From Eisenbergiella porci (lineage in GTDB: Bacteria; Bacillota; Clostridia; Lachnospirales; Lachnospiraceae), in assembly GCF_009696275.1 (NCBI RefSeq), contig NZ_VUMI01000005.1:1-64000 (forward strand): DNA of 64,000 nt. The letters are read 5' to 3'. This document shows positions 1-64,000 of this stretch, in pieces (the stretch's first letter is position 1; each line of letters begins with the position of its first letter). The notes beneath the pieces are model-generated. The model made no database searches. It was not told the origin of the DNA and worked only from the letters and a program-made list of their open reading frames with translations. The position numbers were made by a program, and so were the translations under genes.

Positions 1-11
1 CGCTGTTGGTA

Positions 12-41
12 TTGAACGAAGGTAAGTAAATAAAGTATAAT
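12..41 (+). promoter_or_regulatory. Candidate sigma-A promoter
   Basis: TTGAAC at 12-17 and a perfect TATAAT at 36-41 are separated by 18 bp. Transcription would begin near position 48, at the left arm of the hairpin annotated next. No ORF lies between here and the DivIVA-domain gene at 211, so this is the natural candidate promoter for that gene or for a short attenuated transcript. Only sequence match supports it. Confidence 0.45.
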
Positions 42-47
42 GTCCAT

Positions 48-123
48 GAGCATTGGCTCCTTTCGTATAAGGTTGTTTTGGCGAGTGACATTATACCATA
101 AAAGGGAGGTCAATGCTCTTTTT
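48..123 (+). terminator. Hairpin with T-run, possible attenuator
   Basis: GAGCATTG (48-55) pairs with CAATGCTC (111-118), extended by partial pairing of CTCC/TTT with AAA/GGGAG, and is followed by five Ts. A second inverted repeat, TATAATGTC (36-44) with GACATTATA (87-95), interleaves with it. The hairpin could terminate a transcript entering from the left, or attenuate one started at 12-41. It might also be the tail of an insertion element lying left of the window, which cannot be decided here. Confidence 0.4.
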
Positions 124-164
124 ATTGTAAACTCCCATAAAATCAAGGTTTAACAATAAAAAAC

Positions 165-186
165 GGTAGTGAAACTTGACACTACC
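165..186. promoter_or_regulatory. Inverted repeat ahead of DivIVA-domain gene
   Basis: GGTAGTG (165-171) and CACTACC (180-186) form a perfect 7-bp dyad with an 8-nt spacer, ending 10 bp before the ribosome site of the gene at 211. It could be an operator or a leader hairpin. No protein partner is evident. Confidence 0.3.
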
Positions 187-210
187 CCTGCAGAGAGGGA
201 GGAATGGGAA

Positions 211-1095
211 ATGGCGAATAAAGACATTTTCCGGACCACAGTGTTCGGCGGATATCAGAAGGAAGATGTGATGGACTACGTCCGTTCCCTTGAAAATGAG
301 AAGGAAACGGTAAAGATTCTCGCCAGTAAAGAAAATGCAGGCATAAAAGCAAAGCTTGAACAGGAAAAGAAAGCAAATGGGGAGCTGAAAAATGCCCTTC
401 TTTCCTGCAAAGAACAGCTGGGCCGGCTGGAAGCGGAATGCAGAAGACTCAGGAATTCAGTCCGGGACGGAGAGACAAAGCTTCGCCGGCTTCAGGAAAT
501 CCAGCGTCAGACTGAACGGCTGAAAAAAAGCAATCATGAGCTTATGGAGCGCTGCCGCAGGCTTGAGGCGGATCACAGGATTGTAAAGGGAAATGGCGAA
601 GCAAGGAAAAGCGGATTGAATGGAGTGCTGGAAAAGCTGGTGCCCGCTGCCCGTGCGGCAAGACAGGAAAGAAAGGCCGGAATCCCTTTTTCACCGGAGG
701 CTTCAGCGCCGGAGCCAATGCCCGAATTAAGCGCCGGCTTTATGGGAATGGAAGAATCTGCATCTATGGAAGAACCGGTTCCCGCACCGTCTAACATTGA
801 AGAAACGACTGCCCGGACATTCCCGGAAGCCGAAGCTTTGGACACTTTGGAAAGCAAATCTTTGGATACACAGCTTTCAAAGGAGGAACCGGCCGTCATA
901 ACAGAGGAACCAGAGCCGGGATATCCGGAGGAAGATGACATGGAATCCGCGCAGGAGCTATACCGCAGGCATGCGGAAAATGTGAACCGTTCGATTATTA
1001 CCGCCCAGGAACGGATTGCCCGGCTGCTGGAAGAGCTTCAGCTGGATACAGCCTCAGACGAAAAAACCCCCGGGCAGACAGCACCTGAGCAATAA
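211..1095 (+). CDS. DivIVA-domain coiled-coil protein
   Basis: The start is taken at ATG 211, which has GGGAGG six bases upstream; an in-frame GTG at 169 has no ribosome site. The N-terminus carries the FGGYQKEDV signature of the DivIVA/GpsB membrane-binding domain (about residues 8-25). It is followed by a long Lys/Glu/Arg-rich coiled coil (about 24-130), a Pro/Glu/Ala-rich acidic linker (about 150-245) and a short C-terminal helix. DivIVA-family proteins oligomerise at curved membrane and recruit division, cell-wall or chromosome-segregation factors at septum or poles. The acidic linker is longer than in classical DivIVA, so this is a family member rather than an obvious DivIVA orthologue. 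The small ORF at 1101 follows within a few bases. Confidence 0.8.
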   Translation: MANKDIFRTTVFGGYQKEDVMDYVRSLENEKETVKILASKENAGIKAKLEQEKKANGELKNALLSCKEQLGRLEAECRRLRNSVRDGETKLRRLQEIQRQTERLKKSNHELMERCRRLEADHRIVKGNGEARKSGLNGVLEKLVPAARAARQERKAGIPFSPEASAPEPMPELSAGFMGMEESASMEEPVPAPSNIEETTARTFPEAEALDTLESKSLDTQLSKEEPAVITEEPEPGYPEEDDMESAQELYRRHAENVNRSIITAQERIARLLEELQLDTASDEKTPGQTAPEQ

Positions 1096-1100
1096 AGCCG

Positions 1101-1268
1101 GTGGTATCAACCTACAACACAGACTATGTGCTGACAAAAGAGGAAAGCTTTGAAAGGGCCATGGCGCTTCTTGCCCGGCACGGCTATACGGTATTGCCAG
1201 ATAATCCATCGCACAGCACAGATGACAACAGCTTACGAAACGCCGAAAGAGAAGGAGTAGCTGAATGA
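1101..1268 (+). CDS. Small coupled ORF, 55 aa, unknown
   Basis: A GTG-initiated frame of 55 codons starts six bases after the stop of the DivIVA-domain gene. It ends in an ATGA overlap with the DinB-family start at 1265, an arrangement typical of translational coupling. No convincing ribosome site precedes the GTG, so the frame might begin at an internal codon or be a remnant. The segment around FERAMALLARHGYTVL resembles the closing helix-strand of an ACT-type ligand-binding domain. That resemblance is weak and no function is assigned. Confidence 0.4.
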   Translation: MVSTYNTDYVLTKEESFERAMALLARHGYTVLPDNPSHSTDDNSLRNAEREGVAE

Positions 1269-1960
1269 AATACTTTGGGGAAGGTCTCAGTGAAAAACAT
1301 AAGGAACTCAGCAGAATCATACGCAGGCCGTCCATGCTGGAGCAGGCGGCGCAGCTGTTCCTGGAAATACATGCGTCCCTGCATTTATCCCGGATTTCCG
1401 GGACACAGCCCAATGAAGTGGATGCCCTTCTGAGTGATCTTACGGACAGCGAATATGCGGTAATGCCTTCGGGCAGGGATGAAACTATTGCCTGGGTACT
1501 CTGGCATATTGCCCGAATAGAGGATCTCACTATGGGAATCCTTGCCGCAAAGGGTAACCAGCTGTTTAATGAGGAATGGCAGAAACGGCTGAATGTCTCC
1601 ATTACCGATACAGGAAATGCATTGACAGACGATGAAATCATGCTTCTCAGCAAAAATATAAATACTGCGGAGCTTATCAGCTACCGGAACGCAGTGGGAG
1701 AGCGTACAAGAAAGATAGTTCGGGAACTGGACAGCGAAGCTTTGAAACGGAAGGTTTCCTGTGAGGATATTGCCAGGATACGGCAGGAAGGCGGCGTCAC
1801 ACAGCAGGAGGAATCCGCCTGGCTCCTTGATTTCTGGGGGAAAAAGGATGTGGCCGGCTTATTGCTGATGCCGCCCACACGGCATGTCATGCTTCACCTG
1901 AATGACTGCTGCAGATGGAAACAGGAAATCCGGACAAAGAAAAAATTTTTCAGAAGCTGA
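1265..1960 (+). CDS. DinB-superfamily protein
   Basis: A 231-residue, mostly helical protein. It shows the features of the DinB/YfiT four-helix fold: a histidine in WHIARIED (about residue 80) and an RHxMLHLND motif near the C-terminus, together the usual three-histidine divalent-metal site. Family members include thiol S-transferases (bacillithiol and mycothiol) and many uncharacterised proteins, so the substrate is unknown. The start overlaps the preceding small ORF by ATGA, pointing to one transcript. A strong hairpin terminator follows at 2046. The family is well supported, the specific activity is not. Confidence 0.75.
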   Translation: MKYFGEGLSEKHKELSRIIRRPSMLEQAAQLFLEIHASLHLSRISGTQPNEVDALLSDLTDSEYAVMPSGRDETIAWVLWHIARIEDLTMGILAAKGNQLFNEEWQKRLNVSITDTGNALTDDEIMLLSKNINTAELISYRNAVGERTRKIVRELDSEALKRKVSCEDIARIRQEGGVTQQEESAWLLDFWGKKDVAGLLLMPPTRHVMLHLNDCCRWKQEIRTKKKFFRS

Positions 1961-2045
1961 AAATTTTTACCTGGGAAGTTATATATGTATATGATAAATC
2001 TTATATGCTGATACTGATGTGCGGCACTTTTTGGCACCAGCAGAC

Positions 2046-2096
2046 AGCGGCGGCGGATCGGAACGGCAGCATTCCGGTTCGCCGCCGCTGTTTTTT
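2046..2096 (+). terminator. Rho-independent terminator
   Basis: AGCGGCGGCG (2046-2055) pairs perfectly with CGCCGCCGCT (2080-2089), with further partial pairing inside, and is followed by GTTTTTT. It closes the DivIVA-DinB transcription unit. Confidence 0.85.
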
Positions 2097-2505
2097 ATCT
2101 GTCATCTGTCATCCCGCTTAAATTCTGAAGCAACCTATCTTCATGAAATTCTTTTAATACCACCGCAATAACTACATAAAAATTGTAGCAAATATGTGTT
2201 GCGCATATAATTTGTATAAAATAAATAAATACTATGGAAAATACAGCAACGTAAATATATAATAAATACATAAATAAACAGATCAGACTATTAAGATAGG
2301 CCTATCGCATAGTCAAAATGATTATTTTACACAAACAATAAGCAGAATTGATAGTCAATTTAAAAATTACATTCAGGGATTGACAACGCGGAAAAGGAAC
2401 AGTATTGATACAGTAATACTGCATTAATAAAATAAAAGCTGTTAATTACCGTATTTGTCACCTGCCGGAACTGTAAAACAAATTTCGAGATAGGAGGAAA
2501 TGGTT
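2097..2505 (+). promoter_or_regulatory. AT-rich control region of sugar ABC operon
   Basis: About 400 bp with no gene. It holds several strong dyads. One is GATAGGCCTATC (2295-2306), a perfect palindrome nested in GACTAT/ATAGTC arms (2286-2314). Another is AATTGA-TAG-TCAATT (2346-2360). A third is AGTATT-N8-AATACT (2401-2420). A TTGACA at 2380-2385 stands 17 bp from a poor -10 (TATTGA, 2403-2408), overlapping the third dyad. A good -35 with a poor -10 and flanking palindromes suggests a regulated promoter for the importer operon. Confidence 0.5.
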
Positions 2506-3888
2506 ATGAAGAGACTGGGCGCTGTATTATTATCAGCAGCTATGGTTCTGTCGCTTACGGCATGCGGAGGAAATACGACAACTGCTCCGGCTGCTTCGGA
2601 ACCCGCCAAGGAACCTGCCAAAGAGGCTGCTTCCGAAGCAGGGAACGATGAGGCTGCCCCCGCTGCAAGCGCGTCTGCAGAAGGGACAGACATCAGCGGA
2701 AGTACACTGGAGGTAGCGGTTACCTATACAGGTGATCAGGCAACCACTTTCCAGGGACTGGTTAAAAAGTTCGAAGAAGAATATGGATGTACTGTGAATA
2801 TCGCGGAATACGGCACAGATTACGAAAACACCTTAAAGACACGTATGGCGGCTAATGAGCTTCCCGACGTATTCCAGACACACGGATGGTCAATCCTCCG
2901 TTATAAAGAGTATCTGATGGATCTGAAGGATCAGCCCTGGGTTTCCGACTATGATGATTCCGCACTGGGCGTTATCCAGGACGACGACGGCGCAATCTAT
3001 GTTCTGATGATTTCTGAACTGATTAACGGAACACTGGTTAACACCGACGTATGTGATGCTGCAGGCGTTGCTCCGTATACAATCCATACATGGGATGATT
3101 TCACAGCGGCATGTGAAAAGATCAAAGCCTCCGGAACCACTCCCATCTGCGTATTATCTAATCCCGGACTGCTGGCGAACTTTGCAGGAACCTTTGTAAG
3201 CTACGACGGCGAAATGTTCCAGGATTCCGCAGCAATGCTTGACGGCTCCTATGACTGGCAGCATTACAAAGAATCCCTGATTAAATACATGTCCGGCTGG
3301 ATTGAATCAGGCTATTACTTCGATGATATCCTTACACTGGTTGATACCGACCTGACCGAGCGTTTTGCAGCCGGCAAGGGCGCCTTCTGCCTCGGCAACG
3401 ACCCTTCCGTAATGCTTACCTGCCTTACCCTGAATCCTGACGCCAACTTTATTTTCCTTCCTTCCTTTGCATCCAAAGAAGGCGGAAAAGAGCATGTGGG
3501 CATCGGCGAAGGCGATACCTTCGGTATCTGGAAAGACACTAAGAATGCTGATGCGGCAAAAGTTTTCTTAGAGTACATGGCTCGCCCTGAAGTGGCAAAA
3601 GAAATGAATGCCGCAACCGGTAAAATCAGCTGTCTGAAATCCACCATGGCTATTGACGACGGCTACGGCCTGAAGGTATTCCAGGATATGAAGGAAAAAT
3701 GCGCTGACTGCGATATCTTCTATGAAAACCTTTGGGACAGACAGTATATGCCTTCCGGAATGTGGCCGATATTCGGAAATGCAAGCAATATGCTTTTCGA
3801 TAACCACAGTGAAAAAGGACAGGATGAAGTGATTGAATATCTGCTTGAGAACTACCAGGATTTATATGAAGCAGCTAAAGAGGGCTGA
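2506..3888 (+). CDS. Sugar ABC transporter substrate-binding lipoprotein
   Basis: Extracellular solute-binding protein of family 1 (CUT1 importers). ATG 2506 is preferred over ATG 2500 because the TAGGAGGA site leaves a proper seven-base gap only to 2506. A lipoprotein signal peptide ends in the lipobox LTAC with the acylated Cys at residue 20. An Ala/Pro/Glu-rich tether (about 24-65) leads into the two-lobed binding domain, for a total of 460 residues. It would capture a mono- or oligosaccharide outside the membrane and deliver it to the two permeases that follow. No ATPase is encoded nearby, which is common for CUT1 systems that share an MsmX-type ATPase. The sugar cannot be read from sequence; the neighbouring GH43, GH172 and isomerase genes suggest a pentose or deoxyhexose glycan. 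Confidence 0.9.
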   Translation: MKRLGAVLLSAAMVLSLTACGGNTTTAPAASEPAKEPAKEAASEAGNDEAAPAASASAEGTDISGSTLEVAVTYTGDQATTFQGLVKKFEEEYGCTVNIAEYGTDYENTLKTRMAANELPDVFQTHGWSILRYKEYLMDLKDQPWVSDYDDSALGVIQDDDGAIYVLMISELINGTLVNTDVCDAAGVAPYTIHTWDDFTAACEKIKASGTTPICVLSNPGLLANFAGTFVSYDGEMFQDSAAMLDGSYDWQHYKESLIKYMSGWIESGYYFDDILTLVDTDLTERFAAGKGAFCLGNDPSVMLTCLTLNPDANFIFLPSFASKEGGKEHVGIGEGDTFGIWKDTKNADAAKVFLEYMARPEVAKEMNAATGKISCLKSTMAIDDGYGLKVFQDMKEKCADCDIFYENLWDRQYMPSGMWPIFGNASNMLFDNHSEKGQDEVIEYLLENYQDLYEAAKEG

Positions 3889-3912
3889 TATAACTGATTA
3901 AACTAAAACGAT

Positions 3913-3937
3913 GGTGGGGTGGCAATGCCATCTCACC
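3913..3937 (+). promoter_or_regulatory. Intercistronic stem-loop
   Basis: GGTGGGGTGGC (3913-3923) pairs with GCCATCTCACC (3927-3937) through a three-base loop, with two G-U pairs and no following T-run. Such hairpins between a binding protein and its permeases commonly stabilise the upstream mRNA and so raise binding-protein expression. That role is inference here. Confidence 0.55.
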
Positions 3938-3962
3938 AGTTTTAATATAAGGGGGTCATACT

Positions 3963-4832
3963 TTGAAGAAAAGAAAATGGATATATCTTTCCCTGACTAT
4001 TCCGGCATTGGCTCTGATGATACTGTTCATAGCGGCGCCGCTTGTTAATGCGGTCAGAATCTCTTTTTTTAAATGGAATGGATATTCCCAGAACATGCGC
4101 TGGTATGGTCTGAAAAATTTTGTAAATCTTTTTACGGATAATCTGTTCTGGCGCGCGACGCTGAATACAATGATCTACGGCTTTGGTTCCACCTTTTTCC
4201 AGAATGTGTGCGGCCTTGCTGCGGCGCTGTTCCTGAATAACAAATTCAAAGGCAGGAACGGGGTCAGGGTAATTCTGTATATGCCTATCATGATTTCCGC
4301 GTTCATCATGGGCCAGATCCTTTACTACTTTGTACAGGCGGAGGGCGGTGTTTTCAATGAGCTTTTGGGAATCATCGGAATCTCCCCCATATATTGGATG
4401 AAAACCGGCCTCTCCTCAACGCTGATGATTATGCTTGCCAACTCCTGGCAGTACATGGGGCTTTGTATGATTATCTATCTGGCAGGACTGCAGAATATCC
4501 CTTCCATGTATAAGGAAGCCGCCAGGCTGGACGGCGCCGGCAAAATGAAGGAATTCATTTATGTGACGCTGCCTTTGCTGATTCCGTCCATTACCACAGC
4601 GGTTGTAACCAACTTAATCGGCGGTTTCAAGCTGTTTGACGCCATCGTGGCCATGTCCAACGGCGGACCGAACAGGAAGTCCATGTCCCTGTCATTCTAC
4701 ATATCCCAGCTTTATTTTAACGATGAAAAAGCAGGCTATGCATCTGCCGTGGGCATTATGACATTCTTTATCATTATGATAATCGCCCTGCCGGTAAATG
4801 CATATCTGCGCAAGAAGGAGGTTGAGTATTGA
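3963..4832 (+). CDS. Sugar ABC transporter permease (MalF/UgpA type)
   Basis: A 289-residue inner-membrane permease with six predicted transmembrane helices. Its cytoplasmic EAA loop (EAARLDGAG, about residues 180-190) docks the shared ATPase. Translation appears to start at TTG 3963, with AAGGGGG seven bases upstream. It follows the binding-protein gene in the same transcription unit and overlaps the next permease at its stop codon. Length and EAA motif match the first permease of CUT1 oligosaccharide importers. Confidence 0.9.
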   Translation: MKKRKWIYLSLTIPALALMILFIAAPLVNAVRISFFKWNGYSQNMRWYGLKNFVNLFTDNLFWRATLNTMIYGFGSTFFQNVCGLAAALFLNNKFKGRNGVRVILYMPIMISAFIMGQILYYFVQAEGGVFNELLGIIGISPIYWMKTGLSSTLMIMLANSWQYMGLCMIIYLAGLQNIPSMYKEAARLDGAGKMKEFIYVTLPLLIPSITTAVVTNLIGGFKLFDAIVAMSNGGPNRKSMSLSFYISQLYFNDEKAGYASAVGIMTFFIIMIIALPVNAYLRKKEVEY

Positions 4833-5683
4833 TGGAAGGAAAGCTGAAAAAATCCAAAGGACCAAATACCCACTCCGTATGGTGGTGCTATATTGTAGCC
4901 ATCCTGTTGATTCTGATTTATCTGCTCCCTATTTATATCATGCTGAACCTGTCCTTCAGGACGCTGCAGGATCTGGGCACCAAGCTGTCCCTGCCGGCCG
5001 CCTGGAATTTTGGAAACTATGTTGAGGTATTCAAAAGCGGTGATCTATGGCTAGGCTTTAAGAATTCCATCATTCTGGTGGTGGAAACCGTCACTCTGGA
5101 AATCGTCCTGTCCGCGCTTGCCGCCTACGGGCTTGCAAGAAGCAGCGGCAGGCTCGCGGAATCCATCCGTAATATCAACATGGGCATCATGATGATACCC
5201 AGCGTTGCCCTGCTGGTCGGCACCTACGGACTGATGGTAAAATTCCATATGACCAACACGCTTTACGGACTGGCTCTTCTGTCTGCGGCGGGAGGCATCC
5301 CCGGCACCATGTTTATGTATGTTAACTTTGTTGTTTCCATTCCCACGGCGCTGGACGAGGCTGCAGCCATTGACGGAGCCGGAGTGCTCAGGACCTTCAC
5401 GCAGATCATCATGCCCCAGCTGAAGGCGGTTACGGTTACAAGAATTATCATGTCCGCCACCGGCTGCTGGAATAACTATCTGATGCCCATGTATTTGCTG
5501 CAGGATAAATCCAAATTTACAATTATCCTGGTAATCAAATCAGCCTTCAACAGAACGAACGGCGTCGGCAATCTGCCGAAGGCCTGTGCTACCTGTGCGC
5601 TGGGCCTTCTGCCGGTCATCCTGCTGTATCTGTTCCTGCAGAAATATATTATTGAAGGACAGATTGACAGTTCTGTAAAATAG
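4832..5683 (+). CDS. Sugar ABC transporter permease (MalG/UgpE type)
   Basis: Second CUT1 permease, 283 residues and six predicted membrane helices, with EAA loop EAAAIDGAG at about residues 175-185. The start at ATG 4832 overlaps the preceding stop (TGATG), and AAGGAGG lies at 4815-4821. A TTG at 4829 is an alternative giving one more residue. It forms the heterodimeric channel with the preceding gene product. The GH43 gene follows after 49 bp, so the imported ligand is probably an oligosaccharide that GH43 trims inside the cell. Confidence 0.9.
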   Translation: MEGKLKKSKGPNTHSVWWCYIVAILLILIYLLPIYIMLNLSFRTLQDLGTKLSLPAAWNFGNYVEVFKSGDLWLGFKNSIILVVETVTLEIVLSALAAYGLARSSGRLAESIRNINMGIMMIPSVALLVGTYGLMVKFHMTNTLYGLALLSAAGGIPGTMFMYVNFVVSIPTALDEAAAIDGAGVLRTFTQIIMPQLKAVTVTRIIMSATGCWNNYLMPMYLLQDKSKFTIILVIKSAFNRTNGVGNLPKACATCALGLLPVILLYLFLQKYIIEGQIDSSVK

Positions 5684-5732
5684 CGGTTAAAATATAACCA
5701 AATATTATATAATACAGGAAGGAAGACAGACA

Positions 5733-6668
5733 ATGAAGCTTTATAAACGTAAACCAGATGACAGGGCTCCTCTCGGCCAGCCGGACCCCTATATGATCAA
5801 AGCCGGCGACGGCAGATATTATATCTACGTCACAGGGAATCCCGGCCCCCAGCTATTTTGCAGCGACAGTCTGCTTGACGGCTGGGAATACAAGGGCTGC
5901 TGCCTGGAAGCGCCGGGGCAGAAGAATTGCTGGGCGCCCTGCGTGATCGAAATTGACGGTAAATATTATATGTATTATTCAAGCATGGATGAAGACAGCG
6001 ATGATGAGCATGGCCAGACCATGAGAGTCGCGGTTGCTGACTGCCCCGGGGGACCGTTCCGGTTTGTGAAGAACCTTCTCCCTCCGTTCTCCATCGATCC
6101 CCATATGGTAGTTACCCCTTCAGGAATGTATTTATTTTACTGTGTAAACGAATACGAGGCCCAGCGTGTAGGAACGGTAGTAATGTGCGATAAAATGACA
6201 GATCCGTTTACCATGGAAGGAAAACCGGTGTGCGTCATCCGTCCCACCCTGGATGAAGAGATTTATCAGCGCGACCGTTTCAAAAAGGGAGAGCACTGGC
6301 ATACCATAGAGGGCGCTTTTTATTTCAATCAAGGGAATACGCATTATCTGATGTACTCCGGCGCCTGCCACCAGAATCCTACATATTTTATCGGCTACAG
6401 CGTGGCGCACGGGGATCCGGACGCGGATTTACGAACGCTGGACTGGAAAAAATTTCCTGACGATACCACCTACGCGCCGCTTCTTTCCAAAAATGATTTT
6501 GTGGAAGGGATGGGGCATAACAGCGTGATCTTTGATAACGGAACATGCTATATCGTGTATCACGGGCGTGATATTGGAGACATAAATCTGCCGGAGGATG
6601 CCCGGTCTGCCAGAATTGATGAAATGAAAATAGACGGAGATGTCCTGTCCGTAGAAGTTACAAGATAA
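5733..6668 (+). CDS. Glycoside hydrolase family 43
   Basis: A 311-residue single-domain enzyme of the five-bladed beta-propeller GH43 type. The three catalytic acids are visible: Asp18 in QPDPYM (general base), Asp122 in SIDPHM (pKa modulator) and Glu193 in TIEGAF (general acid). GH43 enzymes act as arabinofuranosidases, xylosidases, arabinanases or galactosidases by inversion; which applies here is not decidable. There is no signal peptide, so it works in the cytoplasm on imported oligosaccharides. It sits directly behind the importer genes with its own GGAAGGA ribosome site and ends at a shared bidirectional terminator. Confidence 0.88.
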   Translation: MKLYKRKPDDRAPLGQPDPYMIKAGDGRYYIYVTGNPGPQLFCSDSLLDGWEYKGCCLEAPGQKNCWAPCVIEIDGKYYMYYSSMDEDSDDEHGQTMRVAVADCPGGPFRFVKNLLPPFSIDPHMVVTPSGMYLFYCVNEYEAQRVGTVVMCDKMTDPFTMEGKPVCVIRPTLDEEIYQRDRFKKGEHWHTIEGAFYFNQGNTHYLMYSGACHQNPTYFIGYSVAHGDPDADLRTLDWKKFPDDTTYAPLLSKNDFVEGMGHNSVIFDNGTCYIVYHGRDIGDINLPEDARSARIDEMKIDGDVLSVEVTR

Positions 6669-6686
6669 CAGACTGGAGCGTATCTA

Positions 6687-6720
6687 AAAAGGACCGGCAG
6701 GTTTTGCCGGTCCTTTTGTT
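6687..6720. terminator. Bidirectional terminator
   Basis: AAAAGGACCGGCA (6687-6699) and TGCCGGTCCTTTT (6705-6717) form a perfect 13-bp stem with A/T tracts on both sides. It serves the GH43 operon on the plus strand and the DUF624 gene converging from the minus strand. Confidence 0.9.
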
Positions 6721-7349
6721 CACTTTGAAAGCTCTTCTAACGGATCCTCTTCCTGGTAATTGATATGTTTTTTGAAAACAGGCTCCTGCAGGTAGGAGGA
6801 GAGGAAGAAGAAACCGGCAGGCACGATAAACAGCAACGGCGGATAATAGATGGAAAGTTCAACTGCAAACAGAAACAGGCAGAGCAGCAGAAAATTTTTT
6901 ACAAGATGACCGAAAGTAAGTCTGACCAGCAGGGTAAACAGCTCCTGTCTTCTGAGGCGGAATCTTCCCATCAGCGCAAACCCGTGTATCTGAACCGTCA
7001 GGCACACAAGAATGGAAAAGAGGGAGAAAAAAACATACATACCTGCAATCATGCTGTCCGGCCTCTGCCAGCACACATAGCCGGTGACGCCGAACAGGGC
7101 GTAGAGGAACAGCAGAAGGGCGGTAAAAGGAAGCGTCTGCCTCAGGTTTTCCTTAAAGGAATCCCGGAAGGTGGCAAAGGCATATCCCCGGTTCTGCCGC
7201 AGGACACGGATTGAGGTATGGTACAGGGCGGCAGAGGCGGCCCCGATCGTGAGCACGGGCAGGCTGCATACACACCACAGCACGCTTAAGATGACCATAT
7301 CCGCCGCTTTATTCAATATTGTTACCAGAGTGCTTTCCTGATTAAACAT
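6720..7349 (-). CDS. DUF624/YesL-like membrane protein
   Basis: A 209-residue integral membrane protein with about five hydrophobic helices. The opening segment, ending in SLPVLTIGAA (about residues 20-38), is characteristic of the DUF624 (YesL) family. These small membrane proteins are repeatedly found beside CUT1 sugar importers and glycosidase genes in Firmicutes, including the yes/rhi region of Bacillus subtilis, but have no proven biochemical role. It lies 20 bp downstream of the ArsR-type regulator on the same strand, so the two are probably cotranscribed and belong to the sugar locus. Confidence 0.75.
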   Translation of the reverse strand: MFNQESTLVTILNKAADMVILSVLWCVCSLPVLTIGAASAALYHTSIRVLRQNRGYAFATFRDSFKENLRQTLPFTALLLFLYALFGVTGYVCWQRPDSMIAGMYVFFSLFSILVCLTVQIHGFALMGRFRLRRQELFTLLVRLTFGHLVKNFLLLCLFLFAVELSIYYPPLLFIVPAGFFFLSSYLQEPVFKKHINYQEEDPLEELSK

Positions 7350-7369
7350 AACGTTCCTTTCCGGGCAAA

Positions 7370-8323
7370 TCAGCCGTTTTCGTATTCTACTTTCATTACA
7401 ATGTCCTGGGCATAGTCGCCGAAATGCTTCCCGAACAGATTCATGCCCCCTACATGCTGGCTGTCACTGTCCACTTTCAGGATGAAGGAGAAGAAATAAT
7501 CATTCAGCAGCCCCAGGCTTTCAATGGTTTCATCCGATATTTTCTGATTGTCCATGTAGCAGCCGCTGTGGGTGACATAAATTTTCTTATATTCACCGAA
7601 CTGTGTGTTGGATTCACTCCACCAGCTGGGATTATAGATTCCCTTCCTTCCGCCATAATCCCCTTTGGTAAGGAAGGTTACGATTTTCTTATGGTTCAGC
7701 TCAAAGGTGATATCGGACGGCCAGTTATTGTTATAGCCGGGCGCCTCGGAGCATACCTCAAAGGAAAACTCAATCTGGGAGACTTTGTCCTGAAGCAGGG
7801 AGTAGTTGGAAAACTGGTATTCCAGAAAGCCCCTGGTAAACCACAGCAGGGAAGCATCTGTGCGATCCGGGGAATAAAAGCCATAGGGGCTGTCTTCATA
7901 ATAAAGATAGGAAACAGCGGAGGCAATGCCGCATGGCGGAGAAATTTCGCAGTTGCAGTAGTGCCCGATTGGCATATTGACAAAGGCCGGCGGCTTCCGT
8001 GTGATTTTGTTCACATGGGCAAATACATCCAGGGAAACATTGGCCGTCTTAATGCCGCACAGCTTCTGTGAGCCCCGCATTCCAGGCTTGGGCACCACCG
8101 TAATCAGATTGGCCTCTTTCAGTGTCTTGATGTGCAGGCACATGGAAGACATGGGCAGATAGAAGGCCTCCGCCAGTTCGCTGATGGTCATGGCTTTCGC
8201 CACCAGGCATTTGAGAATTTCCAGACGGGTTTCAGAAGAAAGGGCCCGGCATATCCTGGCGGTAGTTTCCGTGTCCGATAGATCCATAACGATGTCTTTT
8301 TTATTTTTGACTTCTTCGTACAT
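7370..8323 (-). CDS. ArsR-type winged-helix regulator with ligand domain
   Basis: The start is placed at the ATG at 8323, preceded by AAGGAG and a six-base gap; an upstream in-frame ATG at 8338 lacks a site. Residues about 20-85 form an ArsR/SmtB-type winged helix (ALSSETRLEILKCL, then TISELAEAFYLPMSSMCLHI). The remaining 230 residues contain several Cys, Trp and Tyr residues and resemble no metal site, so they are presumably a sugar-sensing or oligomerisation domain. Position between the importer operon and the divergent aldolase-isomerase operon makes it the likely local regulator. Effector and DNA site are unknown. Confidence 0.75.
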   Translation of the reverse strand: MYEEVKNKKDIVMDLSDTETTARICRALSSETRLEILKCLVAKAMTISELAEAFYLPMSSMCLHIKTLKEANLITVVPKPGMRGSQKLCGIKTANVSLDVFAHVNKITRKPPAFVNMPIGHYCNCEISPPCGIASAVSYLYYEDSPYGFYSPDRTDASLLWFTRGFLEYQFSNYSLLQDKVSQIEFSFEVCSEAPGYNNNWPSDITFELNHKKIVTFLTKGDYGGRKGIYNPSWWSESNTQFGEYKKIYVTHSGCYMDNQKISDETIESLGLLNDYFFSFILKVDSDSQHVGGMNLFGKHFGDYAQDIVMKVEYENG

Positions 8324-8662
8324 AGGATACTCCTTCAATAATGGGTGAAACGTCAGCCCTGCGATGGAAGCCGTCTTTCGGGCCGTATATGTTATGTGAT
8401 TATAAACAAAGTATAGACAATCACTGTCAAAAAAACAATAGATAGATACATAAAAAATGTATTAAATGAATGCATTGCATATAAAATGTATATTATTAAT
8501 TTATTATATTGAATTTTAATGTGTAATTTATATAATCAAGATAGGTATAGGTACATAATTTTTGGATGTATATTTCAGGAAAACAGCTGTGTCGGGGCGT
8601 GAATCCTGCCATCGGCCTCCCTGATTTCAATGTCTGCTAAAGCAGACAGATCGGAGCACTTT
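8324..8662. promoter_or_regulatory. Divergent control region, AT-rich
   Basis: About 340 bp with no gene. On the minus strand TTGACA (8430-8425) and TATAAT (8404-8399) are spaced by 20 bp, a long spacer typical of activator-dependent promoters, and would drive the regulator gene. The middle (8440-8560) is very AT-rich. It holds the dyad ATGCA-T-TGCAT (8470-8480) and a GATAGGTATAGG tract (8540-8551) that partly recalls the GATAGG palindrome before the importer operon. Confidence 0.45.
8631..8648. promoter_or_regulatory. Perfect 18-bp dyad before sulfatase remnant
   Basis: TGTCTGCT (8631-8638) and AGCAGACA (8641-8648) form a perfect dyad with a two-base centre, placed just upstream of the GGAG ribosome site. 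The same octamer pair recurs in the hairpin at 20679-20733. It may be an operator or an RNA hairpin that controls translation. Confidence 0.45.
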
Positions 8663-9446
8663 ATGAATATTTTGTGGATTTGTACGGAGCAGCAGCGGTT
8701 CGATACACTGGGCTGCACGGGAAACGAATGGGTTCATACCCCGAATCTGGACAGACTTGCCTCCGAAGGGGTGTTGTTTGAAAACGCTTATGCACAAAGC
8801 CCCGTATGCGCGCCCAGCAGGGGAAGCTTCCTTACCGGCCGTTATCCCAGGACCTGCGGCCCCAGGCAGAACGGGCAGGATATTGATGCAAAGGAACGGC
8901 TGCTTCCCAGAATTCTTGCCGATAACGGCTATTACTGCGGCCTGGCAGGCAAGCTTCACCTGTCGGCCTGCCACGATAATACAGGAAGGCTGATGGAACC
9001 CCGCATTGACGATGGCTATCATTTTTTCCAATGGTCCCATCATCCGTAGCCGCACCACGGTACGAACTGGCCCGCCAATGCCTATAACCAGTTCCTGATG
9101 CAAAACGGCAGGGATTATCTGACGCCGGACCGAGAGGACTGCCCCTATGTCCAAACCGGCGTGGAGGAAGAATGACACCAGACTGCCTGGTGCGTCAACG
9201 AAGCCATACACTTTATGGAAAGCGCACGGATTTTTAAGGAAGGAATGGATGTTCTCCCTGAACTGCTTCAATCCCCATCATCCCTTTGATCCTCCGGCAG
9301 AGTATCTGGAGAGATACCTGAACAGACTGGATGAAATTCCGCTGCCCAATTACGAAGAGGGGGAGCTTAATAACAAGCCGGTTTTCCAGCAGAAGGATCA
9401 TGAAGGAGCCTATGATACGAAGGACTATTATGCTTATGAAAAACAC
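8663..9446 (+). pseudogene. Degraded sulfatase
   Basis: The remnant starts at ATG 8663 with GGAG upstream and reads as a type I sulfatase. It has the metal-binding D in the opening segment (CTEQQRFDTLGC) and the maturation motif C-x-P-S-R in PVCAPSRGSFLTGR. The cysteine means the formylglycine would be made by an oxygen-independent maturase. The frame is broken by TAG at 9047 and TGA at about 9170, and shifts frame near 9240. It resumes as FSLNCFNPHHPFDPP, a typical sulfatase segment, and then runs into a structured repeat with no C-terminal domain. The intact enzyme would be about 450-550 residues. Its place at the head of the aldolase operon suggests the ancestral substrate was sulfated. 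Confidence 0.85.
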
Positions 9447-9535
9447 CCCGCCGCAAGCAACGGGGCATTTGACCCTCGCGGCAGTCGCCAAGTGGACGCA
9501 CGAGTGCATCCGTTTGGCTCGTTGCCCGCGGAAAT
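9447..9535. repeat. Structured intergenic repeat-like element
   Basis: A GC-rich, highly self-complementary block replaces the 3' part of the sulfatase gene. CCGC (9450-9453) pairs with GCGG (9528-9531) and GCAACG (9457-9462) with CGTTGC (9520-9525). An inner hairpin runs CCAA-GT-GGACGC (9488-9499) to GCATCC-GT-TTGG (9506-9517). The nested layout resembles dispersed palindromic repeats or a small structured RNA. Only one copy was noticed in this window. Confidence 0.5.
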
Positions 9536-9642
9536 ACAGGGAACAAAGCCTGGAATCAGAAACCAGCGCTTGGAAAACCGGCAGGCACAAAGCCGGCCGG
9601 TCATAGATGTAACCGCATTATGCGGAGAAACGGAGGGTTTCT

Positions 9643-10488
9643 ATGGGACTTATGGATGTAAAAAGTATCTTGAAAATGGCGGATGAAAACCGGTTTGCGG
9701 CGGCGGCCATCGATGTATTCGATTACCAGTCCGCGCACTGGGTGGTGGAGGCCGCGGAAAGGGAAAAGATGCCCGTACTGCTGATGTTTTACCCGGATAT
9801 GAGCTGGTTCATTCCATTCAGCACTATGGCGGCCATAGCGGTGGATCTTGCCAGGCAGGCAAAGGTGCCGGTAGGCGTCCATCTGGATCACGGCAAATCC
9901 TATGAGATAGCGGTGGGCGGCATTGCGGCAGGCTTTCCTTCCATTATGTATGACGGCTCCGCGCGTCCCTTTGAAGAGAACCTGTCGGTTACGGCAAGCG
10001 TGGTAAAATGCGCCCATCTGCTGGGAGTGGATGTGGAGGCAGAGCTGGGAACCGTGGGACAGGGCAGCAGAAAAGAGGATTTCTGCAACGAGGAGCTTTA
10101 TACAAAGCCTGAAATGGCAAGGGATTTTGTTGCAGGGACGGGCGTGGATTCCCTCGCCGTTGCCATAGGCAACAGCCATGGACATTATGTCTGCGAGCCG
10201 CACCTGGATATCCGCAGGCTGGATGAAATCAATAAAACCATCGATACCCCTCTGGTCCTTCACGGCGGCTCGGGCATTCCGGCAGAGCAGATGATCGAAT
10301 CCGTAAAATATGGAATCAATAAGGTAAATATTGGAACCGAATTTTTTGAAAAGTGTAAAAACTGTATTGCAGCGCATATGGGAGAGGACGGATTTGTCCT
10401 GGAGCATTACAAAGAAGCAGGGGAAGAGGTAATCGATTTTGTCAGAGGACGGATTGCCCGGATTAATCCTTACCATTTCTCATTATAG
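9643..10488 (+). CDS. Class II ketose-(bis)phosphate aldolase
   Basis: A 281-residue TIM-barrel enzyme of the class II fructose/tagatose-bisphosphate aldolase family (FbaA/KbaY/GatY). It has the zinc ligands HLDHG (80-84), EAELGTVG (about 130-137), GNSHGHY (about 177-183) and LHGGSG (about 208-213). GGAGGG precedes ATG 9643. It would cleave a ketose 1-phosphate or 1,6-bisphosphate to dihydroxyacetone phosphate and an aldehyde. It is followed after 11 bp by a PfkB kinase. With the isomerase and reductase downstream it gives a complete isomerise-phosphorylate-cleave-reduce route. Substrate specificity is not visible in sequence; it is not of the FucA/AraD fold usually used for fuculose 1-phosphate. 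Confidence 0.88.
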   Translation: MGLMDVKSILKMADENRFAAAAIDVFDYQSAHWVVEAAEREKMPVLLMFYPDMSWFIPFSTMAAIAVDLARQAKVPVGVHLDHGKSYEIAVGGIAAGFPSIMYDGSARPFEENLSVTASVVKCAHLLGVDVEAELGTVGQGSRKEDFCNEELYTKPEMARDFVAGTGVDSLAVAIGNSHGHYVCEPHLDIRRLDEINKTIDTPLVLHGGSGIPAEQMIESVKYGINKVNIGTEFFEKCKNCIAAHMGEDGFVLEHYKEAGEEVIDFVRGRIARINPYHFSL

Positions 10489-10499
10489 GGAGGGAAACT

Positions 10500-11450
10500 A
10501 TGGATGTTGTGGGAATCGGGATCCCTTACTATGATATGGTGATCAACGTGAGCAAAATGCCCGGGCTGGACGGTGCGGCGGGCGCCAACGAAGCTTTTTA
10601 CCAGGGGGGAGGCAAGGTGGCGACCGCAATGGCCGCTGCCGCCAGATTGGGGAGAAGCGCAGGCATGATGGCCAAGGTAGGCGAAAACCACAGGGGCCAG
10701 TTTATCATCAATGATTTCCGCTACAATGGTGTGGACACCTCCGCCATCATCGTGGATGCCCCGGGGACCTCCAGTCCCTTCTGCCTGTCTCTTTCCGAGG
10801 AGGAGCACAAAACCAGGATTTTTATCGGCAAGGAGGGCACCGCAGGAGAACTGCTGCCGGAGGAAATCGATTATGAATATCTGGGCAAAGCAAAATACCT
10901 TCATTTGGAAAACGGCAGACCTGCCAGCGCGGCGGCAGCTCTTTTTGCCAGGGAGCACGGCATTGTAACGGTGATGGATGCGGATAATTATCAGGAGGGG
11001 ATTGTGAAGCTGCTTCCCTGTCTGGATGTTTTTATCGCCTCGGAATTTTTCTACCGGGATATGTTCGGGAATCTGCCCTATGAGGAGGGCTGCAGGAAGC
11101 TGCTGGAGGCCGGCCCGTCTACGGCGATAGTTACGCTGGGAAGCAGGGGAAGCGTGGGGATGACGGCGCAGGATGGTTTTTTCCGGACGGAAAGCTTCCA
11201 GGTGCCGGTCAGGGATACCACGGGCGCCGGGGATGTTTTTCATGGAGCCTATATCGTGGGGCTGCTGGAAGGGATGGACGCGCCGGAATGCGCCAGGTTT
11301 GCCAGCGCGGTTTCCGCCATAAAATGCACCTGCTTCGGAGGAAGAACCGGGATTCCCAACCGGGAGACGGTGCAAAGGTTCCTGGAAACAGGCGAAATCG
11401 ACCGGACGGAGGCACAGCGCAGACTGGCTTATTACAGAAACAATTTATAA
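10500..11450 (+). CDS. PfkB-family sugar kinase
   Basis: A 316-residue ribokinase/PfkB-fold kinase. The N-terminal GGGKVATAMAAAARLG segment matches the first PfkB signature. The C-terminal DTTGAGDVFHGAY (from Asp239) contains the anion-hole residues and the catalytic base Asp245. It would transfer the ATP gamma-phosphate to a sugar hydroxyl. In this operon the ketose produced by the fucose-isomerase-like enzyme is the obvious acceptor, giving the substrate of the aldolase encoded just upstream. Family members phosphorylate fructose 1-phosphate, tagatose 6-phosphate, ribose, adenosine and others, so the assignment to a ketose is contextual. Confidence 0.88.
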   Translation: MDVVGIGIPYYDMVINVSKMPGLDGAAGANEAFYQGGGKVATAMAAAARLGRSAGMMAKVGENHRGQFIINDFRYNGVDTSAIIVDAPGTSSPFCLSLSEEEHKTRIFIGKEGTAGELLPEEIDYEYLGKAKYLHLENGRPASAAAALFAREHGIVTVMDADNYQEGIVKLLPCLDVFIASEFFYRDMFGNLPYEEGCRKLLEAGPSTAIVTLGSRGSVGMTAQDGFFRTESFQVPVRDTTGAGDVFHGAYIVGLLEGMDAPECARFASAVSAIKCTCFGGRTGIPNRETVQRFLETGEIDRTEAQRRLAYYRNNL

Positions 11451-11452
11451 AC

Positions 11453-11486
11453 GGAGGACGTGTCCATACACGGCACGCCGTCCTCC
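11453..11486 (+). promoter_or_regulatory. Intercistronic hairpin
   Basis: GGAGGACG (11453-11460) pairs perfectly with CGTCCTCC (11479-11486) across an 18-nt loop. It lies between the kinase stop and the ribosome site of the reductase gene and has no T-run. It may act as an mRNA-stability or processing element. Confidence 0.5.
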
Positions 11487-11507
11487 AGCAGAATGGAGGG
11501 TTATTTT

Positions 11508-12485
11508 ATGGGAATGGTGTCATTGGGTAAAACAAAGCTTCAGGTATCCGAAATCATCCAGGGTACCTGGTTCATGGGAAAGGATTACTGGGGAGGGGCC
11601 GAGGACAGGGAATCCGCAGAGGCGATACAATGCGCGCTGGAACACGGAATCAATACCTTTGATACAGCTTATATTTACGGAAAGGGGCATGCGGAGGAGC
11701 TGCTCGGGGAAGCGCTCCGCGGTGTGCGGGATAAATGTGTTATCATTACAAAGCTCTGGAAAACAGATATGGCGCGGGAAAGGGTGCAGCCAGGGCTGGA
11801 AGAGGCCATGCGGCGGCTGCAGACGGATTATATAGATGTCTTCTTCATCCATTATCCTTCGGAAACCGTGCCGATCGAAGAAACCATGACAGAGCTTATG
11901 CGTCTGAAGGCCGAAGGAAAAATCGGAGCCATCGGCGTATCCAATTTCAGCCTGGAACAGATGAAGGAGGCGCTGCGTTTCGGGGAGATTGATGTGATAC
12001 AGCCCTGCTACAGCCTTCTCTGGCGCTTTATTGACAGGGATATCCTGCCCTTTGCCATTGAGAACAAAATCGCCGTAATCCCTTATTCGCCTCTGGGACA
12101 GGGTATTCTTACCGGCTCCATGCAGCCGGGCCATACCTTCAGGGAAGGGGATTCCAGACAGAATACGCCGCTGTTTGCACCGGAAAACTTTGAACGCGCG
12201 CTGGCCGTAACCGAACGGGTGAAGGAGGCCGCCGCCAGATATGGCAAAACACCGGCGCAGACCGCCATCCGCTGGGTAATGCAGTGTGAAGGCATGACGG
12301 CGCCGATTGTGGGCGCCAGGAACAGGAAGCAGGTAAATGACAACGCAGGCGCATGCGGATGGGAGCTTTCCGCAGAGGATATGAAGTATCTGGATGAGTA
12401 CAGCCGGGACTTCGCTTACAGCCTGCCGAATTATAAAACGTTGTTTGACAAAACTATTGTATGGTGCAGGCGTAACGGTATATGA
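11508..12485 (+). CDS. Aldo/keto reductase
   Basis: The start is ATG 11508, with GGAGGG seven bases upstream; an earlier in-frame GTG at 11460 is part of a hairpin. The 325-residue (alpha/beta)8 protein shows the AKR tetrad: Asp52 and Tyr57 in DTAYIYGKG, Lys in VIITKLWK (about 85) and His in FFIHYPSE (about 115). The NADPH-binding segment lies near the C-terminus (IVGARNRKQV). AKRs reduce aldehydes and ketones. In this operon it could reduce the aldehyde released by aldol cleavage (lactaldehyde or glycolaldehyde), replacing the FucO-type iron alcohol dehydrogenase. Alternatively it might oxidise or reduce the free sugar. Confidence 0.85.
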   Translation: MGMVSLGKTKLQVSEIIQGTWFMGKDYWGGAEDRESAEAIQCALEHGINTFDTAYIYGKGHAEELLGEALRGVRDKCVIITKLWKTDMARERVQPGLEEAMRRLQTDYIDVFFIHYPSETVPIEETMTELMRLKAEGKIGAIGVSNFSLEQMKEALRFGEIDVIQPCYSLLWRFIDRDILPFAIENKIAVIPYSPLGQGILTGSMQPGHTFREGDSRQNTPLFAPENFERALAVTERVKEAAARYGKTPAQTAIRWVMQCEGMTAPIVGARNRKQVNDNAGACGWELSAEDMKYLDEYSRDFAYSLPNYKTLFDKTIVWCRRNGI

Positions 12486-12554
12486 AACGGACAGTTACCG
12501 GTTACTTACAGACATATTTCACATGCCCGTTGGGACGGGCAGATGGGAGCAGCT

Positions 12555-13970
12555 ATGAAAAATCTGGACAAACAGCTGAAAATAGGCCTGGTTCCTACCC
12601 GAAGAGAGGCCTTTGCCAATGAAACTACCACCCGCCGGAAGGAAGCCGTCGTTAAACGCTTCCGGGAGCTGGCGGAAGAACTGGATTTTGAAATCGTTAC
12701 TATTGAGGACATTAATGAAGAAGGCCTGCTGATGACATATCACGATGTGAAAGCGGCTTACAAAAAGCTGACGGCTGCCGGCGTGGACGCCCTGATCTTC
12801 CCCCACTGTAATTTCGGCCAGGAGGAGGCTGTGGGCAGGCTGGCGAAGGATATGAATCTGCCGGTTCTGATCTGGGGACCCAGGGACGGCTGCCCCAACG
12901 GCCTGGAATGGCGGCCCACCGGCCTGGAATGGCGGCCCACCGACAGCCAGTGCGGTATGTTCGCCACCACCAAGCTGCTCATGCATTACGGCGTAACTTT
13001 TTCCTACATAGAAAACTGTGCAATTGACAGTGATATCCTGAAAAAAGAGCTGGCTGATTTTCTGGCCGCGGCCAATGTGGTAAAGGCCTTCCGCGCCCTG
13101 CGCATCGCCAGGATCAGCAGCCGCCCCAAGGAATTTTTAAGCGTCATGGTCAATGAGGCGGAGCTTCTGGAAAAATACGATATCGAAATCGTGCCCGGGG
13201 AGCCGACGGTGATTCTGGACAGGGTGGACCGGATACTGGCAGAGGACAGGGAACGCATGGAGGCGCTTTTGCAGGAGCTGGTGGACGCAGGGCTTGATAT
13301 CAGCGCGCTGGGAGAAAAAAGATATCCTCTGGCCGCCATTGAGCTGGCGCTGATGGACTTTGCCGAAGCAAACGACTGCAATGCCCTTTCCTGTGAATGC
13401 TGGAACCTGTTCCGCAAAAAATACGGTGTATCCCCCTGCTTTATCCTGGGAGATTTGAATGACCGCGGCCTGCCTGCCGCCTGTGAAAACGACGTCCACG
13501 CGGCAATCACCTCCGTAATGGCGGTAGCCGCCGCAAGATACAAAACGCCCTCCTTTGTGGCGGATCTTACGATAAGGCATCCCGAAAATGACAATGCGGA
13601 GCTTTTGTGGCACTGCGGTTCCTTTGCCAAGAAGCTGAAGAAAGCGGATGCAAACGGACGGATTGTGAAAGAGGGGAAGGGCTTTTATGAGCTGGAGGGC
13701 GGTCCGGTCACCGTACTGCGTTTTGACGGGAACCATGGAGAGTACTATATGTTCGCAGGAGAAGCCAAAGGCGTGGACGGGCCGGTTACCAACGGGAATT
13801 ATCTGTGGATCGAAACGGACAACTGGGTAAAATGGGAGAAAAAATTTATTTTCGGGCCTTATATCCATCATGTGGTCGGCATCCATGGAAGCTATTCCCA
13901 TATCATCCAGGAAGCCTGCCGTTATCTGGGAATCCGGATTGATCTGCCGGATATGCCGAACCGGTATTGA
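12555..13970 (+). CDS. L-fucose/D-arabinose isomerase-like protein
   Basis: ATG 12555 with GGGAG upstream gives 471 residues; ATG 12543 is a poorer alternative. It belongs to the fucose/arabinose isomerase superfamily. Two Rossmann-like N-terminal domains carry segments such as DALIFPHCNFGQEEAVG, and the C-terminal domain carries the presumed metal ligands Glu in LSCECW, Asp in CENDVHAA and His in VGIHGSYSH. Members interconvert aldoses and ketoses (L-fucose/L-fuculose, D-arabinose/D-ribulose), often with Mn2+, and many homologues are unassigned. A seven-residue tandem duplication (GLEWRPT twice) lies in the substrate-facing loop between GPRDG and DSQCG and may alter or abolish activity. It probably feeds the PfkB kinase. 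Confidence 0.8.
   Translation: MKNLDKQLKIGLVPTRREAFANETTTRRKEAVVKRFRELAEELDFEIVTIEDINEEGLLMTYHDVKAAYKKLTAAGVDALIFPHCNFGQEEAVGRLAKDMNLPVLIWGPRDGCPNGLEWRPTGLEWRPTDSQCGMFATTKLLMHYGVTFSYIENCAIDSDILKKELADFLAAANVVKAFRALRIARISSRPKEFLSVMVNEAELLEKYDIEIVPGEPTVILDRVDRILAEDRERMEALLQELVDAGLDISALGEKRYPLAAIELALMDFAEANDCNALSCECWNLFRKKYGVSPCFILGDLNDRGLPAACENDVHAAITSVMAVAAARYKTPSFVADLTIRHPENDNAELLWHCGSFAKKLKKADANGRIVKEGKGFYELEGGPVTVLRFDGNHGEYYMFAGEAKGVDGPVTNGNYLWIETDNWVKWEKKFIFGPYIHHVVGIHGSYSHIIQEACRYLGIRIDLPDMPNRY
12900..12941 (+). repeat. 21-bp in-frame tandem duplication
   Basis: The 21-base unit at 12900-12920 is repeated without change at 12921-12941 inside the isomerase-like gene, adding GLEWRPT a second time. 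Identity of the two copies points to a very recent replication-slippage event. Confidence 0.9.
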
Positions 13971-14045
13971 TGAGCCGCCCGCTTCGGCAGGCAGATAGGA
14001 GCGTTTCCACAAAGATATAGCAAAGCAAAAGGAGACGGATTTTTT

Positions 14046-15119
14046 ATGAACGAAAAACATTCCCTGCTGGCAGGTCTGACCTGCCTGGCAGACGCAAAAA
14101 CAAGATCCATCAGCCCGGAAAATTTCCATGGGGAAAAGGGAAAGGGAGGCATGGCTGTGGAAGGAACGGGAAAGGAGTGCGCAAGAGAGCTGGGACAGGG
14201 CTGGAAGATTTCCCCTTCCGTTGAAATTCCCGGTAAGGAAACCCTGGTCCTAGCTGACATCCAGGGCAGCGGCATAATCCAGCACATCTGGCTGACCTGC
14301 CCCCATGAAGACTGGCGTTCTTTAGTGCTTCGTTTTTACTGGGATGCGGAGGAGACGCCCTCCATAGAGGTGCCCCTGGGAGATTTCTTCTGCATGGGCT
14401 GGTGCGAAACAGGGCTTCTGCAGTCGCTTCCTGTCTGCGTTAATCCCAGTGGCGGGATGAACTGTTACTGGCAGATGCCTTTCCGGACAGGTGCAAAAAT
14501 CACGCTGGAAAACCTGACGGATAAAAAAAGTGTGATCTACTATCAGATCACCTATGCGGAAACAGCCGTAGAAGAGGATACTCCCTATCTTCACGCCCAG
14601 TTCAGGAGGGATAATCCGCTGGAATATATGAAAAACCATGTGATTGTCGATCGGGCCGAGGGCAAAGGGCAGTATGTGGGAACCTATCTTGCCTGGGGCG
14701 TAAACAGCAACCGCTGGTGGGGCGAGGGTGAAATCAAGTTTTTCCTTGACGGGGACACTGATTTTCCTACCATATGCGGAACCGGGACAGAGGACTATAT
14801 CGGCGGCGCCTGGAACTTCGAATATCCAAGAGGAGAATACTGCCGTTTCTCCACACCTTATTCCGGGCTGCATCAGATTATCAGGCCCGACGGCCTGTAT
14901 TGCTCCCAGCAGCGTTTTGGCATGTACCGTTTTCATCTGACGGATCCTATCCGGTTCGATACGGATCTGCATGTGGAAATCCAGGCCCTTGGCTGGAGGA
15001 GCGAGGGCAGATATCTTCCCCTGCAGGACGATATCGCTTCCGTAGGCTACTGGTATCAGCTGGAGCCGCACAAACCCGTCCCGCCGCTGCCGGATGCCAA
15101 CGCGCTGGAAGTGAATTAA
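14046..15119 (+). CDS. GH172 (DUF2961) glycoside hydrolase
   Basis: A 357-residue DUF2961 protein, now glycoside hydrolase family 172. Recognisable stretches include GSGIIQHIWLT (about 77-88), LGDFFCMGW (about 115-123), NCYWQMPF (about 139-146) and the acid-rich GTGTEDYIGGAW (about 245-256), which contains the conserved catalytic glutamates of the double jelly-roll hexamer. Known GH172 activities are difructose dianhydride I synthase/hydrolase and exo-alpha-D-arabinofuranosidase. It has no signal peptide, so it is intracellular. It lies between the isomerase-like gene and a GH116-like remnant; both GH172 and GH116 have D-arabinofuranosidase members, which makes D-arabinofuranosides a plausible substrate for the locus. 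Confidence 0.87.
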   Translation: MNEKHSLLAGLTCLADAKTRSISPENFHGEKGKGGMAVEGTGKECARELGQGWKISPSVEIPGKETLVLADIQGSGIIQHIWLTCPHEDWRSLVLRFYWDAEETPSIEVPLGDFFCMGWCETGLLQSLPVCVNPSGGMNCYWQMPFRTGAKITLENLTDKKSVIYYQITYAETAVEEDTPYLHAQFRRDNPLEYMKNHVIVDRAEGKGQYVGTYLAWGVNSNRWWGEGEIKFFLDGDTDFPTICGTGTEDYIGGAWNFEYPRGEYCRFSTPYSGLHQIIRPDGLYCSQQRFGMYRFHLTDPIRFDTDLHVEIQALGWRSEGRYLPLQDDIASVGYWYQLEPHKPVPPLPDANALEVN

Positions 15120-15131
15120 ACAGGAAAAGAG

Positions 15132-16163
15132 GTGAGCACGATTAAAACTGACACTTACAATACTTTTACCTATAAAAAGGACCGGCAGCGAGCCATATCC
15201 TTTCCCGTGGGAGGGCTGGGAAGCGGCAGTATCGGTATTGCGGGAAATGGCTGCCTGATCGACTGGCAGGTTTATAACCGCCCCGCCATGGGAACAAGAA
15301 ACGGATACAGCCATTTTGCCGTGAAAGCGCAGGCGGGTGATGAGCTGCTGGATGCCAGGGTACTGGTTTCGGATCTGGAAAAGCCCTATCTGGGACAGGT
15401 GGACGAAAGAACCATGCTCGGCATGCCGCATTTCCGGGAGCTGGTATTTGAGGGGAAATACCCTATGGCGGAGCTTTCCTTCCTGGATGAGAGATTCCCT
15501 GGAAGGGTTACCGTGCGTTACTATAATCCGTTCATCCCTCTCAATGACAGGGATTCCAGCATTCCGGCGTTATTTGCAGACATTCTGGTGGAGAATACCA
15601 CAGATCGCCCCATTACCTATACCACGGCGGGAATCATAACAAATCCGTGCCAAAGCAGCTTTACCCGCAACCGCTTCCGGGAAGGAAACGGCATCCGCGG
15701 AATCCATTTCACCACGGAAGAGATCGATAAAGGGGATGTTTCCTACAGTGATTTTACGCTTGCCGCAGATTCGGAGGCCGTCTGCCAGGAATACTGGTTC
15801 CGCGGGAACTGGCGGGATCATGTGGAAACCTACTGGCGGGAATTTGCCTCGGCAAAGCCTCTCGAAAACCGCCGTTATGAAAACGGGAAAAAGGATTACA
15901 AGGATACGGGCATGCTCTGTATCTCTAAGGAGACTGCGCCGGGAGAAATACAGGAATTCCATTACGTGCTGACCTGGAACGTGCCTAACTGCAGCAACTA
16001 CTGGAGCGGTCTGGATATCAGCACCTCCAATATTCATTATGATGTATGTGACCGGACGCCCTGGAAGTACACCAGTACCGCAGGCCTTCCTTATCGGAAC
16101 CGGAAGCTGAATGGCAGGGAATGCTATACAGTGTATTTTCCGGTAAATACTGTCTGCCACTGA
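15132..16163 (+). pseudogene. Truncated GH116 (GBA2-type) glycosidase
   Basis: The 343 residues match the N-terminal beta-sandwich domain of GH116/GBA2-type enzymes. They include FPVGGLGSGSIGIAGNG (about 18-34) and DWQVYNRP (about 38-45), then the YPMAELSF and SSIPALFADILVENTTD segments, and a closing LTWNVPNCSNYW. The whole (alpha/alpha)6 catalytic domain, normally another 450-500 residues with the catalytic Glu and Asp, is absent. The frame simply stops at 16163, and unrelated DNA follows. Start is GTG 15132 with AGGA upstream. GH116 includes beta-glucosidases, beta-xylosidases and exo-beta-D-arabinofuranosidases. This copy cannot be catalytically active. Confidence 0.8.
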
Positions 16164-16234
16164 GCAGATGTGATATGATATTCCTTAAATATCCCATAAA
16201 TCAAATTCCCACAGCGTGAGAAAAGAGGCCGAGT

Positions 16235-17509
16235 ATGTACGAGTGTGAAGAAGCCATTTATCAGGATGCCTTATGGAAAGCATCTTCTTTGAAGGATCGG
16301 AACGGAAACTACATTCAGGAGCTGCGCCTGAAAATGAGAACAGAAAGCCAAAACCGCAAATTTATCTGCCCGGAGTGCGGGGAGCCGCTGATATTGAACG
16401 CCGGAAATATCAGACAGCCCTATTTCAGCCACTATACCGGCAGTGAATGTGTGCTGACCAACAAAGAGCAGGGAGAACGGAACCGCCGTATGCGCGATGC
16501 CATGCTTTATTTCGCCTCCCTGAGCTTTCCCGATGCGACAATCCTGCAATATGAGCCTCTCCGGGGAAGCCTGCGCAGCCAGATCATGGTGCATACGCAG
16601 GATAAGAAACAAGAAATTAAGATGGAAATTAAAATTGCCCTGAATTATGTTTCCGATTTTGTCAAGCATACGCAGCTGGAAAACAAGATGGACTGCATGA
16701 AGGAAATGGGAATCCTGCCTATATGGTTCACACCCTGCCGCCCCAACGGGCAGGAGCGGCTGACAACGGCGGAATACCAGATCAGCACACAGCAGCCGCT
16801 GCTTTTAAGCATTGACTGCAAAAACAGCCTTATTTACATAAAAAAGTGTGATGATAAGGGAATCCGGGTAATCCGGGAAAAAGCTTATCCCCTCTCTGAA
16901 GTGAGACTGAATGAGCAGGGTCAAATTGTATTTCGGGAACAAACGGAACCAGCCGGCCAGACTGCGGCACAGATGAGAGCGGATGGACAGAGTGGGCAAG
17001 CAGAAGAGAATGCGAAAGGAAGGGAGCGCCTGGAAAAAGGTGACACCCATGAAAAAGAAAGCGACTATACTGCGGCTGACAGCTATGAAAAAGCTAACTG
17101 TGAAAAAACTGGCAGTTACGAAAAGCTGTCCTTCGGAAAGATTCTGGCTGCCCGCATGTTCGAGTTAGCAGAAGAGTCAGGAAATTCCCGGCAAAGCTAT
17201 TCCCTGGATCAGGTGGTTTTCCGCATATCCCAGGAGGATTACATGGCTATTGGGCCGAATGTTTACAGCCAGGCCCATTATATGAAATCCCTCGGATTAT
17301 ACTGGCTTCCCAAGAAGCTTAAAGGCAGTTCCCAGGAAAGAAAAAATGCGGCTGTGATCAGAGATTGTTTTCTGGAGTATGTGGACAATGAACTGATAAT
17401 CTCTCCCGGGAAATGGGAAAAAGGGGACTGGGCCGGCAGAGTGCTTCAGGTATTGGAGGAATTCAGGGAAAGCGGCATCTGGCTTAAGGCGGCGGATGAT
17501 TTGAAATAA
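16235..17509 (+). CDS. CoiA-like competence/nuclease-family protein
   Basis: A 424-residue protein. Its N-terminal third resembles CoiA, the competence protein with a zinc-ribbon and restriction-nuclease-like fold. A CPEC pair (about residue 46) is followed by PYFSHYTGSEC and by an ERNRRMRDAMLYF helix. The middle (about 225-300) is a low-complexity Glu/Lys/Ser/Thr linker with imperfect YEK/CEK repeats. The C-terminal 130 residues are unrecognised. CoiA promotes recombination during natural transformation, but homologues also occur in non-competent Firmicutes. AAAGAGG precedes ATG 16235. It is apparently a lone gene between the sugar locus and the LacI regulator. Confidence 0.65.
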   Translation: MYECEEAIYQDALWKASSLKDRNGNYIQELRLKMRTESQNRKFICPECGEPLILNAGNIRQPYFSHYTGSECVLTNKEQGERNRRMRDAMLYFASLSFPDATILQYEPLRGSLRSQIMVHTQDKKQEIKMEIKIALNYVSDFVKHTQLENKMDCMKEMGILPIWFTPCRPNGQERLTTAEYQISTQQPLLLSIDCKNSLIYIKKCDDKGIRVIREKAYPLSEVRLNEQGQIVFREQTEPAGQTAAQMRADGQSGQAEENAKGRERLEKGDTHEKESDYTAADSYEKANCEKTGSYEKLSFGKILAARMFELAEESGNSRQSYSLDQVVFRISQEDYMAIGPNVYSQAHYMKSLGLYWLPKKLKGSSQERKNAAVIRDCFLEYVDNELIISPGKWEKGDWAGRVLQVLEEFRESGIWLKAADDLK

Positions 17510-17557
17510 CTGCGAAGGGACTGAAAAGATACACGGGATACTTCTGAAAGGGACGGA

Positions 17558-17586
17558 TTGTTTTTCGTGGAAAAATAGAATATACT
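17558..17586 (+). promoter_or_regulatory. Candidate promoter of LacI-family gene
   Basis: TTGTTT (17558-17563) and TATACT (17581-17586) are separated by exactly 17 bp, about 85 bp upstream of the LacI-family start. The -35 is poor and the -10 good. Confidence 0.45.
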
Positions 17587-17672
17587 GATGTAGCCAGGAA
17601 GCTGCGGAACAGTCTTATCCTGATAAAAATCTTTTCAGACATTGAGAGAAAGTTGAAATAGAGGAGCCGGCT

Positions 17673-18710
17673 ATGACCACCATTAAACAGATTGCAGAAG
17701 AACTCGGCGTAAGCCCAACCACCGTATCCAATGTAATAAACGGACGCACCGGGAAAATGTCCCTGGAAACCAGGTGGAAAATCGAAGAAGCGCTCTGGGA
17801 AAACCATTATGAGACAGCAGGAAAAAGCAGCGGCGCATCGTCGGGGGAAAATATGATCGCAGTGGGCTTTTGCATGGGAGGATACTGCAACGTCCTTACT
17901 GATCCTTTCTGCGGAGAGCTTCTGGGCGCCATCCAGAAAGCGGCAAAGGAACAGGGAAGATATATCGTTTACGACGTACCGGAAACAGAAGAGGACATGC
18001 TCCGCCTGTGCGCCCCCTGGAATATCGATGGCGCGATAGTTCTTGGCTGGAAGCCGGAGGAGTGCGCAAGGCTTGCGAAAAAGACCGGAAAACCCATGGT
18101 TTTTATTGATTCCTGCTTTGCGGACAGTGAAGAATATGACAATATCGGACTGCAGGACTACGAGGGTTCCTTTGAACTGACCTCCTATCTGCTCCGCCTG
18201 GGGCACCGTTCCATTGCTTTTTTCTGTGATCAGGAACAGCCTTTGGCAAGCAACGGTGAACGTCTGCGCGGCTTTCAGGACGCCCTGTTGGGCTTTGGCC
18301 TGTCTTTTTGCCGGGATGATTTTTATTATCTTCCTGAAAACAAAACAATGCGCCACGAGGTGCTGCGGCAGTTCGTGAGGAAATCCGGGAAACGCTACAG
18401 CGCCGCTTTTTTTGTCTCCGATTATTATGCCAATGAAGCCATTACCATATTTTATTCCAAGGGGCTGAGAGTGCCGGAGGATATTTCCGTAACAGGCTTT
18501 GATGACAACATCTATGCCAGGCTTTCCCGGCCGGCGCTCACCACAGTACGCCAGCTGCCGGAGGAGAAGGGCAGACAGGCGGTAAGCCTTCTCATGAAAC
18601 GGATCAGGGGGGAAGAAACCCCTGTGCGTTCGCTCGCCCTCCCTACGGAACTGATTGTGAGGGAAAGCACAAGAGCTGTGATTCCGGATTTGCCGCTGCC
18701 CTTGCCATAA
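17673..18710 (+). CDS. LacI-family transcriptional regulator
   Basis: A 345-residue LacI/GalR regulator. It has an N-terminal helix-turn-helix (IKQIAEELGVSPTTVSNVIN, residues 4-23), a short hinge, and a periplasmic-binding-protein-like sensor domain ending in the usual dimer interface. GAGGAG precedes ATG 17673. The gene immediately precedes a GH13 alpha-glucosidase. In Firmicutes this pairing normally means repression of the alpha-glucoside gene, relieved by maltose-, isomaltose- or sucrose-type sugars. The regulator ends in its own terminator, so the glucosidase has a separate promoter. Confidence 0.9.
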   Translation: MTTIKQIAEELGVSPTTVSNVINGRTGKMSLETRWKIEEALWENHYETAGKSSGASSGENMIAVGFCMGGYCNVLTDPFCGELLGAIQKAAKEQGRYIVYDVPETEEDMLRLCAPWNIDGAIVLGWKPEECARLAKKTGKPMVFIDSCFADSEEYDNIGLQDYEGSFELTSYLLRLGHRSIAFFCDQEQPLASNGERLRGFQDALLGFGLSFCRDDFYYLPENKTMRHEVLRQFVRKSGKRYSAAFFVSDYYANEAITIFYSKGLRVPEDISVTGFDDNIYARLSRPALTTVRQLPEEKGRQAVSLLMKRIRGEETPVRSLALPTELIVRESTRAVIPDLPLPLP

Positions 18711-18752
18711 GAGTACCTGTTCATACCCTCACAGGTATCATTATTTATAGTA

Positions 18753-18798
18753 AATAACCTGATGTTGTGCATCCTGCCCGATATCAGGCTATTTTTTT
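18753..18798 (+). terminator. Rho-independent terminator
   Basis: AATAACCTGAT (18753-18763) pairs with ATCAGGCTATT (near 18782-18793) across a loop of about 18 nt and runs into seven Ts. It ends the LacI-family transcript. Confidence 0.75.
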
Positions 18799-18889
18799 GT
18801 GCAGAAAATTGGTTTTTCACAACACTTATTGAATAACCAGACAAAACCAACTAAGCTTTTCTTAGAAATGCGGCGGCGTGGATATTGTT

Positions 18890-18917
18890 TTTACACAGCT
18901 TTCGTGATGAGTATAGT
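18890..18917 (+). promoter_or_regulatory. Candidate promoter of alpha-glucosidase gene
   Basis: TTTACA (18890-18895) and TATAGT (18912-18917) have a 16-bp spacer, just upstream of the alpha-glucosidase gene. The dyad at 18939-18957 would fall in the early transcribed region. Confidence 0.5.
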
Positions 18918-18938
18918 ATCAGTCAAAATGGATTGTTT

Positions 18939-18957
18939 ATGCTGCCTTATGCAGCAT
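18939..18957. promoter_or_regulatory. Dyad before alpha-glucosidase, possible operator
   Basis: ATGCTGC (18939-18945) and GCAGCAT (18951-18957) are perfect inverted repeats with a five-base centre. The position just downstream of the promoter and 23 bp before the start suggests an operator or a leader hairpin. It lacks the central CG usual for LacI-family sites. Confidence 0.4.
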
Positions 18958-18979
18958 GACGGAAAGGATGGAAATAATT

Positions 18980-20611
18980 ATGGAAAAAGAGCAGACAAAG
19001 TGGTGGCAGAAGGCGGTTATTTATCAGATTTATCCCAGAAGCTTTTACGACAGCAACGCAGACGGCATCGGCGATCTCCAGGGAATTATCCGGAAGCTTC
19101 CCTATCTGCAGGAGCTTGGCATTGACGCTATCTGGCTGTCTCCCGTATTCCGCTCCCCTCAGGACGACAATGGCTATGACATTTCCGATTACCAGGATAT
19201 TGATCCTATTTTCGGAAACCTGGCTGACATGGACGAGCTGATTGCGGAGGGCAAAAAGAGAGGGATCCGCATCGTCATGGATCTGGTATTGAACCACAGC
19301 TCTGACGAGCATCCCTGGTTCCTGGAGGCAAAGAAAAGCAGGGAAAATCCTTATCACGATTTTTATGTCTGGCGTGACGGCGTGGAGGGGGAATATCCCA
19401 ACGATTTGAAATCCGCCTTCTGCGGACCTGCCTGGGAATGGGTGCCGGAATGCGGCCAGTATTATCTTCACCAGTTCTCCGTAAAACAGCCGGACCTGAA
19501 CTGGGAAAACCCGAAGCTGCGTCAGGCAGTTTATGACATGATTAACTGGTGGATAGACCGCGGCGTAGGCGGCTTCCGCTTGGACGTTATCGATCTCATC
19601 GGCAAGGATACGGACAACTGTGTCATGGCGGAAGGCCCCATGCTTCATCCGTTTATCAGGGAAATGAGCAGCCATACCTTCCAGCGGGCCGATTTGGTGA
19701 CCGTGGGAGAGGCCTGGTCCGCCACGCCGGAAAGAGCGTTTCTTTACAGCAATCCGGACGGTTCGGAGCTCTCCATGGTATTCCAGTTTGAACACATGGT
19801 CCTGGATCAGCAGCCCGGGAAGGAAAAATGGGATCTGGCGCCGTTCCCCTTTTTGAAATTCAAAAAAGTATTTACCAAATGGCAGCAGGCGCTGTATCAG
19901 AAGGGATGGAACAGCCTTTTCCTGGATAACCACGACCTTCCCCGCGCGGTATCCCACTTCGGAAATGATGAAAAATATCGCGTGGAATCCGCCAAAATGC
20001 TGGCAACCATGATCCACGGCATGCAGGGAACCCCTTACATTTATCAGGGCGAAGAGCTGGGTATGACAAATGTCAGATTTGACATTGAGGAATACCGGGA
20101 TATAGAACTGCTGAATATGTATAAAGAACGTATGGAAAAAGGGTATGAGGAACAAGAGATTATGCGTTCCATTTATGCCAAGGGAAGGGACAACGCCAGG
20201 ACTCCCATGCAGTGGGATGAGAGCGCAAATGCAGGCTTTACCGAAGGAACGCCCTGGATTAGATGCAATCCCAATTATACATTAATAAACGCACAGGAGG
20301 CGCTGGTAAACCAGGATTCCATATTCCATTATTATCAGAAGCTGATCGCTTTGAGAAAACAGGAGGCAGTCCTGATTGACGGCTGGTATGAGCCGCTGAT
20401 GGAAGAGGATGAAAATATTTTCGCCTATACAAGGACCAATGAGCTGGAAAAGCTGCTGGTATACTGCAATTTCGGCGATACGCCGCAGACTCGGACTCTG
20501 CCTGAGGAATGGAACGGCGGGGAAGTGCTGATTTCCAATTACCCGGACAGCAAACCTGACGGAAGCCTTCGGCCTTATGAGGCTATGATGGTGAAGATTA
20601 AGAGAGGGTAA
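18980..20611 (+). CDS. GH13 alpha-glucosidase (oligo-1,6-glucosidase type)
   Basis: The start at ATG 18980 (MEKEQTKWW) gives 543 residues, the usual size of GH13_31 intracellular alpha-glucosidases. The four conserved regions are present: DLVLNHSSDEH, GFRLDVIDL with nucleophile Asp202, TVGEAWS with acid/base Glu244, and FLDNHDLPR with Asp318. There is no signal peptide. The enzyme hydrolyses terminal alpha-glucosidic bonds of isomalto- or malto-oligosaccharides in the cytoplasm. Region II (DVIDL) fits the 1,6-specific subgroup, but linkage preference needs assay. It lies downstream of the LacI-family regulator and has its own promoter. Confidence 0.9.
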   Translation: MEKEQTKWWQKAVIYQIYPRSFYDSNADGIGDLQGIIRKLPYLQELGIDAIWLSPVFRSPQDDNGYDISDYQDIDPIFGNLADMDELIAEGKKRGIRIVMDLVLNHSSDEHPWFLEAKKSRENPYHDFYVWRDGVEGEYPNDLKSAFCGPAWEWVPECGQYYLHQFSVKQPDLNWENPKLRQAVYDMINWWIDRGVGGFRLDVIDLIGKDTDNCVMAEGPMLHPFIREMSSHTFQRADLVTVGEAWSATPERAFLYSNPDGSELSMVFQFEHMVLDQQPGKEKWDLAPFPFLKFKKVFTKWQQALYQKGWNSLFLDNHDLPRAVSHFGNDEKYRVESAKMLATMIHGMQGTPYIYQGEELGMTNVRFDIEEYRDIELLNMYKERMEKGYEEQEIMRSIYAKGRDNARTPMQWDESANAGFTEGTPWIRCNPNYTLINAQEALVNQDSIFHYYQKLIALRKQEAVLIDGWYEPLMEEDENIFAYTRTNELEKLLVYCNFGDTPQTRTLPEEWNGGEVLISNYPDSKPDGSLRPYEAMMVKIKRG

Positions 20612-20678
20612 CAGGAGAGTAAACCGGCAGCAGGCGCTGTACTTTTGCTGCAAGGTTTCCCTTTTGCACTGATGTTTC

Positions 20679-20733
20679 ATTCGTGTCTGCTAATTGAGCA
20701 TTCATATTTGTGGCTCAAGCAGCAGACACGAAT
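20679..20733. terminator. Long hairpin after alpha-glucosidase gene
   Basis: ATTCGTGTCTGCT (20679-20691) pairs perfectly with AGCAGACACGAAT (20721-20733). An inner TTGAGC/GCTCAA pair (20694-20699, 20713-20718) extends the stem. A TTTTTT lies about 12 bases after it. It probably terminates the alpha-glucosidase transcript and marks the boundary with the mobile/degraded block to the right. Confidence 0.6.
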
Positions 20734-20824
20734 CTTATAATACTTTTTTCCAGAAAATCATTTTCAGGAAAATAATTTATTTCTGGTCAGTTTTAAACAT
20801 ACATTTCCAACATTATTGGCGTAG

Positions 20825-21835
20825 GAAAGCATATATTGTTTTTTCAAAATCGTATCGATTTTTATGATGTTTGTGTTTGTGAAAAACGCGGAAGATGGTA
20901 TGATTTATGCCGCTATTTCTGTATTTGCCACAGGAGCAGGAAATGTATTAAACGCAACGTATTCTCATAATTATATTAATTATACAAGATACTCCAATTA
21001 CGAGATAAAACGCCATTTAAAACCTATTTTTATTCTATTTGCCACTACGTTGGCAGTGAATGTCTATTCACAGCTTGATACAGTAATGTTAGGACTGTTT
21101 CATGGGGATTATGCCACAGGAATTTATTCGGTGGCGGTAAAAATAAAAGTTATTTTATTATCGCTAATATTTTCTTTTAGTGTAGTGATGATGTCTAGAT
21201 TATCATTCGTTGGAAGAAAAAGCGAACAAGATATATACTATTTATTAAAAAAATCATATGAACTGATCATTTTTGTTACGATACCTATGTGTGCTTATTT
21301 TATTTTAATGGCAACAGATAGTGTAGTATTTCTTGCAGGTGAGGCATTCATTGATGCAAATGTGCCAATGAAAATTTTAATTCCGACAATTGCAATTTCA
21401 TCTGTTTCACAGATTATCGGAAGTCAATATTCAGTTTCTATTGGAAAAGAAAGAAATCTAATGATAGCGGTAGTTGTCGGTGCAGTCATGAATGTGATAT
21501 TTAACACAATATTGATTCCAAAATTTTCTTATAACGGTGCTGCTATAGGAACAATTATCGCAGAGGTAACGCAGTGTACTATTCAGATTCTATTGGCTGA
21601 AGAGATGGTAAGATGCGTTTTTTCTATAAAGAAGTTTTGGAAGGTGAGCCTAGGAACGATAGCAGGCATTCTTTCGGTTTTACTTCTTCGTAATTTTGTG
21701 AACTTTACTACTGCTTTTACATCGTTGCTTTTTAGCGCGATGGTGTTTTTTATAATCTATTTTGCGGTTCTTTTCGCGGTGCGATATGACTTGTGTAGTG
21801 ATTTTGTTCTGTTGGTATTGAGAAAAGTGAAATAG
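20825..21835 (+). pseudogene. 5'-truncated oligosaccharide flippase (Wzx-like)
   Basis: The largest open stretch begins at ATG 20864, but the same frame is open back to about 20825 and still looks like membrane-protein sequence. It has no ribosome site. The 323 residues are hydrophobic, with about nine helices, and match the C-terminal two thirds of the Wzx/MVF-type polysaccharide flippases, which normally have 12-14 helices and about 480 residues. The DNA is markedly more AT-rich than the surrounding sugar genes, as usual for laterally acquired capsule loci. The first four to five helices are missing, so it is a remnant of a surface-polysaccharide cluster. Confidence 0.7.
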
Positions 21836-22096
21836 ACAACAGGATAATACAATTTATCCCTCGAAAAATTGACAAAAGGCAGTTAAATTTTGATATTTTA
21901 CGGTACTTTCATGAGAGAGTTTTTTGATTTGTCGTAGGAAGCATCCGGAATTTACTGCATAAAAATAATATGAAGTAAAGTGACCCACTTTGTCAAGACA
22001 GTTTTTTGCTAAATTTATCGTTAGGTGCTAAACGTATGTTCCTGGATATATCTGGAATATATTATCCCTTTCTTTCCTTGGTTACAAGAAACTTGG

Positions 22097-22165
22097 GGAT
22101 AATCAATGTGTCAAGGACTTGCCGCAGCGCGGTGTGTATACATCCTTGATACATTGATTATTCTC
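22097..22165. terminator. Long hairpin inside IS3 remnant
   Basis: The stretch 22097-22117 is complementary to 22143-22165 with about 20 paired bases and one or two mismatches, around a GC-rich loop. It lies between the orfB stop and the element end, where such hairpins block read-through transcription from or into the element. Confidence 0.6.
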
Positions 22166-22173
22166 AAGTAAAA

Positions 22174-23004
22174 TCATGAGCGGAAAGAACGGCCTTTCCC
22201 TTCATGATAAATCTGGCTGGGTGTTTTATACCCCAGACTTTGATGTGGGCGTTCATTGTTATAAAACTCCATATATTCTCGGGTCCCTTTTCGTGCTTCC
22301 CGGGGATAACTGTAATCTTTAAGATAAATATCCTCATATTTCAGACTTCGCCAAAATCGTTCTATGAAGATATTGTCATATGCGCGTCCACGGTGATCCA
22401 TACTGATTTTGGAACCTGCCTCCAGAAAGAGTTCTGTATATTTTGGGCTGGTAAAATGGCTTCCCTGATCACTGTTCATGATTTCAGGCACAGAGCCGTC
22501 AAGTGCCTTTGGGCAGGTATCCAGAACAAATTTGATTTCCAGAGTGTCATCTATCTCCCATGCCAGGACATACCGGGAATACCAGTCTATAATGGCAGTG
22601 AAATAAAGCCAGCTCTTCTGTATCGGAATATAAGTAATATCAATACTCCAAACATGATCCGGAAAGGCAGCCTGTATCCCATTGAGAAGATAGGGATATA
22701 CTTTATTGGCAGGGTTCGCTTTACTGGTGTTTTGCCTGGGGTAAACGGCTTGTATCCCCATTTCCTGCATTCTGGAAAGCACTGTTTTTTTATCTACATG
22801 AAAACCATAATAACTGTCCAGCCATGCTGTGATACGGCGATATCCAAATTCAGGATGCTTTGTGTAGGTTATATCAATCAGGCGGTTAAGCTTCAGATCC
22901 CATTCAGAAGAAGGGCGCGGCTTATAATACAGGGAAGTGCAGTTCAGACTCAACATTTCAGCCTGGGTGGATATTGAAAAAACTGGGTCAGTAAAATCAA
23001 CCAT
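22174..23004 (-). CDS. IS3-family transposase OrfB
   Basis: A 276-residue integrase-core transposase. The N-terminal HTH_21-like segment (HPEFGYRRITAWL, about 55-67) precedes the DDE catalytic core: Asp in WSIDITY (about 121), Asp in NSDQGSHF (about 182) and Glu in FIERFWRSLKYE (about 218). The C-terminal ERPHQSLGYKTPSQ segment is diagnostic of IS3/IS150-type OrfB. OrfA, which supplies the DNA-binding leucine-zipper half through a programmed frameshift, is absent upstream. The protein may thus be non-functional even though its frame is open. Confidence 0.88.
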   Translation of the reverse strand: MVDFTDPVFSISTQAEMLSLNCTSLYYKPRPSSEWDLKLNRLIDITYTKHPEFGYRRITAWLDSYYGFHVDKKTVLSRMQEMGIQAVYPRQNTSKANPANKVYPYLLNGIQAAFPDHVWSIDITYIPIQKSWLYFTAIIDWYSRYVLAWEIDDTLEIKFVLDTCPKALDGSVPEIMNSDQGSHFTSPKYTELFLEAGSKISMDHRGRAYDNIFIERFWRSLKYEDIYLKDYSYPREARKGTREYMEFYNNERPHQSLGYKTPSQIYHEGKGRSFRS

Positions 23005-23021
23005 GGAGATTCTTTCATCTC

Positions 23022-23288
23022 GATGGAAACTGGAATTCCTGGTTTGACGGCATCATCCTCATGAATAAACCCACACAGTATCCCCTGCAGAGCTATCTGC
23101 AGACCATCATTATCCAGGGGGACACCTCCGTCAACAGCACCACGGACTGGCAGACAATGGCGCTGATCTCCGACAGAACCGTAAAATGCACGCAGATTTT
23201 TCTGTCCACCCTGCCTATTGTGGCAGCTTATCCTTTTTTACAGAGATATTTTGTAAAAGGAATGGTTATGGGTTCTGTAAAAGGGTAG
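23022..23288 (+). pseudogene. C-terminal fragment of LplC-type sugar permease
   Basis: The frame is open from the IS junction (NWNSWFDGIILMN) and ends in FLQRYFVKGMVMGSVKG, the hallmark C-terminus of CUT1 LplC/MalG-family permeases. Only about 85 residues, the last one or two membrane helices, remain of some 295. The rest was lost, probably together with the IS end. A partner binding protein or first permease is not found nearby. Confidence 0.75.
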
Positions 23289-23480
23289 TAAAGCGAAGCA
23301 CTCCGGATAGCCGGGCTGCTGCAGTAATGCAGCCGGCATTCGCTGGCTGTCTTCCGGAAAAATGCAAAATCACAGGACGTTATGCTAAAATAGTGTTGGC
23401 CCGGCCATAGTTACCGTTGGAAGAAGCAAGTGAAAAACGCTTCCGGCCGGCAGGGCGGCCGGGCAGATTGGGGGAGGCAG

Positions 23481-23979
23481 ATGTACCATTCCAGAACATT
23501 TCATAAAATGCTGATTTCCATTACACTGGTATGTCTTTGTTTCTACGGGATCGGACTGTTCAGCAATCAGTACAGCAGGAATGTGCTCTCCCATCAGATC
23601 CAGGACACGTTGGATTCCAAGGTCCATTTCTGGGAGGCTGCCTGGTACAGGACGACTATGGCCTGCCCGCGGAAATCTGTTCCTGAATACCAAGGAAGGC
23701 CCCGCGATCTGCTGCCACAAGGAAGGGGAGTCCCATCATTTCACCGAAAACATATTTCATTTTGTAAAAAGCCCCCGCGACGGCTGGCAGAAATCCTCTT
23801 TCCATAAAAACTGGTATAGCGGCGGCACAGAGCTGCCCGGACAGGACAGCCAGGCCATGACAGATCTGCCTTTTTCCCTGGAGGAGCTTACAGAGCATGT
23901 TCCCGAATCCAGGGAAGCCTGCGGCGGATACTGGGACCGTCTTGCAGCGCTCGTGGAAACGCAGGCTTCTGTTAATTAA
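23481..23979 (+). pseudogene. Fused fragments: sensor-kinase N-terminus and unknown ORF
   Basis: ATG 23481 has GGGGGAGG three bases upstream and opens a YesM-like sensor kinase N-terminus: a basic start, one membrane helix (FHKMLISITLVCLCFYGIGLF) and SNQYSRNVLSHQIQDTLDSK. After about 50 codons the homology ends. The next 340 bp carry pieces of a different protein in shifting frames, ending in SFHKNWYSGG and YWDRLAALVE and a stop at 23977. I do not recognise the second protein. Two deletions appear to have joined the remnants. Confidence 0.5.
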
Positions 23980-24027
23980 GGAAGAAATCACACTGCCTGT
24001 AATGCAGGTATATATCATGGTACAGTT

Positions 24028-24066
24028 TAACATCAGACTGCTCACTGGCTGGGCAGTCTGATGTTA
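24028..24066. terminator. Perfect 14-bp hairpin
   Basis: TAACATCAGACTGC (24028-24041) and GCAGTCTGATGTTA (24053-24066) pair perfectly across an 11-nt loop. The plus-strand tail is TTGTG rather than a T-run, so it is a weak intrinsic terminator at best. It separates the degraded block from the Uma2 gene. Confidence 0.5.
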
Positions 24067-24192
24067 TTGTGTAAAAAAATGCAGAAAATCATCTCGCTGC
24101 GATAATGGATATCTTATCAGAAAATGGATAAAGCGGTTGAATAACGGTTTTATTTATGATATTATTTGGATATCAGGAAGGGGTTGATTGTG

Positions 24193-25032
24193 ATGACGAT
24201 AGAAGAGATGCAGGAACGTAAGAGGGAGTTGGGGTATTCTTATGAGAAGCTGGCAGAGATTTCAGGCATTCCTTTGGGAACCGTGCAGAAAATTCTGGGC
24301 GGTATCACGAAGACTCCGCGTTATGAAACACGAAGAGCCCTGGAAACAGCGCTTGCAGGTAATTTACCCGCGGAAGACGGGAAAGAGGGAGCCTGTGGTA
24401 TTTATCCCGGCGGCCCTTCGGGAACCTCTGTTGTACAGGAAACCGCCGCGGCCTATGGCGGGAAGAAGCGGGGAGAGTATACGCTGGAAGACTACTATAA
24501 GATACCGGAAGAACACAGGGTGGAGCTGATTGACGGCGTTATTTATGATATGGCTTCCCCGACCAGTATACATCAGCTTTGGGGAGGAGAGGTTTACCGT
24601 GAACTGGCGAATTATATCCGGCAGAATCAGGGAAGCTGTATTCCTCTGATTTCACCGCTGGATGTACAGCTTGACTGCGATGACCGCACAATGGTGGAAC
24701 CGGATGTGCTGGTAGTTTGTGATCGGAACAAGCTTAAAAAGGGTATCATTTATGGAGCGCCGGATTTTATCGCAGAGATTCTTTCTCCATCCACCAGGCG
24801 CAGGGACATGAGCCTGAAGCTTGCGAAGTATACCGAGGCCGGCGTACGGGAATACTGGCTTGTCGATCCGGATAAGAAAAAGGTTATTGTTTATGATCTG
24901 GAACATAATGAACTGCCCTCCATTTATACTTTTGAGGATAAAGTTTCAGTTTGCATTTTTGACGGGAAATGCATCATCGATTTTTCAAAAATTTATGAGA
25001 ACATCCGATTCCTGTACGAAAGCGAACAATAA
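24193..25032 (+). CDS. HTH-Uma2 family protein (PD-(D/E)XK fold)
   Basis: ATG 24193 (MTIEEMQERK) is preceded by AAGGGG; GTG 24190 is an alternative. Residues about 1-55 form an XRE-like helix-turn-helix (YSYEKLAEISGIPLGTVQKIL). A Gly-rich linker then leads to a Uma2/DUF820 domain (about 95-280) with the nuclease-core residues in RVELIDGVIY, VEPDVLVVCD and FIAEILSPSTRRRD and the closing KYTEAGVREYWLVDP motif. Uma2 proteins have a restriction-endonuclease-like fold but mostly unknown function, often in multigene families. Fusion to a DNA-binding HTH suggests site-directed binding or self-regulation. It stands alone between a degraded block and the fucokinase gene. Confidence 0.8.
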   Translation: MTIEEMQERKRELGYSYEKLAEISGIPLGTVQKILGGITKTPRYETRRALETALAGNLPAEDGKEGACGIYPGGPSGTSVVQETAAAYGGKKRGEYTLEDYYKIPEEHRVELIDGVIYDMASPTSIHQLWGGEVYRELANYIRQNQGSCIPLISPLDVQLDCDDRTMVEPDVLVVCDRNKLKKGIIYGAPDFIAEILSPSTRRRDMSLKLAKYTEAGVREYWLVDPDKKKVIVYDLEHNELPSIYTFEDKVSVCIFDGKCIIDFSKIYENIRFLYESEQ

Positions 25033-25101
25033 CAAAGAATGAAAAGAGATATGGACAGCTTCTTGATTTCTTCTTCATAAATAGATAGAATAGAAAAAGC
25101 A

Positions 25102-25128
25102 GGGGAGGGAAGCTGCGATTCCCTCCCC
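25102..25128 (+). promoter_or_regulatory. Perfect hairpin in fucokinase leader
   Basis: GGGGAGGGAA (25102-25111) and TTCCCTCCCC (25119-25128) pair perfectly with a seven-base loop. The left arm looks like a strong Shine-Dalgarno sequence. The hairpin could sequester it and so restrict translation to the TTG start further down, or act as an attenuator, though no T-run follows. Confidence 0.5.
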
Positions 25129-25155
25129 TTGCAAAAACGAATGGGGGACAAGCCA

Positions 25156-28100
25156 TTGAATTATAAGAAAATGAAAAACCTCTTCCTCAGGCAATCCTAT
25201 CTGGATTCCTGGGAGGATTATGAAAACAGCCTGAGAAAGCCCAGCTTTATTAAATGGGACTATCTGATTCTGACCGCATCCAACGAGGAACAGGCGCGTA
25301 CATACAGAGAACAGATTGATTACAGGCTGGCACAGGGACTGCTTCCCGCGGGCACCCATTATGCGGTGCTTCCCGATCCGGACGGCAAACGGGTAGGCTC
25401 CGGCGGCGCAACCTTTAATGTTCTCAGATATATTGCAGAGCAGGAGCCGTCGGCCGATCCTGCCGGTTTATTCAAGAACCGCCGGATTCTCGTCATCCAT
25501 TCCGGCGGAGACAGCAAGAGAGTGCCCCAGTACTCTGCCTGCGGGAAGCTGTTTTCTCCGGTTCCAAGGCAGCTGCCCAACGGTTATGCCTCCACGCTGT
25601 TTGATGAGTTTGTCATCGGTATGTCCGGCGTGCCCTCCCGGATTCCGGAAGGAATGCTTGTGCTTTCCGGGGATGTGCTTCTTTTGTTTAACCCGCTGCA
25701 GATCGATTTCAATTATCACGGCGCCGCCGCAATCTCCATGAAGGAGCATGTGCAGACAGGAAAAGAGCACGGCGTTTTCCTCAATGACGGCAATGATTAT
25801 GTGGGCCAGTTCCTTCACAAGCAGAGTGAAGAACGCCTTCGTGAGCTGGGCGCCGTCAACAGCCAGGACAACGTGGATCTGGATACCGGGGCAGTCATAA
25901 TGGACACGGATTTGCTTCAGTCCCTCTATGGCCTGATCAGCACGGACGGAAGGACGGATGAACAGAAATTCTCCGAATTTGTCAACGAAGAGGCAAGAAT
26001 CAGCTTTTACGGCGATTTCCTATATCCGCTGGCCCGTTCCGCCAACTTGGAACAATATTACAGGGAAGCGGCGGAGGGAGCGATCAATGAGCGGCTCCTT
26101 GGCTGCCGTGCCAAAATATGGGAGGCGCTGTCCCCGTTTTCCATGAAGCTCATCTGCCTTTCTCCTGCGGAATTCATCCATTTCGGGACTACAACAGAGC
26201 TGCGCAGGCTGGTAACGGCGGATGTGGAGGACTATGAATTCCTGGACTGGAAAAAGCAGGTTTCCACCACAGCGCCGGAAACCTCGGCCTATGCCGCCCA
26301 CAACAGCTATGTGGGAAAACGCGCCCGCATCGCCTGCGGCGCTTATTTGGAAGACAGCTATGTGCTGGATGAAAGTGTGGTAGGCAAAGGAAGCGTAATT
26401 TCCAACGTAAAGCTTCGCAATGTAACGGTTCCTGAGAATGTGGTGCTGCACGGGCTGAAGCTTCTTGACGGCAGGTATGTGGTGCGTATCTACGGCGTGG
26501 AGGACAACCCCAAGGGAACGCTGGAAAAAGATGCCTGCTTCCTGGGGACAACACTGTCAGCCTTCCTTTCGGGCAACGGCCTGACACCCGAAGCGCTGTG
26601 GAAGGATGGAGAGCATTATCTCTGGTTTGCCGCCCTTTACCCTGCGGCTGATACGATGGAGGAAGCGATCCGTTCTGCTCTTATTGTAAAAAAAATGGCG
26701 GAGCATTCCGCTTCCCCGGAAGAGATAGAATCCTGGAAAAATAAGGAGCGCATGAGCCTGTATTCCAGCTTTAACGGAGCGGATGTCCTTGCCATCAGCA
26801 AATGGCAGCATGAGCTGGAAAGCCGGATCCTTGCCAGCAAATTCGTATGGGCCATTGAAGCAGGCACCTATTATAAAGAAGCGCTGCAGGTATTCGGAGC
26901 CCATGGTATCAGCCAGGATATCTATGAAATGCTGCTGGAGGATGCCGGGAAAGCCGGATTTTCCCTGAAAATCCGTATCTATTACGCTCTGGCACAGTAC
27001 ATGAAGGAAAACCGGATCACCTTCGGCCAGACAGGCTATGATGCCCTGGAAGCCATGTGCTTCGGAACCATCCAGAGGACGATTTATGACAATGCGGCGG
27101 CCAAGCTGCCCTCCAGCCAGGATTATCGGATAGCGAAGGATGAGGTGACGGTGGAACTGCCTGTCCGCGTCAACTGGGGCGGCGGCTGGACCGATACCCC
27201 TCCTCACTGCAACGAATGCGGCGGTGTTGTGTTGAATGCCGCGCTGAAGCTGAACGGCATTTACCCTATTCAGATCCAGGTAAAGAAGCTTAAGGAACTG
27301 CATGTGGAATTTGCAAGCACGGATATCGGCGCCGCAGGCAGCGTGGAAACCGTGGAAGAAATCCAGGACTGCCATAATCCTTACGACTCCTTTGCCCTGC
27401 ACAAGGCGGCGCTGATTGCCTGCGGCATCATTCCCTTAAGCGGCGGGAACCTTCAGGAAATCTGCAGCCGGCTGGGCGGCGGCATCAGCCTTTCCACCCG
27501 GGTTGTTGGAATCCCCCAGGGCTCCGGGCTTGGCACCAGCAGCATCCTTTCCGGCGCCTGCGTGAAGGGACTGTTTGAATTTTTGGGAAGAGAAGCCTCG
27601 GAGGAGGAGATTTACGATATCGTCCTGAATATGGAACAGATCATGAGCACCGGCGGCGGCTGGCAGGATCAGGTCGGCGGCCTGACCCCCGGCATTAAAT
27701 TTATTTCCACCATGCCCGGTATCGATCAGAAAATACGCGTGGAAAAGGTGGAAATCCCGGAAGCCACGAGACAGGAGCTCCAGGAGCGTTTTGTCCTCGT
27801 ATATACGGGCCAGCGGCGGCTGGCCCGTAACCTGCTCCGTGATGTGGTGGGCGGTTATCTGGGAGGCCGGCCGGAATCCATCGATGCCCTGGAAAAAATG
27901 CAGAGCCTTGCTGTTCTCATGAAATTTGCACTGGAACGCGGGAATATGGAGGCTTTTACCGATCTGCTCAATCAGCATTGGGAGCTGTCCAAGCAGCTGG
28001 ATGCAGGATCAACCAATACCTGCATCGAACAGATTTTCATGGCTTGTGAGGATATGATCGACGCCCGTTTTATCGCGGGAGCCGGCGGCGGCGGATTCCT

Positions 28101-28206
28101 GCAGATGATCCTGAAAAAAGGGATTACAAAGGAGATGCTGAAAGCCCGCCTGCACGAGATTTTCCAGGAGAGCGGTGTGGATGTCTGGGACAGCACTTTT
28201 GTATAA
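25156..28206 (+). CDS. fkp: Bifunctional L-fucokinase / GDP-L-fucose pyrophosphorylase
   Basis: About 1,016 residues. TTG 25156 is preferred because GGGGGA lies seven bases upstream; ATG 25141 and TTG 25129 are alternatives without a site. The N-terminal half is a fucose-1-phosphate guanylyltransferase with the nucleotide-binding motif HSGGDSKRVPQYSACGK (about 115-131), followed by a left-handed beta-helix-like region. The C-terminal part is a GHMP kinase: PVRVNWGGGWTDTPP (about 665-680), ATP loop IPQGSGLGTSS (about 787-797) and GAGGGGF (about 975). Together they convert L-fucose, ATP and GTP to GDP-L-fucose, the salvage route used for surface fucosylation in Bacteroides (Fkp). No fucosyltransferase is visible here, but a flippase remnant lies upstream and a GH29 fucosidase downstream. 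Confidence 0.88.
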   Translation: MNYKKMKNLFLRQSYLDSWEDYENSLRKPSFIKWDYLILTASNEEQARTYREQIDYRLAQGLLPAGTHYAVLPDPDGKRVGSGGATFNVLRYIAEQEPSADPAGLFKNRRILVIHSGGDSKRVPQYSACGKLFSPVPRQLPNGYASTLFDEFVIGMSGVPSRIPEGMLVLSGDVLLLFNPLQIDFNYHGAAAISMKEHVQTGKEHGVFLNDGNDYVGQFLHKQSEERLRELGAVNSQDNVDLDTGAVIMDTDLLQSLYGLISTDGRTDEQKFSEFVNEEARISFYGDFLYPLARSANLEQYYREAAEGAINERLLGCRAKIWEALSPFSMKLICLSPAEFIHFGTTTELRRLVTADVEDYEFLDWKKQVSTTAPETSAYAAHNSYVGKRARIACGAYLEDSYVLDESVVGKGSVISNVKLRNVTVPENVVLHGLKLLDGRYVVRIYGVEDNPKGTLEKDACFLGTTLSAFLSGNGLTPEALWKDGEHYLWFAALYPAADTMEEAIRSALIVKKMAEHSASPEEIESWKNKERMSLYSSFNGADVLAISKWQHELESRILASKFVWAIEAGTYYKEALQVFGAHGISQDIYEMLLEDAGKAGFSLKIRIYYALAQYMKENRITFGQTGYDALEAMCFGTIQRTIYDNAAAKLPSSQDYRIAKDEVTVELPVRVNWGGGWTDTPPHCNECGGVVLNAALKLNGIYPIQIQVKKLKELHVEFASTDIGAAGSVETVEEIQDCHNPYDSFALHKAALIACGIIPLSGGNLQEICSRLGGGISLSTRVVGIPQGSGLGTSSILSGACVKGLFEFLGREASEEEIYDIVLNMEQIMSTGGGWQDQVGGLTPGIKFISTMPGIDQKIRVEKVEIPEATRQELQERFVLVYTGQRRLARNLLRDVVGGYLGGRPESIDALEKMQSLAVLMKFALERGNMEAFTDLLNQHWELSKQLDAGSTNTCIEQIFMACEDMIDARFIAGAGGGGFLQMILKKGITKEMLKARLHEIFQESGVDVWDSTFV

Positions 28207-28341
28207 ACAGCGAAAAGCCGGTTTTTACAGACAAAAAGTGACATTTCAGGGTATAGCCGTTGAACTTTTCCGTCCGGAATGATAGGATAGAGACAGGATA
28301 TCAGAAAAGGAAACGGAAAAGGGAAAAAGGGAGGGACGGTT

Positions 28342-28578
28342 ATGTCAGCACTGCAATGTCTGTTACTGATTTTCGCACTTATAATCCTTGTCCCGACAGC
28401 AGGTCATTTCCTGCGGAAATGGGATTATGAGCGGCAGATAAGCGGCAAACGGCCGGAGAGAAAGGCAAAGAAAAATATGCGGCTTCCGGAAGAAAAAGGC
28501 CCGTCCAATATGGATATGGAAGTGGATGCGGTCACCTATGAAACCCGGATTAAGCAGGACAGAAACTGGAGAAGGTAA
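28342..28578 (+). CDS. Small single-pass membrane protein, unknown
   Basis: A 78-residue protein starting at ATG 28342 behind a strong GGGAGGG site. One N-terminal membrane helix (CLLLIFALIILVPTAGHFL) is followed by a basic cytoplasmic stretch and a polar tail. No family is recognised. It has its own terminator at 28601 and sits between the fucokinase and sulfatase-maturase genes; the context gives no clear role. Confidence 0.6.
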   Translation: MSALQCLLLIFALIILVPTAGHFLRKWDYERQISGKRPERKAKKNMRLPEEKGPSNMDMEVDAVTYETRIKQDRNWRR

Positions 28579-28600
28579 GAACGGACGGCTATTTTAAAGC

Positions 28601-28654
28601 AAAAGCGGCATTCACTTGTTCCCACTTAAGGGAAAAAGGAACGCCGCTTTTTTT
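28601..28654 (+). terminator. Rho-independent terminator
   Basis: AAAAGCGGC (28601-28609) pairs with GCCGCTTTT (28643-28651), with a further GTTCC/GGAAC pair inside, and ends in seven Ts. It closes the small membrane-protein transcript, and possibly the convergent maturase gene from the other strand. Confidence 0.8.
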
Positions 28655-28722
28655 GCCGCCTTTCAGGACAGAATCGACTGCATCCTGGAAAAAATGCGCG
28701 TTCTTGGCATCTGAAGAAATGC

Positions 28723-29847
28723 CTATCTGATGCTCCTGGCCATTTCCAGCATTCTCGGATATGCATAAGAAAAGAAATCCTGGTAGCTTGCGCAGTAGCT
28801 GTTAAGCCCCGGCGTCCTTCCGTCGGGCAGAAGCGCGCGGTCGCGTCTGCAGCCGTTACGGCAGAGCGGATACCAGCGGCAGTCCCGGCATTGGTCCGGC
28901 ACATGGCGGGAGAGGCTGACAAAGTCCAGTTCCTCCCGCTTTTCATTCATCTCTTCAAAGGATGCGGTGCGGATATTCCCCAGCTTCCATTCATCCAGCA
29001 CATAAAAATCGCAGGGATAAACGCTGCCATCCGCCTCCACCACCCACTGCTCGGAACAGATTCCCATCATATTGCAGGATTCCGGCGGATAATTATGCAG
29101 CATCCCGATCCAGTTTTCAAAGGTACGGTTATAGACCGGATGGCCTTCCTTCAAGTCCTGATACCAGTAATCAAAAAGATCCTTCAGGAACTTCCCATAG
29201 CGATCCGGTGTCAGGGAATAGGAGAGGCTTCCTTTATTCTCCTCAAAGGGATCAATGCAGGGAATGTACTGCTGATAGGTAAATCCCTGGCTTTCAAAGA
29301 ACTGATAGGTGCGCCTGATACGGCGGGCGGACTGCGCGGTGACCACCGTAAGGATGTTAAATTCCACCTGATATTTCTGGAACAGCCGCGCGGTTTCCAT
29401 CACACGCCCAAAGCTGCCTGTGCCGTCGGGAAATTTCCGATTTTCATCATGAAGCTCCTGATACCCGTCCAGGGACAGGCCCACCAGGAACTGATTGTCA
29501 TGCAGAAACTGCGCCCATTCCTCATCAATGACGATGCCGTTGGTCTGCAGGCTGTTATGTATTTCAATCCCTTTGTGGTTATGTTTTTTTTCAATTTCAA
29601 TTAAGGAACGGTAAAAATCCAGGCCGGCCAGCGTAGGTTCCCCGCCCTGAAAGGCGAAGGTTGCCATGTGGGTTACCTGATTCAGGGTTTTTTCCACCAG
29701 CGTATCCAGTGTCTCTAAGGACATCATTCCATAGGTGCGTTCACTCCGGATATTCATCTCATCCGCATAAAAGCAGTAGCGGCAGCGGAGATTGCAGCTG
29801 CCGGATGCCGGTTTGATCAGCAGCGTGATAGCGGGCTGTTTTGCCAT
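28723..29847 (-). CDS. Anaerobic sulfatase-maturating radical SAM enzyme
   Basis: The start is the ATG at 29847 (MAKQPAITLL) behind GAGGAG; a TTG at 29868 is an alternative. The radical SAM cluster motif is CNLRCRYC (Cys18, Cys22, Cys25), followed by the GGEPTL segment (about 67-72). The C-terminal SPASM-like cysteines in SCNMMGICSEQW, YPCDFY and CRDCRWYPLCRNGC bind two auxiliary 4Fe-4S clusters. Such anSMEs oxidise the cysteine or serine of a sulfatase C/S-x-P-x-R motif to formylglycine without oxygen. The only sulfatase in this window, at 8663, has a matching CAPSR motif but is broken, so this enzyme must serve sulfatases elsewhere. Confidence 0.88.
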   Translation of the reverse strand: MAKQPAITLLIKPASGSCNLRCRYCFYADEMNIRSERTYGMMSLETLDTLVEKTLNQVTHMATFAFQGGEPTLAGLDFYRSLIEIEKKHNHKGIEIHNSLQTNGIVIDEEWAQFLHDNQFLVGLSLDGYQELHDENRKFPDGTGSFGRVMETARLFQKYQVEFNILTVVTAQSARRIRRTYQFFESQGFTYQQYIPCIDPFEENKGSLSYSLTPDRYGKFLKDLFDYWYQDLKEGHPVYNRTFENWIGMLHNYPPESCNMMGICSEQWVVEADGSVYPCDFYVLDEWKLGNIRTASFEEMNEKREELDFVSLSRHVPDQCRDCRWYPLCRNGCRRDRALLPDGRTPGLNSYCASYQDFFSYAYPRMLEMARSIR

Positions 29848-30051
29848 AATAAAGTAAGCTCCTCTCAAAGTATCTTTTGTCGTAATTTTTGCTGTTTACC
29901 TTTTGTAACAATATAGTCCAGCATAATACAAAAACGCAGCTTCCGCAATGGTACATTCCATTCCGGCACGGACATCTGTTTTCCGCCTGCGCCCGGGCTG
30001 TCTGTTCCTGGCCCGGCGATGCGGCCGGGTATTGTTTTCCGTACAGGCCGT

Positions 30052-30924
30052 TTAAAAACGGCGGCACATTTCCATGAAGCGCAGCGCATTTTCCGTCAGA
30101 TATTTATTCTGGTGATAGATGATGGAAAAGCTTCTATGGAGCGCAGGGGCGTCGAAAGGAATCTGCGCCACAATGCCCTGGGCCAGCGCATCCTCAGCCA
30201 GCAGGCAGGGGAGGGCAGAGATACCGATATTTCGGCTCACCGCGCGCACCAGAGATTGGGTGCTCACGCTTTCCCACAAAATTGTCATGGGCAGCTGGCT
30301 GTATTTTAACAGATCCTCCGCAGCCTCCCGGCCGGCGCTGCCTTTTTCCCTGAGTACAAAAGGGCAGGCGGAGATATCCCTCAGGGATACCTTCTTTTTC
30401 TGAAGCAGCGGGTGATCCGGCGCACATATAAAACAGATCCGATCCTCCATAAAGGACTCGCATATCAGCTGCGGATTCTGTGAGCAGCCTTCCACCAGGG
30501 CAAAATCCAGCTGATTATTCAAAACCGCCTCTTCAATGAAACCCGAATTATTGATGGTAACCTGCGGACGGACGGCAGGGGCTTCCTCCTGGAATTTCTG
30601 GATCAGGGTGGGCAGAAGGAAATTGCCGATGGTTACGCTGGAACCAATCCGAAGCGTGCCCGCCTGCTTCCAGGCCGGAATTTTTTCTTCCATTTCATCG
30701 AACAGGGATATGATATGAAGCGCATAATTATACAGCTGTTCCCCCTGCTCCGTAATATAGATCCGCCTGGAATACCGCTCAAAGAGCCGGATGCTGTAAT
30801 TATCCTCAAGCTCCTTGATGGCAAGGCTTACGGAGGGCTGGGCCAGATGCAGCCGGTCCGCCGCCCTGGTAATGCTCCGTTCCTGATATACCGCTACAAA
30901 AATCCTCAGATGCCGTAAAGTCAT
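30052..30924 (-). CDS. LysR-family transcriptional regulator
   Basis: ATG at 30924 (MTLRHLRIF) with AGGGGG upstream gives 290 residues. The N-terminal winged helix (ITRAADRLHLAQPSVSLAI, about 18-36) is followed by a linker helix and a two-lobed LysR substrate-binding domain (about 88-285). It is divergent from the CHR transporter pair at 31197, the usual arrangement for LysR activators and their target, so it probably controls those genes. The effector is unknown. Confidence 0.88.
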   Translation of the reverse strand: MTLRHLRIFVAVYQERSITRAADRLHLAQPSVSLAIKELEDNYSIRLFERYSRRIYITEQGEQLYNYALHIISLFDEMEEKIPAWKQAGTLRIGSSVTIGNFLLPTLIQKFQEEAPAVRPQVTINNSGFIEEAVLNNQLDFALVEGCSQNPQLICESFMEDRICFICAPDHPLLQKKKVSLRDISACPFVLREKGSAGREAAEDLLKYSQLPMTILWESVSTQSLVRAVSRNIGISALPCLLAEDALAQGIVAQIPFDAPALHRSFSIIYHQNKYLTENALRFMEMCRRF

Positions 30925-31196
30925 ATCCGTACCCCCTGTCTGTGCTTCCCTTGTCAGGCGCTTCCTTGGCCTTGGCTCCGGCCCCATGAATTCCTTCCGG
31001 CTTTCCCTGGCCGGGTAAAGGCCCGGGTAAAGTTAATTCATAACAAATTCATTATGTAATATATAATATAATACTATTTTACTTATATAACAAGGGGGTG
31101 TATACTCAATCTGTCGGATAGGAATCCGGTTACCAAAGGAACGGCAACACAAATCCGGCCATAAAAATAACAATAAAAGAACAAAGGGGCGCTATC
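30925..31196. promoter_or_regulatory. Divergent LysR-CHR control region
   Basis: The 270 bp hold no gene. The half near 31030-31095 is extremely AT-rich, with repeated TTCAT and TATAAT-like sequences, and should contain the promoter of the transporter operon. No single -35/-10 pair stands out clearly enough to assign. Confidence 0.4.
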
Positions 31197-31766
31197 ATGG
31201 AAAAGAAAAGCAAGGTGCTGAAAAAACTGTTTTTTTCAACCCTGTACTTAAGTACCTTCACCTTTGGCGGAGGGTATGTCATTGTCACACTGATGAAAAA
31301 CAAGTTTGTTGACGAGCTTCACTGGATTGATGAAGAGGAAATGCTGGATCTGGTGGCAATCGCACAGTCGTCGCCGGGCGCAATTGCAGTAAACGGCGCA
31401 ATCGTGGTCGGCTACAAGCTGGCGGGGCTTCCGGGCGTGCTGCTTTCCATTCTGGGAGCGATTCTGCCGCCCATGATTATCCTCTCCGCCATATCCTTTT
31501 TTTATGACGCCTTCCGTTCCAACCTGATTGTGGGAACCATGCTTAAAGGAATGCAGTCCGGCGTGGCCGCTGTCATTGCTTCCGTGGTTTTTGATATGGG
31601 CAGCAATGTGGTAAAGGAAAAAGACTGGCTGAATATCGCAATTATGGCGGCCAGCTTCCTCATCAGCTATCTTTTCGACATCAACGTGGTGCTGATTATC
31701 ATTGCGGCCGCCATCATCGGCGCTGTGCGTACGCTCCTGCGCGAAAGAAAGGGGGCGAAGGCATGA
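31197..31766 (+). CDS. CHR-family (chromate-type) transporter subunit 1
   Basis: A 189-residue membrane protein with about five helices, belonging to the short-chain chromate ion transporter (CHR) family. It has the FGGGY motif (about 24-28) and AQSSPGAIAVN (about 58-68) conserved in every CHR half. Short CHR proteins act as heterodimers encoded in pairs; the partner starts at 31763 with a four-base overlap. Family members export chromate or, in many anaerobes, probably other oxyanions, so the name should not be taken as proof of chromate resistance. AAAGGGGC precedes the ATG. Confidence 0.85.
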   Translation: MEKKSKVLKKLFFSTLYLSTFTFGGGYVIVTLMKNKFVDELHWIDEEEMLDLVAIAQSSPGAIAVNGAIVVGYKLAGLPGVLLSILGAILPPMIILSAISFFYDAFRSNLIVGTMLKGMQSGVAAVIASVVFDMGSNVVKEKDWLNIAIMAASFLISYLFDINVVLIIIAAAIIGAVRTLLRERKGAKA

Positions 31767-32335
31767 TTTATTTACAGTTATTCTTAAGCTTCCTCCAAAT
31801 CGGGGCCTTCAGCTTCGGCGGAGGCTATGCTGCCATGCCCCTGATTCAAAGCCAGGTGGTGGATCTCCACGGCTGGCTTACCATGCAGGAATTTACAGAC
31901 CTGATTACGATCTCCCAGATGACCCCCGGCCCGATTGCCGTGAACTCGGCCACCTTCGTCGGCATCCAGATAGCCGGGCCTTTAGGTGCGCTCGTTGCCA
32001 CCCTCGGCTGCATCCTGCCGTCCTGTATTTTCGTAACGGCCCTTGCTTATATTTATATGAAATACCGGAAGATGAGCCTGCTCCAGGGCATTCTTGGCTC
32101 CCTTCGCCCCGCAGTCGTTTCCCTGATTGCCATAGCCGGCGTGACGATCCTGATTTCCGCAGTCTTCACAAACGGCGCCGTGGAATTCCGGGCAGACAAC
32201 GTTTCCGTCCGTGCCATTATATGGTTTATCATTGCAGTAATCCTGCTGCGCAAAAAGAAAATGGATCCCATCCTGGTCATGGTTTTGTGCGGCGTATTTG
32301 AAACAGTTTGTACACTGGTGATGAAATGGATATAA
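31763..32335 (+). CDS. CHR-family (chromate-type) transporter subunit 2
   Basis: Second short CHR half, 190 residues, with FGGGY (about 19-23) and SQMTPGPIAVN (about 53-63). Its ATG overlaps the stop of the first subunit (ATGA), which indicates coupled translation and equal stoichiometry. The gene runs into the MerR regulator, whose start lies within its last codons. The pair would form an antiparallel heterodimer in the membrane. Confidence 0.85.
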   Translation: MIYLQLFLSFLQIGAFSFGGGYAAMPLIQSQVVDLHGWLTMQEFTDLITISQMTPGPIAVNSATFVGIQIAGPLGALVATLGCILPSCIFVTALAYIYMKYRKMSLLQGILGSLRPAVVSLIAIAGVTILISAVFTNGAVEFRADNVSVRAIIWFIIAVILLRKKKMDPILVMVLCGVFETVCTLVMKWI

Positions 32336-33186
32336 AAAACCTCTTTACCATAGGCGAAATGGGCGGACTGTTCCGTACAAACATCCGTACCCTGCGTTAT
32401 TATGATGATATCGGGCTTCTCAAGCCGGAGGTTGTAGACCCCAAAACCGGCTACCGTTACTATTCGGCAAGACAGTTTGAACGCATGAACACCATCAAAT
32501 ACCTACGTAACCTGAACATGCCACTGGATAAAATCAAAGCCTTTTTTGAAAACAGGGATACGCTTGTTATGGAGCAGATCCTGGAAGAACAGCTTCAGGA
32601 AACAAGAGCCCAGCTTGCCCGTCTGCAGGCCATAGAACGCAAGCTGACCACCCGTCTGGAGCAGCTAGACTACGCCATGCACGCCCAACTGGACCAAATC
32701 CACGCAAGGCACCTGCCCGCCCGTCCCGCCGCCGTCCTCAAAAAAGAAATACGCCAGGGAGAAAACCTGGAATATCCCATCCGGGAGCTGGAACGCACCA
32801 GCCAGCTTCCCCCGGCCATGTTCCTGGGAAAGGTGGGTGTCTCCATCCGCCGGGAAAATCTGCTGGCAGGACAATTCGACCGTTTTTCCGCCATTTTTGT
32901 CCTGATAGAAGAGGAGGACAACTATAAAGGAGAGACAGCCTGGCTTCCCGAAGGAGACTTCCTCACCATATGGTATGCCGGCACCCATCAGGACTCCGCC
33001 ATATACTACAAAAAACTCCTTGCCCATATGGACACACTCGGCCTGGAATGCTGCGGCGACTCCGTGGAAATCACATGGATCGATTCCGGTTTCATGGACG
33101 ACACCGAAAAATACGTAACAGAGCTGCAGCTCCCCGTCCGCGCAAAAGCCCCCCCCATCTTTAACCCATCCTTCCAAAAAACCTGA
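32326..33186 (+). CDS. MerR-family regulator (BmrR-like)
   Basis: ATG 32326 lies inside the 3' end of the CHR gene, so translation is probably coupled. The N-terminal MerR winged helix (FTIGEMGGLFRTNIRTLRYY, about 6-25) and the coiled dimerisation helix (about 80-120) lead to a C-terminal GyrI-like/BmrR-type effector domain (about 130-280). This architecture senses cationic or amphipathic drugs and activates efflux genes by untwisting a long-spacer promoter. The next gene downstream is a MATE pump, a likely target, although a terminator separates them. Confidence 0.85.
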   Translation: MDIKNLFTIGEMGGLFRTNIRTLRYYDDIGLLKPEVVDPKTGYRYYSARQFERMNTIKYLRNLNMPLDKIKAFFENRDTLVMEQILEEQLQETRAQLARLQAIERKLTTRLEQLDYAMHAQLDQIHARHLPARPAAVLKKEIRQGENLEYPIRELERTSQLPPAMFLGKVGVSIRRENLLAGQFDRFSAIFVLIEEEDNYKGETAWLPEGDFLTIWYAGTHQDSAIYYKKLLAHMDTLGLECCGDSVEITWIDSGFMDDTEKYVTELQLPVRAKAPPIFNPSFQKT

Positions 33187-33205
33187 TTCGTAAAAAAAGT
33201 AATTG

Positions 33206-33235
33206 ACCCTCCAGCAACTGGAGGGTTTATTTTAT
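33206..33235 (+). terminator. Rho-independent terminator
   Basis: ACCCTCCAG (33206-33214) and CTGGAGGGT (33218-33226) pair perfectly around CAA and are followed by TTATTTTAT. It ends the CHR-MerR operon. Confidence 0.85.
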
Positions 33236-33364
33236 CTCATAGGAAAGTTTTCCTGCCAAAGATTCCTGTTTCACATTAAACTACAAAAATTAAAGCAAAT
33301 ATTTACCCACGAAAGACATCATAAATCACAATCTACAACCAAACAAACAATCAGGAGCCAGAAA

Positions 33365-34737
33365 ATGCAAAAAGAAAAAACAATAACAGAAAACAATCTG
33401 ACCAAAGGAAATGTATTGCGCATACTATTCACGTTCTCCCTCCCCTTCATCGCAGCGAACCTCATCCAGGCGCTATACGGCGCAGTCGATCTGTTCGTCA
33501 TCGGCAGATACTGCACCCCGGAAAGCGTAGCAGCGGTATCAACAGGCACCCAGGTCACACAGATCATCACCAGCATGATTACCGGCCTCACCCTGGGAAG
33601 CACCATCCTGGTGGGAAAATACACCGGCATGCAGGCAGAAGAGGACATAAAGAAAACAATCGGCACCACCCTCACCATCTTTGCCGCAGCCGCACTTATC
33701 CTCACAGCCGCCATGCTCCTGGCCACCGACCCCATCCTGAAACTGCTCAAAACACCGGCCCCCTCCTTTGGCCTGGCCCGTACCTACGTAAAAATCTGCT
33801 TCTGCGGCATCTTTTTCATCTGCGGCTACAATGCCATCAGCGCCATCCTCCGAGGCTACGGCGACTCCCGCAGACCCATGCTCTTCATTGCCTTATCCTG
33901 CGCCCTCAACATCATCGGTGACTTTACCCTCGTAAAAGGAGCCGGCCTCGGCGTAGCAGGAGTGGCCCTGGCCACCATCGGCTCCCAGGCCGTAAGTATG
34001 ATCGCCGCCATCCTATACCTCAACCACAGACGCTTTATCTTCGCCTTCCGCCTCCAAAACCTCCGCATTGACTGGAAAAAAGCAAAAGAACTCGCAACAG
34101 TAGGAATCCCCATATCCCTACAGGAATGCATGGTCAGACTATCCTTCCTCTACCTCACCAGCATCACCAACCGCCTTGGGATCTACGCCGCCTCCGCTGT
34201 AGGCGTAGCAAGCAAATACGACGTATTCGCCATGCTCCCCGCCACCTCCATAGCCAAGCCCTGACCGCCATCACCGCCCAAAATTACGGTGCAGGGAAAC
34301 CCGAACGCGCACGAAAAAGCCTCCTCGCCGGCCTCACCTTTGCCCTCGCAGCCTCCTCCCTGTTCTGGCTCTGGGCACAACTATCCCCTCAGACCATGAT
34401 AGCCGTCTTCTCCCAGGACCCCGCCATCATAAAGACCGGCATCCCCTTTTTCACCGCCTGCAGCTACGATTACCTGGCAGTCACCCTCGTATTCTGCATG
34501 AACGGCTACCTCAACGGCCGCTCCCAGACCATATTCACCATGATAAGCAGCTGCTTCGGCGCCCTGATCCTCCGCATCCCCCTCATATACCTCGTATCCA
34601 CCCACACCCCCGACAACCTCACCCGAATCGGCTCCATAGCCCCCGCAGTCTCATTTTTCATGGCCGCCTACACCTCCTTATACCTTCTCTACAGCTACCG
34701 CCATGAAAAAAGAGCCATGTCCCAATCCACTTATTAA
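33365..34737 (+). pseudogene. MATE-family efflux pump, frameshifted
   Basis: ATG 33365 with AGGAG seven bases upstream opens a MATE multidrug/sodium antiporter. The frame reads as normal MATE sequence to PATSIA at about 34254, then stops at 34262. The homologous continuation (ALTAITAQNYGAGKPERA) is in the next frame and runs to 34737. One missing base near ATAGCC/AAGCCC explains the break. The combined length of about 457 residues and 12 helices is normal, so this is one recent lesion or an assembly error. The gene follows a BmrR-like regulator. Its coding strand is strikingly poor in G and T at third positions. Confidence 0.85.
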
Positions 34738-34970
34738 TAAAAGAAAATTTACCCACCCTATATTTTCCTTGCCCTTTCTTTCCCTCCCTCGCCCCCACCG
34801 CCGACGAAACAGGACGACAGGCTCCGGCAGCCCTCCGGCCCAAACAAGATACCTGGACGGATGTGTTTATCCCGTCCTTCATTCAAAAAGCGCCATTGCG
34901 GAAACACATTGCAATGGCGCTTTTTTTACACTATAATTAGCATTGGCAATAACGGCTGCGGCTACCAAAT
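34738..34970. terminator. Bidirectional terminator in gene-free spacer
   Basis: Within this 230-bp spacer AAAAAGCGCCATTGC (34885-34899) and GCAATGGCGCTTTTT (34911-34925) form a perfect 15-bp stem with A and T tracts on both sides. It serves the MATE gene on the plus strand and the GH29 gene on the minus strand. Nothing else is seen in the spacer. Confidence 0.85.
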
Positions 34971-36290
34971 TTACTCCAGAATCAATTCAATTACCGGAAC
35001 CAGGGTATGCGGCTTTACCGGAGGAAGATACAGAATCAGATCCCCGGCGTCACCATTTTCGTCCTTAGCGGAGAAATGGTCAATTGATCCTTCCGTATAG
35101 AGGACTTCGCTTCCGTCATGCAGGAACTGGGCATATTTTACCTTGCCGGCAAGACCGGGCAGACGAAGATGGGCGAAGGGATATGCGAACATATGCAGGT
35201 ACAGACGGCTTCCGTCCACGCTCTGGGTATAGCGGCAGTCGGCAGGAGCGGTGAACTCCGGCTCGGCCATGGTGCAACCGTAAATGGAACGGCTGTTGTA
35301 TTTCATCCAGTCCGCGTAAACCTTCAGCGCCTCCTCAGCGCGGTAGTCCAGATATCCTCTTGAGGTAGGGCCTACATTCATCAGCAGGTTTCCGCCGCAG
35401 GAGACGGTATTTACAAGCATCCGGATGAGCATTTCCGGGGATTTCCAAGTCTGCTCGTCACGGTAGTATCCCCAGGATCCGGAAAAGGTCTGGCAGGCCT
35501 CCCAGGTAACCAGTTCCCCGGTTTCCTGGTGGGTTACCCATTTCACAGGCTGATATTGTTCAGGAGTCCAGAGATCCTGCTCTATGTCCGTACGGTTGTC
35601 AATAATGATGTCAGGCTGCAGAGAACGGGCGGTGGCAATCAGCTTGTCAGCCTCCCAGTCGTTTTTCCCCTTGCCCTTCATCCAGGACTGTGCGCCCTCG
35701 CCGTCCCTGCCGTCGTAAGAGAAGTCAAACCAGAGAATATCGATCTTGCCGTAATTGGTCAGCAGCTCCGTCACCTGGTTTCTCATGTATTCGGCGTACT
35801 TATGCATATCGCGGCCCTGGCTTTGCTCGAAAGCATCCGCATCGTCCCTGCGGGGATGAAGGACGTCGATGGGGAAATCCGGATGATGCCAGTCAATGAG
35901 AGAGTAATAGAAGCCCACGCGCAGCCCTTCCGCACGGAATGCGTCCACATACTCCTTAATGAGATCCTTTCCGCAGGGTGTATTGGTGGACTTATAATCC
36001 GTATACTGGCTGTCAAAGAGACAGAAGCCTTCGTGATGCTTGGTGGTCATGACCACATATTTCATGCCGGCCGCTTTTGCCTGTCTTGCCCAATCCTCGG
36101 GATCATACAGATCCGGATTGAAATATTTGAAATAAAGATCGTAATGCTCCTCGGAAATTTTTTCATTGGTCTTTACCCATTCGTGGCGCGCCGGCATGGC
36201 GTAAAGCCCGAAATGGATAAACATGCCGAACCGGTCATGGGTGAACCAGCTGGTGTCTCCGGGAGTTTTGCGTGTTACATAGCTTGTCAT
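34971..36290 (-). CDS. GH29 alpha-L-fucosidase
   Basis: A 439-residue intracellular enzyme (no signal peptide). The N-terminal (beta/alpha)8 domain has the GH29 landmarks: FIHFGLYAMPARHEW (about 24-38), TKHHEGF (83-89) and the nucleophile Asp189 in ILWFDFSYDG. The C-terminal beta-domain (about 350-439) is shorter than in secreted fucosidases. It releases L-fucose from fucosylated oligosaccharides such as mucin or milk glycans with retention. It is divergent from an AraC regulator at 36430. Released fucose could supply the fucokinase at 25156. A second, decayed GH29 C-terminus lies at 38623. Confidence 0.9.
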   Translation of the reverse strand: MTSYVTRKTPGDTSWFTHDRFGMFIHFGLYAMPARHEWVKTNEKISEEHYDLYFKYFNPDLYDPEDWARQAKAAGMKYVVMTTKHHEGFCLFDSQYTDYKSTNTPCGKDLIKEYVDAFRAEGLRVGFYYSLIDWHHPDFPIDVLHPRRDDADAFEQSQGRDMHKYAEYMRNQVTELLTNYGKIDILWFDFSYDGRDGEGAQSWMKGKGKNDWEADKLIATARSLQPDIIIDNRTDIEQDLWTPEQYQPVKWVTHQETGELVTWEACQTFSGSWGYYRDEQTWKSPEMLIRMLVNTVSCGGNLLMNVGPTSRGYLDYRAEEALKVYADWMKYNSRSIYGCTMAEPEFTAPADCRYTQSVDGSRLYLHMFAYPFAHLRLPGLAGKVKYAQFLHDGSEVLYTEGSIDHFSAKDENGDAGDLILYLPPVKPHTLVPVIELILE

Positions 36291-36304
36291 GATTCCTCCG
36301 TTCC

Positions 36305-36319
36305 GCCGTAATTTACGGC
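36305..36319. promoter_or_regulatory. Dyad between fucosidase and AraC genes
   Basis: GCCGTA (36305-36310) and TACGGC (36314-36319) form a perfect dyad with a three-base centre, only 15 bp from the fucosidase start. It is a candidate operator or leader hairpin. Confidence 0.35.
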
Positions 36320-36429
36320 TATCCTTTTTTGCCTTATTTTTGTCCGGCAGGATATTTTATGGCTTTATTGTAATGAAAAAGGGTAGAAAGGAACATGTCA
36401 AAATAGAGAAAAAATATGGAGTTTTCAGC

Positions 36430-37239
36430 ATGATTTACTTAACGAATTCCAGGTTTTTAACGCTGTGGAAATCACTCCGGCTGGAGGTCGCAGACTCCGG
36501 CCTTGCCCAGGTGGACACCACCTGGAATATGGTCAATGTCTGCTCCCCCTATTCCCGGCTATACTTCATTTCCCACGGCGGCGGCATCCTCGCCCTGCGC
36601 GGCAGGGAGATCCCGTTAAGGGAGGGCTGCGTTTACCTGATCCCGGCAGGCCTTTTATACAATTACCGGTGCGACGCCAGCATGGAGCAGCTTTATTTTC
36701 ATGTGAATATTACCCAGGTAAACGGCATGGATCTTTTTTATGGCTGCGACAGCGTGTATGAACATTACGCTCCGGCAGAGGATCTGGAAAAAGTGCTTGC
36801 GCTTTACCGCTCCCAGCGGATGGAGGATGCATTTCTCCTTCAGGGACTTCTGTGGGAGGAGCTGGGACATTTTATACAAATGGCAGATCTGCAGGAGGCG
36901 CAGACAAAAATATATTCCGGTATGGTGGAGCAGGTTTTCCGCCTGGCCCAGAATCCGGTCAGCGCAGGAAACCACGTACGCTCCCTGGCGGACAGGCTGC
37001 ATGTATCGGAAAGTACGCTCTCCAAACGCTTCCGGGCGGAAACAGGCATGTCCCCCGGCGTTTATCTGGAGCAGCTGGTCATTCAGAAGGCCTGCCGCCT
37101 GTTGATAGAAGAGGATAAAAGCATGGCGCAGATAGCGGAGGAGCTGGATTTTTCGGATCAGTTTTATTTTACCAAGTATTTTAAACGGAAAATGCATATG
37201 CCGCCCAGCGCCTACCGCAGGCAGATGCGGGGAAACTGA
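36430..37239 (+). CDS. AraC-family regulator with sugar-sensing cupin
   Basis: ATG 36430 has GGAG eight bases upstream; longer in-frame starts back to 36289 lack a site. The 269 residues comprise an N-terminal AraC-type cupin (about 10-120) and a C-terminal pair of helix-turn-helix motifs (VRSLADRLHVSESTLSKRF, then MAQIAEELDFSDQFYFTKYF). Divergent orientation to the GH29 gene with about 140 bp between starts makes it the probable activator of the fucosidase, sensing fucose or a fucoside. Confidence 0.85.
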   Translation: MIYLTNSRFLTLWKSLRLEVADSGLAQVDTTWNMVNVCSPYSRLYFISHGGGILALRGREIPLREGCVYLIPAGLLYNYRCDASMEQLYFHVNITQVNGMDLFYGCDSVYEHYAPAEDLEKVLALYRSQRMEDAFLLQGLLWEELGHFIQMADLQEAQTKIYSGMVEQVFRLAQNPVSAGNHVRSLADRLHVSESTLSKRFRAETGMSPGVYLEQLVIQKACRLLIEEDKSMAQIAEELDFSDQFYFTKYFKRKMHMPPSAYRRQMRGN

Positions 37240-37290
37240 TAAAATTACATGCGAGAAAAAACAATACAAAAGACAGGACGGAGAACAGCG

Positions 37291-38619
37291 ATGGTCAACA
37301 CAATTTTTGAACTGATATGGTACTTTTTTATCTATTCCTTTCTCGGCTGGTGCGCGGAAATCGCTTATGCGGCGGTTAAACATAAAAAATTCCTGAACCG
37401 CGGCTTCCTGAACGGGCCGCTTTGCCCGGTATACGGCTTCGGCATGGTGCTGATTCTGATTTTTTTCAGTTCCCTGAAGGGAAGCTTTGTTTTCCTGGCG
37501 CTGGGCTGTGCGGTAATGGCGGCCCTGGTGGAATTCTTTACCGGCGCCATCATGGAAAAGGTATTCCATTGCAAATGGTGGGACTATTCCGGTTATAAAT
37601 ATAACCTGGGCGGCTATGTATGCCCGCAGTTTTCCGCAATTTGGGGAATCGGGGCCGCGCTGGCCATCACCTTCCTCCATCCGTTGTTTACGCCGCTGAT
37701 CGGCATGATCCCCTTATTTCTCGTAAAAACCCTGGCAATCGCCCTCCTTGTGGTCACGGCTGCTGATTTTCTGTCCGTGACCGGCGCCATTCTCAAGATG
37801 CAGAGAACCGCTCGCATTGAAGAAATTGCGGCGGGAATGCAGGAGGTTTCCGACAAGCTGGGCGGCGCAATTTTCCGCTGGACACAGAAGCGTATGGCAA
37901 AGGCATTCCCCAACCTGGCAAAGGAAGGGGAAAATGCTCTGCCTCAGGCGTTTAAAAGAAAACAGAAGGAAAAAAGCCTGGTATTTGCCGAAGGCTGCAG
38001 CTTCCATAAGCTGGTATGGCTGTTTTTTATCGGCGCCTTTCTGGGGGATATTACGGAAACCATATTCTGCCGGATCACCGCAGGCATCTGGATGAGCCGG
38101 AGCAGCGTGCTGTATGGGCCGTTCAGCATCGTCTGGGGAATCGGCGTGGTGGTTTTGACAATGATGCTGCATAAGTACCGGGATAAGGACGATCGGTACA
38201 TATTTATATTCGGTACAATAGTAGGCGGCGCCTATGAATATATATGCAGCGTTTTTACAGAGCTGGTATTCGGCACGGTATTCTGGGATTACAGTAAAAT
38301 CCCTTTTAACCTGGGCGGCAGAATCAACCTGCTGTACTGTTTCTTCTGGGGTCTGGCCTCCGTGCTCTGGATTAAAAATGTCTATCCCTTCCTCTCTAAG
38401 TGGATAGAAAAAATTCCAAAGAAAGCCGGTGCCATACTCAGCTGGCTTTTTCTCGCCTTCATGGTGGTAAACATCGTGCTTTCCGCTATGGCTCTCGGCC
38501 GGTACAGCGACAGATATGCGGGAAAACCCGCAGAAAACAGTGTGGAAAGCTTTCTTGACTCCTATTATCCGGATGAACGCATGGAGCGCGTCTATCCGAA
38601 TGCCATAATTAAGGAGTAG
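37291..38619 (+). CDS. CmpB-type (ABC transporter type IV-like) membrane protein
   Basis: ATG 37291 with GGAG seven bases upstream gives 442 residues. The protein contains two tandem copies of a membrane domain of the putative ABC-transporter type IV family (PF06541-like). Copy one holds FFIYSFLGWCAEI ... FLNGPLCPVYGFG ... WWDYS, and copy two holds FFIGAFLGDITETIF ... VLYGPFSIVWGIG ... FWDYS. A coiled cytoplasmic segment (about 165-230) links them. The family is common in Clostridia, has no ATPase of its own and no proven function. The paired-copy form suggests a pseudo-dimeric channel or receptor. Confidence 0.7.
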   Translation: MVNTIFELIWYFFIYSFLGWCAEIAYAAVKHKKFLNRGFLNGPLCPVYGFGMVLILIFFSSLKGSFVFLALGCAVMAALVEFFTGAIMEKVFHCKWWDYSGYKYNLGGYVCPQFSAIWGIGAALAITFLHPLFTPLIGMIPLFLVKTLAIALLVVTAADFLSVTGAILKMQRTARIEEIAAGMQEVSDKLGGAIFRWTQKRMAKAFPNLAKEGENALPQAFKRKQKEKSLVFAEGCSFHKLVWLFFIGAFLGDITETIFCRITAGIWMSRSSVLYGPFSIVWGIGVVVLTMMLHKYRDKDDRYIFIFGTIVGGAYEYICSVFTELVFGTVFWDYSKIPFNLGGRINLLYCFFWGLASVLWIKNVYPFLSKWIEKIPKKAGAILSWLFLAFMVVNIVLSAMALGRYSDRYAGKPAENSVESFLDSYYPDERMERVYPNAIIKE

Positions 38620-38622
38620 AAG

Positions 38623-39022
38623 CCGTCAAAAACATCCGCGAAGCTTCTTTCGGGAAGCCCGTCCGGCAGCTGCCTTCTGATGCCAACCATATCCAGAAGC
38701 GTCTGGTATGGGCAGATGGCTCAGGCTGCATGGAGAGGGCATTTATGAAACCGATATTATCAAGCCCTATTTTGAAAGAAATGTGAAATACACTGCCAAA
38801 AATAATATCCGATATGCTTTTTATCTCTACGATGACTGCGTCCGTCTGCCCCTGCGCGTATACATTACTGCCGCTGAAGACATAAAGAGTGTCAGGCTGA
38901 TGAGAACCGGCCAGGAAATCCCCTTTAAAAAACAAGGCAGCCAGCTCCTCCTGGATACTACAGACGTAGACAGAAACACAGCCTTTTATGCAGACTGCTT
39001 TATCCTGGAAGCTATGCCGTAA
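38623..39022 (+). pseudogene. C-terminal remnant of GH29 fucosidase
   Basis: A recognisable end of a fucosidase: VKNIREA, then in a second frame SGSCLLMP, then in a third frame MGRWLRLHGEGIYETDI and a C-terminal beta-domain ending at 39022. These correspond in order to the VKNI-EAVS-GGN-LLN-G and IG-WL-GEAIY segments of GH29. The catalytic barrel is gone and at least two frameshifts are present. It is not part of the intact GH29 gene at 34971, which lies on the other strand. Confidence 0.65.
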
Positions 39023-39221
39023 TATTACAAAAATGACAGCTGCAAATAAGTAATGTATCAAACTCCCAACATAAATACATTCTCCCGGAAGCATACTAAG
39101 CTTGTCGGAGGATGTATTTTTTTGTGGTAAAAAGACCCTTTTTTACTTAAAAAAATACAGATTCCGGCGGCATGAAGCTACGAACTCCATGTCATTTTAT
39201 GCAACAGAAAGGAGTTTTACA

Positions 39222-39686
39222 ATGGATAAAAACGGTAACCAGCTTGCTATTGCAAGCATTTCCTGCCAGAAGTGGAAATCAGTCTATGAACCTGCGGCGG
39301 CATTGAGAAAAGGAACCATTTTCCCGGAGCTGAACCTGCCATTTTTTATGGCTGACGACACAGAGGAAATCCCCGCGGGCCAGGGTTTTGACAACGGCGC
39401 TGAAGAAAAAAGTACGCAACAGGAGGAAAGAGAACAGCTGCTTTCCAAAATTGACGAAGCCGGCTTTGTGGTAAATGACCTGACACTGTATCTGGATACC
39501 CACGAAGAAGATGAGGAAGCCCTCCGCATGTTTGAGGAATATTCCAACCGTAAAGTGCAGCTGACAAAGGAATTCGCACAAAAATTTTACCCGCTTTCCG
39601 AAGCAGCCATGGTCCTTTGCGGCAAGGAAATGAAAAAATTCAGCTGGACAGACGGTCCGGCCCCCTGGGAAGGAGCGTGTGTATAA
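39222..39686 (+). CDS. CotJA-CotJB fusion spore-coat protein
   Basis: ATG 39222 with AAAGGAG seven bases upstream gives 154 residues. The first 65 match CotJA (LAIASISCQKWKSVYEP, then GTIFPELNLPF). A short acidic linker precedes a CotJB domain (EREQLLSKIDEAGFVVNDLT, then LYLDTHEEDEEAL, and WTDGPAPWEGACV at the end). In Bacillus and most Clostridia these are two genes in cotJABC; here they form one polypeptide. CotJ proteins sit in the inner spore coat under sigma-E control in the mother cell. CotJC follows directly. Confidence 0.82.
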   Translation: MDKNGNQLAIASISCQKWKSVYEPAAALRKGTIFPELNLPFFMADDTEEIPAGQGFDNGAEEKSTQQEEREQLLSKIDEAGFVVNDLTLYLDTHEEDEEALRMFEEYSNRKVQLTKEFAQKFYPLSEAAMVLCGKEMKKFSWTDGPAPWEGACV

Positions 39687-40313
39687 ATGTGGGCATATGA
39701 AAAAAGACTGCAGTACCCCGTAAAAATTACCAAAACCTGTCCGAAAACAGCACAGCTGATCATCAGCCAGTACGGAGGGCCGGACGGTGAGCTGTCCGCC
39801 TCCATGCGTTACCTGGCGCAGCGTTATTCCATGCCGGTAAAGGAAGTGGGCGGCCTTCTTACAGATATTGGTACAGAAGAACTTGCGCATATGGAAATCA
39901 TCTGCGCCATGGTTTACCAGCTGACGAAGCACCTGACCGTAGAGCAGGCACAGGAAGCCGGCTTTGACGCATATTATATCGATCACACCGCGGCCCTTTG
40001 GCCTCAGGCCGCCGCAGGCGTCCCGTTTACAGCACTTGAGTTTCAGTCCAAAGGCGATGCCATTGCGGACCTTACAGAAGACCTGGCGGCAGAACAGAAG
40101 GCCAGGACCGTATATGACAACCTGCTGCGCATGATTACCGATCCGGAAGTCAGGGAACCTCTGAAATTCCTGCGTACCAGGGAAATCGTCCATTTCCAGA
40201 GATTCGGTGAAGCACTGGAAAAAACAAAGGATAAGCTGGATCCCAAAAACTTTTATTATTTCAATCCTGAATTTGATAAAGAAATGAAGGATAAGAGCAA
40301 ATTTAAGCTTTAA
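39687..40313 (+). CDS. cotJC: Spore-coat manganese-catalase-like protein CotJC
   Basis: A 208-residue protein of the Mn-catalase/CotJC family. The first ATG follows the preceding stop codon with no gap, so it is translated in tandem with the CotJAB fusion. The four-helix ferritin-like core carries the expected metal ligands: Glu in GELSASMRYL, the EELAHMEII pair, a further Glu in DLAAEQKART and the EIVHFQRF segment. CotJC resembles non-haem catalase and may detoxify peroxide in the spore coat. Confidence 0.88.
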   Translation: MWAYEKRLQYPVKITKTCPKTAQLIISQYGGPDGELSASMRYLAQRYSMPVKEVGGLLTDIGTEELAHMEIICAMVYQLTKHLTVEQAQEAGFDAYYIDHTAALWPQAAAGVPFTALEFQSKGDAIADLTEDLAAEQKARTVYDNLLRMITDPEVREPLKFLRTREIVHFQRFGEALEKTKDKLDPKNFYYFNPEFDKEMKDKSKFKL

Positions 40314-40373
40314 CCCTCGCACCATATCCGAGAAAGGGGCAGTCCTGCAAGCATCAGATGAACGCTACAGTAT

Positions 40374-40538
40374 GCCCCTCTTGAAACTGCCTGGGTACCC
40401 ATTATCGGTTACAATTATTATTACCTGTATTGCCTGTGGGTATCCGGCACCTGCAAGGGGAAAGGGTATGGGAAAGCCCTGATGGCAAAATTAGGATCCG
40501 GCAGACTGACATGCAATTCTTTATCAGGGGAATACTAA
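40374..40538 (+). pseudogene. GNAT acetyltransferase fragment
   Basis: An open stretch without start reads LETAWVP ... YYLYCLWVSGTCKGKGYGKALM, the CoA-binding core (Q/R-x-x-G-x-G/A type) of a GNAT N-acetyltransferase subgroup, and stops at 40538. Both the N-terminal half and the C-terminal third are missing. Confidence 0.55.
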
Positions 40539-40582
40539 TCTCAGATAAAATTCAACCCTGTATTCCACATTGGAGAAAATTC

Positions 40583-40708
40583 ATGAAAAGTAAAAAGCCC
40601 GGTCTGTTATATGTCCTGTTCAGCTTCAGCACCGCCTGCGCCATGCTTTATCTGTTGGGAGCCCATGCGCTGAGAAAAAGTCTGCTGTATTTTCGCGTTA
40701 TCTATTGA
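40583..40708 (+). CDS. Possible 41-aa membrane peptide
   Basis: ATG 40583 has GGAG with a seven-base gap and encodes a 41-residue peptide. It has a basic N-terminus and one hydrophobic segment (GLLYVLFSFSTACAMLYLLG). It could be a genuine small membrane protein or the N-terminal remnant of a larger one; neighbours on both sides are pseudogenes. Confidence 0.3.
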   Translation: MKSKKPGLLYVLFSFSTACAMLYLLGAHALRKSLLYFRVIY

Positions 40709-40733
40709 AAACCGCGTCTTTTTCTGTGCGTGT

Positions 40734-41557
40734 TCAAAGCTTCGTCAGTTGGCTGTATAAATCATATTCCGCGTCATGCAGCGCCCTGATTTCTTCAGAT
40801 ATATGGAGCAGGAGACCGCTATGCCCTTCTTCAGCCACCTTCCACAGTTCATTTGCCACAATATCCCACTCCTCTGCAATTTCAAAGAAGTGTGAGCCAA
40901 TTGTCCGGATACGGCTGTTTTCAAGCAGTTCTGCCGCCTCAAGCAAAAATCCGCCGTACATTTTTCTGAAAATCCCGCCGCCGGTCCCCCATCCGCACTT
41001 ATCTGAAAATAGTTGGTTATTGCCGCCGTCCGCTGCTTTGCCGCATCGAAGGAACCCCATTTTATAATTTCCTTCCCAAATTTTTCAATACCGCAGATTC
41101 CCTTCAGCCTGGCCTGGGGATTTAACATTTTATCACACACTGCCATGATACCGCCGAAATGGCTGTCCGGATCCAAGGACATATACGGAAGATATGGCAT
41201 ATCCGCATATATAAGTACCGGCTGGTTGTCATCAATCATTTTCCTGGCCGCTTCAAAGCTCTTGTTGTTATCGCGTCCTTTCCTGAATTTCATCCCCACT
41301 CCAAGGCGTTTCGATAATATCCCCTCAAATTCTATTATTTTCGAACGCCCCGATACCATCGGCGAATGGGCCATATTTATGTATGCAAAGTCAAGGCCTT
41401 CGCCAAGTCCGAACAGCATTTCCTCCGATAAGGGATGCCCGTAGAAATTAAAGATTTGTTTCATTGCGTTGGTGATGCAGTGCATGCCGCCTGCAGGCTG
41501 AAAATTATCCACTGTTTTTTCATTCCTGTTCCCGCTTTCTGTAATGAATACCGGCAT
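40734..41557 (-). pseudogene. BtrH-N/DUF4872-like protein, frameshifted
   Basis: The N-terminal part matches the papain-like BtrH N-terminal fold (CITNAMKQIFNFYGHPLSEE, FGLGEGLDFAYI, NQPVLIYADMPYLPYM). After about residue 130 the sequence jumps, with an apparent internal deletion at the HFGG segment. The C-terminal DUF4872-type portion continues in a different frame as GGIFRKMYGGFLLEAAELL, ending at 40734. BtrH moves an acyl chain in butirosin synthesis, but the many Firmicute homologues are uncharacterised. No carrier protein or other biosynthetic gene lies nearby. Confidence 0.65.
41209..41230. repeat. 22-bp direct repeat, copy 1
   Basis: This 22-bp sequence is found again unchanged at 41846-41867. 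Both encode, on the minus strand, the DNQPVLI(Y/F) segment of a BtrH-like protein, so the repeat reflects two related gene copies rather than a mobile element. Confidence 0.7.
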
Positions 41558-41636
41558 TTATTTTCAGATCCGCCGTCTTGATTTTGGTTGCTGAATACAG
41601 CATAACGCCTCCTCTGCGCGGGGGAAGGTCAAAGGG

Positions 41637-41810
41637 CATTTGATTTATCAGGTGTACATTGACGCAGGCCGGCCCATGCAGCGGCTTCAGTTGGAAAAAG
41701 AAGGTGTCCCAGTAAAGGATAACAGAGTGGATTTGAAAAAATATGCCTGGGACAATACCATGGAGGATACGCTTTATTTGAAAACATGCTTTGAAGAACA
41801 GGGAATATAA
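41637..41810 (+). pseudogene. C-terminal fragment of an unrecognised protein
   Basis: An open frame without start ends at 41810. It contains HLIYQVYIDAGRPMQRL and KKYAWDNTMEDTLYL, protein-like in composition and with no frame interruption over about 70 codons. I cannot place the family. It lies between two BtrH-like remnants on the other strand. Confidence 0.35.
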
Positions 41811-41819
41811 AAACATATG

Positions 41820-41895
41820 CCCGGCGCAGGAAAAAGCATCCGCAAATATAAGTACCGGCTGGTTGTCTGATATTTCCTGCGCCAAGCATATTATT
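41820..41895 (-). pseudogene. Second BtrH-like fragment
   Basis: The minus strand reads AQEISDNQPVLIFADAF, the same motif as the DDNQPVLIYADMPY segment of the pseudogene at 40734. It is cut on both sides, with galK ending at 41896. It includes the second copy of the 22-bp repeat (41846-41867). Confidence 0.45.
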
Positions 41896-43149
41896 TTACC
41901 CCAGATGAATCGCGCCCTGACTGCGGATGGTGACGGGAAAAACATTGTCACATCCCGCATAAGCGGAAATATATTCCCTGTATACATCGGCAGCTTCCCG
42001 GGGAAGGATGCACATGATGACACCGGCGAAGCCCCCTCCATGTACCCGGCAGGCCCCTTTTCCGATTTTGGCCAGAAACAGCTCTGTAAGAGCGAGCATT
42101 ACGCTCACGCTTTGCTCTGCCGGCTCAGAAGGGACACAGCAATTCTGAAGATATTTCCAGGAAGAATTGCCTGACTGGCTGACAAGAGAAAGAAAACCGG
42201 GAATATTGCTTTGACCAAGCGCTTCCCTGGCGTCGTCAACCCGTCTGTTTTCTTCAAAAAAATGGATGGCTCGCAGCAGGCTGCGGTCACCGCAGGTTTG
42301 CCGGATAGCCGGCGCTTCTATCAGGAGCGATTCCAGGCTGGTTTCAGACAGCTGCTGTTTTCCAAGACAGGAAGCTGCCTTTTTCATCTCCGAAGGGATT
42401 TCCGAGTATTCCCGGCTCAGGTTTCCGTGGCCTTTTCCGGTATTTACCAGGATGATTTGATAGCCCTCCTGTTCCAGCGGGAGAGTGAGTTTTTCCACCA
42501 CCGGATTCTCCTTATCGGAAAAATCAAGAAAGACCGCTCCGCCCACCGCACAGGCCAGCTGATCCATAAGCCCGGACTGCTTTTTCCAGTAATGATGCTC
42601 CGCATACTGCCCGATTTTTGCATAGTCAAGGCAGGACATACGGCCTTCATTGAAGAAATGATTGATAATGGCGCAAATCAGCATTTCAAAGGAAGCGGAA
42701 GAGCTGACGCCGGCCGCGCTGATTACCTCGGTGGAAATACAGGCATAAAAGCCTTCTACCTTAAAACCAAGGGTACGGCACCCCCGGAAAATACCCGCCA
42801 GCAGGGAAAGGGTTCCGTCCCCCTCCGGTACTGCATCCAGATGTCCCAAATCTAAAACAAAGGGCTGTGAAAAGCCCTGGCTTCGCACAATGACACATTC
42901 GGAATGATTCGGCCAGGCAGCAGCGATGGTATCCATCCCAATACTGGCCGCAAGCACCTTGCCTCCATTATGATCCGTATGGTTCCCTATTATTTCCGTT
43001 CTTCCCGGAGCAGTAAAATATTCGGCTCCCTCCGCATTAAATTCTGTTTTCAGCTGCCGTTCAAGCACAGTGAAGCGGGCAAGGCTCCGGGTTCCTTCGC
43101 CATAAACAGCATAGAGCATTTCCTTCAGACTTTCCTTTGATTTACACAT
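41896..43149 (-). CDS. galK: Galactokinase
   Basis: A 417-residue GHMP-family kinase with the galactokinase signature PGRTEIIGNHTDHNGG (about 48-63), the ATP loop SAAGVSSSASFE (about 143-154) and CRVHGGGFAGVIM near the C-terminus. It phosphorylates alpha-D-galactose at C1 for the Leloir pathway. galT and galE are not in the window. It is divergent from an AraC-type regulator at 43382, and the shared control region contains two strong dyads. The coding region appears intact although remnants lie directly downstream. Confidence 0.92.
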   Translation of the reverse strand: MCKSKESLKEMLYAVYGEGTRSLARFTVLERQLKTEFNAEGAEYFTAPGRTEIIGNHTDHNGGKVLAASIGMDTIAAAWPNHSECVIVRSQGFSQPFVLDLGHLDAVPEGDGTLSLLAGIFRGCRTLGFKVEGFYACISTEVISAAGVSSSASFEMLICAIINHFFNEGRMSCLDYAKIGQYAEHHYWKKQSGLMDQLACAVGGAVFLDFSDKENPVVEKLTLPLEQEGYQIILVNTGKGHGNLSREYSEIPSEMKKAASCLGKQQLSETSLESLLIEAPAIRQTCGDRSLLRAIHFFEENRRVDDAREALGQSNIPGFLSLVSQSGNSSWKYLQNCCVPSEPAEQSVSVMLALTELFLAKIGKGACRVHGGGFAGVIMCILPREAADVYREYISAYAGCDNVFPVTIRSQGAIHLG

Positions 43150-43229
43150 TTTTTTCTTTCCTTTCCGTTTTTATCCGGGCGCCCTTTACAGTTATTATTA
43201 TAGCGTTTTTAGTTATATACTCCTTAAAA

Positions 43230-43264
43230 ATTCTGCGCATTATAAGGAATATATTGCGCAGAAT
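43230..43264. promoter_or_regulatory. 10-bp inverted repeat in galK-araC region
   Basis: ATTCTGCGCA (43230-43239) and TGCGCAGAAT (43255-43264) are perfect inverted repeats with a 15-bp spacer, between the divergent galK and AraC-type genes. Spacing of about 25 bp between half-site centres fits side-by-side binding of a dimeric regulator. Confidence 0.55.
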
Positions 43265-43302
43265 ATAAAATAATAATTGCATTGCCAGTCTGATAATGCT
43301 AT

Positions 43303-43318
43303 CCTTCTTATAAGAAGG
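43303..43318. promoter_or_regulatory. Perfect 16-bp palindrome
   Basis: CCTTCTTATAAGAAGG is fully self-complementary. It lies about 64 bp before the AraC-type start and contains a TATAAG that could serve as -10, so binding there would block that promoter. Confidence 0.5.
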
Positions 43319-43381
43319 TTGTAAGTAGGGAATGTGGGCAGATTGCAGAAGGAACAGTCCCTTGCACGGACAGGAGAGCAG

Positions 43382-44407
43382 ATGGACAGGCAGGAAGAAA
43401 AAACACAGATAATCACCAACCCCTCCGGCCAGGAATTAAAGGAGCACGGAAGCTATCGATTTCCTTTCCTAGTCAGCAGGGAAAGGCTTTCCCGCTATGA
43501 GACAGGCTCTTTTCTCTGGCACTGGCATACGGAAATTGAATTTACGCTGGTAACGGACGGATGCATGATTTATCAGATAAATGACAGCAGCATCAGCCTG
43601 AATGAAGGAGACGCCCTGTTCGGCAATTCAGGAACGCTCCATTCGGCGCACAGAGCGGATGAAGGAGACTGCCGCTACATTTCCATTACCTTTTCTCCCA
43701 GGCTGCTCTATGGCTATGAAGGCAGCCTGCTCCAGGAAAAGTATGTGGAACCTCTGATCCATAATTCCGGCCTGGCTTTTCTGCATTTTCACAGAAAAGA
43801 ATTTTTTCACGGCAAAGAAAATTATTATGGCAAAGAAAGCTTTAACAGAGAAGAGAGCTGGCATGGGGAGGTAATAGAAGGTCTCCGGCGGATTACCGCC
43901 GTATATGAAGAAAAGAAGCCATTATATGAACTGCGCTTGCAAGAGGAGCTGCTTCACATCTGGAGACTGATGCTGGAGCACTGCTGCCTGGACAAAGTCT
44001 GTAACAGTAATGGAAGGGATGAAAAAAATTATGAAAGGATCCGCAGAATGATTACCTTCATCCAGGAAAATTACCAGCAGAAGCTGGAGCTGGATGATAT
44101 CGCCCGGCATGTGCACCTGTGCAAAAGTGAATGCTGCCGTATTTTCAAACGATATATGAAGGAATCTCTGTTTGACTATTTACTGAAGTACAGAATTGAA
44201 CAGAGCCTCCCTGATATTCTGGCAGGAGAGGAGAGTCTCACGGAAATTGCCCTGCATTCAGGTTTTGCGGATTCCAACTATTTTTCCAAAGTTTTTCACA
44301 GGCTGAAGGGCTGTTCTCCCCGGGATTACCGCAAAAAAATCTATCATTTTAAATCAGTTCCAGAAAAATCAGATCCGGAAAAGGAGATATCATGGACGAC
44401 AATATAA
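43382..44407 (+). CDS. AraC-family regulator divergent from galK
   Basis: ATG 43382 with AGGAGAG upstream gives 341 residues; the frame is open back to GTG 43334 without a site. An N-terminal cupin (about 40-140, with WHWHTEIEF) is followed by an unusual His/Lys/Glu-rich insertion (about 145-170) and a C-terminal double helix-turn-helix (LDDIARHVHLCKSECCRIF and LTEIALHSGFADSNYFSKVF). Divergence from galK makes that gene the likely target. The last codons overlap the start of the YdeI-like fragment at 44392. Confidence 0.85.
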   Translation: MDRQEEKTQIITNPSGQELKEHGSYRFPFLVSRERLSRYETGSFLWHWHTEIEFTLVTDGCMIYQINDSSISLNEGDALFGNSGTLHSAHRADEGDCRYISITFSPRLLYGYEGSLLQEKYVEPLIHNSGLAFLHFHRKEFFHGKENYYGKESFNREESWHGEVIEGLRRITAVYEEKKPLYELRLQEELLHIWRLMLEHCCLDKVCNSNGRDEKNYERIRRMITFIQENYQQKLELDDIARHVHLCKSECCRIFKRYMKESLFDYLLKYRIEQSLPDILAGEESLTEIALHSGFADSNYFSKVFHRLKGCSPRDYRKKIYHFKSVPEKSDPEKEISWTTI

Positions 44408-44625
44408 TGAAATTTGCCAACAGAACAGAATTCAGGGCCTGGCTGGAGGAAAACTGTCAGACAGCCAGCGGCATATGGCTGCTGTTTGGCAAAGCGGGCG
44501 GGCCTGAAACGCTGACGGCCGGCGAGGCACTTGAAGAAGCACTTTGCTTTGGCTGGATTGACGGTCAGATGCAGAAAATTGACGATAAGAGTTATAAAAA
44601 ATATTTTTCCACAACGGCTGAATAA
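44392..44625 (+). pseudogene. Truncated YdeI/OmdA-like protein
   Basis: AAGGAG lies five bases before ATG 44392. The 77 residues match the start of YdeI-family proteins (FANRTEFRAWLEENCQTASG, then EALEEALCFGWIDGQM), which are normally about 190 residues. The frame stops after KKYFSTTAE, exactly where the conserved R-x-x-x-S-x-W segment should begin. The start overlaps the AraC-type gene, so the two were probably cotranscribed. Family members are linked to cationic-peptide and bacteriocin tolerance. Confidence 0.7.
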
Positions 44626-44815
44626 AAACCTGAAGCCCATGTAAACAGGGATGCCTGGTGCCTGTCATTTCTCCTGTATTACGTGGACTGCATTTTTAGC
44701 TTTTGTTCTTTTAAATGATTAATTACATAGAAGAGCATCATAGCTTACAAATAGGACTATTCGCAAAACACAAGTTTAACGAATAGATAGTGCTTTTTAA
44801 CACATAAATACGCTT
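44626..44815. other. Gene-free spacer with inverted repeats
   Basis: No gene is seen. CTATTCG and CGAATAG form a dyad (about 44757-44786), and AGGACTATT here is complementary to AATAGTCCT near 44849-44857. The spacing and lack of coding remnants do not allow an assignment. Confidence 0.3.
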
Positions 44816-45197
44816 TCAATCGTCCTTTCCCATTTTCTGCCTGCCAAAATAGTCCTCTGCAAGAATTGCGTAATTCACCTTAACAAAGATACCGCGGTTA
44901 CACAGGCAGGCCTGGCGCATAGTGCCCTCGTGCAAGTTCAATTTGTTTAAGCCGATCCTCCGAGTGCATGCCGAAGAACCTGCCGATGACATCGCCGGAT
45001 GCTTTCAGCTGGATTGCCCAGCTGTATCTGGAATATGCGCCCAGCCATTCCTCAGTAAACATCTCCGCAGTCTTAACAACATCTTCAGTGGTTTTCATAG
45101 GCTTATAATTTGTCCACTGCCAAACCTCAGGCTTGCTCCAGCAGTTATTAAAAACCGGCTCAAGATCGTCAATAGTAAACCGGCGAAGGATAATGAG
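44816..45197 (-). pseudogene. GNAT acetyltransferase remnant (RimJ-like)
   Basis: Reading from 45197 the frame gives LRRFTIDDLEPVFNNCW, VWQWTNYKPM and YSWAIQLKASGDVIGRFFGM. This is the N-terminal half of a RimJ/RimL-type ribosomal or antibiotic acetyltransferase. A TAA directly precedes the first recognisable codon, so the start is lost. The frame ends at 44898, before the CoA-binding motif. A short C-terminal piece, NYAILAEDYFGRQK, appears at 44816-44878 in another position and may belong to the same or a related gene. Confidence 0.55.
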
Positions 45198-45375
45198 TTA
45201 TTGTCAATACAGAATCCTCCCGGAAAATAATTTGTGTGCCAAGAAGTTTAACGAAATGTTGCAATGCGAAATCTCCGGCGCGCAATTGATTATAAACAGC
45301 AAAATATAACAATTCACGCAAAAGGTTTACATAACAATATTATGTAAACCTTTTGCATGAATTTCCCCGTCCTGT
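45198..45375. terminator. Spacer with perfect 17-bp hairpin
   Basis: GCAAAAGGTTTACATAA (45318-45334) and TTATGTAAACCTTTTGC (45340-45356) pair perfectly around CAATA. The hairpin lies 20 bp beyond the stop of dtd and probably terminates it, though the T tract is inside the stem. The rest of the spacer holds no gene. Confidence 0.6.
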
Positions 45376-45825
45376 TTACATCAGCTCCTCTGAATCAAGC
45401 ACAACAGTAAACGGCCCGTCATTCACCAGTTCTATTTTCATATGCGCACCAAAAATTCCACACTGCACATTACCGCATTCCTTACGGCATTCTTCAATAA
45501 TATATTCATACAGCTGCTTTGCATGTTCCGGCGCCCCTGCCTTCACAAAAGACGGCCTGTTACCCTTTCTGCAGTCGGCATACAGGGTAAACTGGGAAAC
45601 GAGCAAAAGGCTGCCGTTTACGTCCTTGAGCGCCAGATTGGTTTTTCCGTTTTCATCTTCAAAGATTCTGAGGTTCAGCATTTTACGAAGCATTTTATCG
45701 GCAACAGCCTCCGTATCGGTATCAGTTACACCGATAAGCACCAGGAAACCGTTCCTGATGGCTCCAACAGTTTCTCCTTCCACAGAAACGCTGGCGCCGG
45801 TTACTCTTTGAATCACAAATTTCAT
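45376..45825 (-). CDS. dtd: D-aminoacyl-tRNA deacylase
   Basis: The start is the ATG at 45825 (MKFVIQRV), behind AGGAGA at a ten-base distance; an upstream in-frame codon at 45855 is less likely. The 149 residues match bacterial Dtd in length, with the active-site SQFTLYAD (about 77-84) and a C-terminal cross-subunit GP motif in NDGPFTVVLDS, where many homologues have NGPVT. Dtd hydrolyses D-aminoacyl and glycyl-tRNA(Ala) mistakes as a homodimer, protecting translation. Confidence 0.92.
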   Translation of the reverse strand: MKFVIQRVTGASVSVEGETVGAIRNGFLVLIGVTDTDTEAVADKMLRKMLNLRIFEDENGKTNLALKDVNGSLLLVSQFTLYADCRKGNRPSFVKAGAPEHAKQLYEYIIEECRKECGNVQCGIFGAHMKIELVNDGPFTVVLDSEELM

Positions 45826-45855
45826 GATGTATAATCTCCTGTATGTAATATTCAT

Positions 45856-46600
45856 TTATTCCGGAACAATGACTTGCCCAATCCGTTCATCAATACGGCG
45901 TACAACGCCCTGGGTATAGGCGGCAAAATATTTGGACCAGAATCTATCGGCTGTTGGGTTTATACTTTCAAAATCTACGCCAAGGCGCGTATATCCTTCT
46001 TTTTCCAGAATGTCCACAGCATAGTCCAGCAAATTTTGATACAGTCCTCTTCCCCTATATTCCGGCAGACAAAATGCGCCTGTAACAGCTTTCCAGCCTG
46101 CGGTTCATAAATCCGCCGCAACGTATCCAACTGCTGCATTGTATCCAACCGCTGCATTGTCCGGATTGAATCCACGCAGCGCAGGCCGAATCCATAACGG
46201 AAAAACTGCCCCAAGGCAGCTTCATCATGGGCATAAAGGCAGACCGCATGGCTGTACGCTCCCGCCTGCACCCACTTAAACGCAGCGTACTGATACAATG
46301 CGGCATAGATTGCGGCCCTGTTTTCCAAAACGGAGCATTGGCCAGCATAGGTGAAAAAACACCTTTCACATCCGTGGATCGAAATACATTATCAAAAGGG
46401 GCAACCGAACACAAAAAGCCAACCAACCGCCCATTTTCAAGGGCGGCTGCCCCCATATGATTGTCTGCAAAGTCTTTCAGGGCCGGCACCGAATGGATTT
46501 CCGGCAGAGCCGGAACCTCTCTGCGCTCCTCATCATAGCAGGACAGCGCCAGCGCCTCCGCCTCCGGAATGTGCTCATATCTGAAATCTGTAATTATCAT
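45856..46600 (-). pseudogene. GNAT acetyltransferase with multiple frameshifts
   Basis: The gene reads well from ATG 46600 (MIITDFRYEHIPEAEALAL) to about 46325 (FSPMLANAPFW). It continues one frame over (ENRAAIYAALYQYAAFKWV, GAYSHAVCLYAHDEAAL), then shifts again to CLPEYRGRGLYQNLLDYA, which holds the acetyl-CoA loop R-G-R-G. It ends VVRRIDERIGQVIVPE at 45856. At least two frameshifts and an 18-bp tandem repeat (46123-46158) break it. The intact protein would be a double-domain GNAT of about 260 residues. Confidence 0.75.
46123..46158 (-). repeat. 18-bp tandem repeat in GNAT pseudogene
   Basis: Units 46123-46140 and 46141-46158 differ at one base (T/C at the eleventh position of the unit). 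They add the hexapeptide MQ(Q/R)LDT twice on the minus strand, inside the frameshifted acetyltransferase gene. Confidence 0.8.
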
Positions 46601-46625
46601 AATTAATTAAACCATCTCTTTCAAT

Positions 46626-47960
46626 TCACTTATCTTCCCTGTCGTCATCCGTTCCCTTCACAGAAGACTCTGAAGCGGACCCTGCCTTCTCCGCCGGCTT
46701 GCCATCCGCATTTTCCGGCTGGTAAGGAACGAATTCCCTGCTGCCTTCTTTAATACTTCCCAGGTTTTTATATTCGTCCGTTTCTGTAGGCAGATTCTTT
46801 TTCTTCAGATTACGGTTGATGCGGCGCCTGCACAAAGCATAAATTACGGCAAAGGTCGGAACACCGATTACCATTCCGGGAACTCCCATGATACCGCCGA
46901 ACAGGGTGATCGAAAAGATTACCCAAAAGCTGGAAAGCCCCGTGGAATCGCCAAGAATTTTGGGTCCGAGGATATTGCCGTCAAACTGCTGCAGAATCAG
47001 GATAAAAATCAGGAAATAGAGACACTGCATCGGATCGATCATCAATATCAGGACCGCACTGGGAATGGCGCCCAGATAGGGCCCGAAAAAGGGAACGATA
47101 TTGGTAACGCCGATAATAACGCTGATAAGCACGGGGTAAGGCGTACCCATAATACTGGTTCCTGCAAAACAGAGAATTCCGATAATCAGGGAATCCAAAA
47201 GCTTGCCGCTGATAAAACCGCCGAAGGTGCGGTGCACGAAACGGATGTCTTCAATAAAAGCATTGGCACGCTTGATATCCATGGCCGCATACACAGTTTT
47301 CTTTGCCTGTCCGAAAAATTTTTCCTTGCTCCCCATGATGTATACCGAAATAATCAGACCGATTATCAGGTTCCACATGGCCTTCAGAAGGCTGAACGCG
47401 TAGTTGGAAACCACCTTGAGTACGGCGTTCATCTGAGGCAGCAGGGTTTCATTCATCCAGTTTTTCAATTCAGGTGTATATGTGCTGATGAGATCGTTGA
47501 TAAAAGTCTCCACATCAGGGTTGTCCGCCAGGACCTTTTCCAGCCAGACGGTAAGGTTGTTCACATATACGGGAAATTGAAATACAATGCTCTGTATACT
47601 CTTGAATAACTGAGGAAGCACCATGGAACAGAATGCGTAAATGATAAAAACAACAAACAGCAAGGTAAGCGTAATGGCGGACATTCGCAGCATTTTACGC
47701 TGCTTTTCAGTCATATCCCCTCGCTTTTTCTTGAAAATGTATTTAAGAGCCTTATGTTCAATAAAATTCAGAACCGGAGTGAGCAGGTAGGCAAGAATCA
47801 GGCCATCGATGATGGGCATGGAAATAGCGATGATTTTGGAGACTCCGTCCTTGAAATTGGCGCCCCGGAACATCAGGAAAAAGAGGCATATGCTGGCTCC
47901 TATGACCAGAAGGGCCGTGATGCCCCAATAGAGATATTTTTTGTCCCAGCGGAATTTCAT
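46626..47960 (-). CDS. AI-2E family transporter (PerM/YtvI-like)
   Basis: A 444-residue membrane protein with about eight helices arranged as in the AI-2E/PerM family: two or three at the N-terminus, a long amphipathic loop (about 115-200), then a cluster including GVTNIVPFFGPYLGAIP (about 283-299). An acidic hydrophilic tail of 60 residues follows. AAAGGAG precedes the ATG. Despite the family name, members include sodium/proton antiporters and envelope permeases, and autoinducer-2 export is proven for few. It is a single gene. Confidence 0.82.
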   Translation of the reverse strand: MKFRWDKKYLYWGITALLVIGASICLFFLMFRGANFKDGVSKIIAISMPIIDGLILAYLLTPVLNFIEHKALKYIFKKKRGDMTEKQRKMLRMSAITLTLLFVVFIIYAFCSMVLPQLFKSIQSIVFQFPVYVNNLTVWLEKVLADNPDVETFINDLISTYTPELKNWMNETLLPQMNAVLKVVSNYAFSLLKAMWNLIIGLIISVYIMGSKEKFFGQAKKTVYAAMDIKRANAFIEDIRFVHRTFGGFISGKLLDSLIIGILCFAGTSIMGTPYPVLISVIIGVTNIVPFFGPYLGAIPSAVLILMIDPMQCLYFLIFILILQQFDGNILGPKILGDSTGLSSFWVIFSITLFGGIMGVPGMVIGVPTFAVIYALCRRRINRNLKKKNLPTETDEYKNLGSIKEGSREFVPYQPENADGKPAEKAGSASESSVKGTDDDREDK

Positions 47961-48145
47961 AATTGCATGGTCTCCTTTTGTTTATGTATTGTCGGCAGGA
48001 ACCCGGATATAGGTGTGCACGATATCTATTATATAACACCCGCATTAAAAAATTAAGCAAAATTAATGAAATTTCTCTAAAATAATTGTATAATATCTAT
48101 TCAGGATTTATAAAGAGACACGCTATACAAAAGAAAGGATGATTT

Positions 48146-48883
48146 ATGAGACTGCAACAGGTTTTAAGCTATGTCCGCAAGGCTGTGGATGATTACCATA
48201 TGATCGCCGACGGGGATAAAATTGCGATAGGTATTTCCGGAGGAAAGGATTCCCTGACGCTTTTATATGCGCTGCACGGCCTGCGCCGCTTTTATCCGCA
48301 GAAGTTCGATATCCATGCGGTGACTGTGGATCTGGGCTTCGGCAATCTGAATTTAAGCCGTATTGAAAGCATCTGCGCCGACGAACTGCAAATTCCATAT
48401 ACCATTGTGAAAACGGATATTGCAGATATTATTTTTGAGCAGAGAAAAGAGTCCAATCCCTGCTCCCTTTGTGCTAAAATGAGAAAAGGAGCCTTAAATG
48501 AGGCCATCAAGAAGGAGGGCTGCAATAAGGTTGCCTATGCCCATCATAAGGACGATGTGGTGGAAACCATGCTGATGAGCCTGATTTACGAAGGCCGCTT
48601 CCATACCTTCAGCCCGGTCACCTATCTGGACCGGATGGATTTGACGGTGATAAGGCCGCTCATGTATATGAATGAGGCGGATGTCATCGGCTTTGTGAAT
48701 AAGAACCAGATCCCTGTGGTAAAAAGCCCCTGTCCCGCCGACGGCTATACCAAACGGGAATATGTGAAGCAGCTGCTTAAGAAACTGAACCAGGAAAATC
48801 CCGGCGTAAAGCAACGCATGTTTACAGCCATCCAGGACGGCGGAATGGCAGGCTGGCCGCCGCCGGACACCAGCCGCAGGTAA
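48146..48883 (+). CDS. TtcA-like PP-loop tRNA-thiolation family protein
   Basis: A 245-residue ATP pyrophosphatase-type protein. It has the PP-loop SGGKDS (about 31-36), a CSLC pair (about 111-114) and a second cysteine-containing SPCPADG segment (about 196-202). The cysteine arrangement fits the iron-sulfur-dependent TtcA/TtuA group, which thiolates tRNA bases (TtcA: cytidine 32). Many Clostridial homologues are uncharacterised, so the exact nucleoside is not certain. AAAGGATG precedes ATG. The recombinase gene follows closely. Confidence 0.8.
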   Translation: MRLQQVLSYVRKAVDDYHMIADGDKIAIGISGGKDSLTLLYALHGLRRFYPQKFDIHAVTVDLGFGNLNLSRIESICADELQIPYTIVKTDIADIIFEQRKESNPCSLCAKMRKGALNEAIKKEGCNKVAYAHHKDDVVETMLMSLIYEGRFHTFSPVTYLDRMDLTVIRPLMYMNEADVIGFVNKNQIPVVKSPCPADGYTKREYVKQLLKKLNQENPGVKQRMFTAIQDGGMAGWPPPDTSRR

Positions 48884-48946
48884 CAATCGTACCACCATTC
48901 CACAAAGATCATGACAACGGAGGGACTGCAGCGGAGGAAAAAGAAA

Positions 48947-49999
48947 ATGGCAGAGAATAAAAACTATCATGACGAATTAAATAAAAAAAATATACTGAAG
49001 CTCCGGGAGCTGCTCGCTGCTCTCCCGCCCTTCTGCAAACAGTTTTTCCGCGGGATCGAGGATACCACGGCATCCAGGACGCGAATCGCCTACGCCTATG
49101 ATTTGGGCGTCTTCTTTGAATTCATCCACGAGACGAACGGCGTATACCGGAAAAAGGATATCGTTGACTTTCCGCTGTCCATTCTTGATGAAATCGGCAG
49201 GGAGGATATTGAAGAATACATGGAATACCTCTCCTATTATGTGAAGGACGGCGTGGAGTATACGAATGACGAACGAGGAAAAAAGAGAAAGCTGGCCTCC
49301 CTGCGCAGCTTTTACAATTACTATTACAGAAATGAGCTGATAGAAAATAATCCTGCCGTTCTGGTGCCTCTTCCCAAGCTTCACGACAAGGAAATCATCC
49401 GTATGGACCCAAATGAAGTGGCAGTCCTTCTGGATGAGGTGGAGGACGGCGGCAGGCTGACAAAAAACGAACAGCGCTACCACAACAAGACAAAAACCAG
49501 GGATCTGGCGCTGCTGACGCTTCTTCTCGGCACCGGAATCCGTGTGTCCGAATGCGTGGGCCTGGATATCCAGGATGTGGATTTTGACAACCAAAGGCTG
49601 AAAGTGCGCAGGAAGGGCGGCTACGAGGATATCGTTTATTTCGGTGAAGAGGTGGAGGATGCCCTTTATGATTATCTGGAAGAACGTGAGCGCATTATTC
49701 CTCTGAGCGGTCATGAGAACGCTTTTTTCCTGTCCATGCAGAACCGCAGAATTACAGTCCGCAGCGTGGAGAATCTGGTGAAAAAATATGCCTCCAGGGT
49801 AACCACCCTGAAAAAAATCACCCCTCATAAGCTGCGCAGTACCTACGGCACCACCCTGTACCAGGAAACCGGGGATATTTATCTGGTTGCCGACGTACTT
49901 GGACATAAGGATGTGAATACCACAAGAAAGCATTATGCCGCCATGCAGGATGAAAACAAACGCAAAGCGGCCAAAGCCGTAAAATTAAGGGAACCGTAA
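48947..49999 (+). CDS. XerC/XerD-type tyrosine recombinase
   Basis: ATG 48947 (MAENKNYHDELN) with GGAGG upstream gives 350 residues. A SAM-like core-binding domain (about 30-145) precedes the catalytic domain, with Arg in TGIRVSE, His-x-x-Arg in HKLRSTYG, the LGHKDVNTT segment and the nucleophile Tyr in RKHYAAM. Gram-positive genomes often carry such an extra chromosomal Xer-like protein in this neighbourhood. No tRNA, direct repeat or phage gene flanks it, so it is a housekeeping-type recombinase rather than an island integrase. Confidence 0.82.
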   Translation: MAENKNYHDELNKKNILKLRELLAALPPFCKQFFRGIEDTTASRTRIAYAYDLGVFFEFIHETNGVYRKKDIVDFPLSILDEIGREDIEEYMEYLSYYVKDGVEYTNDERGKKRKLASLRSFYNYYYRNELIENNPAVLVPLPKLHDKEIIRMDPNEVAVLLDEVEDGGRLTKNEQRYHNKTKTRDLALLTLLLGTGIRVSECVGLDIQDVDFDNQRLKVRRKGGYEDIVYFGEEVEDALYDYLEERERIIPLSGHENAFFLSMQNRRITVRSVENLVKKYASRVTTLKKITPHKLRSTYGTTLYQETGDIYLVADVLGHKDVNTTRKHYAAMQDENKRKAAKAVKLREP

Positions 50000-50020
50000 C
50001 CGTCGCGGTTCCCTTAATTT
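49982..50020. terminator. Rho-independent terminator overlapping stop codon
   Basis: AAATTAAGGGAACCG (49982-49996) and CGGTTCCCTTAATTT (50006-50020) pair perfectly with a nine-base loop. The left arm covers the last codons and the TAA begins in the loop. It separates the recombinase from the convergent FtsX-type pseudogene. Confidence 0.8.
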
Positions 50021-50051
50021 ATGGTGCGCCTGACTTAAATGGCATTTCACA

Positions 50052-52350
50052 TCAGGAAAAACGTATCCTGTCGATCAGGCTCTGCTTCCGGAAGCTGCAC
50101 GCCAGAATCCAGGTCATGAGCAGCTGGATTGCCGCTATGGCAATAAAAAGAACCAGCGTCTGCGTATATGGATAATGGTAGCTTACGATACTTAAAAAAC
50201 CTGAATCCTTTGCTTTTACGTAAAACACATAGCCAAACAGGCTGCCAAAGGCTGTGGAAAAAGCGAGGGAGCCAAGCGTATAGAACAGTCCCTCCAACCG
50301 GAACAGCCGTGACAGCTGTTTTTCCGACATGCCCAGCGCCTGCATCATTCCCAGCTCACGTCTGCGGACATAAACACTGTTGGTCATGGTGTTTATCAGG
50401 TTCATAATACAGATTCCGCCCAGGATAGAAAGGAACAGATAACATATGGCCGAGGTGAAGCCGGAAAGCTCGGCACGTTCCGCAAGCTCTTCTTCAAAAG
50501 TTCTCAGCCTCAGGAACTGGTTTCCCTGAGCCATCTGACGCAGCTGCGCCTCTGCCGCCTTTAACTGTCCGGGTTCCGCCTGGATGGACCAGTGATACGT
50601 CTGATTGTTTACACACAGCTTTTCCAGCACTTCGGAAGGTACCATAAAGGGCGCATAGAAGTTCAGGTAAACCGGCGGTTCTGCAATTGCCGCGACAACG
50701 AAGGTCTTCGGAATCTGTCTGCCGCCGTCCTCTATCAGCATGGAAATCCTGCTGCCGATCTGCCATTCCGGAGACCAGTTATAGGCTTTTTTGTTCAGTA
50801 TTATTTTATCCCCGTCAAGTAGCTCTTCATAGGAAACCTTACCCTGAATCACCGATTTTTCCATGGCATCTGCCAACTCTTTGGGAACGCCGGAGACAGA
50901 GGTAGACCAAAGCTCATCCCCGTCATATACATCCGTCAGCAATACATCGGTACTCAGCTGGCGGATCAGCTTTGTAACCCCGGGAATGCTTCGCACCTGC
51001 TCTTCCAGCGCGGCATCCAGCGGATTGTCCTGCTGAATGGATGTCCATTCGAATTCAGGACGCATTTTATCACCGGAAACGGAATAGATGGAAAGCTCAA
51101 AATCGTACAAAATCCGGTCATGGGCGATTTCGGAAGGATTGGCGCAGGAAAGGACGGCGGATACCGACAGAAATAAAACTCCTGTCACACTGAGTGCGGC
51201 AAGCGTGATCATAGTCCGTTTCCGGTTGCGTGACAGATTGGCCCTGACAAGACGGAAAAGGCTGATATCCGCATAACCTTTGCGCTGCTTTGCTTTCGTC
51301 CGACAGCCGGGACCATCATAACGCATGGCTTCCACCGGCGATAAAGGCGCCGTAGGATGCCCCTGTCCCCGTCAGCAGTCCCACAGGGATGGCCAGAAGC
51401 GCAGTCAGCATTCCTTCCCTGAAAACAATGCTGCGAACCTGCTTTGAGGTAGCCCCCAATGCTTTCAGTTTTCCGTATTCCTGTACCTTGTACATGGTAG
51501 ATACATAGTAAATACTGTAAATCGTAATAATGCCCGCAAGTACAACGATAATAAGAACCACTGCAATAGCGGAATAAAAGGTCGGATCAATATAGTTCGC
51601 TAACAGATAAGGGGAATTTTCGGAAATATTGCCTTTGGGAATGGAAAAAGCTTCAGCGATGTTTTCCCCCTTCTGAATAATCGCATCCGTGGTGTAGGAC
51701 CGTGCATTTGAAAAACGGACCATAACCCTGTACAGCCGTTCTGACGCAGGAAGCAGTTCCCTGACAAACGGCTCTGACACAAGAGCGGAATACAGCCGGT
51801 TATCTTCTTCAGCTTCCGGCGTAGGCAAAATACCGCATATGGTAAAGGTATACTCCTGCTCAAAGCCAAGCCCATGGGCTTCTATCGGCTGGATAGGCAG
51901 TGTTATCTCATCTCCGATATCCGCTGAACCAGAAATGGAAAAGGCCTGCAGCATGCCCCGGGAAACAGCGATCTCATTTTTTTCAACAGGGAAACTGCCG
52001 CTTTCCAAATCTATCCTGCCAAGCTCCCTTCCTGTTTCATCCAGGTATATCAGCCGGCATATGGTATCTTCCTTCCGTATCTGTGCCGTATCCTGCCTCA
52101 GCCCCAGCTTCTCAATATCTGCGCTGCGCGCCAGCTCTGCGGCAGTCTGTTCCGGGACATCACGGTACATGATTTGATAAGTCGGGTACAGCTGATTGGC
52201 CGCATGGAACTGAAACCGGATCACGCCGCTTCCCAGAGTGGTAATGGAAAAAATAAGGAATGCGGTGAGCATGATGGCGATCCCGGTGAGAAGGTTCCTC
52301 CCCCTGTTCAATTTCAGGTTCGCACAGGCGGTTGCATTGATGGTATTCAT
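50052..52350 (-). pseudogene. FtsX-type ABC permease with internal deletion
   Basis: The first part (52350 to 51316, 344 residues) has TM1, an extracellular domain (about 43-260), TM2 and TM3, and ends abnormally as GAFIAGGSHAL. The second (51335 to 50052, 427 residues) resumes in another frame at PVEAMRYDG, the cytoplasmic segment normally found after TM4, and continues through the second FtsX half. About 40-60 residues including TM4 are missing, and the join is out of frame. The intact neighbour genes (ATPase, kinase, regulator) show this was a complete MacB/BceB-like exporter or peptide-sensing module. The short overlap of the two parts might still allow two polypeptides. Confidence 0.75.
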
Positions 52351-53081
52351 TCGCTCACCACCTTCCCGTCTCCTATAATCAGGATGCGATCCGCCATTTG
52401 AGCGATAGTTTCATCATGAGTAATGACCACAAGCGTCTGACAGTAATCATTAACACAGGATTTCAGGAGTGCGATTACCTCCAGCTCCGTTTTGGAATCC
52501 AGATTGCCGGTAGGTTCGTCGGCAAGTATGATGGCCGGCCGGGCCGCCAGGGCGCGCGCGATGGCAACCCGCTGCTGCTGTCCGCCGGACAGAGTGTTTG
52601 GAAGCGCCCTGAGTTTATCCTGGATACCAATACGTTCCACAATGGAAGAAACAAACTCCTTATCAGCCTTCTTTCCGTCAAGTCCTATGGGCAGAACGAT
52701 ATTTTCCCATACATTCAGGGAAGGAACCAGATTGTAATCCTGGAAAATGAATCCTATTTTCCGCCGCCGGAATCTGGCCAGTTCTTCATCCTTCAGGCAA
52801 GAAATATCCTGTCCTTCAATCAAGACATTCCCGGAATCAGGACGGTCGAGTCCGCCGAGCATATGCAGAAGCGTACTTTTTCCCGAGCCGGAACGCCCTA
52901 CAATCGCCGTAAATTCTCCCCTTTGCAAATCCAAAGAGGTATGGTCAATGGCCCGGACCAGATTTTCACCGCTTCCATAATATTTTACAAGATCCCTGGT
53001 GAGCACGATGGGATAGCGCTGCCCCTCCGGCTGCTGTCCCGCCATCTGCCGGCTGTCCTTGTCTGATTGCAAATGTTTCAT
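52347..53081 (-). CDS. ABC transporter ATP-binding protein (MacB/LolD type)
   Basis: A 244-residue ATPase with Walker [10 protein letters not shown] (about 62-70), Q-loop FIFQDYN, signature LSGGQQQR (about 163-170), Walker [10 protein letters not shown] and the H-loop ITHDE. Length and the [13 protein letters not shown] context match the LolD/MacB/BceA subgroup that works with FtsX-type permeases. The stop overlaps the start of the permease gene by four bases. AAAGGATG precedes the ATG. Because the permease is broken, the ATPase may have no partner. Confidence 0.9.
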
Positions 53082-53189
53082 AAACAGTCATCCTTTCTGT
53101 GTTATCCTTTATCATTCCATCATAGCCCCCGATTCTTACAGAAGGATTGCAAAAAGAATAACAAAATTGTAAGAATGACACGGATTATT

Positions 53190-54335
53190 CTATTTATCAT
53201 CTGCTATGCCAAACCGGCGTTTGGGCAGCGTAAGCTGAAAGATGGAGCCCTTTTTCCCTTTCTTAACACGAATGGTTCCGCCCTGTTCCTCAAGGATTTT
53301 CCGGGTCAGGTAAAGTCCCACCCCGCTCCCCTCCTCCTGCCTGACCTGCAAAGAAGCCCCGCGGTAAAAGCGCTGGAATATATGGGAATACTCACTTGCG
53401 GGAATGCCTATTCCTTCATCCTCCACCTCTATAAAAATGTAACTCACCACAGGTATCACCCGTATTTCGATATGGCTGCCGGAAGGAGAATATTTAATCG
53501 CATTGTCCAGCAGGTTAATCAGGGCTTCCTGGGTCCATTTGGGATCATGGGGAAGCACGAAGTCCGTAAAGTCATTCAGTTCTATGGATATCTCTTTCCG
53601 GAACGCCTTCATGTAAACTCTGTTTACCGACTGGATGATAGTATCCTTCAGACCGGAATCCACCGGCTGTATACATATCATATGGGCTTCCAGGCGGGAA
53701 AGCTGCAAAAAGGTATCCAGCAGGTTCTCAATTTTCAAAATTTCCGCAAAGCCCTGCTTCACGAAGCTTCGCTGTTCCTCAAATGTCAGGCTCTCGGTAT
53801 CTGCCAGCTCATAGCTCATTTTCAGAGAGGCCAGCGGATTTTTCAGCTGATGGGAAATATCTGTAATCAACGCCTTGGTCTTTCCTTCCTCTTTACGTAA
53901 TCTGTCCGTGACAAGCTGATTTTTTTCTTCCTGCGTCCGCATCTTTTGCTTCAGCTCCTGATACTCGTCCTCCAGCCTGCGGCGGCGCACATCACTGCTC
54001 CTGAGAGCCAGAAAGCACAGAACGCCGGCAGTACCTGAAAGAACGCAGAACAAGAAAAAATATCTGCCAACCAATAAAGTCGCAGACCTGTTGAAAGCAT
54101 GATAACCATAACGTTTTTCCAGTTCCCGTCCTGCCTGGTAATAAAAATCCCGACGGTTTATTTCATCCAGGAATTCTCCGGCCTGCTCCGGCGCCTGGGC
54201 GGACATAAACCCAAGAAGCATGCGTTCCCTTTTTTCCAGATTCCAGGCGAGAGAGCCAAAAAGGAGCAGACAGCCCATAGCAAGGGCTGCCGCCGCCGTA
54301 AGGCTCAGAATTCTTTTGTTACGGAATTTGTCCAT
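53190..54335 (-). CDS. Sensor histidine kinase
   Basis: ATG at 54335 (MDKFRNKRIL) lies within the 3' end of the response-regulator gene behind GGGGATGGGG; longer frames are not supported. It has two membrane helices (about 9-33 and 93-115) around an extracellular loop of about 60 residues, then a dimerisation/phosphoacceptor domain with His in ISHQLKNPLASL, and a catalytic domain with N box (LLDNAIKYS) and G boxes (DEGIGI, GSGVGLYL). It forms a two-component system with the gene just upstream, placed beside an ABC exporter module that it probably senses or controls. Confidence 0.9.
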   Translation of the reverse strand: MDKFRNKRILSLTAAAALAMGCLLLFGSLAWNLEKRERMLLGFMSAQAPEQAGEFLDEINRRDFYYQAGRELEKRYGYHAFNRSATLLVGRYFFLFCVLSGTAGVLCFLALRSSDVRRRRLEDEYQELKQKMRTQEEKNQLVTDRLRKEEGKTKALITDISHQLKNPLASLKMSYELADTESLTFEEQRSFVKQGFAEILKIENLLDTFLQLSRLEAHMICIQPVDSGLKDTIIQSVNRVYMKAFRKEISIELNDFTDFVLPHDPKWTQEALINLLDNAIKYSPSGSHIEIRVIPVVSYIFIEVEDEGIGIPASEYSHIFQRFYRGASLQVRQEEGSGVGLYLTRKILEEQGGTIRVKKGKKGSIFQLTLPKRRFGIADDK

Positions 54336-54982
54336 AGATACCCCATCCCCCTGACATTTTGAATGAAATCCCCGCCAAGCTTCCCGCGCAGCCTGCTGAT
54401 ATTGACCGGTACGGTATTGTCGTCTACGAATTGACCGTCCTGCCCCCAAACCGCATCCAGAAGCTGTTCCTTTGTGAGAATCTGTCTGGGATTTTCCATA
54501 AAATACGCCAGCAGCAGCCATTCCTTTTTGCTCAGTTCCACAGAGACATCCCCCTGCCATACCTTCATTTCCCGGTAATCAAGACAGATATCGCCGGAAG
54601 AAAGACGACAGCCGGCCGGTGTTTCCACACGCTTCATCAGGGCATTTACCTTGGAAAGAAGTATGATCAGGCTGAAAGGCTTGGTAATATAATCATCCGC
54701 ACCGATATCATAACCGTTTACAATATCAATTTCCTGATTCAGCGCGGTGAGGAAAATCAGGTATACGCTGCTGCTTTTTCTTACCTCACGGCCAAAATCC
54801 AGTCCGCTGCCGTCCGGAAGAGTGATGTCACTTATGATCAGTGATACCTCATTCTCATGAAACAGCCTGCGTGCCTGGGAAATATGAAAGGCTGGCAGAA
54901 CACGGTAGCCTTCCTTTTCCAGCCTCAGTGAAATGCCTCTGTTCAGATTTTCATCATCCTCCAAAAGTAAGATTGTTTTCAT
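54305..54982 (-). CDS. OmpR-family response regulator
   Basis: ATG at 54982 (MKTILLLEDDENL) gives 225 residues; the upstream in-frame codon at 55030 is less likely. The receiver domain has acidic pair Glu-Asp-Asp (about 8-10), phosphoacceptor Asp in IISDITLPDG (about 52) and the conserved Lys in DYITKPF (about 103). The C-terminal OmpR/PhoB winged helix ends in RGMGYLW. It overlaps the kinase gene by 31 bp, so the pair is translated together. Confidence 0.9.
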   Translation of the reverse strand: MKTILLLEDDENLNRGISLRLEKEGYRVLPAFHISQARRLFHENEVSLIISDITLPDGSGLDFGREVRKSSSVYLIFLTALNQEIDIVNGYDIGADDYITKPFSLIILLSKVNALMKRVETPAGCRLSSGDICLDYREMKVWQGDVSVELSKKEWLLLAYFMENPRQILTKEQLLDAVWGQDGQFVDDNTVPVNISRLRGKLGGDFIQNVRGMGYLWTNSVTKEF

Positions 54983-55057
54983 AAATAGCTTCTTACGATT
55001 CCTTTCAGTACATGCCGAAAACCGCTGCACGTACAGGCGGTGCAGCGGTTTTGGTAT

Positions 55058-57910
55058 TTATTCTTCCTCTGTCTGATTTTTCTTCCGTTCTTTTCTGATC
55101 CTTTTTTTAAAGAAGGAACCTTTTGGCTCCGATGCTTCCTGCGGCACAGCTGCAGGCTGGGAGTTCATGTCCTCCTGCGAAAAAGGAGGCCGGGTATTCT
55201 GCCAGGCTGTATTAGGCGCAGGCTGTGTTCCCATGCGTCCTCCGCCCGGATAGCTTCCGCCATTGTAAGGCGCAGCGCCATAACCGCTGCCGTTTATTGG
55301 CCGGCCGGCGCCATAGCCGGTGCGGGGCATTTCCTGCCCGGCGCCGTAATTTCCTGTGCGGGGCATTCCCTGGGCGCTTCCGTACATTCCGGGATACCCA
55401 CCGTAAAAGTTCTGCGCGGAGGGGTTATTGTACATACCTGGCCCGCCATAATAACCCTGGGGATTCTGTACGGGATAAGGTATCTGCTGCCTGGAAAAAG
55501 TACTGCTTTCACCGGTAAGCACGTTATTTTGCTCAGGCTTTTCTTCCTGTATGGAAACGGCTTTCTTCTTAAACCGGAGGATTACCTTAAACAGGTCGCC
55601 GTCTATGGCAATCTGCATGGAACCTCCCTGCAGCTCGGCAAAACTCTTGGCAATTGCCAGGCCGAGTCCGCTGCCTTCCGTATTTCTGGAATCATCTCCT
55701 CTGACAAAACGTTCCGTCAGCTCTTCAGGGGCAACGGACAGTTCCGTTGCAGAAATATTCTTCAGCTCTACCCTCACATAATCGCTTTCATCTTTCAGAT
55801 TGACATAAACCCTGGTCCCACTAAGGGCGTATTTGATGATATTGCTGTACAGATTGTCAAAGATCCTGTAGGTTTTCTGGCTGTCCAGAGGAAGGATAAT
55901 CCGTTCCTTTGGCAGGTTGAATTTGAAATCCAGCCCGGCGGCTTCAATACGGTCATCCTGTTCCAGATAGGCCTGCCGTAGCAGGTTGCAGATATCCACG
56001 TCCACAATCTGCAGGGTTACGGATTTGCTGCTGGCCTTGCTGATTTCAAACAAATCCTCTATCAGCACCTTCAGCCGGTTGGACTTGCGCTGCAGGATAT
56101 CCAGATATTCCGTTTTCTTTTCCTCTGTAATATCCGGTTCCCTGAGCAGCTCTATATAGGTAATAATAGCGGTCAGAGGCGTCTTCAGGTCATGGGACAC
56201 ATTGGTGATCAGCTCTGTCTTCATGCGCTGGCTCTTTACTTCTTCATCCACTGCGCGTTTGAAGTCCATCTGAATCTGCCGCAGCTGTGATTTATAGCTT
56301 TCGAATATACCGAAATCCTCGGAAAGCGCAGTATCCAGATTGCCCTGGGCAATAGAACGGGTAGCACCCAGCAGCTTCCGGTATTTGCTCTGGATATCCT
56401 TCACATATCTTTTCAGAATGAAGTAAATGATGACTGAATAAATAACCAGGCCAAATATACCGGCAAACCAAAAGCAGCATATAACAAGAAGGATGGCAAA
56501 ATTTACAAGGATTACCTTTATAATAATGCTGTTGGCATCCGTCCCGATATCATAGGTCACCAGATCTGTGTAAAAGCTGTGGCACAGACTGCGTATCTTA
56601 CCAACAATGCGGTTCCAGTATTTACAAATCAGGCTGTGCTCCTTCAGAAAGCCCTTTCGGAAACCGGATAAACCTGAGCCTATCAGGAAGGAGGCAATGA
56701 AAATGACCGTAAGCATGAGGAACATAACCGTTTTGTCAAGGGGCAGAATGCCCAGCTTGCCATTGCCCCCGATTCCTGCCCTCACATTGCGCAGAAACAG
56801 GTCGTTTTGATATTCATAAATATACTGGATAACCAGGGATGTAGTGGAAAATAAAACCACGGCAGCAACGGTCAGAAACTCTAACGGAATAAGGCTGATG
56901 AACGGCAGCAGCTCCTCTGAGTAAAGGCTTTTCTTCCTGCAGAGGAAAAAACCGGCCAGGGCCATCGCCAATATAAAGGCCAGATAGGCCGGAGCGATAC
57001 CCGCTTCAAAATAACTGTCCCGCCCCGCAAAATGCATGCTCTGGAAATTTGCCATATAAACATAATAATTGTCAGGCTTCATCAGCTCCGTATACTGCGC
57101 CTGTGTCAGGCCATAAATAATTCTCATATCAGCCGGCGAAGATATGCTCAGCCGCAGCGTTGGTGAGGAAGCGTTTTCATAATCACCGCTGTAAAGCGTA
57201 TACTCGGCAACACGGCCATTCACCTCAGCATCATAATCATAGGAATAAGAATACCCGTTGGGAGTTTCCTTACTCAGCTTCAGAGGGAACTCATGCCCTG
57301 CATTCTGGACGCGGCTTAAAAACTGTTTTGCATTATTCCTGCACTTTACATTGACATTGGTGATATTGCCGGCGCTGTCATACTGCAGGTTCAGGTAATA
57401 CATATACTCGGAATTCGCCTGCTTATCGGAAGCATCCTCTCCGCCCACTGCATCAGGCAGGCCGGATCCGCTGTTTGAGATAACAGTTCCGGTATTCAAA
57501 TCCTCAACATAATAATCCATCATTTCACTGAGGGAACTCAGCATGCTTTCATAGGACGTACACTGGCTGTTAATCGCCTCCCTCTGCAGAGCAAGGAAGG
57601 ACTGTATACTGGAATCCATATAGGAATCTGAGGGATTATCTGATGCCGGCATCTCAATATCAAGATAAAGATCCGAGTATTCATATTGCTTTTGATCTGC
57701 TTTTTCACGAAGGTATTTATATTGAACCAGATTTATTGAAAACAGGTCGCTTATAAAGTCCTGTTCTGTAAGAGGATCAATATAGCTTTCTTCCGCCTTT
57801 TTCTGAAAAAGAGGAAACAGACTCATGAAAAGAATGCTGGCAGCCGCACTGATCGCAATTACCGGCAGCAGAAAAGAGCTTTTTTTATTGCTTTTCCATT
57901 TTGTATCCAA
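55058..57910 (-). CDS. Large sensor kinase with Gly/Pro/Tyr-rich tail
   Basis: A 950-residue membrane kinase. TM1 (about 14-35) is followed by an extracellular domain (about 36-303), a cluster of further helices (about 305-327, 335-362, 394-415, 460-500) and a HAMP-like linker. Then come a HisKA with phosphoacceptor His573 in NVSHDLKTPL and a HATPase with N-box NLYSNIIKY (687-695) and GSGLGLAIA (747-755). The catalytic domain ends near 782. After it comes a tail of about 165 residues, unusual for a kinase. Residues 811-895 are mostly Gly, Pro, Tyr, Asn, Gln and Met with repeats such as MPRTG and GYGAG, and the last 20 residues are highly charged and basic. The start overlaps the response-regulator gene by 26 bp. 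Confidence 0.88.
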   Translation of the reverse strand: MDTKWKSNKKSSFLLPVIAISAAASILFMSLFPLFQKKAEESYIDPLTEQDFISDLFSINLVQYKYLREKADQKQYEYSDLYLDIEMPASDNPSDSYMDSSIQSFLALQREAINSQCTSYESMLSSLSEMMDYYVEDLNTGTVISNSGSGLPDAVGGEDASDKQANSEYMYYLNLQYDSAGNITNVNVKCRNNAKQFLSRVQNAGHEFPLKLSKETPNGYSYSYDYDAEVNGRVAEYTLYSGDYENASSPTLRLSISSPADMRIIYGLTQAQYTELMKPDNYYVYMANFQSMHFAGRDSYFEAGIAPAYLAFILAMALAGFFLCRKKSLYSEELLPFISLIPLEFLTVAAVVLFSTTSLVIQYIYEYQNDLFLRNVRAGIGGNGKLGILPLDKTVMFLMLTVIFIASFLIGSGLSGFRKGFLKEHSLICKYWNRIVGKIRSLCHSFYTDLVTYDIGTDANSIIIKVILVNFAILLVICCFWFAGIFGLVIYSVIIYFILKRYVKDIQSKYRKLLGATRSIAQGNLDTALSEDFGIFESYKSQLRQIQMDFKRAVDEEVKSQRMKTELITNVSHDLKTPLTAIITYIELLREPDITEEKKTEYLDILQRKSNRLKVLIEDLFEISKASSKSVTLQIVDVDICNLLRQAYLEQDDRIEAAGLDFKFNLPKERIILPLDSQKTYRIFDNLYSNIIKYALSGTRVYVNLKDESDYVRVELKNISATELSVAPEELTERFVRGDDSRNTEGSGLGLAIAKSFAELQGGSMQIAIDGDLFKVILRFKKKAVSIQEEKPEQNNVLTGESSTFSRQQIPYPVQNPQGYYGGPGMYNNPSAQNFYGGYPGMYGSAQGMPRTGNYGAGQEMPRTGYGAGRPINGSGYGAAPYNGGSYPGGGRMGTQPAPNTAWQNTRPPFSQEDMNSQPAAVPQEASEPKGSFFKKRIRKERKKNQTEEE

Positions 57911-58598
57911 CGCCCCACACCACCTTTAGATATTTCGGATTTTTAGGATCGATTTCGATTTTCTCCCTGATTTTGCGGATATGGACCATAATAGTATCTG
58001 TATTGATTGCTTTTTCGTTCCAGATACGTTCATATATTTCATCTGCACTGAATACCCGTCCCGGATTTTTTATGAGAAGAAGCAATATCTTAAATTCGAT
58101 AGGCGTAAGCTTCACAGGATTGCCGTCTACAAAAACTTCCACCGTTTCCTCGTTAACCTCAATGCCGCCCAGACAATGATATGTATCATTTTCCGGCTCT
58201 GCGGCTTTGTTTACAGCGTCCAGATAACGGCTGTAGCGGCGCAGATGGGAATTTACCCTGGCCAGCAGCTCCATGGTAGTAAACGGTTTTGTCACGTAAT
58301 CATCAGCGCCCATATTCAGCCCCATGATTTTATCAACCTCTTCAGATTTGGCTGAAAGCATGATAACAGGGAAATCATATCCCTTATCTCTTACCTTCAT
58401 CATCATGGTAATGCCGTCCATTCGGGGCATCATAATATCTACAATAGCGAGATGAATCTCTTCCCGTCTAATAATTTCCAGGCCTTCCACTCCATCTCCG
58501 GCCTGAAATACCACATAGCCCTGATTCCTAAGATATATTTCAATTCCTTCTCGGATATCCCGGTCGTCCTCAACTACCAATATACGGTTTGCTTCCAA
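57885..58598 (-). CDS. OmpR-family response regulator
   Basis: The first ATG (58607) is directly abutted by the AGGGAGG site, so the TTG three codons later (58598), at a nine-base distance, is the better start; the longer form would add MLK. The receiver carries Glu-Asp-Asp (VVEDDRD), phosphoacceptor Asp in IVDIMMP and Lys in DYVTKPF. The C-terminal PhoB-type winged helix ends in VVWGVGYKME. The last codons overlap the large kinase gene, its obvious partner. The target genes are unknown. Confidence 0.9.
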   Translation of the reverse strand: MEANRILVVEDDRDIREGIEIYLRNQGYVVFQAGDGVEGLEIIRREEIHLAIVDIMMPRMDGITMMMKVRDKGYDFPVIMLSAKSEEVDKIMGLNMGADDYVTKPFTTMELLARVNSHLRRYSRYLDAVNKAAEPENDTYHCLGGIEVNEETVEVFVDGNPVKLTPIEFKILLLLIKNPGRVFSADEIYERIWNEKAINTDTIMVHIRKIREKIEIDPKNPKYLKVVWGVGYKMEKQ

Positions 58599-58607
58599 TT
58601 TTAACAT

Positions 58608-58930
58608 CCTCCCTCTGCTGTCAGCAATTTTTTGCAGCTATCCGGCCGCATTTATAAAACATTATAGCATACTTTCCTCCTTTTTTCCTCTAAATTACAA
58701 AAACATAAGAGGTAAACAGTGGTAAAGCAGTTACAGGGCAGCCGCAGGCTAAGCTGTAACGTAAAGTACATCCGGGGAAAAGGCACAATCAGGTTTATAA
58801 ACAGAATAGACCAGAAAACTGAAAAATCCATACAGAAAAAACCAAAGAATTTCTAAAGAAACTCTTTGGTTTTATGGAAATCAGGCAGTATAAAAGCTCT
58901 TATATATCAAATTGGCAAGCTCTGTGGCAG
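58608..58930 (-). terminator. Spacer with terminator of LysM gene
   Basis: About 320 bp with no gene. AAAAACCAAAGA (58836-58847) and TCTTTGGTTTT (58863-58873) pair. Read on the minus strand the stem ends in a TTTTTT tract, so it is an intrinsic terminator for the LysM-protein gene that ends at 58931. The part next to 58608-58700 should contain the promoter of the response-regulator/kinase operon. Confidence 0.65.
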
Positions 58931-59284
58931 TTACTTGAATTCTGCCGAATAGTACGGGATGATCAGGTAGTCTCCTGCGTTAATATTCTCATCCAGGAGA
59001 TGGTTCGTCCGGATTACTTCCCTGATAAACGCTTCCCTGGATTCAAAATTTCCATCCGCATAGGTGTCGGCAAGTGTCCAGAGTGAATCTCCCGATTCAA
59101 TACGGATGCTGGTAAAATATTTATAATAAACGGTCTCCCCGGGAGCCTGTGCCCTGGATATGAAGCTGCCGCCGGCAATAGCAAGAACAAGTATAATGGC
59201 GGCAGATACGACAAAAAGAAGGATATGCCGTCTGAGCTCCTGTTCTCTTCTGATTCTGTTAAGACGAATTCTTTCCTCAATCAT
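58931..59284 (-). CDS. YneA-like LysM protein, SOS-regulated
   Basis: ATG at 59284 (MIEERIRLN) behind AGGAGGGG gives 117 residues. There is a basic cytoplasmic start, one membrane helix (HILLFVVSAAIILVLAIAGGSF) and a C-terminal LysM domain (about 65-115, SIRIESGDSLWTLADTY then NHLLDENINAGDYLIIPYY). It is divergent from lexA, and its promoter contains LexA boxes. This is the arrangement and domain plan of YneA, the Bacillus SOS-induced division inhibitor, so delay of septation during DNA damage is the likely role. Sequence identity to YneA is not checked. Confidence 0.78.
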   Translation of the reverse strand: MIEERIRLNRIRREQELRRHILLFVVSAAIILVLAIAGGSFISRAQAPGETVYYKYFTSIRIESGDSLWTLADTYADGNFESREAFIREVIRTNHLLDENINAGDYLIIPYYSAEFK

Positions 59285-59306
59285 GATCTGCCCCTCCTGA
59301 CCTGTC

Positions 59307-59333
59307 CGAACAGGTGTAACGAACACACGTTCT
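59307..59333. promoter_or_regulatory. LexA (SOS) box cluster near YneA-like start
   Basis: CGAACACACGTTCT (59320-59333) matches the Gram-positive LexA consensus CGAAC-N4-GTTYG at all but the last base. A weaker abutting copy, CGAACAGGTGTAAC, lies at 59307-59320. Both are just downstream of the promoter at 59345-59373. Confidence 0.8.
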
Positions 59334-59344
59334 TTATGTTTTGT

Positions 59345-59373
59345 ATTATATCGAACATAGATTCGATTGTCAA
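59345..59373 (-). promoter_or_regulatory. Consensus promoter of LysM (YneA-like) gene
   Basis: On the minus strand TTGACA (59373-59368) and TATAAT (59350-59345) are both perfect with a 17-bp spacer. A LexA box (59352-59365) fills the spacer, so repressor binding would directly exclude RNA polymerase. Confidence 0.85.
59352..59365. promoter_or_regulatory. LexA box inside promoter spacer
   Basis: CGAACATAGATTCG keeps both CGAA/TTCG ends and differs from the consensus at two inner positions. It sits exactly between the -35 and -10 of the YneA-like gene. Confidence 0.75.
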
Positions 59374-59391
59374 TACCCTGGAGTAAAAAAT

Positions 59392-59418
59392 CGAACAGTC
59401 ATTCGGAATATATGTTTG
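59392..59418. promoter_or_regulatory. Two abutting LexA boxes at lexA promoter
   Basis: CGAACAGTCATTCG (59392-59405) and GGAATATATGTTTG (59405-59418) each match the consensus at 12 of 14 positions and share one base. The second overlaps the lexA -35, which indicates autorepression. Confidence 0.75.
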
Positions 59419-59444
59419 CTTTTTAATTTTCCCTATGATATACT
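59416..59444 (+). promoter_or_regulatory. lexA promoter
   Basis: TTGCTT (59416-59421) and TATACT (59439-59444) are separated by 17 bp, about 62 bp before the lexA start. The -35 overlaps a LexA box. Confidence 0.7.
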
Positions 59445-59506
59445 AAAAAAAACGGCACCGGCAGAATACTACCGGTGTCTGTCAGGAATTTAAAGGAGGA
59501 TGAAAT

Positions 59507-60127
59507 ATGGCACAGGGTAAAATTACTGCAAAGCAGAAAGAAATCCTGGACTACATAAAAGAACAGATACTGGAAAGGGGATATCCGCCGGCAGTAAGGG
59601 AAATCTGTGAGGCGGTTCACCTGAAATCCACCTCTTCCGTGCACTCCCACCTGGAGACGCTGGAGAAGAACGGATACATCAGAAGAGATCCCACCAAGCC
59701 CCGTGCGATTGAGATTTGTGACGACAGCTTCCAGATGGTCAGGACCGAGCTGGTGAGCCTGCCTGTGGTCGGCAATGTAGCGGCCGGGCAGCCCATACTT
59801 GCGGAAGAGAATATTGAAAGCTACTTTCCTATCCCCGCAGAGTATATACCGACCGGAGAACCCTCATTTATCTTAAAGGTACGCGGGGATTCCATGGTCA
59901 ACGCGGGAATCAATAACGGCGATCAGATATTTGTACAGAGCTGTGCTACGGCGAGGAACGGCGATATGGTGGTTGCCCTGATTGACGATTCCGCAACGGT
60001 CAAGACCTTTTACAGGGAAAAAGGCCATATCCGCCTGCAGCCGGAGAATGACAATATGGCTCCCATTATTGTAAATGACTGTAAGATCCTCGGTAAGGTG
60101 TTCGGTGTGTTCCGTATCTACCATTAA
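59507..60127 (+). CDS. lexA: SOS repressor LexA
   Basis: A 206-residue LexA with AAAGGAGG upstream. The N-terminal winged helix (about 1-68, with [20 protein letters not shown]) binds the SOS box. The C-terminal S24 peptidase domain has the self-cleavage bond Ala93-Gly94 in NVAAGQP, nucleophile Ser129 in RGDSMVNAG and general base Lys166 in ATVKTFY. RecA filaments stimulate cleavage after DNA damage and derepress the regulon. Its own promoter and the divergent YneA-like gene carry several SOS boxes. A GC-rich terminator follows. Confidence 0.96.
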
Positions 60128-60190
60128 TCGTTTCCGCAGGCCAGAGAAGCTCAGCCATAATAAATAAACAATAATTTTTCCAGACATAAC

Positions 60191-60232
60191 AGCGCCCGCT
60201 TACGAAAAGTCCCATTTCTGTAAGCGGGCGCT
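60191..60232 (+). terminator. Rho-independent terminator
   Basis: AGCGCCCGCTTAC (60191-60203) and GTAAGCGGGCGCT (60220-60232) pair perfectly with a 16-nt loop, followed by TAAAATTAC and, slightly later, TTTTTTT. It ends the lexA transcript. The next 120 bp show no gene. Confidence 0.75.
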
Positions 60233-60355
60233 TAAAATTACTATAATTTTTTTGCAGAGACCAAACCTCGTTTGTGCTGGACATGTCCGCATCGGTAGCA
60301 AAACAAGCTATTGACCTGGTCGGTCATTCATCGAAAGTGCAAATCCAGAAGCCAG

Positions 60356-60583
60356 TTAACGAAACATAAAGGTTATTTCACAGCCGTCCGCTACTCTTCT
60401 GCAGATATTTACCGTCCTGTCCATAATCAGGCTGAAGCTGTTTTCCTCAGCCTCCACATCCAGTTCCTTTAAATCCTCAGAAATACTGACCGAACGGACG
60501 CCTTCCAGACCGTCCATTTCACGAAGAATTTTTTCAGCCTTGCCTGTATCCGTCAAATGGGTCAGATGATAGCTTCTTAACAT
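60356..60583 (-). CDS. Small HMA-fold-like protein without metal cysteines
   Basis: ATG at 60583 (MLRSYHLTHL) behind AAGGAAGAGA gives 75 residues. The pattern of a strand, a helix (TGKAEKILREMDGLEGV), two strands (RSVSISEDLKELDVEA) and a further helix and strand resembles the heavy-metal-associated ferredoxin-like fold. The C-x-x-C that binds Cu or Zn is replaced by residues without cysteine (THLTDTG). It may be a degenerate metallochaperone-like domain. It lies about 120 bp downstream of a GNAT gene on the same strand. Function is unknown. Confidence 0.55.
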   Translation of the reverse strand: MLRSYHLTHLTDTGKAEKILREMDGLEGVRSVSISEDLKELDVEAEENSFSLIMDRTVNICRRVADGCEITFMFR

Positions 60584-60702
60584 AAAGAGTCTCTTCCTTT
60601 CCGGTTTTATCTGAAGTATTACCGGAAATTGGAAGTTTAAACAGATGCTGGCCCGGAATTGGTGCATAAAATAAAACGGGATACAAAAAGGCACCTCCCA
60701 GT

Positions 60703-61482
60703 TTATCTGATGCGGTACCAGTAAGTATAGACTTCTTCAAAACCAATGCTTTGATACAATCTGACAGCAGGCCTGTTGGCGGCGGACACCTGAAGGAATG
60801 CGGTATCGGCTCCCTCTCTGCGGCCTTCCTCCATTATGGCGCGGCAAATGCGGGCGCCGATTCCTTTCTGGCGGAAATCATTGTGTACCCGGATATCATA
60901 CAAGCCTATTTTGCCATCCTCCACAACACCCAGGCCGCAGCCGATAATTCTGTCATTTTCATATAAAGCGGCACAGTATACAGGATTTCTGATTGCTGTA
61001 AGCATGGCCCTTGCGGATTCCGGGCAGATGCAGTCACCGCCGTCGAGAGAAAGAAATGCCTCCAGCCAGCTATCGTCCATTGTACGGGTCAGCCGGATTT
61101 GGGTGCCGGAAGCCGCTGATGCGCCTGCGGCATCTCCCTGTGCGTTTTTGAGGCTTTCGCCTTCATTGGTCAGGCGGCATTCCATAATATAGGTTTTGTC
61201 CTGCTGCTCATATTCCCTCATTGCCAGCTGCTGATCCAGAGCGGCCGGTACGTTGGCTGTCATTTTAAATACACAGGGAAGCCCTTTTTCCCTGAATTTA
61301 TTTTCACAATACTCTATTTTATCCTCATATGCTTTTGTAGAAAGATAAAGCGGATTGACACAGTTCCCCTCATGGGCCGTTCCGCCGGAAAACCGGAGAA
61401 TCCAGCCATCGTAAACCTCAGTATGCAAAACGGGAAACGCGTTAAGCGCAAGCTCTTCATAACGCAGTGCTGCAAAGTTCAT
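60703..61482 (-). CDS. GNAT-family N-acetyltransferase
   Basis: A 259-residue protein. The N-terminal half (about 1-105) opens NFAALRYEELALNAFP and is of the kind found in two-domain GNAT proteins. The C-terminal half is a complete GNAT domain, with core strand GLYDIRVHNDFRQKGIGARI (acetyl-CoA loop R-Q-K-G-I-G-A, about 195-208) and closing AVRLYQSIGFEEVY. The substrate is unknown. It is intact, unlike the other acetyltransferase sequences of this window. Confidence 0.8.
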   Translation of the reverse strand: MNFAALRYEELALNAFPVLHTEVYDGWILRFSGGTAHEGNCVNPLYLSTKAYEDKIEYCENKFREKGLPCVFKMTANVPAALDQQLAMREYEQQDKTYIMECRLTNEGESLKNAQGDAAGASAASGTQIRLTRTMDDSWLEAFLSLDGGDCICPESARAMLTAIRNPVYCAALYENDRIIGCGLGVVEDGKIGLYDIRVHNDFRQKGIGARICRAIMEEGRREGADTAFLQVSAANRPAVRLYQSIGFEEVYTYWYRIR

Positions 61483-61645
61483 AGTGTAAGCCTCCTCTAC
61501 TATCTTCTATTTTACCCGGCATTTTCCATACAAAAAACAGAACAGGTGCTTTCAATCTTGCAAATTGTGCTTTATAATAAGGAATAAGAAAAATTTATGT
61601 AAGAGCATGTTTGAAAATTGTTCCAGTGTTGTCAGGAGAGTGAAG

Positions 61646-62488
61646 ATGGAAAATTATGAAAAGACGGGGTATCTTAAGAATGATTTCAGGATTTTTCATT
61701 TGAAGGATGCCAGAAAAATGGATATTGCCTATCATTATCATGACTTTGACAAGATTGTTTTGTTCCTGAGCGGGGACGTGACGTACTCAATTGAAGGACG
61801 GCGGTACGAGCTGAGGCCTTATGATGTTATTCTGGTAAATGCCGGAGAGATCCACAGACCAGTGATTCACAGCGATATGCCTTATGAGAGGATTATTATT
61901 TATGTGTCTTCCGGGTTTATGCGGGAGTACAGGGATGAGAATTATGATTTGAGCCGGTGTTTTCAGGAAGCGAGGGAAAAACACGGGAATGTTCTGCGCA
62001 TAGATAATCTGGAAAAAAGCAGCCTGTTTGCGGTGTGCAGGGAGCTGGAGCGTTCTTTCTCCAGCCAGGAATATGCCAATGGGCTTTATCAGAAGGTGCT
62101 TTTTCTGGAGTTTATGATATGGCTGAACCGGGCGCTGATTAACAATCATGCGAATTATCTTGAAAATGAAGTGTCCAACGAAAAGATTGCGGCTATTGTG
62201 GATTATATCAATGCTCATTTGAAGGATGAAATTACTGTGGATGGCCTGGCAGAGCATTTTTTTGTCAGCAGGTCTTATCTGATGCATCTGTTCAAAGCGG
62301 AAACCGGATATTCCATCGGTTCCTACATCAGTGAAAAGCGTCTGCTGCTGGCGAAAACACAGATTCAGAATGGAATGAGCGTTACGGAAGCATGCTATGC
62401 ATGCGGTTTTAAGGATTATTCCACTTTTTCCAGGGCGTTTAAGAAAAAGTTCCAGACCACGCCAAAGCATTCTGGTAAGATTATCTGA
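61646..62488 (+). CDS. AraC-family regulator with cupin domain
   Basis: ATG 61646 with AGGAG seven bases upstream gives 281 residues; the frame is open further upstream without a site. The cupin (about 20-100, with YHYHDFDKIVLFLSG and NAGEIHRPVIH) carries histidines of a possible metal or ligand site. The C-terminal double helix-turn-helix is typical AraC (VDGLAEHFFVSRSYLMHLF, VTEACYACGFKDYSTFSRAF). No adjacent sugar gene shows the target; neighbours are housekeeping. Confidence 0.85.
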   Translation: MENYEKTGYLKNDFRIFHLKDARKMDIAYHYHDFDKIVLFLSGDVTYSIEGRRYELRPYDVILVNAGEIHRPVIHSDMPYERIIIYVSSGFMREYRDENYDLSRCFQEAREKHGNVLRIDNLEKSSLFAVCRELERSFSSQEYANGLYQKVLFLEFMIWLNRALINNHANYLENEVSNEKIAAIVDYINAHLKDEITVDGLAEHFFVSRSYLMHLFKAETGYSIGSYISEKRLLLAKTQIQNGMSVTEACYACGFKDYSTFSRAFKKKFQTTPKHSGKII

Positions 62489-62583
62489 ACAGCTCTGTGA
62501 AATTATGAATCGAAGGAATCCATGAATCGCCGCAATCATTTCGCAGACAGGTAATTTGCCGGGCTTTCGCCAACTAACGGGGA

Positions 62584-62943
62584 TTAATTGAAATCTTCCC
62601 GTGCAATTCTTTTTCCGTCTCTCCATATTCTTTCAAGATCGTAGAAAAGACGGTTTTCACGGTCGAAAACGTGGACGATAATATCGCCGTAATCCATGAG
62701 TATCCAGTTGGCGGTGTCATAGCCTTCAATTTGTTTCGGGCTGTAGCCGGCACGGCCCAGCTTTTCTTCCACGCTGTCCGTAAGGGCCTGGATCTGGCTG
62801 CGGTTGCTGCCGCTGGCAATCAGAAAATAATCTGCCAGAACGGATACTTCGCTGATGTCAATAATGCTGATGTCTTCCGCTTTCTTATCTTCCAGGGCTG
62901 TAATAGCCAGTCTGGTCATTTCCTTGGAACGTGAATCTGTCAT
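62584..62943 (-). CDS. rsfS: Ribosomal silencing factor RsfS
   Basis: A 119-residue RsfS (Iojap/YbeB) protein with the core DISIIDISEVSVLADYFLIASG (about 24-45, quoted as two adjoining strands) and the closing DYGDIIVHVFD segment. It binds ribosomal protein uL14 and blocks joining of the subunits in starvation. It is the third gene of nadD-yqeK-rsfS, a conserved order in Firmicutes, with nine bases between it and yqeK. Confidence 0.93.
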   Translation of the reverse strand: MTDSRSKEMTRLAITALEDKKAEDISIIDISEVSVLADYFLIASGSNRSQIQALTDSVEEKLGRAGYSPKQIEGYDTANWILMDYGDIIVHVFDRENRLFYDLERIWRDGKRIAREDFN

Positions 62944-62952
62944 AAAAGTACC

Positions 62953-63585
62953 TTACCTTTCCGTATTTTGTTCTCTCAGTGATTTATAGTAATCATAGGT
63001 CTGACGGGTGGCTTCATCTATTTCCATCTTGGATGCGGTCAAATAATCAAGCGTATCCCCGAGTATCCGGAACAGACAGTCGTCCAAATCCGTGAAGGCA
63101 AGCCTGCGTACCTCCGGCAGTCCAGGAGCCTGGCTGCGGCCAGGTTCGATATAATCCGCAATGTAAATAATTTTATCCATAACGGTCATATCAGGGCGGC
63201 CTGTTGTATGGTAGGTGATGGCATCCAGGATTTCCCGATCGGAAATGCCGTATTTCTTCTGTGCAAGATAGCTTCCCACCTTTGCATGGAGGAGGAAAGG
63301 ATTCTTCTCCTCAGCGGCATTGATTGGAATATTGTTTTTCCGGCAGATGTCCACTCTCTTCTCATTTGTCAGATTTTTGGCGCAGTCATGAAGGAGTCCC
63401 GCCGTCTGCGCTTTGTGCACATTCTGTCCGTAACGCATGGCCAGGGCGGCCGCTGTATAGGCGACGCCCAGCGTGTGCTCATATCTTTTTTCTTCCAGGG
63501 CCTTACTTATGGCCTTTCGTAAAGCAATGATTTCCTGATTTTCTTTGGGACGCTTTGCATCGGAATGTTTTGCTTCTTTATTCAT
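62953..63585 (-). CDS. yqeK: YqeK-type HD-domain phosphohydrolase
   Basis: A 210-residue HD-superfamily enzyme. The metal residues are His in YEHTLGVAY, the HD doublet in LLHDCAK, His in LLHAKVGS, His in AITYHTTG and Asp in IADYIEPGR. YqeK hydrolyses diadenosine tetraphosphate symmetrically to two ADP. AGGAGA precedes ATG, and the start overlaps the nadD stop by eight bases. It is the middle gene of the nadD operon. Confidence 0.92.
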   Translation of the reverse strand: MNKEAKHSDAKRPKENQEIIALRKAISKALEEKRYEHTLGVAYTAAALAMRYGQNVHKAQTAGLLHDCAKNLTNEKRVDICRKNNIPINAAEEKNPFLLHAKVGSYLAQKKYGISDREILDAITYHTTGRPDMTVMDKIIYIADYIEPGRSQAPGLPEVRRLAFTDLDDCLFRILGDTLDYLTASKMEIDEATRQTYDYYKSLREQNTER

Positions 63586-64000
63586 GTCTGTTCTCCTGCG
63601 AAGCCGGGACTGTTAAATCCCGGTAAAGATTATTTTTTTCAATATATTCCCGGACGCTTTCATGGACAAGATAGCGGATGGAACGTTCCTCACGGACCCG
63701 TCTGCGGATATCCGAGGAGGAAATATCTATATTCCCAATAGGTACCAGATGGATCTCGGCCTTAAATTTATCCTTCAGCTGCCCGGCCTTTTCCAGAAGC
63801 TCTTTTATATCACGGCCCTCACGCACCGCCGCAAGAATAACGGCCTTCTGAAAAATAATTTCAGGATCCTTCCAGCTTTCCATCTGGAACAGGCTGTCGG
63901 CTCCCAAAATAAAATAATAATCAGTTTCAGGATTCTCTTCCCCCAGCTGTTCCAGCGTCTGACAGGTATAGGTATAGCCGCCCCGGTCAATTTCCATGGA
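63578..64000 (-). CDS. nadD: Nicotinate-nucleotide adenylyltransferase, partial
   Basis: The C-terminal 139 or so residues; the N-terminal part, with the HxGH motif, lies beyond the window edge. Diagnostic segments are YYFILGADSLFQMESWKDP and the C-terminal ISSSDIRRRVREERSIRYLV (SSTxIR type). NadD adenylates nicotinate mononucleotide for NAD synthesis. It heads the yqeK-rsfS cluster. Confidence 0.93.
   Translation of the reverse strand, partial: SMEIDRGGYTYTCQTLEQLGEENPETDYYFILGADSLFQMESWKDPEIIFQKAVILAAVREGRDIKELLEKAGQLKDKFKAEIHLVPIGNIDISSSDIRRRVREERSIRYLVHESVREYIEKNNLYRDLTVPASQENRHE

Follow-up and report, generated by a model that had tools for sequence, protein, structure and literature searches.

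A locus in the stretch of Eisenbergiella porci DNA that we analyzed (64,000 nucleotides, hereafter the window) appears, on a slender balance of probability, to be an operon for the use of D-arabinofuranosides that carries its own ketose-1-phosphate pathway. At its core lie four adjacent genes which, going by their sequences, probably break down D-arabinose using enzymes that are not related to the textbook ones. The original prediction had recognized in them a class II aldolase, a PfkB kinase, an aldo/keto reductase and a fucose-isomerase-like enzyme, and open frames with Pfam matches bear out this composition. On the forward strand they encode a class II FbaA/KbaY-like aldolase, putatively acting on D-ribulose 1-phosphate (9643..10488; PF01116 (F_bP_aldolase), 259 bits), a PfkB-family kinase, the putative D-ribulose 1-kinase (10500..11450; PF00294, 147 bits), an aldo/keto reductase as accessory, putative glycolaldehyde reductase (11508..12485; PF00248 (Aldo_ket_red), 256 bits), and a protein of the L-arabinose/L-fucose isomerase fold, the putative D-arabinose isomerase (12555..13970). 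Families, linkage, phylogeny, fold, the residues of the GH172 and GH116 enzymes and purifying selection were computed, whereas all of the reactions, phosphorylation at O1, the identity of the sugar and the site of hydrolysis are inferred.

In the proposed scheme an ABC transporter would import oligosaccharides, from which the GH172 enzyme would trim α-D-arabinofuranose (α-D-Araf) inside the cell, with the GH116 enzyme trimming β-D-Araf there in relatives where it is intact. The isomerase would turn D-arabinose into D-ribulose, the PfkB kinase would phosphorylate this at O1 to give D-ribulose 1-phosphate, the class II aldolase would cleave the latter to DHAP and glycolaldehyde, and the aldo/keto reductase, where present, could reduce glycolaldehyde to ethylene glycol, reoxidizing NAD(P)H. 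Phosphorylation at O1 rather than O5 is preferred in part because the aldolase would be needless with an O5 phosphate. The classical pathway employs an FGGY kinase (FucK), a FucA/AraD aldolase and an iron alcohol dehydrogenase (FucO). The predicted route from aldose through ketose and ketose 1-phosphate to DHAP plus aldehyde, in which the steps after isomerization fall to other families, is supported, as is a conserved linkage of isomerase, kinase and aldolase genes in many genera; BLAST with FGGY and FucA seed proteins gave no match beside the isomerase (window positions 1-24000).

The unit extends beyond 9643..13970: importer, GH43, regulator and sulfatase genes are syntenic in same-genus loci, some of which also keep GH172 and GH116 in synteny. 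It opens on the forward strand with the ABC sugar importer (2500..5683; a binding protein at 2500-3888, then permeases at 3963-4832 and 4829-5683), identified by eye and from synteny with two related loci (L031, L171), and a GH43 glycosidase (5733..6668; Pfam PF04616, 101 bits; best PDB match 4qqs, 94.6 bits) that matches the copies in same-genus loci at 76-84%. A DUF624-like gene (6720-7349, named by eye) adjoins an ArsR-type HTH regulator of conserved position on the reverse strand (7370..8338; Pfam HTH_20, 42.6 bits), which presumably controls the locus. On the forward strand there follow a sulfatase gene broken into two reading frames (8630..9443; Pfam PF00884 on the first piece) and then the four co-directional core genes, separated by a gap of 11 bp and two of about 55 and 60 bp that depend on the choice of start codon; ribosome-binding sites make 11508 and 12555 the probable starts of the reductase and isomerase. 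A GH172 (DUF2961) gene on the same strand starts 75 bp after the isomerase (14046..15119; Pfam PF11175, 315 bits), and beyond it lies a forward-strand GH116 remnant with the N-terminal domain only (15132..16163; Pfam PF12215). The Pfam search covered ten window ORFs.

The aldolase is assigned to the class II FbaA type by its domain and by the motifs LDHG, GNSHGHY and LHGGSG, which we take to be the metal-binding histidine motifs of that class. The isomerase appears to be only distantly related to FucI. Its match to Fucose_iso_C is marginal (29.9 bits, cut-off 29.3), the FucI equivalog TIGR01089 (cut-off 850 bits) is absent from its NCBIfam matches, and profile comparison with FucI by hhalign aligned the N-terminal part only (E 0.0084, probability 4.8%), too weak to be used for membership. 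In Foldseek searches its predicted model (pLDDT 92.0) comes nearest to L-arabinose isomerases (AraA; query TM up to 0.84), with FucI/D-arabinose isomerases at 0.75-0.78. The metal ligands of FucI are presumably E337, D361 and H528; candidate counterparts E315, D341 and H443, invariant in 28 rows, were fitted by eye on motifs at positions which the profile alignment did not cover. Nine plasmid records yielded isomerase matches, all below 60% identity and none informative. The sugar cannot be deduced from the fucose-isomerase family name, since members of the FucI family also act on D-xylose (XylA-II) and sulfoquinovose (SqvD).

The co-occurrence of the four families, suggested earlier as a check, holds for three of them. 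Kinase and aldolase genes are found no more than 6 kb from the isomerase in 29 of 80 named loci, and both adjoin it in all seven same-genus genomes with a close isomerase. The reductase is not constant, being found in 15 of those 29 wider loci and missing from 3/7 same-genus loci; though present in the window, as predicted, it is thus an optional member of the module. A close GH172 stands within 3 kb of the isomerase in five of the seven same-genus genomes, the window included (81-88% in the other four), and is lacking from 2/7. In another relative (G306) the module has been lost with an aldolase stub still beside GH172, and therefore the GH172-module linkage is old. Outside the genus, none of 26 genomes with a GH172 match had it near a close isomerase among the matches listed; hence the link is seen only within the genus. 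Elsewhere the isomerase-kinase-aldolase trio has GH2 or GH35/42-like genes as neighbors, and therefore the sugar may differ by clade.

For Eisenbergiella, D-arabinose is pointed to by the two exo-enzymes. The GH172 protein scores 468 bits against the exo-α-D-arabinofuranosidase ExoMA1 (8ic8) as opposed to 141 bits or less for other solved GH172 structures (fructosidase, 134), and its Asn257 aligns with ExoMA1 Asn253, which replaces Gly299 of the fructosidase and, in the part of the published account drawn on here, excludes fructofuranose. We accordingly find the specificity Asn of the ExoMA1 clade in this putative exo-α-D-arabinofuranosidase. Some GH172s of 56-73% identity in other contexts also have Asn, the position being Asn in eight, Asp in four, Ser in one and Gly in one of 14 distinct rows. 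A fructofuranosidase role is disfavored by the Asn; GH172s located beside GH32-like genes (L144 and L148, by eye) have Asp and Ser. The full-length GH116 of locus L171 scores 377 bits against the exo-β-D-arabinofuranosidase ExoMA2 (next entry, 56) and keeps E431, H446, R483 and D557 (read off manually; the residue types imply that the numbering of the paper and that of the chain differ by 4), residues given in the source passage as diagnostic for exo-β-D-arabinofuranosidases of GH116 subfamily 4. The window GH116 has none of the four, as its catalytic domain is missing.

The genome also encodes a separate FucI (990 bits to TIGR01089, its sole match among the matches listed), which adjoins an FGGY-type kinase (by eye). 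Its presence makes L-fucose less likely for the module, and no fucosidase family was matched by the ten ORFs given to Pfam; of the two substrates originally proposed, D-arabinose is thus favored and L-fucose weakened. As the structure closest to this FucI is a D-arabinose isomerase (862 bits), D-arabinose could itself be handled by it.

It is possible, if doubtful, that the same chemistry serves another sugar (L-arabinose, D-xylose, D-galactose or a 6-deoxyhexose), with GH172 and GH116 merely co-operonic. The GH43 family, represented in the operon, is often active on L-arabinosides. The nearness of the isomerase fold to AraA, the GH2 or GH35/42-like neighbors at other trio loci and the confinement of the GH172 linkage to the genus agree with such a reading, as do the knock-out and complementation results that, in the source excerpt, identify the FucI-family XylA-II as a D-xylose isomerase. 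Against it, both exo-enzymes carry residues described as D-arabinofuranose-specific, and GH172 accompanies the module in most same-genus loci.

The window copy itself is partly eroded: relative to L171 the sulfatase is broken (tblastn, residues 5-264 of 490 aa), the MFS and nucleoside-hydrolase-like genes are lost, the GH116 is reduced to a match to residues 8-311 of 856 aa, and a 21-bp in-frame tandem duplication absent from aligned relatives (12900..12941, forward strand; GLEWRPT twice) inserts seven residues in the isomerase. A decaying, inactive remnant of a pathway that is real in relatives, compatible with the best explanation, is nonetheless unlikely. The duplication falls in a loop predicted with low confidence, within a model that is confident elsewhere, and the four core genes and GH172 are open frames with low dN/dS: 0.035-0.079 for the four (against two same-genus copies, one for the reductase; dS 1.1-1.7, near saturation) and at most 0.08 for GH172. 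These low values indicate that the four are real genes; since they span the whole distance, they are blind to recent loss.

Instead of the O1 route that we prefer, an O5 kinase could feed D-ribulose 5-phosphate into the pentose phosphate pathway, leaving the aldolase for another purpose. We regard this as improbable, even though such a route is proposed, in the account drawn on, for the Microbacterium D-arabinan cluster, and ribokinase comes first among the weak NCBIfam matches of the kinase (121 bits, cut-off 300). The aldolase and kinase genes keep company with the isomerase, as noted above, and the nearest solved structure of the kinase is a ketose 1-kinase, the sulfofructose kinase YihV (7ag6, 102 bits), which has a modest lead over the ribokinases that come next (at most 86 bits).

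A sulfosugar (sulfo-EMP-like) pathway with SqvD-, YihV- and SqiA-type enzymes is highly improbable. The sulfoquinovosidase YihQ belongs to GH31, a family matched by none of the ten ORFs given to Pfam. The sulfonate-binding residues of YihV, which we take to be K27, N109 and R138, correspond to A26, G110 and R140 in the window kinase, two of three being replaced by Ala and Gly. Although YihV is closest to the kinase, a hybrid sulfo-EMP cluster of the same families has been described, and the isomerase matches a single NCBIfam model, that for sulfoquinovose isomerase (NF048012), this match reaches 78.7 bits against a cut-off of 700 (none of 21 genomes or 14 controls exceeded it), and on this SqvD cut-off and the kinase residues we rejected the reading.

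More broadly, we give an even chance to the proposal that an AraA/FucI-fold isomerase, a PfkB 1-kinase, an FbaA-type aldolase and an optional aldo/keto reductase form an undescribed, widespread ketose-1-phosphate module for non-sulfonated sugars in Clostridia and beyond, which in Eisenbergiella-type gut bacteria takes D-arabinose from D-arabinofuranosides to ethylene glycol by non-orthologous enzymes. If so, a non-orthologous D-arabinose pathway would be added and a recurring three-gene module would gain a testable function. Some gut Firmicutes might then be able to use D-arabinofuranosides, the form that the sugar takes in the arabinan of mycobacterial cell walls, and kinase and aldolase partners might separate the roles of fucose-isomerase-like proteins, allowing automatic annotation to be corrected.

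Our literature comparisons draw on parts of PMC9594981, PMC10509167, PMC12890257, PMC3637100, PMC10101011, PMC2873477 and PMC12421959. The earlier statement that no pathway with this set had been described stands for ordinary sugars, none having been found among open-licence PubMed Central papers, but needs qualifying for sulfosugars: in a hybrid sulfo-EMP cluster described in a review, the places of YihS and YihT are taken by an isomerase of the FucI family and an aldolase of the FbaA family, and the PfkB-family kinase YihV is implied to have stayed. The sulfo-EMP and sulfo-EMP2 pathways (SqvD/YihS, YihV/SqiK, YihT/SqiA, YihU) share the logic of isomerase, 1-kinase, DHAP aldolase and reductase; they differ in that the window isomerase is not SqvD, the kinase lacks two of the three presumed sulfonate-binding residues and the reductase is an aldo/keto reductase rather than YihU. 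The D-arabinan locus of Microbacterium arabinogalactanolyticum, as far as the source passages go, likewise groups GH172 (ExoMA1) and GH116 (ExoMA2) exo-enzymes together with an ABC importer, a putative isomerase for D-arabinose and a putative kinase; unlike the present locus, for which a 1-phosphate is proposed, it has been proposed to proceed via D-ribulose 5-phosphate and has GH183 (DUF4185), found above cut-off in 0/13 genus and 0/299 family genomes (weaker matches in 3/299; control silent in all). In Clostridium acetobutylicum a FucI-family (PF02952) isomerase, XylA-II, similarly replaces an unrelated isomerase, whereas its partners in the excerpt are the xylulokinase XylB and D-xylulose 5-phosphate, with no aldolase. 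The fucose-pathway route is a precedent for the chemistry: the E. coli-type FucI/FucK/FucA/FucO system runs through the intermediates proposed here, from a ketose and its 1-phosphate to DHAP with an aldehyde and finally a diol, but here PfkB, FbaA-type and aldo/keto reductase families stand in for the FGGY, FucA/AraD and iron alcohol dehydrogenase ones, alongside a distant isomerase.

All four families named in the original prediction are encoded at the locus, in co-directional open frames spanning positions 9643-13970: a class II aldolase (9643..10488), a PfkB kinase (10500..11450), an aldo/keto reductase (11508..12485) and an isomerase (12555..13970) with a marginal Pfam match to Fucose_iso_C. 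They are embedded in a larger unit: an ABC importer, GH43, DUF624-like and ArsR-type genes and a broken sulfatase precede the quartet, and GH172 and then a truncated GH116 follow it. The surrounding genome is 6.1 Mb in size. In the isomerase scan its closest named matches come from Lachnospiraceae, including Candidatus Eisenbergiella intestinipullorum (L052, 80%), and the window presumably belongs to this group too. A transposase-like frame, IS3-type by eye, lies a few kb past the locus on the minus strand (22174-23004).

The GH172 (14046-15119) scores 468 bits against ExoMA1, the exo-alpha-D-arabinofuranosidase of the Microbacterium arabinogalactanolyticum D-arabinan locus, and at most 141 against every other solved GH172. 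According to PMC10509167, Asn253 of ExoMA1 blocks fructofuranose, and a fructosidase has Gly299 at the same place; the window GH172 has Asn257 at this position, where Asn occurs in 8 of 14 distinct rows and is not peculiar to this locus. The GH116 remnant in the window stops after about 311 of 856 residues and lacks the catalytic domain. Its full-length counterpart in L171, a same-genus locus that also retains an intact sulfatase, scores 377 bits against the exo-beta-D-arabinofuranosidase ExoMA2, with 56 for the runner-up. Both catalytic residues, nucleophile and acid/base, are retained in it, as are the two residues described in PMC10509167 as the key difference from beta-glucosidases (positions counted by hand). 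Together, these sequence affinities suggest that terminal alpha- and beta-D-arabinofuranosyl residues are the target, and hence that D-arabinose is the probable sugar. The sulfatase hints at sulfated material. A search for a GH183 endo-enzyme gave none above the cut-off in 13 genomes of the genus and 299 of the family (the control was silent, and 3 of the 299 had weaker matches). A comparison of positions in the 26 other-genus genomes with a GH172 hit placed no listed GH172 close to any of the close isomerases listed, which leaves a single genus in which the link is known. The neighbours also differ in eleven GH172 stretches taken from elsewhere.

The window isomerase is not FucI: a separate FucI (990 bits), with a D-arabinose isomerase as its closest solved structure, is encoded elsewhere in the genome and could handle D-arabinose as well. 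The sole NCBIfam match of the window isomerase is to the sulfoquinovose isomerase model (78.7 bits against a cut-off of 700). Its confidently predicted structure (pLDDT 92.0, pTM 0.92) gives query TM scores of up to 0.84 with L-arabinose isomerases and 0.75-0.78 with FucI and D-arabinose isomerases, at 12-15% identity. FucI-family enzymes elsewhere act on D-xylose (PMC2873477) or sulfoquinovose (PMC9594981), so the family by itself does not name the sugar.

For the locus we infer that the isomerase would convert D-arabinose to D-ribulose, the kinase would yield D-ribulose 1-phosphate, the aldolase would cleave this to DHAP and glycolaldehyde and the reductase, where present, would reduce glycolaldehyde to ethylene glycol. 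Phosphorylation at O1 is suggested by the presence of the aldolase and by the nearest structure to the kinase, that of the ketose 1-kinase YihV (102 bits, compared with 86 for the ribokinases ranked next). Fermentation of D-arabinose to ethylene glycol is known from Caldicellulosiruptor saccharolyticus and is ascribed there to the fucose pathway (PMC3637100).

An isomerase at least 81% identical occurs in 7 of 13 genomes of the genus, the window's own included. Of the set whose joint conservation the original prediction calls for, the kinase and aldolase adjoin the isomerase in 7/7, and the reductase is present in four (window, G309, G302, G304) and without trace by tblastn in the stretches of G299, G107 and G300. 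Five of the seven also carry a close GH172 no more than 3 kb away (the window and, at 81-88%, G299, G309, G302 and G304), and a full-length GH116 is found in two (L170, L171). An eighth genome, G306, lacks the module and retains an aldolase stub (residues 7-54) beside an 82% GH172. The window copy itself shows several losses. Its sulfatase (8630-9443) is split over two frames and reaches residue 264 of the 490 in L171, and the MFS transporter and nucleoside-hydrolase-like gene of L171 are absent. The latter gene, recognized by eye, lies at 13256-14224 in L171, between GH172 and GH116; a CAPSR motif occurs on the first sulfatase piece of the window and in the intact L171 copy. A 21-bp exact tandem duplication in the isomerase (12900-12941), seen in none of the aligned relatives, adds seven residues in a low-confidence loop of the model. 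For GH172 and the four pathway genes, dN/dS is 0.035-0.079 at dS 1.1-1.7 against L171 and, the reductase excepted, against the second same-genus copy L170; a recent loss of function in the window copy would be compatible with these low values.

In a wider scan, kinase and aldolase both lie within 6 kb of the isomerase at 29 of the best 80 named loci, the reductase also being present at 15 of these. Among the others, a transketolase accompanies the isomerase at 13 loci and an FGGY kinase at 13 (three of these with a FucA-type aldolase); 5 have the aldolase only, 2 the kinase only and 18 none of these partners. Classes were assigned in that order, so that L056 (FGGY) and L098 (transketolase) also carry the kinase; the counts are lower bounds owing to short contigs, and L050, L051 and L052 duplicate G107, G300 and G302. 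The isomerase tree comprised 81 rows (the window, two distant isomerases and 78 of the 80 loci, L064 and L126 being too short) and was rooted at the midpoint. One group of 42 rows holds 28 of the 29 kinase-plus-aldolase rows, the window among them; L056 is its single FGGY member, and transketolase rows all lie outside it. The branch has support of 95/70, which is not firm. When the window and both distant isomerases are left out, 27 of 41 rows inside the group carry both partners versus 1 of 37 outside (Fisher p 1.7e-9, ignoring kinship). The kinase-plus-aldolase label takes 11 changes on the tree versus a mean of 23.9 for shuffled labels (0 of 500 shuffles as low); the rows are clustered, yet because of these 11 changes they do not form one clean clade. 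In other genera the trio also adjoins GH2 or GH35/42-like genes, so substrates may vary. A second partner set of the same isomerase family, in which the paralogous isomerases are accompanied by a split transketolase, an FGGY kinase and a regulator of LacI type, occurs in L045 (own genome, contig C139), L047, L099, L100, L102 and L103. A protein of about 607-611 aa with no Pfam match adjoins the kinase in L037 (7949-9769) and L034 (3740-5572).

A small protein, AllA-like by eye, is encoded near the isomerase in L039, L040, L069, L081 and L101 (the L039 copy has no Pfam match); its position resembles that of SqvB, the proposed ring-opening protein of the sulfoquinovose pathway, and it is possibly a mutarotase for the pathway proposed here. 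In its chemistry, the proposed pathway follows the fucose/D-arabinose route. The original prediction knew of no described pathway with this set, and this appears to stand within the open-licence papers searched for a non-sulfonated sugar; it needs qualifying in that a sulfo-EMP hybrid cluster uses the same isomerase and aldolase families and, by implication, the same kinase family. Within open-licence papers, what appears undescribed is this gene set for a non-sulfonated sugar, linked to D-arabinofuranosidases.
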